Shown piece by piece: positions 1 to 38,854 of a stretch of DNA of 38,854 nt. The translations under genes and the position numbers were made by a program. Origin of the DNA: a bacterium (GTDB taxonomy: Bacteria > Patescibacteriota > Saccharimonadia > Saccharimonadales > UBA4665); the NCBI GenBank assembly GCA_021799595.1, contig JAJZAF010000009.1:1-38854 (forward strand), in the 5' to 3' direction. The first letter of the stretch is position 1. Each line of letters starts with the position of its first letter. The notes below the pieces were generated by a model that was not told the DNA's origin, searched no databases, and saw only the letters and a list, made by a program, of their open reading frames with translations.

Positions 1-63
1 GTGGGTCATGAAAGCCGACAACTCGGCAATTTGTTTGGTAGATAATTTTTGTTGTTTTGTCAT
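1..63 (-). CDS. 5' end of an unidentified minus-strand gene (partial)
   Basis: An ATG on the minus strand at 63-61 opens 21 codons that run off the left edge (MTKQQKLSTKQIAELSAFMT...). The peptide is polar and Lys/Gln-rich. A three-base AGG lies directly before the ATG, and a 16-bp palindrome sits just upstream. I do not recognise the family. The short N-terminus would fit a DNA-binding or transposase protein, but that is a guess. It could also be a chance open frame. Confidence 0.3.
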   Translation of the reverse strand, partial: MTKQQKLSTKQIAELSAFMTH

Positions 64-66
64 CCT

Positions 67-82
67 AACAGCTTACGCTGTT
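67..82. promoter_or_regulatory. Palindrome in front of the left-edge gene
   Basis: AACAGC-TTAC-GCTGTT is a perfect 6-bp inverted repeat with a 4-nt loop, ending 3 nt from the minus-strand ATG at 63. As RNA it would form a hairpin next to the start codon; as DNA it could be an operator. No T-tract follows in either direction, so an intrinsic terminator is less likely. Confidence 0.3.
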
Positions 83-363
83 TTGGTGCTATTTGAGAGT
101 GTTATGTGTATAGATTTCATTTGATACGGTCTGCCATTACTCTTATGTCTAGTCTCTCATTTCGAGGGGCTTTTTATGTACCTTAAACATCATGAATAAG
201 CTTAAAAACATATTGGGCCAACTAAGTAAAAGTCAGGAGTCCTTTTTATGGCTAGTCAAACAGGTAGTCAGCTCTGTGTGACAGTATTAACTTAGTATTA
301 AAAGTCAGCATGCATAAAGCTATCAGAAAATTTACAGGAACAAACATTAATATGTAGAAAGTC
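83..363. other. Gene-free leader of the flavin operon
   Basis: No convincing gene is seen. A 15-codon open frame at 249-296 follows an AGGAG but has no recognisable product. A -10-like TAATAT (348-353) lies 10 nt before the ATG at 364, with no good -35 at the right distance and no Shine-Dalgarno before that ATG. Short T-runs occur (for example after 166) without strong hairpins. Confidence 0.35.
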
Positions 364-819
364 ATGAAAAAGGTAATTATCGGCTTAGTGGTCTTGGCAG
401 TTTTTGTGGTGTATAGCATCGGTATACGTCACAAAGCTCCTATTCTTTCAAAACCGTCATCATTAGCAAATACAAACCCAACTACTTCAACAAATACAAC
501 GTCGGGAAGTGGTAATCCGCCGAACTCAAACTCCTCAGCTAGCTATAAAGATGGTACCTATACGGGCAGCGTTGCCGATGCATATTACGGTAATGTACAA
601 GTGGAGGTTACTATTTCTGGTGGCAAAATAACTGATGTTAAGTTTTTGCAATACCCAAATACACACCAAGTATCAGTGATAATTAATCAACAGGCTATGC
701 CTTATTTAAAACAAGAGGCTGTTCAAGCCCAAAGTGCGAATGTACAAATCATTTCCGGTGCAACTTTTACTTCTCAGGCCTTTCAGCAATCATTGCAGTC
801 AGCATTATCTCAAGCATAG
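364..819 (+). CDS. Membrane-anchored FMN-binding domain protein
   Basis: This 151-residue protein has an N-terminal hydrophobic segment (about residues 4-20), a Ser/Thr/Asn/Pro-rich linker (about 28-60) and one FMN-binding domain (about 62-151) of the NqrC/RnfG/PceC-like family. The motif SGATFTS (131-137) is the family site where FMN is joined to a threonine by a phosphoester bond; Thr134 is the expected acceptor. By family knowledge the domain sits outside the membrane and carries electrons. The next gene is the ApbE transferase that would attach the FMN. Its TAG stop is followed at once by the ATG of apbE, in the same reading frame. The acceptor motif and the ApbE neighbour make the assignment strong; the electron partner is unknown. 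Confidence 0.88.
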   Translation: MKKVIIGLVVLAVFVVYSIGIRHKAPILSKPSSLANTNPTTSTNTTSGSGNPPNSNSSASYKDGTYTGSVADAYYGNVQVEVTISGGKITDVKFLQYPNTHQVSVIINQQAMPYLKQEAVQAQSANVQIISGATFTSQAFQQSLQSALSQA

Positions 820-1557
820 ATGAAACACACACAACTCATTATGGGCATGCCTATTACTATAGAAATAAATGGACCCGCCAAACAGCGTGATCTTGCAACT
901 ATTTTTGATTATTTTCTCCATGTAGATAAACGCTATAGTACATATAAACCTGATAGTGAAGTTAGTTTATATAACGCTGGTAAGTCAATTGATGTACTTT
1001 CTTCCGAGCTACAGTTTGTGCTGGAGCTTTGTGAGAAAACAAGGATAGAAACTAATGGCTACTTTAATATAAAAAAACTTGATGGCTCAATTGATCCCTC
1101 CGGCCTTGTCAAAGGTTGGGCTATCCAAAATGCTGCAAACCAGTTGTATTTAGCTGGCTGGGACAACTTTTATATTGAAGCTGGTGGGGATGTGTTTGCA
1201 GCAGGTGTGAGCCCTAATAACAAGCCTTGGAAATTGGGCATACGCAATCCATTTAAGATTAATGAAATCATTAAAGTACTTAATGTAAGTGACTGCGGTG
1301 TAGCTACATCAGGAAATTACATTCGTGGCAACCATATTTATAATCCCAAAAGTGCCTATACTGCGCCGAGAGGCATTGTAAGTATAACTGTAGTCGGTCC
1401 TAATATTTATGAAGCAGACTGTATTGCAACAGCAGCCTTTGCTATGGGAAAACATGGCATAGCCTATATCGAGCAACGTAAAGGCATGGAAGGCTATATG
1501 GTGACTGATACCGCCATAGCGACGTTTACTACGGGATTTGAGGCTTATGTTGCTTAA
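820..1557 (+). CDS. apbE: FAD:protein FMN transferase (ApbE)
   Basis: ApbE moves FMN from FAD onto a threonine of flavoproteins. Family features in this 245-residue protein are MGMPITIEI at the N-terminus (usual MGT), DPSGLVKGWAI (about 88-98), AGGDVFAAG (about 121-129), SGNYIRGNHIYNP with the usual His region (about 164-177), and a C-terminal EADCIATAAFAMG that corresponds to the usual metal-binding DA.ATA segment. It is shorter than typical ApbE (about 300-350) and has no signal peptide or lipobox, whereas many bacterial ApbE proteins are exported. It starts directly after the TAG of the FMN-binding gene, in frame, without a Shine-Dalgarno, so translation probably depends on reinitiation or readthrough. 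It overlaps the next gene by 11 bp. The likely substrates are both neighbours. Confidence 0.88.
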   Translation: MKHTQLIMGMPITIEINGPAKQRDLATIFDYFLHVDKRYSTYKPDSEVSLYNAGKSIDVLSSELQFVLELCEKTRIETNGYFNIKKLDGSIDPSGLVKGWAIQNAANQLYLAGWDNFYIEAGGDVFAAGVSPNNKPWKLGIRNPFKINEIIKVLNVSDCGVATSGNYIRGNHIYNPKSAYTAPRGIVSITVVGPNIYEADCIATAAFAMGKHGIAYIEQRKGMEGYMVTDTAIATFTTGFEAYVA

Positions 1558-3079
1558 ATTCTTTCAACCAATAGATAACTTTATAGATGGCATATCTATG
1601 TACCGCTTACTGCTGTATTACTTGCTGGCTCTATTATTTGTTGCAATCGGGCTAAGTGCGCTTGGTGATATGCACTACAACCCCACACAAATCGCACTCT
1701 CGGCATCCATAGCTGTTTTTGCTTGCTGGATTATCAACAAAATCTTTGCATATATATTTGAAGCCCCCATTAATCCAGAATCATCGTTACTGACAGGTTT
1801 AATATTAGCTCTCATTATTCCACCAACTCTCCAAAACTTTGGTATTCTCTTTATTCTTGCGGCATCAGGGCTGGCAATTGCCTCCAAATATATACTTACC
1901 ATTGGAGAAAAACATATCTTTAACCCAGCGGCTGTTGCAGTAGTGCTGACTGCTCTTGGCCCCAGGCAAAGCGCCAGTTGGTGGACAGGAACAACTGTGA
2001 TGCTGCCGTTCATTATTATAGGTGGCATTTTCATTACCCGAAAGGTAAGACGTGTAAATATGGTTATCACATTTTTAGTAATTACGACAATTACCACTAC
2101 TGTTTTATCAATTACTGCCAACTCAAACGTTTTTACTAACCTTAGTAGCATGGTTACCAGTTCACCTGCCTTGTTTTTAGGGTTTGTGATGCTCACAGAG
2201 CCGTACACATCCCCGACTACCAAATATAAACAGCTATGGTATGCTGCGATAGTTGGCTTTCTGCTGGCACCTCAGGTACATATCGGACATATATATACAA
2301 CACCAGAGATTGCACTTATTATCGGGAACATTTTTGCTTTTATCGTTTCGTCAAAAACAAAACTATTTCCTATCCTTCGCCAGAAAGTTGTAATTGCATC
2401 AAACACGCTAGAATTCTCCTTTATACCGGACAAAAAATTAGCATTTAAACCTGGCCAATATATGGAATTTACTCTGCCTCATAGTAACCCTGACAGCAGA
2501 GGAAGTCGACGGTGGTTTACTATTGCCTCTTCTCCAACTGAAAACTTATTAAAGCTTGGCGTTAAGTTTTATAAGAAGAGCAGTAGCTATAAAAAAGCCA
2601 TGTTGGCTATGGACCAAAAGACGTCTATCGTAGCTGCACAAATAGCTGGCGATTTTGTTATGCCTAAAAATGCCAGCAAAAAACTTGTTTTTATTGCGGG
2701 AGGAATCGGCGTGACGCCTTTTAGAAGCATGGTTAAGTATCTGATTGATACCAAACAACAACGATCAGTACGCATGCTTTATTCAGCCCGAACAGAGTCA
2801 GACATAGCATATAAGGATGTCTTTGAAGCAGCCAACCAATCATTTAATATGCAAACGTTCTATGTTTTAGAACGTCAAAGTTCGCAACTGCCTAATAATC
2901 AAACGATAATTGGCAGCATAAGCAGTGCAGTCATTAGACAATATATCCCTGACTTCAAAGAATGCATGTTTTATATATCAGGTACACATCATATGGTTGA
3001 GGATATGCAAATAATTCTGCATGAACTTGGAGTTCACCATAGAAACATTAAGATTGATTTCTTCCCGGGCTATGTATAA
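1547..3079 (+). CDS. NqrB/RnfD-like membrane protein fused to a ferredoxin-NAD(P)H reductase module
   Basis: The N-terminal half (about 1-265) is a multi-spanning membrane domain of the NqrB/RnfD family, with PESSLLTGLILALIIPP and a FNPAAVAVVLTALG segment. TGTT near residue 147 lies where these proteins often carry a (S/T)GAT-type flavinylation site, but it departs from the consensus. The C-terminal half (about 270-510) is an FNR-type flavoprotein: RWFTIASSP (near 321) fits the FAD-binding RxYS/T motif, and GGIGVTPFRSM (near 384) is the NAD(P)-binding glycine motif. A single polypeptide could thus take electrons from NAD(P)H in the cytoplasm and pass them through the membrane, probably to the FMN protein at 364-819. 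A TTG at 1538 is an alternative start; the ATG at 1547 is preferred. Confidence 0.82.
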   Translation: MLLKFFQPIDNFIDGISMYRLLLYYLLALLFVAIGLSALGDMHYNPTQIALSASIAVFACWIINKIFAYIFEAPINPESSLLTGLILALIIPPTLQNFGILFILAASGLAIASKYILTIGEKHIFNPAAVAVVLTALGPRQSASWWTGTTVMLPFIIIGGIFITRKVRRVNMVITFLVITTITTTVLSITANSNVFTNLSSMVTSSPALFLGFVMLTEPYTSPTTKYKQLWYAAIVGFLLAPQVHIGHIYTTPEIALIIGNIFAFIVSSKTKLFPILRQKVVIASNTLEFSFIPDKKLAFKPGQYMEFTLPHSNPDSRGSRRWFTIASSPTENLLKLGVKFYKKSSSYKKAMLAMDQKTSIVAAQIAGDFVMPKNASKKLVFIAGGIGVTPFRSMVKYLIDTKQQRSVRMLYSARTESDIAYKDVFEAANQSFNMQTFYVLERQSSQLPNNQTIIGSISSAVIRQYIPDFKECMFYISGTHHMVEDMQIILHELGVHHRNIKIDFFPGYV

Positions 3080-3158
3080 AAATTAATTTTCAAGCATTTC
3101 TTTTAAAAGCGTTCACATAATTTTTGTTTCTCTATAGACTGAGCAGGGAAGGTGACAT

Positions 3159-3410
3159 ATGCTACACAATAATTGTGTGAATTCTCATTTTCATGATATT
3201 TCAGGTATGTCAAAGTATGAAGTAGGAGAATTAACCTATGGTAGAACTGATCATCATGATACTACTTACTCTCCTGCTGCTACAGGAGGGACCCAGACAG
3301 AATCGTGGGTGATAATGTATATGAGGTTCTGCAACTTTATATTTACGTGTTCAAAAATAGGATTAAGAAGCTGGCCAGTGAGGAGTTTGTCTAACGCCAT
3401 CTCCTTCTGA
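3159..3410 (+). CDS. Possible small protein of unknown function
   Basis: This 83-codon frame starts at an ATG with a good Shine-Dalgarno (AAGGTGA, 3149-3155). A weak promoter-like pair lies upstream (TTCACA 3112-3117, TATAGA 3133-3138, only 15 nt apart). The middle of the protein is hydrophilic and protein-like (SKYEVGELTYGRTDHHDTT), but it matches no family I know. The last 48 bp overlap the 3' end of the convergent cupin gene, where coding potential is shared. Two inverted repeats lie inside: ACACAA-TAA-TTGTGT (3164-3178) and CTCCTG-N6-CAGGAG (3271-3288). The region may therefore be a structured non-coding segment instead. Confidence 0.3.
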   Translation: MLHNNCVNSHFHDISGMSKYEVGELTYGRTDHHDTTYSPAATGGTQTESWVIMYMRFCNFIFTCSKIGLRSWPVRSLSNAISF

Positions 3411-3746
3411 AGGTTTGGGGCCGCCAATAGCTAGTATATCAAGGCCTTCAGGACCGGCTCTGAAGGTTCGAACCACCTCTGGTGCTACTCGTATTGCATC
3501 CCATAAAGTAATGTTAATTGCTTCTTCATTAAGTAATATGCTGCCCGAACCGTGCACTACTACATATACCTCTTCTTGCACCTTGTGGCTATGAGCTCCC
3601 TGTGCTTGGAAGTTTGGGGCATATCGAAATAGACTGACTCCAATATCACGCGACTCGATATATTTGCGAGCAAAGTGAGATTCGAGACCCTCAGTTTCTG
3701 ATGAATTTTTAATACTCAATAAATTAATTTTTGCATATGCTGACAT
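3363..3746 (-). CDS. Small cupin-domain protein
   Basis: This is a 127-residue single-domain protein with a cupin beta-barrel. The first cupin motif is recognisable as AHSHKVQEEVYVVVHGSGSILL (about 51-72), in which the His residues and the Glu are the usual metal ligands. The second motif is weak (DAIRVAPEVVRTFRAGPEGLDILAIGGP, about 83-110) and lacks the usual histidine, so metal binding may be incomplete. The function cannot be told from sequence: cupins of this size include sugar isomerases, dioxygenase-like enzymes and sensors. The start is well supported by a strong Shine-Dalgarno (GAGAGGAGGAGC) just before the ATG. A 20-bp near-palindrome lies upstream. Confidence 0.75.
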   Translation of the reverse strand: MSAYAKINLLSIKNSSETEGLESHFARKYIESRDIGVSLFRYAPNFQAQGAHSHKVQEEVYVVVHGSGSILLNEEAINITLWDAIRVAPEVVRTFRAGPEGLDILAIGGPKPSEGDGVRQTPHWPAS

Positions 3747-3760
3747 TGCTCCTCCTCTCA

Positions 3761-3780
3761 GCTATGTTTAAATATAGCTT
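3761..3780. promoter_or_regulatory. 20-bp near-palindrome upstream of the cupin gene (candidate operator)
   Basis: AGCTATGTTTAAATATAGCT reads the same on both strands except at one symmetric pair. It lies 14 bp upstream of the minus-strand cupin start, just outside the Shine-Dalgarno. A TACAAT hexamer on the minus strand a little further upstream could be a -10. The position would suit a repressor site, but no regulator gene is adjacent. Confidence 0.4.
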
Positions 3781-3924
3781 AATCTTAATATTGTACCTAT
3801 TTTTTATGAGTTAAGGTTTATCTTAGTTTATTGCATTCTCATGCAAAGATCAAAAAAGTACAAATAGGTTGGAAGAACTAGTTAGTATCGATTACAATTT
3901 AAGCTTTATTTTGGGTCAGAGAGA

Positions 3925-3954
3925 GTGACAATGTTACTATGCAAGTACTATAAG
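3925..3954 (+). promoter_or_regulatory. Promoter of the tRNA pair
   Basis: GTGACA (3925-3930) and TATAAG (3949-3954) are separated by 18 bp, a close match to a sigma70-type promoter. The tRNA-Thr begins 6 nt after the -10, as expected for a transcript with almost no leader. A perfect TTGCAT-TCTC-ATGCAA inverted repeat lies further upstream at 3831-3846. Confidence 0.6.
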
Positions 3955-3959
3955 TTATT

Positions 3960-4036
3960 GCCATCTTAGCTCAGCTGGCTAGAGCGTCGCTTTCGTAAAG
4001 CGGAGGTCTGGGGTTCGACTCCCCAAGGTGGCTCCA
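3960..4036 (+). tRNA. tRNA-Thr (anticodon CGT)
   Basis: The cloverleaf folds completely. The acceptor arms GCCATCT and AGGTGGC pair with one G-T; the anticodon stem TCGCT/AGCGG encloses the loop TTCGTAA; the T arm is TGGGG-TTCGACT-CCCCA. The anticodon CGT reads ACG (Thr). CCA is encoded at 4034-4036. The discriminator is T. Confidence 0.95.
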
Positions 4037-4041
4037 TATAA

Positions 4042-4116
4042 GCGGGTATTGTATAACGGTTATTATGTAGTCTTCCCAAGACTGAGATGCGGGTTCGACT
4101 CCCGCTACCCGCACCA
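4042..4116 (+). tRNA. tRNA-Gly (anticodon CCC)
   Basis: The acceptor GCGGGTA pairs fully with TACCCGC. The anticodon stem TAGTC/GACTG encloses the loop TTCCCAA, giving anticodon CCC (codon GGG). The T arm has GCGGG-TTCGACT-CCCGC. The discriminator is A and CCA is encoded. It lies 5 nt after tRNA-Thr, so both come from one transcript. The IS200-like remnant begins about 70 bp downstream. Confidence 0.95.
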
Positions 4117-4187
4117 TCAGGGATTTTTGAGTATTTTTTAATTCATTTTCAGATGTAATTAATCTGTAAATTCAGGTTACCGTTAAT

Positions 4188-4730
4188 CATGGACTTTAGT
4201 CCATGGGCCTAAGGTTCCCTGGAGCAGACACAAGGTCTTGTGTCTGCGCAAGCAGTCTGGGATGCTGGGGTTTTTTATGAAGAGAGGCCAGTACCATTAT
4301 TCACGGACCGCATTCTCGCTATCGTCTGCAGTACCACCTCGTCTGGATCCCGAAGTACCGACGTAGAGTCATGGCAGGTGATGTAGCATCATCTGTCCGG
4401 AAGCTGTTCTATGACTGCGCGCAGATGAATGACTGGTGGATCACCCGTCTGGCTGTTATGTCCGACCACGTACACTTGCTCCTTGAGCTGCCACCAACTG
4501 TTTCGGTATCGCAAGCCGTAAAAACCTTCAAAGACGGGCAGCAATCGGGCTTTGTGCCAGACACATCCTGAACTGGATGAATGGCTCTGGGGAAACAGCT
4601 TTTGGGCAGTGGGCTACTTCGCAGAGAGCGTCGGCAGAGTGACCGAGAAATGCTATCAAGTTATACATTGAGAATCAAAGAGACCACCCCAGTATGCCGA
4701 AACAGAGAAGCCTAGGACTTTAGTCCGAGG
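4188..4730 (+). mobile_element. Decayed IS200/IS605-type insertion sequence
   Basis: The element is bounded by two hairpins that share the core GGACTTTAGTCC. The left one is a perfect 8-bp stem (4188-4205) and the right one has 8 of 9 pairs (4711-4730). Subterminal hairpins instead of terminal inverted repeats are the mark of Y1-transposase elements. A third, 11-bp hairpin (GCAGACACAAG / CTTGTGTCTGC, 4224-4247) lies in the leader of the transposase gene, where IS200 elements carry a hairpin that limits expression. The exact ends are uncertain because these elements make no target duplication. Confidence 0.78.
4277..4723 (+). pseudogene. tnpA: Frameshifted IS200-like Y1 transposase (tnpA)
   Basis: Pieces of one protein appear in successive frames. 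The start is MKRGQYHYSRTAF (from 4277). After a shift near 4310 the frame reads HSRYRLQYHLVWIPKYRRRVMAG and then LAVMSDHVHLLLELPP, with the HUH-type metal-binding motif DHVHL. After a shift between about 4540 and 4570 it reads ELDEWLWGNSFWAVGYFAESVGRVTEK. After a shift near 4653 it reads IKLYIENQRDHPSMPKQRSLGL, with the probable catalytic tyrosine in KLYIENQ. These match the order and spacing of intact IS200 TnpA (about 140-150 residues). At least three frameshifts make it non-functional. Confidence 0.85.
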
Positions 4731-4778
4731 TAGTTCACTTGGGCTAACATGCAGGCGGGCACGTGGCACGTTTCAGAG

Positions 4779-5321
4779 TCATTCTAGTGTGTGAATAAAG
4801 TTAAATTCACTAACAGCCAGCGGTGGATATGTTCGGTAGTCTACGACATCCAGACCCTCAACGTTCATCTCGCTGACTGTCCAGTCCCCATTAGCAGGAT
4901 TGACGCTCTCGACAAAAGCAACGTGTCCGAGGCCACTGTCGACATTTGGGGTTTGCATAATGGCTCCGTAGCTCGGAGTGTGGTCAACCAAGTAACCGTC
5001 AGCAGCGGCTCTGGATGCCCAGGTGGTCGCATTGCCCCATGTAGTTGGAACCGGTTCGCCGATTTGTGAACGCAGGATGAATACCCACCACGTGCAGTTA
5101 CCCCAGGCGTATGTATCTCCCGGGTAGCTGTTAGCATCGTAGACGCCACCGTTTATTACAGAGATACTGCCACTTGTGCTACTGCTAGCAGCCCCGGCAA
5201 TATTAGTAAGCGAGAGAACCGAGATGAAGGGGAGGCAAATAAGAGCTGCGACGAGTGTGGCTATTAACCAAAGCTCCTTTTTCAGACTCGTGCTAGTCTT
5301 CATGAGCAGAAAAGGATTCAT
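4779..5321 (-). CDS. Secreted CHAP-domain peptidoglycan hydrolase of T4SS operon A
   Basis: This 180-residue protein has an N-terminal signal or anchor segment (about residues 17-44, ending near GAASSST) and a C-terminal CHAP domain (about 60-178). The catalytic Cys76 is in GNCTWWV, His133 is in GLGHVAFVE, and an acidic/polar residue follows in WTVSEMNVEG (Glu151 or Asn153). CHAP enzymes cut peptidoglycan cross-bridges or act as amidases. Its ATG overlaps the VirB4 stop (ATGA), so it is the last gene of operon A. This is the usual place of a VirB1-like hydrolase that opens the wall for the secretion channel. A second ATG seven codons in is an alternative start. Confidence 0.85.
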   Translation of the reverse strand: MNPFLLMKTSTSLKKELWLIATLVAALICLPFISVLSLTNIAGAASSSTSGSISVINGGVYDANSYPGDTYAWGNCTWWVFILRSQIGEPVPTTWGNATTWASRAAADGYLVDHTPSYGAIMQTPNVDSGLGHVAFVESVNPANGDWTVSEMNVEGLDVVDYRTYPPLAVSEFNFIHTLE

Positions 5322-7030
5322 CCATAGACCTCAGCTGGGTTGGTAGTAATGAGTGGATGTTCTTTGTCTGCAGCCACCACCTTGACCGCCACATGATTCT
5401 GGTCGGCAATAATAAGAGCTTCCCCCTTCCCGCAAGTCAGCAGGAAATTTTGTTCATACTCGCTTAAATTAAACTCGTCAGTTACATTTTTGATGGTGGT
5501 CGTGTCTTGCCGCATTAGAATACGTAGGCTGCTTTGGGAGGCAATGGCCCGGCCATAGTCACTATCTAGAAAGTCATTGGCAGCTTGGGAAATAATGGAA
5601 ACGCCGAGATAATACTTGCGGGCCCGGCGCACTAGTCCCGAAACAAAGCGAGCGCTTTCTTCATGCTCAAGCAGCAGCCAGCCTTCGTCAATAACTAGTA
5701 ATCTTTTTTTGGGTCTTGCTTTTACTTGGTGCTCCACGAAGTTCGATATGATAAGCATCATAATCTGGCGCAAACTTTCAGGCATGTCTTTGATATCAAA
5801 GACGACTAGTCGGTTGTTGAGCTGAATATTAGTTTGGGCATTGAAGACCTCGGCCAGCGAGCCCGATATATACTTCTCGAGACGATCGCACAATTTTAGC
5901 TGGCCGAGGCCATGCAGCTCTGCGTATAGATCTTCGAATATGGGCGGCCTGCCCATCTCTTGTTTGTACATGGCTAGAATGGCTTTATCCAGTGCTGCTT
6001 TTTCTCTGGGGTTAAGACCCTCGGCCATCAGGGAAACAATCTCTGTTAAATCCTGAATGTGCCCAGCTAAATCAGCCGAATCGTGAGCAGTTGTCGATAG
6101 ATCAAATGGGTTAATCTTCTGCTGCGAGCGGGTAGATAGCTTTATATAACTACCGCCGACTGAGTCGCTTAGCAAGCTATACTCGCGTTCCGGATCAATA
6201 ACTATAGTGTGAGTACCTTGCATCAGTTGACGCAAGATCTCGACTTTCATAGCATAGTTTTTGCCACTGCCTGATTGGGCAAATATGATGCTGTTGGCAT
6301 TATGAAGAGAAAAACGGTCAAGTATGACAAGCGAATTGTTTGACTTATTTACTCCGTAAAGGATGCCTTCTTCTTGTACTAATTCGGATGACATGAAAGG
6401 AAATGTCAAAGCAGCAGTGGAGCTGTCTAGGTTACGCTTTTGGGCTAACTTGTCTTCCCCTCTGGGTAGAACAGATTGGAGCGCTTCGATCTGTTGATAG
6501 GTCGCTGTTTTGATATAAAATAGTTGAGCTGCTAACGTCGTCTCTAGTAACTTTGTCTGTTTATCCAACTCATCAAGAGAAGCGGCAGATAGAGCAATAT
6601 AAATGGAAATCTGAAACAGCTTTTCTTGTCCTCGTTGGATCTTATCTCTCAGTGCCGTCGCTGATTCTAAAGGATCAGTTACTTCTGGTCCAATAATTTT
6701 GCCGCTTTTTATCATGGCGCGTTTTGTAGACTCGAGTTCAGTGATTTTGCGGTGTAATTTTGGTAAAGCCTGGGTAGCGTCGATTGCCTGGATATGGTAA
6801 GACACGTCTATGCTGCGATTGAAGTTGACCAGACTGTTGAGCCAGCCGGAAGATGCCACGAAAGGATATCCAGATATGAATAGCAGTCTGACGTATTTGT
6901 CGTTTAGGCCAAGGTGGTTCTTTTGTTCTTCAAGACCAGCGTAGGAAATGAGGTCAATGAAGTCTTGTTCGCCATAGGAAAAGTTTTGCTCTCGCAAATT
7001 TGTTTTTGATCGATTGAAGGAAAACTTCAC
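5318..7030 (-). CDS. virB4: VirB4-family ATPase of T4SS operon A
   Basis: This 570-residue protein is the energy-supplying ATPase of a type IV secretion system. The N-terminal domain is followed by a RecA-like ATPase domain: Walker A region AQSGSGKNYAMKVE (about 251-264), HTIVIDPEREYSLL, and Walker B RLLVIDEGWLLLEHEE. The paralogue at 20010-21962 has the same order. The Walker A ends GKN rather than GKS/T: the codon at 6259-6257 is AAC, Asn258. The start is a GTG overlapping the upstream stop (GTGA), preceded by GAGG. It is about 80 residues shorter than the paralogue. Nearby FAD-like or relaxase genes are absent. Confidence 0.9.
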   Translation of the reverse strand: MKFSFNRSKTNLREQNFSYGEQDFIDLISYAGLEEQKNHLGLNDKYVRLLFISGYPFVASSGWLNSLVNFNRSIDVSYHIQAIDATQALPKLHRKITELESTKRAMIKSGKIIGPEVTDPLESATALRDKIQRGQEKLFQISIYIALSAASLDELDKQTKLLETTLAAQLFYIKTATYQQIEALQSVLPRGEDKLAQKRNLDSSTAALTFPFMSSELVQEEGILYGVNKSNNSLVILDRFSLHNANSIIFAQSGSGKNYAMKVEILRQLMQGTHTIVIDPEREYSLLSDSVGGSYIKLSTRSQQKINPFDLSTTAHDSADLAGHIQDLTEIVSLMAEGLNPREKAALDKAILAMYKQEMGRPPIFEDLYAELHGLGQLKLCDRLEKYISGSLAEVFNAQTNIQLNNRLVVFDIKDMPESLRQIMMLIISNFVEHQVKARPKKRLLVIDEGWLLLEHEESARFVSGLVRRARKYYLGVSIISQAANDFLDSDYGRAIASQSSLRILMRQDTTTIKNVTDEFNLSEYEQNFLLTCGKGEALIIADQNHVAVKVVAADKEHPLITTNPAEVYG

Positions 7031-7641
7031 AGGTTAACCTCTTGAAGCATACGCACCGCATGATCAGTTATGGGTTGTGTTTTTGCTTGTCTAGGGTTAT
7101 ACAGGCCATAAAAGAAGTCAAGCAGCTCTAGACTTGACAGTCTTTGGGACTTCATGCCAAGTCGAGCAAGACCTTTGCTAATAATATCAACGTTTAGAAG
7201 CAGTTGCTCTCGGGCGAGACTGAAGTCTTCGTCGTCTTTCGCTTTATACGGTACAACAATGTAAAAGTGCCGAGAGAGAATTTTATTCTTCTTCACTAGC
7301 TTGGTTACAAATTCTATGTAGGCTGTAATTTGTTTGCGGTAGATAGATAGTTTCTCTTTGCGCCTTGCTGCTTCGAATTTTTCTAGATACTTATCTAGGT
7401 CCATTTCTCGAATGCAGACCATGATCTGGATAGGACACGTTAGGCTATTGAGTACACTTTGATACGTCTCTGTAACTGCATCTTGCTCCATCTCGCTTTT
7501 CAACTCAAAATTGATTGAAGAGCTTTTTAAAATTGCCCGGTATTGTTTGTCTTTGAGCTCCATTATGCCGTCTTCAACAGCTTCTATGTTGATTTGTAGG
7601 CGACTAGAAACAGAGTTATTCGACTTCCGTAATAGTGACAT
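7027..7641 (-). CDS. TraC-like T4SS component of operon A
   Basis: This 204-residue soluble protein is homologous by eye to residues about 115-348 of the protein at 21962-23008. Both share an opening beta segment (VEDGIMELKDKQYRAILKSS / VRDGIVIMNDGSYRSVVMMK), then SINFEL / SINFDL, SYQGFLNSL-type and CPIQIMVCIREMDLDKYLE / FPIQIFIRSRKVDLRPYLE segments, and a C-terminal ELLDFFYGLYNPRQA / ELIELYYDSYNPDTA. In CPR genomes this family always accompanies VirB4 and resembles a detached VirB4 or TraC N-terminal domain. The start is supported by AAGGAGA just before the ATG. It overlaps PrgI by 26 bp and VirB4 by 4 bp. Confidence 0.65.
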   Translation of the reverse strand: MSLLRKSNNSVSSRLQINIEAVEDGIMELKDKQYRAILKSSSINFELKSEMEQDAVTETYQSVLNSLTCPIQIMVCIREMDLDKYLEKFEAARRKEKLSIYRKQITAYIEFVTKLVKKNKILSRHFYIVVPYKAKDDEDFSLAREQLLLNVDIISKGLARLGMKSQRLSSLELLDFFYGLYNPRQAKTQPITDHAVRMLQEVNL

Positions 7642-8113
7642 AGAGTTCTCCTTTTCTGCCTATACGAAACCGTGTGCGTATTTGGCGATTTTTCAAAATT
7701 GTTTCTGCTCTAAAAATCTCTTCAAGCAAAATTGGGGGTCTTAGCTCTTTTTCTTTACATAGGCCGGGTTTTGGTTTTAATTCTTTTTCTTCCGGCTGAG
7801 CCTTGATTCTGCTTGGCTCATTTTTGTTATAGACGTAGAAACGCGGACGATTACTAAATCTGCTGACTGTGATAAGCCATTCAAGGATGATCTTGCCACG
7901 AACTCGAACAGCTAACCCACACATTACTATCGCAGTAATACTCATAAGGACTAGCTTGTAGGTGTCCAGCTTCAGTGGCCAGGGCAGGAGAGCATAGACA
8001 AGGAAGTTAAAGAAGACAGGGCTGGCAAGAAGCATGATCTGGCTTAAGGTCAGATTGCCTGTGATTTTATCCTCTACGGTCATTATTTGAGCCGGCACTG
8101 TTGTTGATTTCAT
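7616..8113 (-). CDS. PrgI-family membrane protein of T4SS operon A
   Basis: This 165-residue protein matches the PrgI family found in T4SS of Gram-positive and CPR bacteria. It has a short N-terminal segment (VPAQIMTVEDKITGNLTLSQIM, about 6-27) and then two membrane helices (about 30-47 and 54-70). The cytoplasmic tail follows KIILEWLITVSRFSNRPRFYVY and is Lys/Glu-rich. The paralogue at 23037-24044 has the same N-terminal pattern (EDKILGPLTFRQF). PrgI is thought to work with VirB4 at the inner membrane, taking the place of VirB3. Its ATG overlaps the VirB6-like stop (ATGA). Confidence 0.75.
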   Translation of the reverse strand: MKSTTVPAQIMTVEDKITGNLTLSQIMLLASPVFFNFLVYALLPWPLKLDTYKLVLMSITAIVMCGLAVRVRGKIILEWLITVSRFSNRPRFYVYNKNEPSRIKAQPEEKELKPKPGLCKEKELRPPILLEEIFRAETILKNRQIRTRFRIGRKGELYVTITEVE

Positions 8114-9348
8114 CCGATTTCTGCCGCCGCCGCTGTCGCCGCACTCGTTAATTGACTAATACCATTTACAAAGTGACCGCTGAGTCTGCGCAGCGCTTTT
8201 GGTCCAATGCTGGCATAGGTTAATTGCACCATGACTCCTTGGGTTTTGAGAAGAGCTATGATTGTGGCAAGACCTACTATCATGCCCATAACGGGATCAG
8301 CTGTTTTTGAAGAATTGCTACTAAGCACCGTTGAAAATAGTGAGGCTGCGAGCTCCAGGATAATTACGTGAACAAACAAAACAAATATAGTGGTTAGATA
8401 TGTTCTGGTTGCCCCGGCAGCAAAATCTTTAAAGCTCGGCAGCAACCATAGCATGGCTACTAATGGCGCCAGTGCTGCTCCAAGGTACAGCGTTACCAAT
8501 CGGCCGACGTAGTAAACAAGTAATATGACGGATAGGATTACAAAAACGATCATTATAAGTAAGGCCGCAATGCCGAGGCTGGCTGATTGTTTCGTAATGG
8601 CGCTTAGACTTTGCCAGATAGTTAGATCGCCGAAGCCAGCGTGGATAGCAGCAATCATGCCGTTACTAATACTAATAACGGTGTCGATCAAAAAGATGGA
8701 GCTATTCATGATCAAAAAGGCCAGCCCGAGCTGCGGCAAGAGGTGTTTAAATTCCAATTCACTGAAGCCGAGGCTGGCAGTGCTCATGAGATGGAAACCA
8801 AGAGATGCAACAACAACTACGAACAGGGTGTCGGCAATTGCAAGCACCGCCAGCCACAAGTTAAAGACACTCGGGTTTGCCGCCATTAAAGGGGTTGCCG
8901 AGGTGAAAAATTGCAGCGCGTTCAAGAAAGGCTCTGCAATCGATCCAATAATATTCTGCAGCACACCTGTAATGGCTTTAATAACCACGTCGACAAGGCT
9001 AGTAGAAGTACTTGCTGGATTAATCGACTGAAGTGAAGGAACAGAAGGTGCAGTCGCCTGAACAGACGAATTGTAGGCGTTTGTAAGCAAAGCCGTAATA
9101 GACGCCGCAGCAAGTACTACCACAAGTCCTATAAGGGCATTGCGTATGATTCTTTTGGCATTTGCTAGTTTGTCCGGCCGACCACTACTCGTCATATACT
9201 GCATGCCACCAATTACGAGGAATAGGGTTGCAACTAAACTAGCCAATGCACTCAAAGTTAGCACTAGCGGTGCAACAACTGAGTGCATAACGGCAACTGC
9301 TGCCGAAGTGTTAGCTATTAATCTGGTCTCGAGAAAAACTGTATACAT
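8110..9348 (-). CDS. Pilin-like domain fused to a VirB6/TrbL-like channel protein
   Basis: This 412-residue protein has about seven or eight membrane helices. Residues about 20-95 form a two-helix pilin-like unit (LVATLFLVIGGMQYMTSSG, then a Lys/Arg-rich turn, then LIGLVVVLAAASITALL). It closely resembles the small protein encoded just upstream. Residues about 115-400 form a polytopic domain of the VirB6/TrbL kind, which builds the inner-membrane channel of T4SS. A short Ala-rich tail ends the protein. The start follows the pilin stop by 2 nt with GGGAG upstream. The fusion of the two modules is directly visible; the channel role is inferred from position and topology. Confidence 0.72.
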   Translation of the reverse strand: MYTVFLETRLIANTSAAVAVMHSVVAPLVLTLSALASLVATLFLVIGGMQYMTSSGRPDKLANAKRIIRNALIGLVVVLAAASITALLTNAYNSSVQATAPSVPSLQSINPASTSTSLVDVVIKAITGVLQNIIGSIAEPFLNALQFFTSATPLMAANPSVFNLWLAVLAIADTLFVVVVASLGFHLMSTASLGFSELEFKHLLPQLGLAFLIMNSSIFLIDTVISISNGMIAAIHAGFGDLTIWQSLSAITKQSASLGIAALLIMIVFVILSVILLVYYVGRLVTLYLGAALAPLVAMLWLLPSFKDFAAGATRTYLTTIFVLFVHVIILELAASLFSTVLSSNSSKTADPVMGMIVGLATIIALLKTQGVMVQLTYASIGPKALRRLSGHFVNGISQLTSAATAAAAEIG

Positions 9349-9350
9349 GC

Positions 9351-9692
9351 TTAGCTCCCAAATGCACTATTGGCTAGGCCCGCCACAATATTACTAAGCA
9401 CAAAGGCCGCTATAGTTATAGCTAAACCAGTTGCTGAAAACATGATCGTTCTTTTTGCTTGCTCCAGGCGATGTGGGTTACCTGAACTAGTTATATAATG
9501 AAAGCCACCGACCACAAAGAAGCCCGTTGCTACCAATCCTGCCAGACCGGCAACGGCCTGAATAACACTCTGGAGAAAGCTTTCAATTGGTCCGATGCTT
9601 CCGCTTGCAGCCAGTGCAGGCCTGCTTAAAATAAACGGCAGCCCTATGGTAATAAATATGGCACCAATTGATCGTTTGGACATTCTCTTCAT
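9351..9692 (-). CDS. VirB2-like pilin of T4SS operon A
   Basis: This 113-residue protein has a signal peptide (residues 1-28, SRPALA before the likely cleavage site), a short linker and two hydrophobic helices (about 36-60 and 82-108). The helices are joined by GGFHYITSSGNPHRLEQAKRT. The size and layout fit VirB2/TrbC-type pilins, and the turn is nearly identical to that in the next gene. It is the first gene of operon A and has a strong Shine-Dalgarno (AAGGAGG, 9703-9709), 11 nt from the ATG. This suggests high expression, as expected for a pilin subunit. The second ATG three codons in is less well placed. Confidence 0.72.
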   Translation of the reverse strand: MKRMSKRSIGAIFITIGLPFILSRPALAASGSIGPIESFLQSVIQAVAGLAGLVATGFFVVGGFHYITSSGNPHRLEQAKRTIMFSATGLAITIAAFVLSNIVAGLANSAFGS

Positions 9693-9968
9693 GGCTATCT
9701 TCGCCTCCTTTCTTCTCGTGTACCTGGTTTACCATGTGGTTTTCATGTGCTGCAAAGTTTTTTGGCTTGTTTTAACTAATTTTTAATAACTGCCAGAGAC
9801 ATAGTTAGTGCGTAGTTTTCACAATATTTTTCCGCCTTTCTGTGGCTACTTTTCCACCAATGTGTCTCTTCTTTCCACATAGTTTATAGAGGTGGTTTTT
9901 GTCTGTGTATAAACCTACCCCAGTTTCTTTGTTTTGCTTCGTTTTTTATAACAAACACATAATATATG
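9693..9968. other. Divergent intergenic region between T4SS operon A and dnaA
   Basis: This AT-rich stretch carries the leader of the minus-strand operon A and the upstream part of the dnaA control region. I see no gene. DnaA-box-like nonamers are TGTGTATAA (9904-9912, the complement of TTATACACA), CTTTCCACA (9871-9879, two mismatches) and TTTTCCACC (9850-9858). A convincing -35/-10 pair for operon A is not evident. The region may belong to a bipartite origin together with 11386-11659. Confidence 0.5.
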
Positions 9969-9997
9969 TGGAAAACTGTGCAGGAGTTCGTTATAGT
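9967..9997 (+). promoter_or_regulatory. dnaA promoter overlapping a DnaA box
   Basis: TATAGT (9992-9997) is a good -10, and TGGAAA (9969-9974) lies 17 bp upstream as a weak -35. The -35 falls inside the DnaA box TGTGGAAAA (9967-9975), so DnaA binding would block it, a classic autorepression layout. The ATG of dnaA follows the -10 by 11 nt with no Shine-Dalgarno, so the mRNA is probably leaderless. Confidence 0.5.
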
Positions 9998-10008
9998 AGT
10001 TATCGACT

Positions 10009-11385
10009 ATGGAAGGGCGAAGTGTACAGCTGGATGACGTCTGGCAAGCTGTTTTGGGCGAAATTGAGGTGTCACTTTCGAGAGGAAGTTTCATAACTTG
10101 GTTTAAAAACACTTGTCTATTAAAACAAAGTGAGGAGACAACTGTCGTGGGGGTGCCAAATGTATTTATTAAGCACCAGCTGGAGACAAAATTTGGCGAT
10201 CTTATTATTGATACTTTGCGGAAACAAGGCGCCTCTGTGAACCAAATTGAGTATAAAACCACTCCTCTCGCCAGCCGCTCCCGGGTTCTTGGTGAAGAGA
10301 ACGAAGGCGAACAGCCACAACTAACAACAAACGTCATTCATCAATCAGAGGCTAGCCTAAGACAATCTAGCAATGGTTTAAATGAACGCTATACAATGGA
10401 CAACTTTGTAGTCGGTGATGGTAATGAGCTAGCCTTTGCTGCCTGTCAGGCGGTATTGCAGCAACCAGGCATAAAATATAATCCGTTGTATCTTTATGGT
10501 GGCGTTGGTATTGGTAAAACCCATTTAATTCAGGCTGTGGGTAATGCTCTACAGGTTCGTAACCCAGACGCCAAAATCCTCTATATTGCAACCGAGCAGT
10601 TTGTCAGAGAGTTTGTAATGGCCTTGAAAAAGCGTTCTATGGCGGCTTTCGTCAACTATTACCGTTCAGCTGATGCCTTGATTGTTGATGATGTACAGTT
10701 CCTGGCAGATAAAGATAAAATTCAGGAGGAATTCTTTCATACGTTTAATACCCTGCACCAGGCAGATAAACAAATTATTATGAGCTCAGATAAGCCCCCA
10801 GGGGATATCGCTAAATTAGAGGACAGACTAAAATCTCGCTTTGCTGGCGGCATGAGTATCGATATGCATGCGCCAGACTTCGAGACACGGTGTGCTATTA
10901 TTCATACCAAAGCAGAGAGTCACCAGGCCGAACTTGAACCCGAGGTAGTTGAGTACCTTGCAACTACTATTCAATCAAACATTAGGGAGCTTGAGGGAGC
11001 ACTTAACCAGTTACTTGCTTGGTGTGAGGTTCGTTCGTTAAAACCTAGTGTCGCGATTGCTTCAAGTCTCCTGCAGGTTCACAAAGCTCGGCCAAAGCAT
11101 ATCAGCGCTAAACAAATTATCGAGCGCACCGCTCGCCATTTTCAGATACCTCTTGAGGACATGCTTGGACCAAAGCGGGATAAAGACATTGTGGTTCCCA
11201 GACAGGTAGCAATGTACATTTTGCATGAGGAATTACACTTGAGTTATCCCAAGATAGCTCATGAGCTGGGACGAAAGGATCATACCACGGCTATACACTC
11301 TGTAAGAAAAATTGCACAGTTGTCCCAGATTGATGTGTCACTAAAAAATACCATGGACAACATTAAGGAGCAGCTCTATGCCTAG
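10009..11385 (+). CDS. dnaA: Chromosomal replication initiator protein DnaA
   Basis: This 458-residue protein has the four-domain DnaA plan. Domain I (about 9-75, VWQAVLGEIEVSLSRGSFITW) is followed by a variable linker (about 85-125) and the AAA+ domain (about 126-340). Walker A is GGVGIGKTH (164-172), Walker B is ALIVDDVQFL (223-232) and LKSRFAGGM is the arginine-finger region. The C-terminal DNA-binding domain carries the signature GRKDHTTAIHSV (about 421-432). It starts replication by binding DnaA boxes, which are clustered both before and after the gene. It is transcribed toward dnaN and recF, away from T4SS operon A. Confidence 0.98.
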   Translation: MEGRSVQLDDVWQAVLGEIEVSLSRGSFITWFKNTCLLKQSEETTVVGVPNVFIKHQLETKFGDLIIDTLRKQGASVNQIEYKTTPLASRSRVLGEENEGEQPQLTTNVIHQSEASLRQSSNGLNERYTMDNFVVGDGNELAFAACQAVLQQPGIKYNPLYLYGGVGIGKTHLIQAVGNALQVRNPDAKILYIATEQFVREFVMALKKRSMAAFVNYYRSADALIVDDVQFLADKDKIQEEFFHTFNTLHQADKQIIMSSDKPPGDIAKLEDRLKSRFAGGMSIDMHAPDFETRCAIIHTKAESHQAELEPEVVEYLATTIQSNIRELEGALNQLLAWCEVRSLKPSVAIASSLLQVHKARPKHISAKQIIERTARHFQIPLEDMLGPKRDKDIVVPRQVAMYILHEELHLSYPKIAHELGRKDHTTAIHSVRKIAQLSQIDVSLKNTMDNIKEQLYA

Positions 11386-11659
11386 GTTGTGGATGGGGTG
11401 TGTGAAGATTGTGGCTTTGTTGTGTGGAAAAGCTTTTCTTTTCAGCGTATTATCCACAAGGTGTGTCGGGCTTTTTACTGTGTTGTCTATAAATAAGCCC
11501 TTTTTACGTTCTTTTTCCAACTTGTTTTCCCAAACAGTATCCACAACAAAAAACTTGTTTTTCTATCTGTCTTATAAAAAATTATACACATTTTCCACTC
11601 CACCAATAACAACTACTACTTGTATATAAATTAATTGTGGTGGGAAAAAGGAAAGCAAT
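11386..11659. other. oriC: Probable replication origin (oriC) between dnaA and dnaN
   Basis: This 274-bp AT-rich gap holds a DnaA-box cluster: a perfect TTATCCACA (11450-11458), TTATACACA (11582-11590), GTATCCACA (11537-11545), TGTGGAAAA (11423-11431), and weaker TGTGGATGG (11388-11396) and TTTTCCACT (11591-11599). The adjacent pair at 11582-11599 is followed by a short C-rich spacer (CCACC) and CTACTACTT (11613-11621). Read 3'-5' on the other strand this is GAT-GAT-GAA, the DnaA-trio pattern of bacterial unwinding elements, and an AT-rich run follows. dnaN has a Shine-Dalgarno (AAAAGGAAAG) at the end of the gap. Origin function is inferred from box density and location. Confidence 0.75.
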
Positions 11660-12754
11660 ATGAAACTACAAGTCACACAGGAAAATCTAAATAGAGCTCT
11701 CAGCTCCGTAGCTCGAATTGCAAGCAGTCGGGGTACACTACCAATACTCGCCAATGTCCTTATAAAGACCTCAAAGAATCGTTTAAGTTTGTCAGCAACA
11801 AACCTTGAAGTAGCTATCACTCATTTTATTGGAGCTAAGGTTGGTGACGGTGGAGCCATAACAGTGCCTGCTCGATTAATGCAGGATTTTATTGGTAGCT
11901 TACCAGAAGGAGTGATTAACCTGGAACTAGAAGGAACAAAATTACACATAACAACCGATCAGTATCAATCTGTAGTGAATGGTATTATTGCCGATGACTT
12001 CCCTGTCATGCCCACCATGAATAATGGATCATCATGGAAAATGTCTAGTGGCGTGTTAAAAAAGGCGCTCCAACAAGTGGTATTCACTGCCTCTTCTGAC
12101 GAAACCAGACCAGCACTCACTGGTGTTCTTATTAGAACCAGTGAAGGTGAGCTAGTCATGGCTGCTACAGACAGCTATAGGCTTGCAGAAAAAAGGCTTG
12201 GCAAAGAGAACCAAAATATCGAGCTTCTTATTCCAGCCACATCACTTAATGATCTACTAAGAATAATTGGTGACAGCGACGAAGAAGTTAAAGTTACACA
12301 TAATGAGCAACAGGTGCTTTTTCAAGTGGGTGACATTGAGCTGGTCACCAGGCTTTTAGAAGGTTCATACCCAGACTACCAAAAATTAATACCAAAAGAC
12401 TTTACAACTACAGTAAGGCTAAAACGGGCCGACCTGATAAGTATTACAAAAATATCCGGTCTGTTTGCTCGTGAAAGCGCTGGCAGCATTACAATCGATG
12501 TGGATACTGAGAAAAAGAAATTGAGTATTCGTTCAGTGGCCTCGCAACTTGGAGAAAACACGGCAACCGCACAAGCAAGCAAAGTAACGGGTGGTGGCTC
12601 CATTACCTTAAACTCCCGCTTTCTGCTTGACGCTCTCAGTGCCATGACTGGTGACGAGATTGTTTTTGGCTTTAACGGCAAGCTTGAGCCAACTCTGTTA
12701 CAAGACCCAAACGACTTAGACTATAGGCATGTTGTTATGCCCCTGAAAAGTTAA
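11660..12754 (+). CDS. dnaN: DNA polymerase III beta subunit (sliding clamp)
   Basis: This 364-residue protein has the normal clamp length and three repeated clamp domains (about 1-120, 125-240, 245-364). Typical segments are MKLQVTQENLNRALSSVARI at the start, LPILANVLIKT, SSDETRPALTGVLI in domain 2 and a C-terminal YRHVVMPLKS that corresponds to the usual VMPM(R/K). The clamp holds DNA polymerase on the template. It follows the origin region and is followed closely by recF. The start has a good Shine-Dalgarno. Confidence 0.98.
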   Translation: MKLQVTQENLNRALSSVARIASSRGTLPILANVLIKTSKNRLSLSATNLEVAITHFIGAKVGDGGAITVPARLMQDFIGSLPEGVINLELEGTKLHITTDQYQSVVNGIIADDFPVMPTMNNGSSWKMSSGVLKKALQQVVFTASSDETRPALTGVLIRTSEGELVMAATDSYRLAEKRLGKENQNIELLIPATSLNDLLRIIGDSDEEVKVTHNEQQVLFQVGDIELVTRLLEGSYPDYQKLIPKDFTTTVRLKRADLISITKISGLFARESAGSITIDVDTEKKKLSIRSVASQLGENTATAQASKVTGGGSITLNSRFLLDALSAMTGDEIVFGFNGKLEPTLLQDPNDLDYRHVVMPLKS

Positions 12755-12786
12755 ATCAGGATTAATTGTGGCTATACAATAAGAAA

Positions 12787-13872
12787 ATGATAAAGAGTTT
12801 GCGACTGCAACAATTTCGTTCATACAAAGATGCATCATTTGAGTTCAGTTCAAGAGTTAACATAATTGTTGGGCCGAACGCCAGCGGCAAGACAAGTCTT
12901 TTAGAAGCAATGCTTGTGTTATGTAGGGGTAGCTCATATAGGGCAAAAGACAGTGAACTTGTACAGCTCAACAAGACCTGGAGTCGGCTGGAGGCTGAGC
13001 TAATAGACGGAAAGAAACGAGTAATTAAAATAAAGACAAACCCAACACCCGAAAAAACCTTTGAAGTAGACGAAAGACCACAAAAAAATTTGTCCGAGAC
13101 CAATAAAATACCGTCCGTATTATTTGAGCCAGACCATTTGCAATTGCTCTATGGAAACCCCGAAAGGCGAAGAGATTATTTAGACGATCTACTAGAACAG
13201 ACAGAGTTGGGGTATGAAACAATACGGAGAAAGTATAGACGAGCACTTATGCAACGAAATGCTCTACTGAAACAGATCAACCCACCCAACCAAGCCGAGC
13301 TCTTTCCCTGGAATGTACGCCTTTGTGAGTTAGGAGGGAAAATAATACGGGCACGGAGCAGGCTGGTAGAGCAAGCCAACAAGCAAGCAGAAGAGATATA
13401 TAAAAACTTGTCAGGAACGAAAACTCGCTTTGAACTTAAATATCAGACAACGCTGCAAGAAGGATACGAAAGTAATTTTCTAAGGGAACTAGAGGTGAAC
13501 ACAAAATCTGACCACAAAAAAGGGTTCACAACTACCGGTCCACACCGAGATGATCTAATTGTTTTATTTAGCGATCACCCAGTTCAGGAGATAGCCTCAC
13601 GAGGCGAGGTGCGTACTGGAGTGCTGACTCTTAAAATTAGTGAGCTACAACTTATAAGAGATGTAAAAAACCAGACCCCTCTCCTCTTACTTGACGATGT
13701 ATACAGCGAACTAGACGGCAAACACCGCCATAGTCTTACTGATTATATATGTAATAACTACCAAGTCTTTATTACTACTACCGATACAGATGATGCCCTA
13801 AGACATATTGGAAAAGGGCACAAAATAATACAAATTAAACCTGGGAAGAACGGAACTAGTCACTCTGAATGA
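12787..13872 (+). CDS. recF: DNA replication and repair protein RecF
   Basis: The ATG at 12787 gives the canonical start MIKSLRLQQFRSYKDASFEF (361 residues). The frame extends upstream to a TTG at 12766, but those residues are not RecF-like. Walker A is GPNASGKT (29-36), the ABC signature is SRGEVRTGVLTLK (usual SxGxxR) and Walker B is LLLLDDVYSELD, followed by the D-loop. RecF is an SMC-like ATPase that loads RecA at gaps in recombinational repair. A TACAAT hexamer lies 6 nt before the ATG. The last 17 bp overlap the end of the convergent beta-propeller gene, so no terminator separates the two. Confidence 0.95.
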   Translation: MIKSLRLQQFRSYKDASFEFSSRVNIIVGPNASGKTSLLEAMLVLCRGSSYRAKDSELVQLNKTWSRLEAELIDGKKRVIKIKTNPTPEKTFEVDERPQKNLSETNKIPSVLFEPDHLQLLYGNPERRRDYLDDLLEQTELGYETIRRKYRRALMQRNALLKQINPPNQAELFPWNVRLCELGGKIIRARSRLVEQANKQAEEIYKNLSGTKTRFELKYQTTLQEGYESNFLRELEVNTKSDHKKGFTTTGPHRDDLIVLFSDHPVQEIASRGEVRTGVLTLKISELQLIRDVKNQTPLLLLDDVYSELDGKHRHSLTDYICNNYQVFITTTDTDDALRHIGKGHKIIQIKPGKNGTSHSE

Positions 13873-15259
13873 CAGAAAACTTTAAATCACTGAGGTTGAA
13901 ACCATCACCTTGGAGCTCTTGTTGAGCGGCAGATAGCGCCGCACTGGCTGTCGATCCACCGGCAGCAACAACCTGGACAACAGGCTCCCCAGAAAAATTG
14001 ACTAGGCCAAGACTGTAACCTGCTCCGGGAGTAGATTGCGGTAGTATATCCTGAAGATTATAGATAATAGCAGGTATTTTTTGACCTTGAAGCCCGACGC
14101 GCCTTATTGCAAGCATTCCCTGTTCACCTGCTACCGAGCTGATCATATATATGTAAGACTTATCGGCACTTACATCTAATTCCTGAATCGTTTCTCCCAA
14201 AGGGGCGGTGGCAATTACATGTGCTTTCTGGTCTCGAACATTATATGACCAGAGCTGATCGTCGGTGCTATAGAACAACGTGTTATTGTTTAACCAAACA
14301 GGATTTGTGAAGTTGCTTTGTGGTATGGTGGCAACTTGTCGTAGCGAAGAGTTGAGCACCTCTCCTGCCGAAGAGCCGCTTATTACGATATATGTACCCC
14401 CAGGAGACCAAGAAGAGTAGGCGTTAACAAATGTCTGTAATTGTTGTTTAATCACAGTTGGTCCGACCATGGTGACTATGTTTGCCGTACTGTTATTGTA
14501 ACCGGAGTTTATAATAGACACTATATTTGTTCCGGCCACCAGAACAGTACCCGCTTGTCTGTCGCTGTAGATTTTTTTAAACGTTTTGCCGAAATTATTG
14601 CTGCTGTAAACAAAATGTCCTACGGCAACATAAATAGTATTATTTGGAGCAACTGCATATGCCAAAGAGCTCCTGCCTTGGTTGCTTTGTGGAAGACTTA
14701 GTTCATCAACTACACCATCTTTAATGGCGTAGAGGTTTTTAGACGAATCTTCTCCGACCCCAAAACTTGGACTGGCCCAGCTAACGGACTGAAAACTATA
14801 TGCTGAATCTATAGTGCTCTCCTGGTTTTGGCTATTTATTTCCGTAAGCCCAGACCCCCCGGGCACAACGTAAACCAGTCTCGAACTGTCTGCGGAGATA
14901 TCGGCTGCACCGCCAGAATAAGCTACTGGTTCGACGCCGCCAGTATTTATTACATTCATGTAGATATTAGTGACATGGTGAGCCTGTACAATTAAATGTT
15001 GTGATGTAGAGTTCGAACCAAGTGTGGTGGTTACAAGATAGCCACCCTTCTTTAGTCTGCCAAAAAAAGAACCATGTGCGTTTATTATGGATGAGCTATT
15101 CTGAATTGAGCCAAAAAGCGGCGTAATAGATATAGTGTTTAACTTGCTATTCGTGGTAATATCAAGTTTTCCGTACTCCAGGTATCCGTTTAGCCACGGT
15201 ATTAATATCGATAAAAAAAGAATGACAACAAATATTGTTAATAATTTTTTGCCAGTCAT
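13856..15259 (-). CDS. Membrane-anchored beta-propeller-like protein, last gene of T4SS operon B
   Basis: This 467-residue protein has an N-terminal membrane anchor (about 5-27). A PEGA-like beta domain follows (about 30-105, YGKLDITTNSKLNTISITP ... GGYLVTTTLG). Repeated strands of the WD40/TolB-like propeller kind fill about 110-410 (ADISADSSRLVYVVPGG, SLAYAVAPNNTIYVAVG, YSSWSPGGTYIVISG, PVWLNNNTLFYSTDDQLW, LDVSADKSYIYMISS). The tail is Ala/Ser/Gln-rich. No enzyme motif is visible. It probably binds proteins or glycans at the cell surface. It follows the transglycosylase/NlpC gene by 20 bp. The link to secretion rests on operon position only. Confidence 0.6.
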   Translation of the reverse strand: MTGKKLLTIFVVILFLSILIPWLNGYLEYGKLDITTNSKLNTISITPLFGSIQNSSSIINAHGSFFGRLKKGGYLVTTTLGSNSTSQHLIVQAHHVTNIYMNVINTGGVEPVAYSGGAADISADSSRLVYVVPGGSGLTEINSQNQESTIDSAYSFQSVSWASPSFGVGEDSSKNLYAIKDGVVDELSLPQSNQGRSSLAYAVAPNNTIYVAVGHFVYSSNNFGKTFKKIYSDRQAGTVLVAGTNIVSIINSGYNNSTANIVTMVGPTVIKQQLQTFVNAYSSWSPGGTYIVISGSSAGEVLNSSLRQVATIPQSNFTNPVWLNNNTLFYSTDDQLWSYNVRDQKAHVIATAPLGETIQELDVSADKSYIYMISSVAGEQGMLAIRRVGLQGQKIPAIIYNLQDILPQSTPGAGYSLGLVNFSGEPVVQVVAAGGSTASAALSAAQQELQGDGFNLSDLKFSVIQSD

Positions 15260-15279
15260 AACTACCTAGTCTCCATTTA

Positions 15280-16563
15280 TTAGTATGCACTCCCTGGCCC
15301 AATATATCTATATGCACCACCAGTCCAGTATGATGGAGTAGACGAAACCTCACTCGTTCTTTGTCCTGAAGCGTGTGACCCAAAAGTATACAGGGTGTTT
15401 GAGGACGAATCATAATGGTCAACAATCTCAACATGCGTATTCGTCCCTTGCGTAACAACGTCTCCTGGCTGAACGGAACTTATTGGTATAGATTCCCAAT
15501 CAGCAGAGTCGGTTTCAATGCCCGCTACGTCCCAGCTGAAGTTCTGGTTAAAGGCCATATCGACCGCAACTGAGACAAGACCGCTGCAATCAGTAGCGCA
15601 TGGCCCTGGATTTGCCGCAGTACTAGACGAAGAGGCAGAAGCAAGAACAGCAGATGAACACTGTTCCTTAAATGTGCTATAGACATGTCCACCTCCCGAG
15701 AGGTAATAAATGCCCTTATACTGTTCAGCTTCACATAGAATAATTTCATTACCAGTAATAGGTGATGAAAGTATACTCCCTGAAGATAATATGCAATTCC
15801 CGCCTCCACTACTTGATGCACACCCCGTAGTTGTTACACCACCGGATGTTCCAGCGCTACTGCCTTCATCTTTGATAACATCTCCATATATACTCCCCGC
15901 AACCTGGCCATAAGTATTTGGGATACCAGCTGCAGCTCCAAAGTAATAACTTGCTAGTGTGATAAATTCGGATTCGCTTGACGAACTAGTTAACTTTATA
16001 CCCCCAAAACCTCCACCACTGAGAGCATGAGCAGCAGTAAAAGCAGCATCTGCTAAATCTTCTGGGTTTGGTGTACCGCCTTGGCCATTGGCATTGACAG
16101 CCCACGAGGCCCACGTGCTGGGTATAAACTGGAAAGGACCTTCAGCACCTGCTCTACTTGTCGACCATGGTGCGCCGTTACCATAAGGCGGCGGCGGCGT
16201 CGGCATCTCGTGGTTATTAAATGCACTTTGAGCTTGGGGATAGCCATACTGTTCGTTATAAAAAAGAGCAACGAGTGCTGCGGGATTAATATTGTACTTG
16301 GCAGCTGCAGCAGTAAATATGGAGTTATAGGGTTGCTTAATGTAACTAGGCAATGTGCCTGGGCCGAAGGAGGTTGATGAAGCTGAACAAGCCGACCCAG
16401 GATCATAAAAGCAAGTGCCTCCAAAATCTCCTTCTTCAGCACAGATAAAATCATTTGAAGTGAAAGCTGCTGCGGTTTGCCCACAAATGGCTATAATGCT
16501 TAATAAAATAAGCAAAAATCGCTTTAGCTCAGACGAGGATGATATAAGAAGTAGCTTTTTCAT
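15280..16563 (-). CDS. Bifunctional lytic transglycosylase-like and NlpC/P60 hydrolase
   Basis: This 427-residue protein has a signal peptide or anchor (about 12-34). The first domain (about 75-215) is lysozyme/SLT-like: YNSIFTAAAAKYNINPAALVALFYNEQ, where the Glu is the expected catalytic acid, and AEGPFQFIPSTW, which matches the G(P/L)MQ(I/F)-type motif. A Gly/Ser-rich linker (about 230-265) follows. The second domain (about 270-425) is NlpC/P60: ATDCSGLVSVAV holds the catalytic Cys and THVEIVDHY the catalytic His. Together they could cut both the glycan and the peptide part of peptidoglycan, the VirB1-like role of operon B. It lies between the large membrane protein and the propeller gene, with gaps of about 20 bp. 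Confidence 0.82.
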   Translation of the reverse strand: MKKLLLISSSSELKRFLLILLSIIAICGQTAAAFTSNDFICAEEGDFGGTCFYDPGSACSASSTSFGPGTLPSYIKQPYNSIFTAAAAKYNINPAALVALFYNEQYGYPQAQSAFNNHEMPTPPPPYGNGAPWSTSRAGAEGPFQFIPSTWASWAVNANGQGGTPNPEDLADAAFTAAHALSGGGFGGIKLTSSSSESEFITLASYYFGAAAGIPNTYGQVAGSIYGDVIKDEGSSAGTSGGVTTTGCASSSGGGNCILSSGSILSSPITGNEIILCEAEQYKGIYYLSGGGHVYSTFKEQCSSAVLASASSSSTAANPGPCATDCSGLVSVAVDMAFNQNFSWDVAGIETDSADWESIPISSVQPGDVVTQGTNTHVEIVDHYDSSSNTLYTFGSHASGQRTSEVSSTPSYWTGGAYRYIGPGSAY

Positions 16564-16582
16564 TTTAAACTTCTATTATTTA

Positions 16583-19500
16583 CTATTCCCCCGGAGGACA
16601 AGAAAGAGACCCCGATTTTGTTGCAGGATTGCTAGTCCAAGTAGGCCAAGAGGAAGGCAAGGGTTCTCCAGACAAGGGTGCACCGGGAATGTCATAGCAA
16701 CTTGGAACAGTGACGCCCAAACTTGTCAGAAGTTCTCTAAAGTTTTGTCCATAAGCTGTTGCATAAGCTGCTCCTGTTGGTAATGTTTGGAAAACAGGCT
16801 TGGCAAGCGAATCTCCAATCGCCGATCCGTCTGCCCAACCGGTTTCTATGTGTGGAGAAGCATTAACCATAGTACAGAGAACAGTGCCAGGTGTTACTTC
16901 TTCACCTATATGTACTTGAATATCCTGACAGTTTTCGGCCATATAAACATATTTTCCTGTTGCCGGGCCATTACTCAACTGATAGACAATGAATGTCCCA
17001 CCTGGCCAGCCAGAATTAGTTAGACTTAGCACCTTTCCGTTCCCAATGGCGTAAACAGGACCAGAGCCAGTAAAATCTACACCCTGATCAACCCGGCTAG
17101 TTCCTAGGTTGGTTACACCTCGAAATGGATTTTCGTACCCTGATGGACTTGATGGAGGGCCACCTGATGTTGAAGTAGTAGCAGTTACAGTCTGTTCGCT
17201 AATCAGTTGGTTTAAAACATTGTCGTAACCTTTAGCCACACGCCAACGAAATACAAGATCACCAAAACCTTTACCGCCAGGCCCACACTGGTTGCCGGGG
17301 CAGCCTGTGTAATCACAACCTCGTGAGGAGCTCCCAGTAGTATTACAACCAGTATCTTGATTATTGGGGCCAAGATTGTCTGGAGAACATAGCCCCTGGT
17401 TGGCTATGACGTTGCCCTTTGAGTTACGCTGTATATCGCCGTTTGCCAACATGGTGCCAATTGACTCGCTGCCGTCAAAACAGACCCCATAGCGGGCTGC
17501 AATATTAGCTTCTTGACCGCTCTCGTCGAGGATTTGTTGATTTTCAAGTGGTTGGTAACTGGAGTTATTCTGTATGAGAGACTGTTCAGCTGAAGTATAA
17601 CCAAACTGTACGTTTCCATAAAAAGTGTTGTTGCTAGTAACAGTAGAAGCCGCCAGGGAGCTACCAGACAGTAGCGGACTAATAACAGAGCCTATTGTGC
17701 GAATTGGATCTAGTAAGGCACTACCAACATGAAGAAGCGACGAGAAGAAGGAATTATTTAAGTAGCCGCTAACAGACATTAACAGATTACTGAATAACGA
17801 ATTAGCATTATCTAAGGCAAAGTAACGTTGATACATGCTTTGTTGACTGTTAGCTCTAGCTAACTGGGATTGAGCTTGGGCATTAGTTTGAGCAAGATTT
17901 TGGTCAGTCATAGGTGCGCCGTAAAACTGTTGCTGGTTAATCTGATTAGCATAGATATTTGTACCAGCATCAACAGTATTATCATAAGACTGCCCTGTGT
18001 CTAAACTGTTATGATTAACGCCAGCTTCAGAGGCCACGATTTGCCTGGCAAGAAGTGTAGCTGCTGTTATTCCGACAAAATTCTTGAACATAGAACCAGC
18101 AATACCCTTGGCGCTTGCTATTTTCTCACCGAGCTCAGCTGTGGACTTAGGTATAAAAGCATTTATTGCGTCAGTAGCTTTGCTAATTAAACTATCTTCT
18201 GCATCTACTTCTGGTAAGGTCAAAAGGCTAGCTATAGTTATGCCTCCGGCCAGCCATAGATTTGTTACTGCCGGGCAAGCTGTGCCAGCAATGCTGCTTG
18301 TAATACTAGCAAGGGGTCCTGGTAAATAATCTGCGAGCGAGTAAGAGTATTGACCGCTAGCAGAACTCTCAGTTGAGCCAAAACTTGAAGTATTAGCCGG
18401 TTCACCATTTGCCCGAAGCTCGGCGTTGCTGTCAGATATATTACCCAATTTCCACGTAGCAGCTCCAACTGCTTCACCGCTAACAGCACTACCGTCTTTT
18501 TCTTGAGCAGCTTCAGTTTGCACCAAAATACCGTCGCGTTCAGCTTGCTGACTCTGATAGTCTATAGAACCCTGAGAGCTTTGGATAGAACCATCATAAA
18601 TAAGACAAACGGGCGTGGCTATGGCATAAATTGGATTGATGAATTTAAGAATCGTTGAGATGAAGCTTTGAAAGCTTGAAAAAGCTGTCGAGGGAATACT
18701 TTGTTCCAAAGACTTTCCTAAGTCAAGGGATAATTGGTTGGGGTTGATAGACGTAGCAGGATCCTGGGCGTCTGCAGCTTCCGTTTGATTCAACTTTTCA
18801 GCCTGACTTGCATATGGCCCGCTTGGCTGGGCGGAACCCTCGCCAAAATCAAAGCTCAGTTGTTGTTCTTCTGCGTCTGCAGCATTTTGGTCTTTTCCTT
18901 GGAACTTAGCTATGTTCCACGCTACTAGATTGACATCAAGTTGTTGACGTATTTCACTAGCAACCTGGGCACGCGTAATGGGACCAATGTCATTGGCCTT
19001 GAGGGCCTGGGTTAAGTACGGCTGCACTTCATTAGCTAAAGACAAGTCCCGACTGAAAAACTTATAACCGGGTATAAACTTGTATTTTAGAGCCTGACTA
19101 AGCGATTCTGGTTCCAGATCAAGAGTTTTGCCGTCTAAAGTAATACTTTTAGCATAGGTATTGCCAAAAGCGGTTGTTCCGGTATTAATTTGTAACGTTC
19201 CTTTATCGTCGAAATTGTCTATTATTTTACTAGGCCGGTAGTTATCTAATTTTGACCATAGATTTTTTACCCCACCTGTCGCGCTTGAATACTGGCTTGA
19301 TAGATAGTCATAAAGTGCCTGCCCCTGATCACCACCATATTTTGTTAAAAGCGAGTCAAGACCAAATTTCTCGCCGTCTATCTGCGTAGTATCTTCTGCC
19401 ATTTGAGCGGTTGTTCGAGCAAACTGGTAGGCAGCAACGTGTTCGGCAAAATCCACTAGTTTATAGGCACCTATTAAAAGAATTAATAAAAGAATAAAAC

Positions 19501-19978
19501 CGGCTAAGAGTACACCTGCACCAACGCCAGCACCGACAAGTAGTTTGTGTCTTTTTATTTTAGAGACAAACCTGCTTTTATAGTTGCCGAAATTACGGGG
19601 GTCATTCCTGAAAGGGATCCTTGATGCTTCGGGCCCTAGCTCGTGACTCGGCACACCCCGTAGGTCACTGCCCGGGATTTTATTAGCTTCTCGCAATCCT
19701 TCTCGGCTGGGCCCAGAGTTTTCCGCTGCTCGCAGATCGGTTGCCGGAATCCTTGACGTTTGTTTTGATCGCGGCGGTGACGCCGACCCAGAGCCAGTAC
19801 TAGCAATGTTGTTGTGTTCAGCTTGTCTCAACCGATCAGTTGCCGGTTCATAGTGGTCAGTAGAGTCACTGGCTATTTTTCCATTGATACGTCCTGCACT
19901 ATTATTGCTGACGTTATTTGGCCTAGTAAATTTTGCATTTTCCTGATTGGCTCCCGGATCGTAAGTTTTGTTTGCCAT
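16583..19978 (-). CDS. Large T4SS-associated membrane protein with a degenerate M23-like C-terminal domain
   Basis: This 1131-residue protein has a polar N-terminus with repeats of the form RIPATDLRAAE / KIPGSDLRGVP (about 70-115), then a strong membrane helix (about 143-172). The large middle part is Gln/Ser/Ala-rich with further hydrophobic segments (near 450, 555-590, 640-660 and 730-780). A Cys-rich patch (about 835-890) precedes an M23/LytM-like domain (about 935-1060). That domain keeps the fold signature (RVDQGVDFTGSGPVYAIGNGKV ... GWPGGTFIVYQL), but the zinc motif HxGxD reads DQGVD and the HLH motif reads HIE. By position it may replace a VirB6/VirB8-like scaffold. The overall function is unproven. 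Confidence 0.6.
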   Translation of the reverse strand: MANKTYDPGANQENAKFTRPNNVSNNSAGRINGKIASDSTDHYEPATDRLRQAEHNNIASTGSGSASPPRSKQTSRIPATDLRAAENSGPSREGLREANKIPGSDLRGVPSHELGPEASRIPFRNDPRNFGNYKSRFVSKIKRHKLLVGAGVGAGVLLAGFILLLILLIGAYKLVDFAEHVAAYQFARTTAQMAEDTTQIDGEKFGLDSLLTKYGGDQGQALYDYLSSQYSSATGGVKNLWSKLDNYRPSKIIDNFDDKGTLQINTGTTAFGNTYAKSITLDGKTLDLEPESLSQALKYKFIPGYKFFSRDLSLANEVQPYLTQALKANDIGPITRAQVASEIRQQLDVNLVAWNIAKFQGKDQNAADAEEQQLSFDFGEGSAQPSGPYASQAEKLNQTEAADAQDPATSINPNQLSLDLGKSLEQSIPSTAFSSFQSFISTILKFINPIYAIATPVCLIYDGSIQSSQGSIDYQSQQAERDGILVQTEAAQEKDGSAVSGEAVGAATWKLGNISDSNAELRANGEPANTSSFGSTESSASGQYSYSLADYLPGPLASITSSIAGTACPAVTNLWLAGGITIASLLTLPEVDAEDSLISKATDAINAFIPKSTAELGEKIASAKGIAGSMFKNFVGITAATLLARQIVASEAGVNHNSLDTGQSYDNTVDAGTNIYANQINQQQFYGAPMTDQNLAQTNAQAQSQLARANSQQSMYQRYFALDNANSLFSNLLMSVSGYLNNSFFSSLLHVGSALLDPIRTIGSVISPLLSGSSLAASTVTSNNTFYGNVQFGYTSAEQSLIQNNSSYQPLENQQILDESGQEANIAARYGVCFDGSESIGTMLANGDIQRNSKGNVIANQGLCSPDNLGPNNQDTGCNTTGSSSRGCDYTGCPGNQCGPGGKGFGDLVFRWRVAKGYDNVLNQLISEQTVTATTSTSGGPPSSPSGYENPFRGVTNLGTSRVDQGVDFTGSGPVYAIGNGKVLSLTNSGWPGGTFIVYQLSNGPATGKYVYMAENCQDIQVHIGEEVTPGTVLCTMVNASPHIETGWADGSAIGDSLAKPVFQTLPTGAAYATAYGQNFRELLTSLGVTVPSCYDIPGAPLSGEPLPSSWPTWTSNPATKSGSLSCPPGE

Positions 19979-20009
19979 TTTTTGTCTTTCAATCCCTAGG
20001 CATCACCAA

Positions 20010-21962
20010 TTATACGCTGTTAGTACTACCAGGAACCAAGCGATTATTTAAATCAATAACACCTTGTATTTGGTCTATTTCACCCTCTCCTGTCTTGCCT
20101 TCAACCTGAGCGGCTGCATTGATAGCCTGAACCTCTTCAGGATTAGTAACGATAAGTTCTGTTTCCGTTGGACTGGCTATAACCTGAATATGTACATGAT
20201 TTTGCCCGGCAAAGAATAGACCCTGTCCGACCGGGAATTGGCTGAGACGTTTTTTTTCTTCACTGGTCAACTTAAAGACATCAGTCAAAATGTCGACTGC
20301 AGTAGGGGATTGTTTCATTAGCAACTGCATTGAAGCATTGGCCACAATTGCTCTGCCCATCCTTGAACCCATAAAATCCTCAACATCTTGTGTAATCGTT
20401 GTAATTCCCAAATTATATTTTCGGGCTCGCTTAGCAAGACTAAACAAGAAGTTAGCGGAGTCTTCATACTTCATAAGTTGCCAAGCTTCATCGACAACTA
20501 GTATGCGTCGCTTCTGATCTGTTTTAGTTTTGTTCCAAATGTAGTTCAGCACAATATACATAGCCACAGGCCGAAGCTCGTCCTCAAGATCTCTTAAATT
20601 AAAAACTACCATTGGATTATTAACGTCTATGTTGCTCTGCTGACTGAAGATACCAGCAAATGTACCACTGGTGTATTTACGCAAACGCTGGGCCAACTGC
20701 GGGCCCGTGCCGCCCATATGTAGCAAGGTGTCGTAAAGGTCACCAATAGTTGGCGGTATGCTAGTGTGGGTTAATGGGTCATTTGTAATACCAGCTTTAG
20801 CATAGGTGCCAATGAGAGCAGCATCAAGATCTGCTTCTTCGCTAGGAGCAAGTGCTGGCATTACGTACTGATTGCCTCCTTGAATCTCGGCTTCGGCTCC
20901 ACCCATCATGAGGCGTAGTAGTCCATGTAGAGTAATGAGATTAGTCCGTAGAGCGTTATCTGCTTCTTCTGTATCAACAACTTTCGGCAGGTCAAATGGA
21001 TTAATACGAGTGTTTGAATTCAGGCTTAGGCGGACATACGCACCACCAACAGCATCACACATTCGCCGGTACTCATTCTCCGGGTCAATAATGAAGACTT
21101 CAGTCCCAAACATCATACTTCTAAGTGCCTCTAGCTTGACAGAAAAACTTTTACCGGCACCGGATTTTGCGAAAACCACTGAATTACCGTTTTCAAGTGA
21201 GAAGCGATCAAATATGACAAGTCCAGAGTTATGCATATTAATGCCGTAGAGAATACCATTATCCTGGCTGAGATCAGCACTTGTGAAAGGAAAACTAGTA
21301 CTGAGGGCACCGGTACTCATATTGCGCCTGATTTGTAGTTGGTCAATGAACTGTGGGATAGTACTATTGAAACCTTGCTCTTGCTGGGAAGAAGCTGGCT
21401 TGCTGTATATAAGCTGCTGACCGAGCATAGATTCGACTTTGTGAGATATGAACTCCAACTCATCGAGACTGCTGGCGTAGATTGTAAAGTAAAGACCGAA
21501 ACGGAAGAAGCGTTCTTCGCCGACTTGGAGCTTGTCGCGCATTTCCTCTGCGTCTAAAATAGCAGCTTGTTTGCGTGGGTCGCGCACTCTTCCCTTCTCC
21601 GCATCGATCTGTATGCCGGCTTCGAGCTGCGTAACTTTCTTCCGCAAATTCTCAAGCACTATTTGGCTCTCCACTGGATAGATATACATGTTGATATCAA
21701 CTATTTCGTCTAGATTAACCATACCACTCAACCAGCCGGTGTATACTTGCCGGGGGTACCCATAGACGTAGTAGGTACGAGCATAACGAGTGCCGAGCTG
21801 AAAATGCGTGCTGCTAAATTCTAAAGAGCTTGGCGCAATAAAATCTCTAAGCGCAGTAATGCCTTTTTGAAAGGCGGCTTGTACCTCCTGTTCCTCTTGT
21901 AATTTCTGAGCCTGCATGACGGCAGCTGGATCGGTTTTTTGTTTCTTTTTCCCAAATGCCAT
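20010..21962 (-). CDS. virB4: VirB4-family ATPase of T4SS operon B
   Basis: This 650-residue T4SS ATPase has an N-terminal domain (about 25-225) with a charged start. The ATPase domain (about 235-610) has a canonical Walker A in FAKSGAGKSFSVKLE (about 264-278), EVFIIDPENEYRRM, and Walker B in RRILVVDEAWQLMKYED. ITTITQDVEDF follows the Walker B. It powers pilus assembly or substrate transfer at the inner membrane. The order and motifs match the copy at 5318-7030, but the Walker A here is intact. The ATG overlaps the stop of the TraC-like gene (TAATG). Confidence 0.93.
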   Translation of the reverse strand: MAFGKKKQKTDPAAVMQAQKLQEEQEVQAAFQKGITALRDFIAPSSLEFSSTHFQLGTRYARTYYVYGYPRQVYTGWLSGMVNLDEIVDINMYIYPVESQIVLENLRKKVTQLEAGIQIDAEKGRVRDPRKQAAILDAEEMRDKLQVGEERFFRFGLYFTIYASSLDELEFISHKVESMLGQQLIYSKPASSQQEQGFNSTIPQFIDQLQIRRNMSTGALSTSFPFTSADLSQDNGILYGINMHNSGLVIFDRFSLENGNSVVFAKSGAGKSFSVKLEALRSMMFGTEVFIIDPENEYRRMCDAVGGAYVRLSLNSNTRINPFDLPKVVDTEEADNALRTNLITLHGLLRLMMGGAEAEIQGGNQYVMPALAPSEEADLDAALIGTYAKAGITNDPLTHTSIPPTIGDLYDTLLHMGGTGPQLAQRLRKYTSGTFAGIFSQQSNIDVNNPMVVFNLRDLEDELRPVAMYIVLNYIWNKTKTDQKRRILVVDEAWQLMKYEDSANFLFSLAKRARKYNLGITTITQDVEDFMGSRMGRAIVANASMQLLMKQSPTAVDILTDVFKLTSEEKKRLSQFPVGQGLFFAGQNHVHIQVIASPTETELIVTNPEEVQAINAAAQVEGKTGEGEIDQIQGVIDLNNRLVPGSTNSV

Positions 21963-23008
21963 TACTGAAGCTCCCTCTGCAAATGTGGTTGTAGTGCAAC
22001 CCCTTGGCCCTTTTTGACAATGTCAGCAGTCAAGCTGTCCATCTCTTTTAATTTCTGCCGGGTAGCAGTGTCAGGATTATAACTGTCGTAATAGAGCTCA
22101 ATGAGTTCCTGGGTGTCAAGCGGTAATCCTTGCACGCCACACTGTTGTAAACCAGCCAGTACGGCCTGCACCCGATTGCGCAGTTCATTTTTAGCGTCTT
22201 CAAGATCGCCTTCATTGATAACGACATGTTGATCGTTATGCCCAAAAAGTTTCGCTACGTTAGTTAGGAAGTTTTTATTCTGTGTCAGTGCCTTCTGCAC
22301 TTCAACAACAGGGAAGAAGGGGATAATGACGTAAAAGTTCTTGTCCATAATATTAGTTTGTTGACTCAAGTCGCTCATGTAAGCTATATAGTCTTCCATC
22401 AATATAGCGAGCAACATATTGTCGTGCTCGGAGCGGATTTTATCCATACGCTCTAGGTATGGACGCAGGTCTACTTTACGAGAACGAATAAATATCTGAA
22501 TCGGAAAGTAAAGAGAGTTTAAAAAACCTTGATAGCTATACTCCACAGCTTCTTGTTCTTGAGGACTCATAAGATCGAAGTTAATGCTTTTCATCATAAC
22601 TACCGAGCGGTATGAACCATCATTCATAATGACAATACCGTCACGAACCTCAGCAACATGAAGGGTATTCTGGGTACTATTTGGGTTAGTCTTTGGTTTT
22701 GCTGTTGAACCAGCCTGCGTTTTTCCTTGGGCCGATTGGTCTGGTGACGTCACGACAGTAGTCCGAGTGGAGGCTACAGGTGCAACTGCTGCGGCTGCTG
22801 GCGGTACCGGCGGCAGACTTGCGCGTTGGCTAACCGGAGTTGCTGTTTTTGACTCTTCGGATGCCCCGTACTGCATCGGTTGTGGCTCTAAACCATAACG
22901 GGGTTCGGCTGCGCTGACAATACTGACTTGCGAGGGATCGTAAGCCGGTTCACTAGTAGGTTGACCAGCTGCTAGAGGGTCAGTTGTAGTTGTGTTTAAG
23001 GGATCCAT
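21962..23008 (-). CDS. TraC-like T4SS component of operon B
   Basis: This 348-residue protein has a low-complexity Pro/Ala/Thr/Gln-rich N-terminus (about 1-115) with no helix or signal. The conserved domain (about 118-348) is shared with the 204-residue protein at 7027-7641: VRDGIVIMNDGSYRSVVMMK, SINFDLMSPQEQEAVEYSYQ, FPIQIFIRSRKVDLRPYLE, NFYVIIPFFP, and ELIELYYDSYNPDTA near the end. It lies between PrgI and VirB4 as in operon A. The disordered N-terminus is absent from the operon A copy and may be a species-specific docking region. A Shine-Dalgarno (AAGGTGGG) supports the start. Confidence 0.65.
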   Translation of the reverse strand: MDPLNTTTTDPLAAGQPTSEPAYDPSQVSIVSAAEPRYGLEPQPMQYGASEESKTATPVSQRASLPPVPPAAAAVAPVASTRTTVVTSPDQSAQGKTQAGSTAKPKTNPNSTQNTLHVAEVRDGIVIMNDGSYRSVVMMKSINFDLMSPQEQEAVEYSYQGFLNSLYFPIQIFIRSRKVDLRPYLERMDKIRSEHDNMLLAILMEDYIAYMSDLSQQTNIMDKNFYVIIPFFPVVEVQKALTQNKNFLTNVAKLFGHNDQHVVINEGDLEDAKNELRNRVQAVLAGLQQCGVQGLPLDTQELIELYYDSYNPDTATRQKLKEMDSLTADIVKKGQGVALQPHLQRELQ

Positions 23009-23036
23009 ATACCCACCTTTTTATTAGAGCCCCGGC

Positions 23037-24044
23037 CTAATGGAGCGAAACAACAACCTCATCTTCATTTCCTTTGGCTTTTTTAGCCTCACGAGCGATT
23101 GTGGAAACGTTAAAGTCGTTATTGGTTGCCAAGGCTAGTATAGCAGGGTGAGAAGGTGTTGTCATCGCTGAAGAAGTCGGCTGGCCTGTTACTGGTGCCT
23201 GCTGTTGCTGACTACCAAGTGGCCGTAATGTGCGTAAATTGCCATAACTAGCTCGTCTGGAACTAGCTGCGGCATGTATTTGAGCAGATAAAGTAGCATC
23301 GTTATAGGAGGCCTTACTGGTGCCTGCTGTTGCTGGAGAGTTCATGAAAAACAAGTTTGAAGAATTCAATTGGGGAGCGACCACTTGGGCATTGGAAATG
23401 GTATTCATTGTAGAAAGTAATTCCTGTCGTCGCCTAACGGCAGATTGATTAATCATGCTATCAAATTGCTGTGCAATTGGGTTATGTTCTTCGTCTAGCA
23501 TATCCTCGCTGGCTTCCACAACAGTGTCCGGTACTGCCTCTGGAACAGCATAGATGTCTAGGAGTCGATCTCGGTTGTTAATAGTTAAGGGATTGGGTAC
23601 ATAGCTATCGACATTAATATTTTTTATAGCCCAACCACGACTATCTAATGTGCGAGCAAGTGCTTTAAGTCGACTTTGTACTTCTGGTTGACTGAGACCG
23701 TCTGTGTATATTCGTTCTACTTTCTTTGGCGCGGTGACAGTAACAAGTTCTTTAATGCCACTTTGATCCCACACTCTTTTGTGAGGCTTAAACCAAAACC
23801 GGATTATAGCAAGTGCCCAGATTTCTGTTGGCTGATCGCGCCCAAAAGGAAAAGCAAAGAAAACAGCCAACAGAAATAAAGGAAGAACAATAACAAGTAA
23901 AGGCCAGATTTGCTTAGCAACAGACAAGAAACATAAGTAACCGAAAAAAGCAGCTACGAGAGCAAAGACAAATTGACGAAATGTAAGAGGCCCAAGAATT
24001 TTATCTTCAGCTTCAATATCTTGTATGAGTTTGTATGTTGCCAT
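23037..24044 (-). CDS. PrgI-family membrane protein of T4SS operon B
   Basis: From the ATG at 24044 the protein is 335 residues and starts MATYKLIQDIEAEDKILGP, which lines up with the operon A copy. An upstream ATG at 24074 would add ten residues that do not align. Two membrane helices (about 22-40 and 44-62) are followed by FPFGRDQPTEIWALAIIRFWFKPHKRVW, the family hallmark. A long polar tail (about 100-335) is absent from the operon A copy. A TATAAT on the minus strand ends 10 nt before the ATG at 24044, so operon B may begin with a leaderless mRNA. Confidence 0.75.
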   Translation of the reverse strand: MATYKLIQDIEAEDKILGPLTFRQFVFALVAAFFGYLCFLSVAKQIWPLLVIVLPLFLLAVFFAFPFGRDQPTEIWALAIIRFWFKPHKRVWDQSGIKELVTVTAPKKVERIYTDGLSQPEVQSRLKALARTLDSRGWAIKNINVDSYVPNPLTINNRDRLLDIYAVPEAVPDTVVEASEDMLDEEHNPIAQQFDSMINQSAVRRRQELLSTMNTISNAQVVAPQLNSSNLFFMNSPATAGTSKASYNDATLSAQIHAAASSRRASYGNLRTLRPLGSQQQQAPVTGQPTSSAMTTPSHPAILALATNNDFNVSTIAREAKKAKGNEDEVVVSLH

Positions 24045-24054
24045 GGTGTCTTTG

Positions 24055-24060
24055 ATTATA
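24055..24060 (-). promoter_or_regulatory. -10 element of T4SS operon B
   Basis: A perfect TATAAT on the minus strand lies 10 nt before the preferred PrgI start (24044). The -35 position (about GGTATT) is weak. The short distance would give a transcript starting at or next to the ATG and supports that ATG over the one at 24074. Confidence 0.45.
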
Positions 24061-24106
24061 TCAGGAAAAGGCATAAAAATACCCTAATCACGAATTAGAT
24101 CCTTAG

Positions 24107-24178
24107 TGTAAAGCACGCTAGAATTTCTCTTGTAAATCTACTAAAACAAAAAGGAGAAACAAAAAAGCGTGCTTTACA
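24107..24178 (+). repeat. Inverted-repeat hairpin covering a Shine-Dalgarno and GTG start
   Basis: TGTAAAGCACGCT (24107-24119) is repeated in perfect inverted form at 24166-24178. Inside this outer stem, TTTCTC (24124-24129) pairs with GAGAAA (24154-24159). The 3' arm contains AAGGAG and a GTG codon (24169-24171) that opens a 21-codon transposase-like fragment. An RNA from the plus strand would thus hide both start signals. The repeat may also be the terminal repeat of a lost insertion sequence. Confidence 0.6.
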
Positions 24179-24234
24179 AAAATCATATCGTAGACGTTTA
24201 CGTCTGGGTAGACGACCGATATCGCTCAGAATAA
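24169..24234 (+). pseudogene. N-terminal fragment of a transposase-like protein
   Basis: After AAGGAG and a GTG, 21 codons read MLYKNHIVDVYVWVDDRYRSE before TAA. The pattern of hydrophobic residues followed by VDD resembles the N-terminus of IS982/IS4-type transposases (..YxLVDDxxK). No continuation is found in other frames up to 24297. The fragment is too short for a firm assignment and may be chance. It is probably what remains of an element whose end is the inverted repeat at 24107-24178. Confidence 0.3.
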
Positions 24235-24297
24235 ATGTTACCGAAATGTAGATCGATAGTTCATTAAAAAAGGTTACTAAACTTTAAGCCATACTAA

Positions 24298-24798
24298 CTT
24301 CTGGGAGGAAGAGAGTATGACTTCGTAGCTATTGATGTGGTTACTAAGCAGGCTAGCATCTACGTCAGTAGTTCTATCTCCTCTGCCCAAGGTGCCTTAG
24401 CCTGGAAGAGAGCTACTCATGAGCTAGGACTGCCTAAAGCAGTACTGACCGACAATGGTAGCGAGAACATGGGAGCCTTTGCTGAACTGTTAGAGGGTCA
24501 AGATCTAATTCACTGCTGGGCTAGACCTTATACACCCAAAGACAAGCCTCATATTGAAAGCTTCATTGGAACTTTAGAGTGAGAATGCATTAGGTGGGGT
24601 AGCGTAGCCATCGACAAGATTGACCAACAATCCATCATTAACCAATGGTTAATTAAGTACCATAACTACCGGCCACACCAATCCTTAAACTATTTGAGCC
24701 CAATAAATACAAGACCAAACTTAAAGCTAACGAATCGACCTAGATGTATTGAACCACTGCAGCAAATTGACAAAGTACAGACAATCAGATATTCATGA
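24298..24798 (+). pseudogene. IS3/IS481-type transposase remnant (integrase core) with an in-frame TGA
   Basis: The frame runs for 166 codons. Catalytic-core signatures are AIDVVTKQA (first Asp), LTDNGSENMGAF (second Asp) and KDKPHIESFIGTLE (Glu), a complete DDE triad. A TGA (24580-24582) then interrupts, and the same frame continues with ECIRWG ... IINQWLIKYHNYRPHQSLNYLSP, the usual C-terminal YHNxRPHxxLxxxxP motif. The N-terminal helix-turn-helix part is missing, so the element is truncated. The TGA stands where related transposases usually have Arg, so a CGA to TGA mutation is a simple explanation. Confidence 0.8.
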
Positions 24799-24802
24799 AA
24801 AT

Positions 24803-25063
24803 ATGAAAACTACTAGCATAATAAGAAATCGTGGTCAGCTTACTATCCCGGACAGCGTCAGGAAACTTGTGGGCTGGGCCAATCCAATGTCTGCAGTCTC
24901 TATCGTGGTTGTTAACTCAGAAGAGATAATCATCCGACCGCAAAGAGCGCAAGTTGACTGGGATGACATCTGGTCAGGGATTACCAAAGCGCGGTCTATA
25001 AAGGGTGAAGGCAAAGTCATTTCAGCGACGGAATTTCTTACCAAAGACAAAGCATCGCATTAA
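24803..25063 (+). CDS. AbrB/MazE/VapB-type antitoxin
   Basis: The ATG at 24803 gives an 86-residue protein starting MKTTSIIRNRGQLTIPDSVRKL. This is the swapped-hairpin AbrB fold (TxxxxxGQxTIPxxxR), the DNA-binding part of many antitoxins. The C-terminal half (WDDIWSGITKARSIKGEG) would bind the toxin. A longer frame from 24749 lies in the transposase remnant and is not preferred. The stop overlaps the ATG of the PIN toxin remnant, the normal layout of a vapBC-type operon. Since the toxin is frameshifted, the antitoxin may be an orphan that can still act as a repressor. Confidence 0.8.
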   Translation: MKTTSIIRNRGQLTIPDSVRKLVGWANPMSAVSIVVVNSEEIIIRPQRAQVDWDDIWSGITKARSIKGEGKVISATEFLTKDKASH

Positions 25064-25487
25064 TGAATACGATAGTTGTAGATACGTCGGTCATCATTAA
25101 ATGGCTTAGCACAGATTGTGAAAAGTATCTGGAGCAAGCAGAGATAATGTATTAAATGACGCACAAACTGGTAGAACCCAGCTTGTTGTGCCTGAGCTTG
25201 TAAAGTACGAGCTTGGGGATGTGTTAATATGCGGCAAGAACTTGAATTCCAAACAAGCCGAGGTGGTTCTGTCCCAATTCTATAAAATACCGCTGAGTTT
25301 TATAGAAGATAGCAGGCCTTTGGCCATAAAAACTGCCGATATAGCCCAAGACCTAAACATTACTTACTATGATGCAGCGTTTATTGCCTTAGCCGAACAG
25401 CTTAAGGCAACACTTGTTACTGAAAACATGAAACATCAAGGCAAAACAAAAGATATCAGGGTTATCGCAATTAAGGACTATACATAA
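25063..25487 (+). pseudogene. Frameshifted PIN-domain toxin (VapC-like)
   Basis: The first frame (25063-25152) gives MNTIVVDTSVIIKWLSTDCE and ends at TAA after ...QAEIMY. The rest continues in another frame as VLNDAQTGRTQLVVPELVKYELGD ... DLNITYYDAAFIALAEQLKATLVTEN. Joined, they make a normal PIN protein of about 140 residues with acidic residues in VVDTS, PELVKYELGD and YYDAAF. The usual fourth Asp is Glu in LVTEN. The junction lies in GAGATAATGTATT near 25147-25150 and fits an extra AT dinucleotide. Loss of the toxin beside a mobile-element remnant suggests a decaying module. A GTG at 25188 could start a useless C-terminal fragment. Confidence 0.75.
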
Positions 25488-25498
25488 ACTAGCATTTC

Positions 25499-25527
25499 TT
25501 TACATCTTGTAAGAGAACAGATATAGT
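25499..25527 (+). promoter_or_regulatory. rpmH operon promoter
   Basis: TTTACA (25499-25504) and TATAGT (25522-25527) are exactly 17 bp apart, a good sigma70-type promoter. The rpmH ATG follows the -10 by 9 nt and there is no Shine-Dalgarno, so the mRNA probably starts at the ATG. Confidence 0.65.
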
Positions 25528-25536
25528 TTTAACACT

Positions 25537-25674
25537 ATGCCAAAAGGAACGCATCAACCGAAGAAACGAGCACGCTCACGGGAACACGGCTTTTTGAAGC
25601 GTATGAGCACTAAGGCTGGCCGCACTGTCCTACACAGGCGTCGCAATAAAGGTCGCGCCAAACTATCTGCCTAA
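25537..25674 (+). CDS. rpmH: 50S ribosomal protein L34
   Basis: This 45-residue basic protein starts [19 protein letters not shown] and continues [20 protein letters not shown], the L34 consensus (KRxxxHGFxxRMxTxxGRxVLxxRRxKGR). It is part of the large ribosomal subunit near the 23S rRNA core. It is followed by rnpA after 11 nt, the conserved order in bacteria. The first residues are PKGTHQP rather than the usual K(R/Q)T(Y/F)QP. It starts from a leaderless-type promoter. Confidence 0.97.
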
Positions 25675-25685
25675 AGAGGGCACTC

Positions 25686-26042
25686 ATGTTAACGCGCTTG
25701 CATCGCTTCCATGGCCACGGCAGCTTACGCCGTTCACTAACTCACAGTAAGACGGCCCGCAGTCCCCTCATGAGTCTGCGCTTCAATGCCAGACCACAGA
25801 ACAAATCATACAGAGTAGCGGTAGTGGTAAGCCGCAAGGTTCACAAATCTGCTGTTGTCCGTAACCGCATACGTCGCCGTGTCTACGAAGCAGTTCGGCG
25901 GTCAAATAATGTGCCACCATGTACTGACCTCGTATTTATCGTGCACAACGATCAATTGGCGACCATTGAGTCAGAACGCTTAGAAACGGCTGTCAATGAA
26001 CTGCTAAAAAAAACGAACAGCCAGCACCGAACAAACCCCTAA
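25686..26042 (+). CDS. rnpA: Ribonuclease P protein component
   Basis: This 118-residue basic protein binds the RNase P RNA and helps cleave the 5' leader of pre-tRNAs. It has the typical opening MLTRLHRFHGHGSLRRSLTH, the central VAVVVSRKVHKSAVVRNRIRRRVYEAVR, whose RNR motif contacts the RNA, and a C-terminal TDLVFIVHNDQ strand. A Shine-Dalgarno AGAGGG lies 6 nt before the ATG. It is downstream of rpmH and upstream of yidC. The C-terminus is short, with nothing unusual. Confidence 0.95.
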   Translation: MLTRLHRFHGHGSLRRSLTHSKTARSPLMSLRFNARPQNKSYRVAVVVSRKVHKSAVVRNRIRRRVYEAVRRSNNVPPCTDLVFIVHNDQLATIESERLETAVNELLKKTNSQHRTNP

Positions 26043-26060
26043 AACACCGGTCATACGTGG

Positions 26061-26066
26061 TATAGT
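26061..26066 (+). promoter_or_regulatory. -10-like element before yidC
   Basis: TATAGT lies 12 nt before the yidC ATG in the 36-bp gap after rnpA. The surrounding TATAGTAG is identical to the dnaA -10 context. No clear -35 and no Shine-Dalgarno are present. It could give yidC its own leaderless transcript in addition to read-through from rpmH. Confidence 0.4.
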
Positions 26067-26078
26067 AGAAGTCAAGCT

Positions 26079-27017
26079 ATGTTTACGACATATATTGTGC
26101 AGCCTATTTTTAATTTGCTTGCCCTCATTTATGCTGTTTTGCCCGGGCACAACTTTGGTCTGGCCCTTATCATCTTTACCGTCGTTATCCGTATAATTCT
26201 CTGGCCACTTCTTAAAAAACAATTGCACCAGGCGAAAGTGATGCGCAAACTACAGCCAGAGATAAAACGTGTCAAAAAAGAAGCTAAGGGTGATAGAACC
26301 AAAGAATCACAAATGCTGATGGAGCTGTATAAAGAACGTGGTATTAACCCCTTTGCCACCTTTCCGACCCTCATTCTGCAGCTCGTTGTCCTCATCGGCC
26401 TCTATAGCGGTCTGCGCCGGGTGATAGATAATCCGCATGCCATGGTGACTTTTGCTTATCCGAGCATACAACACCTGCCTTGGATGAAAGAATTATCCCA
26501 TAACATCAATCATTTCGACGACACATTATTTGGTATCGTCAACTTAAGTCGGGCAGCCATCGGTAAAGCGGGTGTCTACTGGCCGGCCATGATCATTGTG
26601 CTCGGCAGCGCCATTATGCAGTACTTTCAGAGCACCCAACTTCTGCCAACTGGTCCAGAACAACGCTCGCTCAAAGCCATCCTGAAAGACGCCAGCAGCG
26701 GTAAGCAGGCTGATCAATCCGAAGTTAATGCTGCAGTCGGTCGCAGCACCCGCTTCTTTTTACCAGTTATGATTTTCTTCTTCACCGTCAGCCTGGCCTC
26801 AGCCCTGAGCCTATATTGGTTTACCGGTGGACTAGTAGCGTTTATTCAGCAGAGCATTGTACTTCGCGAAGACGAAGGCGAGATGGAAGCCCTTGCCGAT
26901 GCACCAACCAAAAACGTGGCCTCAATACCAGAAGCCGAACTGGTAGAAAGCCCTAAAGCAGATAAGAAACCTCGCTCCTCTAAACCCAAAACCCGTAAGA
27001 AGAGGAGAAAGAAATGA
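26079..27017 (+). CDS. yidC: YidC/Oxa1-family membrane protein insertase
   Basis: This 312-residue insertase is of the short Gram-positive type. It lacks the periplasmic domain and has about five membrane helices (about 5-20, 27-45, 105-120, 160-185, 225-250). The cytoplasmic loop LKKQLHQAKVMRKLQPEIKRVKKEAKGDRTK follows the first pair, and the conserved RGINPFATFPTLILQLVVLIGLYSGL lies after it. The tail (about 275-312) is Lys/Arg-rich (KPKTRKKRRKK), as expected for ribosome binding. It inserts proteins into the membrane, alone or with Sec. Its stop overlaps the jag start (ATGA). Confidence 0.95.
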   Translation: MFTTYIVQPIFNLLALIYAVLPGHNFGLALIIFTVVIRIILWPLLKKQLHQAKVMRKLQPEIKRVKKEAKGDRTKESQMLMELYKERGINPFATFPTLILQLVVLIGLYSGLRRVIDNPHAMVTFAYPSIQHLPWMKELSHNINHFDDTLFGIVNLSRAAIGKAGVYWPAMIIVLGSAIMQYFQSTQLLPTGPEQRSLKAILKDASSGKQADQSEVNAAVGRSTRFFLPVMIFFFTVSLASALSLYWFTGGLVAFIQQSIVLREDEGEMEALADAPTKNVASIPEAELVESPKADKKPRSSKPKTRKKRRKK

Positions 27018-27481
27018 ATAATTCACTAGAAGAAGCCATTACTTACGCCAAGAAGTATTTAGAAGACCTATTGTCGTTTTTTGGCCTTAATACCGACGTC
27101 TACGCCACCAGCGACGATGAAGTCATCCAGCTCAATGTACCGAGTACGCACATGAACGGCTTTTTAATCGGGCAGCGGGGAGAGAATATGCGCTCACTCC
27201 AGTACTTAACATCAACAGCTCTCAAGAACAACAACTACGAGCATACCCGGGTCAATGTCGACATTGCTGAGTATAAAAAGCAGCGGGCTGACCGCCTTAG
27301 GGACAAAGCTGAAGCCTGGGTCAAGCAAGTCCGAGATAGCGGTGAGCCAATGGATCTGGAGCCTATGAATGCTGCCGATAGACGGGTGGTCCACCAACTG
27401 GCAGCCGAGTACGGCCTTACCAGCGAGTCTGCCGGTGAGGGCAGAGAACGACATATTGTTCTCAAACGTGAAGAATCATAA
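27014..27481 (+). CDS. jag: Jag/KhpB-like RNA-binding protein (KH and R3H domains)
   Basis: This 155-residue protein has a short N-terminal acidic region with a Jag-like opening (EAITYAKKYLEDLLSFFG). The KH domain (about 30-85) has the nucleic-acid-binding loop IGQRGENM. The R3H domain (about 90-155) has RRVVHQLAAEYGLTSES and ends in REREHIVL-like strands. In Firmicutes KhpB/Jag binds small and messenger RNAs with KhpA and affects cell-wall synthesis. The position after yidC is conserved. A strong Shine-Dalgarno (AGGAGAAAG) lies inside the yidC tail. This is the last gene of the rpmH operon. Confidence 0.93.
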   Translation: MNNSLEEAITYAKKYLEDLLSFFGLNTDVYATSDDEVIQLNVPSTHMNGFLIGQRGENMRSLQYLTSTALKNNNYEHTRVNVDIAEYKKQRADRLRDKAEAWVKQVRDSGEPMDLEPMNAADRRVVHQLAAEYGLTSESAGEGRERHIVLKREES

Positions 27482-27513
27482 AGTCGCCTGAATTCTCGTG
27501 CCACCATAGAGTA

Positions 27514-27542
27514 TTGACTTATAAGTCACTTTTTAGTAACAT
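27514..27542 (+). promoter_or_regulatory. Toxin-antitoxin promoter with overlapping operator palindrome
   Basis: TTGACT (27514-27519) and TAACAT (27537-27542) are 17 bp apart. The perfect 14-bp palindrome TGACTTATAAGTCA (27515-27528) overlaps the -35, where an autorepressing antitoxin would bind. The ATG at 27550 is 7 nt after the -10, with no Shine-Dalgarno, so the transcript is probably leaderless. Confidence 0.6.
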
Positions 27543-27549
27543 TAAAGCT

Positions 27550-27828
27550 ATGAATAAAGATAATACTATCAGCCTTCAAGAAGTAAGACGAAACCCGCTC
27601 GGTTTTTTCAACCAAATTAATAAGGGTAAAAAAATAACTGTTATTTATCATTCGAAACCGTTAGTTACTGTTACAAACACCGATAGCCAAAGTCAGACGA
27701 AAAGCCTAAAAAAAATGCTTGAGTACACCGACCGCGCACATAGAAGTGCAAAAACGGCCATTGATAGTAACAAGAGCTATAAGGAAATTTACTACGAAGA
27801 CATGGCTAAAAAGTATGGTATTTCTTGA
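27550..27828 (+). CDS. Phd/YefM-type antitoxin
   Basis: The ATG at 27550 gives a 92-residue protein. The first half (SLQEVRRNPLGFFNQINKGKKITVIYHSKPLVTVT) is the Phd/YefM DNA-binding fold, and the second half is a charged toxin-binding tail with Lys/Glu/Tyr-rich helices (KSYKEIYYEDMAKKYGIS). It would neutralise the PIN toxin next door and repress their shared promoter through the palindrome at 27515-27528. A TTG-like start upstream at 27514 lies in the promoter and is rejected. The 3' end overlaps the toxin start by 14 bp, typical of such pairs. Confidence 0.8.
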   Translation: MNKDNTISLQEVRRNPLGFFNQINKGKKITVIYHSKPLVTVTNTDSQSQTKSLKKMLEYTDRAHRSAKTAIDSNKSYKEIYYEDMAKKYGIS

Positions 27829-28201
27829 TGCAAACATCCTTTTAGAGATCATTCTCAAAAACAGGGCAAAACGCCCCCAAGTTAAGGAATATCTTGAGTC
27901 CCTAAGTAAATCTAACGACTTTGCATCAATTTCCATGCTGACCGCTAACTTGATCATGCACTTTGGTCGAAAAGAACAAATCGATGACGATCTATTGCTA
28001 GATGTAATAGATGAAAATGAACTTCTAACTCTATCAAGCGAGGATTATAAGTGGGCATTGATCCATGAACAAAGAAAAGATTTTGAGGATGCCTTACAAG
28101 TATCGGTGGCAATACGATCGGGTTGTGATACCTTCGTGACATTAGATAGTAACCTAGCAAAAGCCTACGCTGACGCACCGATTAACATAGTAACTATCTG
28201 A
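27815..28201 (+). CDS. PIN-domain toxin (VapC-like ribonuclease)
   Basis: The ATG at 27815 gives a 128-residue protein starting MVFLDANILLEIILKNRAK, a normal PIN opening with Asp5 and Asn7. The second acidic cluster is FEDALQVSVAIRSGCDTFVTLDSNLA, with Asp in FEDALQ and in TLDSN. The usual mid-protein Glu is not obvious (SMLTANLIMHFGR), so the metal site may be altered. PIN toxins cut tRNA or other RNAs when the antitoxin is lost. The frame extends upstream to 27719, but that part overlaps the antitoxin and does not look like PIN. Confidence 0.8.
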   Translation: MVFLDANILLEIILKNRAKRPQVKEYLESLSKSNDFASISMLTANLIMHFGRKEQIDDDLLLDVIDENELLTLSSEDYKWALIHEQRKDFEDALQVSVAIRSGCDTFVTLDSNLAKAYADAPINIVTI

Positions 28202-28226
28202 CAATAACCACTCATGATAGTTAGAG

Positions 28227-29327
28227 TTATATTATTTCACCAAGAGCCTGCTTATATACCGCCAATGTCTGCTCAGCCATGGTTTGCCATGAATACTTGG
28301 CTACCTGCAAGCGGCCTTTATGAATGAGGTCCAGCCTCAGGCGTTCATTAATGAGCACGTTATTAATGGCATTAGCTATAGATTGAACATTAAGAGGATC
28401 AAAATACTGTGCTGCATCCCCATATATCTCCGGCAAGCAAGTGGCATTACTGGACAACACTGGAGCTCCATGGAGCATAGCCTCAAGACCAGGAAGACCA
28501 AATCCTTCACTTAAGGAGGGGAAGACGTATGCTTCACAATTCTCATACAGCCAGCGCAATTGTCCCTCGCTGACATAATCCGTAAAAACAATATTAGGGA
28601 TAGCTTGATGCCTGACTTTTTTCTCAAGCCGTTCATAATTAGCATCCTTCTTACCGGCCAGCACGAGCAGTAAGTCTGGTTGCTGTGGGTGAATACGCCT
28701 AAAGGCTTCAATGAGACGCTCAAGGTTCTTATGAGGAGTTGGTCGCCCGATATACATGATGAACTTCTGGCCATCAAGCTCAAGCACTGGCTCAGGCTTC
28801 TCGTGAATTGAGTCAGCCGCCTCATAGGTAACAGTAATCTTGTCAGGTGTAATATTGCCGAATCTCACAATATCTTCTTTAACAAAATGTGACCCTGTTA
28901 TAACAGACTCAGATTTCCTGACCACCTTTTTCATAACATGCCGGTAGACACGCTGTTTGAACTTAAACATCAAAAAGTTTTTATCCGGGTTGTTAAACCG
29001 GAGTGTCGTCAGATCATGGATGGTCGTAATGGCTGGACCGTTATAGCGGATAGGCTGTTGCGGAAAAGGGAAGTGTACGAGATCTGGCTTAAGGCCTTCG
29101 ATTTGCTTTTTTAACCCTAACTGTTCCCCGAACGTAAACTCTTTGTAAGGACACGCCACCTTTTTAAAAAGTGAACTAACTGGCTGCCAACCACCCATAT
29201 CGGTCGGTTTCAGCAAGACAGTATAAGTATGGGATTTATCGACAATCTGCAGATAATAAAGAAGTCTCTCAACATAGCGACCACTTGTCGTCCGAAGCTC
29301 TCGGCCATCAATAACAATGTGTTTCAT
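28227..29327 (-). CDS. Glycosyltransferase, GT4 family
   Basis: This 366-residue GT-B enzyme likely adds a sugar from a nucleotide-sugar donor to a surface polymer. The N-terminal acceptor domain (about 1-170) includes the RELRTTSGRYVERLLYYL loop and PDLVHFPFPQQP. The donor domain (about 175-360) has FIMYIGRPTPHKNLERLIEAF and the GT4 E-x7-E motif in SLSEGFGLPGLEAML (about 275-289). It resembles mannosyl- or rhamnosyltransferases in polysaccharide loci, but the sugar cannot be read from sequence. Its ATG overlaps the stop of the next gene upstream (ATGA). It is convergent with the toxin gene. Confidence 0.88.
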   Translation of the reverse strand: MKHIVIDGRELRTTSGRYVERLLYYLQIVDKSHTYTVLLKPTDMGGWQPVSSLFKKVACPYKEFTFGEQLGLKKQIEGLKPDLVHFPFPQQPIRYNGPAITTIHDLTTLRFNNPDKNFLMFKFKQRVYRHVMKKVVRKSESVITGSHFVKEDIVRFGNITPDKITVTYEAADSIHEKPEPVLELDGQKFIMYIGRPTPHKNLERLIEAFRRIHPQQPDLLLVLAGKKDANYERLEKKVRHQAIPNIVFTDYVSEGQLRWLYENCEAYVFPSLSEGFGLPGLEAMLHGAPVLSSNATCLPEIYGDAAQYFDPLNVQSIANAINNVLINERLRLDLIHKGRLQVAKYSWQTMAEQTLAVYKQALGEII

Positions 29328-30340
29328 GCTGAAGGTGACCCTTTCTTAAACCGAAGAGCTCTAAGTGCCCGGGCGTTGGGCGGTAAGTCGTGCACTATCT
29401 GTTTCCAGATATATTCATCACTCACTACTTTGGAGCGCTGAATATGCCAACGCTTCCTTAAGCCTGTAAAAAGGAGCCATGTTCCAACAGCGTCACCTTT
29501 TATAGCAAACCAACCGTTGCCTCGAATGATAGCCCGAAAGAAAAAAAGAGTATGAGCAAGTGTGAAGCGCCAGCCAATAGAAAATATATATCGACGGGGC
29601 ACGTTCTTGATAAGCAGCAAAGGCAAGTTTTTCATGGTTTGGTAAGTAGTAAAACCTCGGTGTTGACTACTGGTGCCACCAATCTGATGATAAGCTTTTG
29701 CCTGCGGCACATAGCATATCTTCCATCCGGCTAACTGGGCCCGAAAGCTGAGATCAACGTCTTCATAGTAGGCAAAGAAGTCTTCATCAAACAAGCCAAT
29801 CTTCTCAAGCATTGAGACCCTGTATAAACTAGCCCCACCACTAGCTGCAAAAATATCTGTTTGTTCATCATACTTATCTATATCTGTCTCACCCCTACCT
29901 CTCGGATAAGGTAAGCCCCAGGAAGTATAGTAATCCCCGGTACTGTCCAGCCGTTTACCATCACTCGTTAACAGCTTACAAGTAACAATACCGACACCTG
30001 GATCAGATTTTAAACAATCAACCAGCTCAGCTAACCATCGCTTATCTGCCACTGCATCATTATTAAATGCAGCTACATAATGAAAGCCGTCTGCAATAGC
30101 TTTTTTAAAACCTGCATTTACACCACCGGCAAAGCCCTTATTCCTAGGATGCTCAATGACTTCAACCGCAGTATATTTTCTAAGTATTTCAAGTGAATTA
30201 TCCTTAGAGCCGTTATCTACAACAATGATATGCGGCTCAAGAGTTTGATCAATGAGGGAGTCCAAACAGGCAGAGATATGATCAGCACCATTCCAATTTG
30301 GTATGACCACCACAGGTCTAACTGATCGACTTTGGCTCAT
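29324..30340 (-). CDS. Glycosyltransferase, GT2 family (rhamnosyltransferase-like)
   Basis: From the ATG at 30340 the protein has 338 residues. The GT-A fold is clear: VVIPNWNGADHISACLDSL (about 10-28), VVDNGSKDNSLEIL (about 40-53), AAFNNDAVADKRWLAELV with the DxD-like site, then FFAYYEDVDLSFRAQLAGW (the ED acidic motif) and YHQIGGTSS. It resembles WbbL-type rhamnosyltransferases. A Shine-Dalgarno (AGAGGAAGA) precedes this ATG, while the longer frame begins at a TTG at 30361 and is rejected. It is divergent from the ABC permease with only 24 bp between the starts. It forms an operon with the GT4 gene. Confidence 0.88.
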   Translation of the reverse strand: MSQSRSVRPVVVIPNWNGADHISACLDSLIDQTLEPHIIVVDNGSKDNSLEILRKYTAVEVIEHPRNKGFAGGVNAGFKKAIADGFHYVAAFNNDAVADKRWLAELVDCLKSDPGVGIVTCKLLTSDGKRLDSTGDYYTSWGLPYPRGRGETDIDKYDEQTDIFAASGGASLYRVSMLEKIGLFDEDFFAYYEDVDLSFRAQLAGWKICYVPQAKAYHQIGGTSSQHRGFTTYQTMKNLPLLLIKNVPRRYIFSIGWRFTLAHTLFFFRAIIRGNGWFAIKGDAVGTWLLFTGLRKRWHIQRSKVVSDEYIWKQIVHDLPPNARALRALRFKKGSPSA

Positions 30341-30354
30341 TCTTCCTCTATAAT
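30326..30354 (+). promoter_or_regulatory. Promoter of the ABC export operon
   Basis: TCGACT (30326-30331) and a perfect TATAAT (30349-30354) are 17 bp apart. The permease ATG at 30365 is 10 nt after the -10, with no Shine-Dalgarno, so the transcript is probably leaderless. The promoter lies inside the first codons and leader of the divergent glycosyltransferase gene. Confidence 0.6.
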
Positions 30355-30364
30355 ACCTCAAAAC

Positions 30365-31165
30365 ATGAGACGTATTTTCTCGAAGCAGAACCGAGCACTG
30401 ATCAGTGAATTAGTACGTACAGATTTTAAACTACGTTATCAGGGATCAGTACTTGGCTATGCATGGTCTCTTCTGAATCCATTACTAATCTTCGTTATTC
30501 TCTATGTAGTCTTTGTAAAATTTCTAAAGATCGGGGACGCTATTCCACACTACCCCATTTATTTGTTGCTAGGTATTGTTATTTGGAACTTTTTTGTGGA
30601 AATGACGATGCAAAGCACAACCTCATTAGTTACTAGAGGAGACTTAATTAAAAAGATTCGTATACCACGCTGGATGATCGTTTTCAGTAGTAGTATAGGC
30701 GCACTTATTAATCTGGGGCTGAACTTAATAGTTGTGGCTGTCTTCATGATTGTTAACAAAGTTGGTATTCTAGATACCCTGCCTCGCATAATCTTTCCAC
30801 TGCTTGAGATCTACATGCTGGCTCTTGGCCTCTCGTTGCTTTTGTCAGCGCTTTTTGTGAAGTTTCGTGACGTCAGTTACATATGGCAAGTAATTCTACA
30901 GGCAGGGTTCTATGTTACGCCAATAATATATCCACTATCACGCATTACTGACGCAACACTACAAAAATTACTTATGATAAGTCCGATGGCACAAGCTATT
31001 CAGAATGTACGCTATGACGCTATTACTCATACTGCGACCACAACATCGAGCGTTTTTGCTAATGGTTACTACCAGTTTATACCTATAGTTATTACGGTAG
31101 TAATATTTTTCGTCGGCGTATTATACTTTAAATCTCAAGCTAAATACTTTGCAGAGAATATATAA
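30365..31165 (+). CDS. ABC-2 type polysaccharide export permease (Wzm/TagG-like)
   Basis: The ATG at 30365 gives 266 residues with about six membrane helices. The N-terminal RTDFKLRYQGSVLGYAWSLLNPLLIFVILYVVFVKF is a strong match to the ABC-2 permeases that export O-antigen or teichoic acid. PRWMIVFSSSIGALINLGLNLIVV and the C-terminal GFYVTPIIYPLSRI ... MSPMAQAIQNVRY are also typical. It would carry a lipid-linked glycan across the membrane with the next gene as motor. The codon at the end overlaps the ATPase start (TAATG). Because Saccharibacteria are monoderm, a wall polymer is more likely than a true O-antigen. Confidence 0.9.
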   Translation: MRRIFSKQNRALISELVRTDFKLRYQGSVLGYAWSLLNPLLIFVILYVVFVKFLKIGDAIPHYPIYLLLGIVIWNFFVEMTMQSTTSLVTRGDLIKKIRIPRWMIVFSSSIGALINLGLNLIVVAVFMIVNKVGILDTLPRIIFPLLEIYMLALGLSLLLSALFVKFRDVSYIWQVILQAGFYVTPIIYPLSRITDATLQKLLMISPMAQAIQNVRYDAITHTATTTSSVFANGYYQFIPIVITVVIFFVGVLYFKSQAKYFAENI

Positions 31166-32355
31166 TGTCTGATCGAGTTGTTATAAAAGTTGACCATATA
31201 AGTAAGACGTTTAGACTACCACATGAAAGAGCTGGCTCAATTAAAAACATGTTAGTCGGCTTTGCTAAAAGAAAACGAGGATATGAAATACAGAAAGTAC
31301 TCAACAATATATCATTCGAGATCAAAGATGGTGATTTTTTTGGTATTGTTGGACGAAACGGTTCTGGTAAATCGACACTCTTGAAAATTCTAGCCGGGAT
31401 TTACATGCCCACAGAGGGCTCTATAGCTATCAACGGTAAACTAACACCATTCATTGAACTTGGCGTAGGTTTTAATCCGGATCTAACCGGTCGAGAAAAT
31501 GTTTTCTTAAACGGTTCACTACTTGGCTTTAATCGCAAAGAAATGAAAGCAATGTATGATAGCATAGTCGAATTTGCTGAACTTGAGCGTTTCATGGATC
31601 AAAAACTTAAAAATTACTCTTCTGGTATGCAGGTACGCCTTGCATTCTCAATAGCTATTCGTGCGAATACACCCATATTACTTCTTGACGAAGTGCTAGC
31701 AGTAGGCGATGAAGCATTTCAAAAAAAATGTAGCAATTTCTTCAATGATATTAAGAAAGACAAAAGCAGGACAATCGTATTAGTTACGCATAGTATGGAT
31801 TCAGTCAGGCGTTATTGTGATAGAGCAATGTTATTAGAAAAAGGCAAAATTGTTACATTGGGCGATCCCAATGAGGTCGCAGATGATTATTCAAAGCAAT
31901 TTATCAATACCACAGCTACCTCGACCAAAAAGAAGCACAGGTACGGCACAGGCGAGGTAGTTTATCAAAATATAAGACATATATTGACAAAAGAGTGGTT
32001 TATTTTGGATTTCGATATCTCAAACAAAACCAAAAACAACTACGATAGTGTCACTATGGGATTTGACTTTTGCGTCGATGGTGACATTATAATAGGAAAC
32101 GATACACGATTCATGAAAAACTACAAATCAGGCATTAGTTTAGCTGCTAACTCCAAAAAACATTTTACCTTGAAGTTTCCTAATAATTTTGGCAAACACC
32201 ATTTTACGCTCAACACCAACATAACCACCGAAAATGGCGTCAACGTTACAGACCAACTACGACCAGCGCTAGAGTTTGACTCAAACAACATCGGGTTCAG
32301 CGACGCATGGGAGGTTCTTTCTTTTCCAGAAATAACAGAAAACGATAAAGACTGA
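31165..32355 (+). CDS. ABC transporter ATPase with C-terminal carbohydrate-binding domain (Wzt/TagH-like)
   Basis: The ATPase domain (residues about 1-245) has Walker A GRNGSGKST (about 61-69), signature YSSGMQVRLAFSIA (about 150-163), Walker B ILLLDEVLAVGDE and the H-loop in THSMDSV. GFNPDLTGRENVFLNG is typical of the polysaccharide subfamily. A C-terminal domain (about 260-396) is beta-rich, as in Wzt proteins that recognise the modified end of the glycan before export (VTMGFDFCVDGDIIIGND, HHFTLNTNITTENG). It pairs with the permease by start-stop overlap. It is followed at once by a glycosyltransferase. Confidence 0.9.
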   Translation: MSDRVVIKVDHISKTFRLPHERAGSIKNMLVGFAKRKRGYEIQKVLNNISFEIKDGDFFGIVGRNGSGKSTLLKILAGIYMPTEGSIAINGKLTPFIELGVGFNPDLTGRENVFLNGSLLGFNRKEMKAMYDSIVEFAELERFMDQKLKNYSSGMQVRLAFSIAIRANTPILLLDEVLAVGDEAFQKKCSNFFNDIKKDKSRTIVLVTHSMDSVRRYCDRAMLLEKGKIVTLGDPNEVADDYSKQFINTTATSTKKKHRYGTGEVVYQNIRHILTKEWFILDFDISNKTKNNYDSVTMGFDFCVDGDIIIGNDTRFMKNYKSGISLAANSKKHFTLKFPNNFGKHHFTLNTNITTENGVNVTDQLRPALEFDSNNIGFSDAWEVLSFPEITENDKD

Positions 32356-34188
32356 ATGAAAAGTTCTCATCCATTAGTTTCATGTATAGTTCCTGTCTAT
32401 AATGCAGAAAAATATTTAGACCAAGGCATAAAATCATTGCTTACACAAACATATGGCAACCTAGAGATTCTTCTTGTAGATGATCAAAGCAACGATAATA
32501 GCTGGAATATTTGCAAAAAGTATTCAGAAAAATACCCAAACATCCTAGCATTTAGAAATAACTATAACTCTGGAGGTCCATTACGCAGTAGAGAAAGGGG
32601 CATTAAGGAATGTCATGGCGAATGGGTGACCTTCATGGACTGCGATGATTACGTAAAACCAAAATACATTGAGCACTTATTAGAGGCAACATTTAAAGGA
32701 AAATATGATATTGCAGTGACGGGTCATTCTAAAATGTACTCAGACGGCAGAACGGAAAAGTTTTTTTGGAAAAGCTATTATCAAACAACCGAGCAACGTC
32801 TATGTAGTTTTTATCATCATTTTTTAACCAAGAATTTTTGGACAGACCCAACTGATACTGTCGGACAGAATCTAATAAGAACAAGTATTTGCAAAAAAAC
32901 AGACATATCAAAGTACTCAAATCTTATTTATGCTGAAGACACACTAATGGCACTAGCTTTTTTATCAAACTCAAAGAAGGGTGTCAATTTTGTAGACAAA
33001 CACGATTTCATATGGCGTCAAGTTGAAGGATCAGGCTCACATGGTGGTTTCTCTAGTCGAGCGAACCAAACTGAGTTTCTTAATGCTTGTATGGATATAT
33101 TTCATCGTCCAGACATTTATAGTGTTATAAATCGAGTAAGCCCGTTGATTTCCATAATAATCCCTGTTTATAACGTTGAGCCATATCTAGCAGTTTGTTT
33201 AAAAAGTATTATTAATCAAACCTACGAAAACCTAGAAATAATTATTGTAAATGACGGTTCCACCGATAAGTCACAAAAAATAATAAATGAATATAAGAGA
33301 AAAGACCATAGAATTGTTGCTCTTAAGCAAAAAAACAACGGACTCAACATGGCACGTGCTGCTGGGTCTAAACTTGCTAAAGGTGAATATATTGCATTTG
33401 TGGATAGCGATGACATTGTACATAAAGATTACATCAGAGATATGTATGAAAATTTAATAGAAAACGACGTAGATATTTCAATTATTGGTTATAAAGACTT
33501 TGTTGATGAAGCCGAGGTTAATAAGTTTAATGTGCCACGTAGTGCTAGCACAAAACAGGTTATCAAAAGCAACAAAGAATCAGTAAAATATTATCTCGGA
33601 GATATAGCAAGCGTGCCTAATATTCACCAGATGACAGCGTGGGGAAAATTGTACAGAGCGGATTTAATCAAGAGAACAGATTGGCTCTTCTCCAACTACG
33701 GAAGACATGAAGATGACTTCGAAACGTTGCAGTGGTACAGTAAAGTTACTAAAGGCATAGTAGCTACCTCTGCTCAGCTGTACTACTATAGGAAAAATCC
33801 CAAATCAATTACTCACAAACCTCAACACAATATTAATCCTGATGGTAAATCCTTAAACTACTTTGAGACTATCTATGAATTGTATGAGAAGAAAAAAAGT
33901 TTTCTCGATGATTCATCACTAGATATAGCAATTCTAAACAACCTAGCCCATACTAATCGTGCTCAAGTAAACAATTTTTTCTCCAACAGGCAACTAGATA
34001 AAGACAACATAGTTGAGGCAACAAACAACTGGAACAAAATAATAAAAGAGTACAATAAGCAAATTCAACTTAGAGATCAAATAATAACGCAACAAAAAAG
34101 AGAACTAGATAGTACATATAACTCGATTTCGTGGCGAATTTCAAAACCTCTTCGCATCATGAGAGCATTACTTCTAAAGCACAAGTAG
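32356..34188 (+). CDS. Tandem GT2 glycosyltransferase with two GT-A domains
   Basis: This 610-residue protein carries two complete GT2 domains in a row. Domain 1 (about 1-240) has VSCIVPVYNAEKYLDQGIKS, VDDQSNDNSW and MDCDDYVKPKY. Domain 2 (about 255-480) has ISIIIPVYNVEPYLAVCLKS, IVNDGSTDKSQ and FVDSDDIVHKDY. The C-terminal part (about 520-610) is a charged helical region with SISWRISKPLRI, the tail motif seen in wall-glycan polymerases. Two active sites may add two different sugars or elongate a repeat. It starts directly at the ATPase stop and the base composition is AT-rich like its neighbours. Confidence 0.88.
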   Translation: MKSSHPLVSCIVPVYNAEKYLDQGIKSLLTQTYGNLEILLVDDQSNDNSWNICKKYSEKYPNILAFRNNYNSGGPLRSRERGIKECHGEWVTFMDCDDYVKPKYIEHLLEATFKGKYDIAVTGHSKMYSDGRTEKFFWKSYYQTTEQRLCSFYHHFLTKNFWTDPTDTVGQNLIRTSICKKTDISKYSNLIYAEDTLMALAFLSNSKKGVNFVDKHDFIWRQVEGSGSHGGFSSRANQTEFLNACMDIFHRPDIYSVINRVSPLISIIIPVYNVEPYLAVCLKSIINQTYENLEIIIVNDGSTDKSQKIINEYKRKDHRIVALKQKNNGLNMARAAGSKLAKGEYIAFVDSDDIVHKDYIRDMYENLIENDVDISIIGYKDFVDEAEVNKFNVPRSASTKQVIKSNKESVKYYLGDIASVPNIHQMTAWGKLYRADLIKRTDWLFSNYGRHEDDFETLQWYSKVTKGIVATSAQLYYYRKNPKSITHKPQHNINPDGKSLNYFETIYELYEKKKSFLDDSSLDIAILNNLAHTNRAQVNNFFSNRQLDKDNIVEATNNWNKIIKEYNKQIQLRDQIITQQKRELDSTYNSISWRISKPLRIMRALLLKHK

Positions 34189-34206
34189 GCTATTATAATT
34201 ATAACA

Positions 34207-35238
34207 ATGGATAAAAACTTACCCCTGATATCAATACTTGTGTGTAATTTTAATTATGAAGCATATATTACGGATGCCCTAAAATCAGCTTTAAATCAAG
34301 ACTACAAGAACACCGAAATAGTGGTTATTGATGATGGTTCAACAGATAGATCACTGTCTGTTGTTAAAGATTTTGTTCGTAAACATCCTAGTCAAAAATT
34401 TATAGTACAAGCGAAAACAAAAAACGAAGGTGTATGTCGTACTCGTAATGACGCCATTAATATTTCAAAGGGAGAGTACTTCATTTTTTTAGATAGTGAT
34501 GACACTATGCCGCCAGACTACGTATCAAGTCTTTATGCGGTAGCTGTAGATAAGCAAGCAGATGTTGTTTATGGAGACGCAAGGCTTTTTGGTGATGAAG
34601 GCGGCAAGTCAAATGCGCCCGAGTACAACCCAGAAGAACTTTTGCTAGAGAACTATATAAACGTATCAGCACTTGTGAAAAAATCAAAAATAAAAGATCA
34701 TCGCTTTGATGAAAAGCTTAGCCTCGAATCGCATGAAGACTATGATTTCTGGGTTGGTCTTTCATTAGAAGGCCTTAAGTTTGTAAAAGCAAAAAACACA
34801 TATTTAAACTATCGTATACAAAGTCAATCTAGAAATAGCAACACCTTGGACTTTGAGACAAGAATGCTGACCTTTATAAATAGCTGGAGATACATCATAG
34901 AAAAGTATAGAAAACAATATACTATTCCAGACAAAATATTTTTTGCACAAATACAACACCAGGTTAAGCTGTTGGCTTCGGAACTAAAGAAATTAAATGA
35001 TATTATTCAAAATGACTTAGGTCCCGAAATGTTAAAAAGAGAGAAACACATCAATCACTTACAGCAGGCACTCGATAATAGTAAGATCCAACTAAATAAT
35101 CTTGAAGAACAACTTGAAAGCACGAAAAAGCAACTCAGCGAAATTTTAGTCTCAAAAGATTACCGCGTAGGACATTGGTTGCTCAGTAAGCTTAAAAAGG
35201 CGAGGAGGCCTTATAACATCAAGCACAAACTCTCTTAG
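34207..35238 (+). CDS. Glycosyltransferase, GT2 family, with C-terminal coiled coil
   Basis: In this 343-residue protein the GT-A domain (about 1-215) has ISILVCNFNYEAYITDALKS, VVIDDGSTDRSLSVV and FIFLDSDDTMPPDYV (the DxD site), plus ESHEDYDFWVGLSLEG. A predicted coiled coil covers about 260-320 (HINHLQQALDNSKIQLNNLE...). The tail KDYRVGHWLLSKLKKARRPY resembles the SxxYRxG motif after such coils. TATAAT at 34194-34199 lies 7 nt before the ATG without a Shine-Dalgarno. The TAG stop lies inside the left target duplication of the IS1595-like insertion, so the insertion just missed the coding sequence. Confidence 0.88.
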   Translation: MDKNLPLISILVCNFNYEAYITDALKSALNQDYKNTEIVVIDDGSTDRSLSVVKDFVRKHPSQKFIVQAKTKNEGVCRTRNDAINISKGEYFIFLDSDDTMPPDYVSSLYAVAVDKQADVVYGDARLFGDEGGKSNAPEYNPEELLLENYINVSALVKKSKIKDHRFDEKLSLESHEDYDFWVGLSLEGLKFVKAKNTYLNYRIQSQSRNSNTLDFETRMLTFINSWRYIIEKYRKQYTIPDKIFFAQIQHQVKLLASELKKLNDIIQNDLGPEMLKREKHINHLQQALDNSKIQLNNLEEQLESTKKQLSEILVSKDYRVGHWLLSKLKKARRPYNIKHKLS

Positions 35239-35239
35239 A

Positions 35240-36080
35240 GGGTATACCTACCAAGTTGGTGCAAGAATTAATGTTTTTCACAATATAACTTTGGTGAGCT
35301 GAATAACTCAGGTGTTGAAAATCTGAAGCAGAATTCTCTCACGTAATCTGGGAACTTCTCCTGTGATGTATGGTGGTACATACGTCTTATGAAGGTCCTT
35401 AGATTACCAAAGGTACCCTCATTTCGCTAGTATGAATAAACTCAAATTTCTTGTGTATGTCGCTAGTATGTTTCACTGGCCAGTACTCCTCGCTTTTCTT
35501 GTAAATCGAAGCTCCATCTGTCCATAGCTTAGCGCCTGGTTGGACTCTGTCAAACAGGAAGCAGTTGGATTCTAACCGGCCAGGATGCTGCCGCCAGATC
35601 AGCTCATAAGTTAGTTTACGGCTGCCGATCTGCTTGCCCATGAGTAAGCACCAGTCTTTGAAGTAAGCCTCGTCTAGCTGGACTATGGTCTCCAGTACAT
35701 GGTATTTCTCCGGTAAGTGATTACGGAATTGATCGTACCAATGCCGTACGGCCTTTTCGCTAAGCTGAGTTAAGGCCATGGTCTGTTTGACTGGTATGGC
35801 CTTAGTCCAGCACCACAGCAACATCCATCACTTCACCAATGGTAGTTTGAGGTTGTTAAGACAGGTATGAGAAGTAACACTGAACTTACAGCGACACCTT
35901 CTACGTCTATACCGAGTTTCGTACTTAATTGGATTGGACTTGCCACACTCCGGACAGTAAGGATACTTACTGCCAAAAAAGCCTGTTTTAAGTACTTTCT
36001 AATCTGTGTTTCACTAGGGATTTGCTTTAGATTGTACATGTCCATAGTCGTCCTCCTTATTATGGACTTGTATGATTACC
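35240..36080 (-). mobile_element. Decayed IS1595-type insertion sequence with 8-bp target duplication
   Basis: CTCTTAGA occurs immediately on both sides, at 35232-35239 and 36081-36088, as expected for the 8-bp target duplication of IS1595 elements. The ends are imperfect inverted repeats: GGGTATACCTACCAAGT at the left and, read from the right, GGTAATCATACAAGTCC. The 841-bp length suits a single-transposase element. It sits in the glycan operon between two glycosyltransferase genes. The transposase inside is broken. Confidence 0.75.
35268..36045 (-). pseudogene. Frameshifted IS1595-like (ISXO2-type) transposase
   Basis: Pieces read in order on the minus strand. The start is MDMYNLKQIPSETQIRKYLK (from 36045). 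A shift by one base follows, in an A-run near 35980, and the frame reads GFFGSKYPYCPECGKSNPIKY, the N-terminal zinc ribbon. An in-frame TGA occurs at 35830-35828. Then come WMLLWCWTKAIPV, IVQLDEAYFK (first Asp) and KLWTDGASIYK (second Asp). A further shift near 35430 leads to EGTFGNLRTFIRRMYHHTSQ and a TAA at 35268. All IS1595 parts are present, so the gene was complete and then decayed by small changes. Confidence 0.82.
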
Positions 36081-36111
36081 CTCTTAGATATACTTGTACT
36101 TGCAATAATAG

Positions 36112-38766
36112 ATGCTATTATTAACTAAAGTGACTGAGGACAAAAAAAGAGATACAAGGGTATTAATTATCTCTTGGGCACCTGTACCAACCCCGAAATA
36201 TCAGAAGATTGAGGGGAGTGGCCAAAGGTTTTTTGGTTTGGCTACAGGCTTAAGAAAAAATGGCATAGAGAATGTAACTATTGGAGTTGGGAACATATAT
36301 CCACTTGATGTGGATGAGGTGTCAGGTATAAAACTTTTTAACTATGATTTTAATGAATTTTTCATAAAAAAGCTGGCCGAATACGACACAATTATATTTA
36401 ACTATACTATTCATGGGTCTGCTTTTATAGCACAACACTTACCACAAAACACCCAAGTAATAATAGATGCATATGGACCAGCTTATATTGAGAATCTAGC
36501 AAGAGACCCCCAAGACCAAGTTGGTACATATGTCGGGAACCTAGCAGCGGTTAATGAAGTGTTTAATAAAGTTATGCCACGTGGCGACTATTTCTTGTAT
36601 GCAAACGACGCTCAAGAAAAATTTTATACGGGCGTACTTTCGGCCTTGGGTGTTATAAATCAATTTTCGTATCATACCAAAAGATTAATTCAAGTACCGT
36701 TTGGAATAGATAGACCTATAAAAGAGAATAGCTATAGCAATCCATATTTTAAATATGGTGTAAAAAAAGATGATTTTGTGCTCCTATGGTTCGGGGGTCT
36801 TTACCCGTGGTTTGACATCACAAAAATCCTCGATGCACTAAAAAACAGCAACAACAAAAACATAAAACTTGTTATTGTAGGTGGCAATAACCCACAAAAT
36901 CAGCATCCAGATTTTGTAAAGTACTATTACAGCACAATTGATTACATAAAAAGGAAAAAATTAGAATCTCGAGTCATTTTAATCGACTGGGTAGACTATA
37001 CAACTCGTCGAAAATACTACGAACATGCTGATATTATCATCAGCTTGAACCGTGAAAGTCATGAAAATATATATTCATGGAGAACCCGAGTTATGGACTA
37101 CGTGGGCAGCACTACGCCACTTATAACAAATGGGGGTGATCCACTATCGGAAGAGTTGATTAGCGTAGGTGCTGCTTTTAGGGTTAATCAAAACAGTAAA
37201 GATAACATTTTAGATACTGTTAATAATCTTTTTAAAAATAGAGCCTTGCTTACTGTTGCTAGCAAAAAGCTACAAAGACTCCAACCAAAGTACTATTGGG
37301 AAAACGTAACGAAAGAACTCGCTAGTGTAATAAATGCGCAATCAAGACCATACTATACTGAGCAGAAATTTCGTCAACAAAACAATATAACGGAAACATC
37401 ACAAACAAAACAGACATTTCTGCGTTCCCGATCTATAAAGTCTACAATCTATATTGTCATACAAAAGGTTCGAACTAACGGTGTTCGAGCAACATATAAA
37501 ATAATAAAAGATAAGATTCGCAGACGAGTAGCCTATGAGTATCATAAAAGATTTCCCAACAATGTTGCAGCAATAACGAAACCGAGAATTGTAATCGTCT
37601 CTAACCAATTAAATAACACCGGCGCACCTTTCGTTATTATGGACGTTGTCCGTAACATAAAAAGGCAGCACCCGGAACTGATAAAGAACATAAAGTTTAT
37701 AACTTTTACCCCCATAGAATCGACCAATGTTATAAAGTTAGAAAAATACGGCGTTGACGTAGAAGTATTCACGAATAGGGAATTGTCTCTTGCGCTTAAT
37801 AAAAACGACGTGGTTGTGTTCAACACATTTGCCATTCCGCAACCCACGGCTCTATCAGCTATACAGGCCATAAAAGACAATGTAGCAAAAAAGCTTTACT
37901 GGTACGGACATGAACATTCGCCAGACGGGTTTATTGATCCTGGCATTAAAAATGAGCTAAAGGTACTCTTAAAAAGAGATCAGGCAAAGGTGTATGCAGT
38001 GTCCGAAGCTACGCTGCGTGAATATATTAAGTTTTTTGAGACAAATAAAAATATCGAGAAAATGCCGTTTCCATTTTTGTTCCCGAAAGACAAATTCAGA
38101 GTAAGACTTGCTAAGGATTTTGATCAATTGCATTTTATTACAGTCGGTAGCTTAATGGATATGCGCAAAGGGCAATTCCCAATACTATATGCTTTTCTGG
38201 ATTTCTATAATAATTACTATAAGAAATCACCAAAGGAATACAGAAATTTTCATTTGGAGTTTATAGGGGCATATGAAAGAAGCGACTTAGAACCGAACGC
38301 AGCCTACCATGTAAAAAATATTAAAAAGCAGTTTGACTTATCAGCTTTGGGGCTAGATAGCCACATTTCTATAACAGAAGGCATCTCTCATGAAGAAGTC
38401 ATAAAAAAAATTGAAAATGCAAACGTAACAATATGCTACTCACTATACGAAGCTCTTGGCATCTTTGTATATGAAGGCATGGCAACAGGCCACCCAATTA
38501 TTCGTAACGATAGCGCTGGAAAGGATGAACAGCTTATTGATGGCAAGAATGGATTTGCTGTGTCGAGTAAAAATTTTGCTGGCCTTGTCGAGATAATTGA
38601 AAAGATTCTGAACAAACAAAAAACGTCCAACAATGATTTAGCAAAAATGTCCAAACTGTCAAATAAGATCGCTAAGCAAGCTACACAAAACAAGTATTTC
38701 ATTATAGATGACATTAATATTACGTATCGTACCAAGCTATTCCTTCATACGTCCACCCAGCATTGA
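36112..38766 (+). CDS. Large double glycosyltransferase with two GT4-like domains
   Basis: This 884-residue protein has an N-terminal GT-B unit (about 1-405; FGLATGLRKNGIENVTIGVG, VLLWFGGLYPWFDITKILDAL, NRESHENIYSWRTRVMDYVGS). A linker (about 410-490) leads to a second GT-B unit (about 495-875). Its markers are IVIVSNQLNNTGAPFVIMDV, YWYGHEHSPDGF, ITVGSLMDMRKGQ and CYSLYEALGIFVYEGMATG, the last being an E-x7-E-like motif. Such tandem enzymes often add alternate sugars to a wall polymer. The start is uncertain: the first ATG is at 36112, and a GTG 18 nt later is possible. It was probably the next gene of the operon before the IS insertion. Confidence 0.85.
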   Translation: MLLLTKVTEDKKRDTRVLIISWAPVPTPKYQKIEGSGQRFFGLATGLRKNGIENVTIGVGNIYPLDVDEVSGIKLFNYDFNEFFIKKLAEYDTIIFNYTIHGSAFIAQHLPQNTQVIIDAYGPAYIENLARDPQDQVGTYVGNLAAVNEVFNKVMPRGDYFLYANDAQEKFYTGVLSALGVINQFSYHTKRLIQVPFGIDRPIKENSYSNPYFKYGVKKDDFVLLWFGGLYPWFDITKILDALKNSNNKNIKLVIVGGNNPQNQHPDFVKYYYSTIDYIKRKKLESRVILIDWVDYTTRRKYYEHADIIISLNRESHENIYSWRTRVMDYVGSTTPLITNGGDPLSEELISVGAAFRVNQNSKDNILDTVNNLFKNRALLTVASKKLQRLQPKYYWENVTKELASVINAQSRPYYTEQKFRQQNNITETSQTKQTFLRSRSIKSTIYIVIQKVRTNGVRATYKIIKDKIRRRVAYEYHKRFPNNVAAITKPRIVIVSNQLNNTGAPFVIMDVVRNIKRQHPELIKNIKFITFTPIESTNVIKLEKYGVDVEVFTNRELSLALNKNDVVVFNTFAIPQPTALSAIQAIKDNVAKKLYWYGHEHSPDGFIDPGIKNELKVLLKRDQAKVYAVSEATLREYIKFFETNKNIEKMPFPFLFPKDKFRVRLAKDFDQLHFITVGSLMDMRKGQFPILYAFLDFYNNYYKKSPKEYRNFHLEFIGAYERSDLEPNAAYHVKNIKKQFDLSALGLDSHISITEGISHEEVIKKIENANVTICYSLYEALGIFVYEGMATGHPIIRNDSAGKDEQLIDGKNGFAVSSKNFAGLVEIIEKILNKQKTSNNDLAKMSKLSNKIAKQATQNKYFIIDDINITYRTKLFLHTSTQH

Positions 38767-38854
38767 TTGCTTGATCTCTCTCTATTGTGCTGTCAGTGTA
38801 AAAGTGCACGCTACCATTGTATAAACGATAAACAGGCGTATTAGTTGCTGTATC
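38720..38854 (-). CDS. 3' end of a surface or secreted protein with a DUF5648-like repeat (partial)
   Basis: On the minus strand 44 codons enter from the right edge and end at TAA (38722-38720). The residues VYRLYNGSVHFYTDSTIERD and then AGWTYEGIAWY match the DUF5648-type repeat (xVYRLYN..xxxHFYTxxxxExxxAxxxGWxxEGxAWY). This module sits at the C-terminus of many secreted lysins and adhesins of Gram-positive bacteria and probably binds the cell surface. The end overlaps the convergent glycosyltransferase by 47 bp. The catalytic or other N-terminal part is outside the window. Confidence 0.7.
   Translation of the reverse strand, partial: DTATNTPVYRLYNGSVHFYTDSTIERDQAINAGWTYEGIAWYDT

Follow-up and report, generated by a model that had tools for sequence, protein, structure and literature searches.

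The window, by which we mean the whole stretch of 38,854 nucleotides that was analysed, carries three consecutive genes on the plus strand. The first (364-819) encodes a membrane-anchored FMN_bind protein of 151 amino acids (PF04205, E 5.9e-13), the second (820-1557) is apbE, coding for a short form of the FAD:protein FMN transferase with 245 amino acids (PF02424, E 3.4e-41), and the third (1547-3079) encodes a protein of 510 amino acids in which an NqrB/RnfD-like membrane domain (PF03116) is fused to an FNR-type reductase domain (PF00175). All the domain matches of the trio exceeded the Pfam cut-offs, and the adjacency of an FMN domain, ApbE and a membrane-reductase fusion that the first-pass annotation had claimed for this place was confirmed for the three genes. 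The likeliest start of the fusion is ATG 1547, from which the reading frame overlaps the 3′ end of apbE by 11 bases; TTG 1538 is the mechanical start of the open reading frame only. The TAG of the FMN_bind gene is directly followed, in the same frame, by the ATG of apbE. Read-through of this TAG to give an FMN-ApbE fusion was considered and discarded, since relatives have these genes overlapping, with frames that differ.

The FMN_bind protein begins with a transmembrane segment, continues with a linker rich in Ser, Thr, Pro, and Asn, and ends with the FMN_bind domain (residues 74-149); its closest solved structure is 8p2a (E 1.7e-16). By comparison with [S/T]GA[S/T], given as the target motif of ApbE by Meheust and collaborators (PMC8238504), the flavinylation site was predicted at S131-G-A-T134 (754-765, plus strand), within the stretch I-S131-G-A-T134. 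Thr134 (codon 763-765), already proposed as the FMN residue, is predicted to carry FMN attached by ApbE; among relatives the Gly of the motif was conserved in 39/39 and the Ala in 38/39. Export was judged from hydrophobicity and charge. The N-terminal anchor was present in 58 of 63 related FMN proteins, and in 55 of the 63 the charge balance, more positive before the anchor than after it, predicts an FMN domain on the outside, while the window protein bears positive charges on both sides of its anchor.

The product of apbE aligned with solved ApbEs (E 1.2e-17), and the positions GGD, SG, R, H, and AD..AT, belonging to the ApbE fold and to the FAD/Mg motifs, were conserved in 40 relatives. An N-terminal hydrophobic segment was sought with a 17-residue hydropathy window and a threshold of 1.7, including the stretch from the start codon upstream to the previous stop, and it was found in none of 75 related ApbEs, 56 of them beside fusions and 19 elsewhere in Saccharibacteria. 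The maximum hydropathy among the first 40 relatives was 1.52 against 1.97 in the E. coli ApbE used as control, which is a modest margin. On this hydropathy basis neither the signal peptide nor the lipobox of the extracytosolic ApbE branch was detected. In other Saccharibacteria (loci L136-L151) there is a second kind of ApbE, in open frames of 304-384 amino acids without N-terminal hydrophobic segment, which at many loci adjoins an open reading frame with an FNR domain of about 320-460 amino acids; the two probably form a separate flavinylation system.

The membrane domain of the fusion (1550-2365, plus strand; PF03116, E 8.7e-13) has about 10 helices in the fold model. Residues of the fusion are numbered here from codon 1550, so that in the protein read from ATG 1547 each number increases by one. 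The model of the whole fusion had a pLDDT of 86.5; the membrane domain was also modelled alone (pLDDT 88), because the FNR domain dominated the fold search with the whole protein, and its best PDB matches were RnfD (9eri, 8rbq, and 8ahx) and NqrB (7xk3). In NqrB of V. cholerae riboflavin is held, among others, by T162, N200, N203, A205, and D346 (PMC10643135). In a profile alignment these residues mapped to T82, H122, N125, A127, and E217 of the fusion, which were conserved in 44, 43, 45, 41, and 45 of 45 fusions, respectively. The noncovalent flavin site is thus kept, with ligands that are conservative or substituted, and the changes of D346 to E and of N200 to H may reflect a different flavin or a different potential. 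The covalent FMN motif [ST]GA[ST] was found in 0/45 fusion membrane domains, and the PF03116 match of the fusion skips profile positions 136-170. A noncovalent site kept together with an absent covalent motif agrees with the description of the NQR/RNF-like subunit in PMC11334425, which lacks the covalent Thr and retains an apparent noncovalent site.

Other cofactors were also considered for the fusion. Covalent FMN at a WWTGTT stretch of the membrane domain was rejected, given that the stretch is not conserved. Haem in this domain is unlikely, since H122, its only near-invariant His, takes the position of N200 of NqrB, a residue in contact with riboflavin. A FeS centre was likewise rejected, as relatives share no conserved cysteine pattern; the window fusion has two cysteines only.

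The C-terminal half of the fusion (2366-3076, plus strand; PF00175, E 1.3e-15) is predicted to be a cytosolic FAD/NAD(P)H reductase domain, and it matches the FNR domains of flavohaemoglobin, NqrF, and flavin reductases. It contains the motifs RRWFTIASSP, GGIGVTPF, YISG, and DFFPGY, of which R320/R321 and G384/G385/G387 were invariant in the 45 fusion sequences.

The genome to which the window belongs has 0.90 Mb and is 99% complete. Profile searches found in it a single ApbE, a single FMN_bind gene, and a single gene of NqrB type, and searches with PF03116 and PF04205 matched this locus only, with no second gene of NqrB/RnfD or NqrC/RnfG type. Full nqr or rnf operons employing these proteins as ordinary subunits, the case that the first-pass annotation had named as refuting its reading, are therefore not what this genome holds, each component being present once.

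A promoter scan of the locus returned a number of sites not above that in shuffles. Beyond the trio no neighbour is conserved, except for a response regulator and a histidine kinase upstream in some Saccharibacteria. At L096 (8856-10516), L105, and L117 they immediately precede the FMN gene and share its strand, the regulator being of OmpR type, with both identities checked against Pfam for L096; the arrangement suggests control of the operon by a signal in several Saccharibacteria. Elsewhere in the window, between 4779 and 24074 on the minus strand, genes resembling type IV secretion components flank dnaA-dnaN-recF-like replication genes (10009-13872); the set comprises two VirB4/TraG ATPases, T4SS pilin/VirB6-like proteins, PrgI, a weak M23 match, and a CHAP protein. 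By eye, a short open reading frame at 4371-4571 with an HVHLL-type stretch resembles a fragment of an IS200/IS605 transposase, and two tRNA-like genes are located just before it in window coordinates, at about 3961-4115.

Full-length fusions were found in 59 of 380 genomes sampled across the phylum, and full-length or split fusions in 24 of 60 genomes comprising the own genome and its nearest relatives; they are also present in Ktedonosporobacter and Arthrobacter. A search for the same cluster in CPR genomes, which had been recommended as a check, showed that the order recurs: of 66 loci, at least 45 have FMN-ApbE-fusion. These counts are slightly inflated by contigs entered twice (e.g., L007/L120 and L020/L131). 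Among the remaining loci some are cut by contig ends, some have the FMN gene directly before the fusion, and in some the partners were undetected by sequence search. Of the 24 fusion genomes among the nearest 60, only G019, whose fusion match is incomplete, showed no ApbE.

The first-pass annotation, from which the assignment of the window to Saccharibacteria is taken, had started from the premise that Saccharibacteria lack a respiratory chain, and this premise fails for the present genome, which carries genes of cyoABCDE type for a bo3-type oxidase on contig 5 at about 36843-41619 (L094, 6844-11620). COX1 was identified by profile match and its neighbours on the same strand were read by eye as cyoA, C, D, and E; a polyprenyl synthetase-like and a FAD-linked oxidase-like gene were seen, also by eye, a few kb from this operon. 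Soil Saccharibacteria with cyo have been published (PMC6031116, PMC8407418), and 45 of the 60 nearest genomes carry a terminal oxidase. In the sample of 380 genomes, 16 had both the fusion and COX1, 13 COX1 only, 43 the fusion only, and 308 neither, which gives an odds ratio of 8.8 (p 2e-7) for the raw sample with phylogeny ignored; with phylogeny equally ignored, the association had p 0.009 within the class and p 7e-5 outside it. This association points to life with oxygen, but most fusion genomes lack COX1.

Taking into account the domains, their sole copies, the conserved cluster, the fold, the riboflavin-pocket residues, and the invariant FNR motifs, which together support a reading as an export system, the locus probably encodes an NQR/RNF-like module with a single electron path from NAD(P)H to an external FMN and with no ion pumping by itself. 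In the cytosolic FNR domain FAD would accept hydride from NAD(P)H, and from FAD single electrons would pass to the noncovalent flavin in the NqrB/RnfD-like membrane domain. The buried flavin would then reduce the FMN that Thr134 of the FMN_bind protein, tethered to the membrane, carries on the outer side, and this protein would in turn reduce an external acceptor, which could be ferric iron, oxygen, a scavenged quinone, or a soluble shuttle. NAD(P)+ would be regenerated without ion pumping by the module itself. The first three of these steps (NAD(P)H, FAD, and buried flavin) are based on homologous parts with known cofactors, while the direction of the electrons, the identity of the flavin, and the acceptor are what we infer; the cluster contains no acceptor gene. 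A path from NAD(P)H to an external flavin without the other Nqr or Rnf subunits, as the first-pass annotation had put forward, has good support from the domains, their conservation, the fold, and the literature, where the same interpretation of this architecture is already published (PMC8238504, PMC11334425). For a delivery of electrons to a host, which that annotation had also raised, the data gave no support. The open-licence literature yielded no biochemistry for the protein family of the fusion.

The outward flow proposed here is the reverse of that in NQR and RNF, because in NQR the electrons of the external FMN subunit travel inward through NqrB (PMC10643135), and through RnfD likewise when RNF runs from ferredoxin to NAD+ (PMC11889175). 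These precedents would favour a system in which an external donor feeds the FMN protein and NAD(P)+ is reduced inside. We consider this improbable, given that no conserved gene for an external oxidase or donor lies nearby and that the PF03116 and PF04205 searches found no further coupling subunit of NQR/RNF type to drive the uphill flow. The homology to NqrB would also be compatible with an ion-pumping NADH dehydrogenase, as Starr et al. 2018 speculated for such a protein, but a conserved cysteine set is missing, the same searches did not point to a complete NQR/RNF complex, and the role found for RnfD itself was confined to electron transfer (PMC11889175); Na+ pumping by the fusion is unsupported, and this reading is very improbable.

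The acceptor may instead be named more narrowly, with the module feeding an aerobic chain in which NADH electrons would go towards oxygen through scavenged quinone and cyo or by direct reaction, the module serving as an oxidase for redox balance. Such a feeder would be a sub-case of the export module and a possible one, although we hold it to be rather less than likely: the cyo operon of the own genome, the co-occurrence of fusion and COX1 (phylogeny ignored), and the ubiquinol oxidases carried by soil CPR (PMC8407418) speak for it, but COX1 is missing from 43 of the 59 fusion genomes, which thus do without the oxidase, and among the 60 nearest genomes there are 24 in which COX1 was found and the fusion was not. 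A different alternative concerns the side of the membrane. If the anchor of the FMN_bind protein were oriented N-out, its domain would be cytosolic, and flavinylation and electron transfer would both be internal. This would suit the related ApbEs, all devoid of an export segment, and the positive charges flanking the anchor of the window protein on either side; it is nevertheless improbable in view of the long Ser/Thr/Pro/Asn-rich linker, which is typical of surface proteins, of the charge balance in most relatives, and of the external location of the homologues RnfG and NqrC.

With the export module as the preferred reading, a key aspect is the place where FMN is attached. The first-pass annotation had ApbE acting on an external protein; the target is indeed predicted to be outside, but the enzyme shows no sign of following it there. 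Cytosolic ApbEs have precedents, such as the one in Klebsiella, where the target is cytosolic too (PMC12052999), and the extracytosolic ApbE of Listeria depends on exported FAD (PMC9973259). Judged from sequence, ApbE looks cytosolic and its only candidate target tethered outside, which makes a conflict of topology. Considering that ApbE lacks an export segment, it may be proposed, less firmly than the export of electrons, that the flavin is attached in the cytosol, either ahead of the export of the FMN_bind protein or while it proceeds: it is possible, if somewhat short of an even chance, that the FMN transferase of CPR and of the other bacteria with this system works inside and that the FMN_bind product is exported already flavinylated. 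Flavinylation inside would fit cells unable to make or secrete spare FAD, because no RibF (the FAD synthetase/flavokinase, PF06574/PF01687) was matched in any contig of the own genome; PF06574 (FAD_syn) reached the cut-off in 0/60 nearest genomes. The genome encodes flavoproteins despite having no recognisable RibF, so the flavin cofactor must either come from import or be the product of an enzyme not yet recognised. That ApbE lacks an export signal was not seen discussed in the accessible portions of PMC8238504 and PMC11334425 or in other open-licence literature, where no paper joining Saccharibacteria and flavinylation was found either. This conflict between a signal-less ApbE, a tethered outside target, and the lack of a recognisable FAD synthetase is the part most worth testing.

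Should the module function in the way proposed, many seemingly fermentative CPR could dump reducing power outside with three genes. Such electron dumping is a published hypothesis, for which the open-licence papers offered no biochemical proof. The first-pass annotation had considered the arrangement notable; the architecture was published in 2018 for a Saccharibacterium (PMC6031116), in 2021 (PMC8238504), and in 2024 (PMC11334425), and in the last two papers its occurrence in CPR, the presumed outward flow, and the missing covalent site are already described, leaving the signal-less ApbE as the only point not found discussed in the open-licence literature.

Comparison with known systems places the trio as follows. 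SpNOX and the DUOX/ferric reductases, retrieved by the fold search, likewise join a membrane electron carrier to a cytosolic FNR domain, but their carrier has haems and an unrelated membrane fold, and long matches had an rmsd of about 15 Å or more; only the FNR domain is related. Extracytosolic ApbEs such as Listeria FmnB and E. coli ApbE differ from the window ApbE, which has no export segment. With Na+-NQR and RNF the trio shares the NqrB/RnfD fold and riboflavin pocket, an NqrC/RnfG-like FMN subunit, and an NqrF-like FAD/NADH domain, but it has only these NqrB-, NqrC-, and NqrF-like parts, one electron path instead of two, no FeS clusters, and a membrane domain free of covalent FMN; the full set, to which NqrD/E or RnfA/E and an FeS path would belong, was not found, the PF03116 and PF04205 matches being confined to this locus and the fusion cysteines unconserved. 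A two-domain NqrF/NqrB protein was described in Candidatus Teamsevenus rhizospherense, a soil Saccharibacterium with cyo (Starr et al. 2018, PMC6031116), for which the authors report a FeS domain and suggest Na+ translocation, whereas the window fusion has only two cysteines and no conserved set of them, the comparison being made by description. The closest counterpart is the NQR/RNF-like flavinylation system, defined in 2021 mainly from Actinobacteria and CPR (PMC8238504) and modelled in 2024 for the complex of Ktedonobacter racemifer (PMC11334425). The window fusion has the N-terminal PF03116 membrane domain and the C-terminal PF00175 domain of that system, ApbE and FMN_bind lie within five genes of it, at least one of them (FMN_bind, by hydrophobicity and charge) with an export signal, and the membrane domain lacks the flavinylation Thr of NqrB/RnfD (0/45 sequences). 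The genes are the same (ApbE, an external FMN_bind protein, and a fusion of NqrB/RnfD with an NqrF-type NAD-binding domain), the covalent Thr is absent there as here, and no architectural difference separates the locus from that system.
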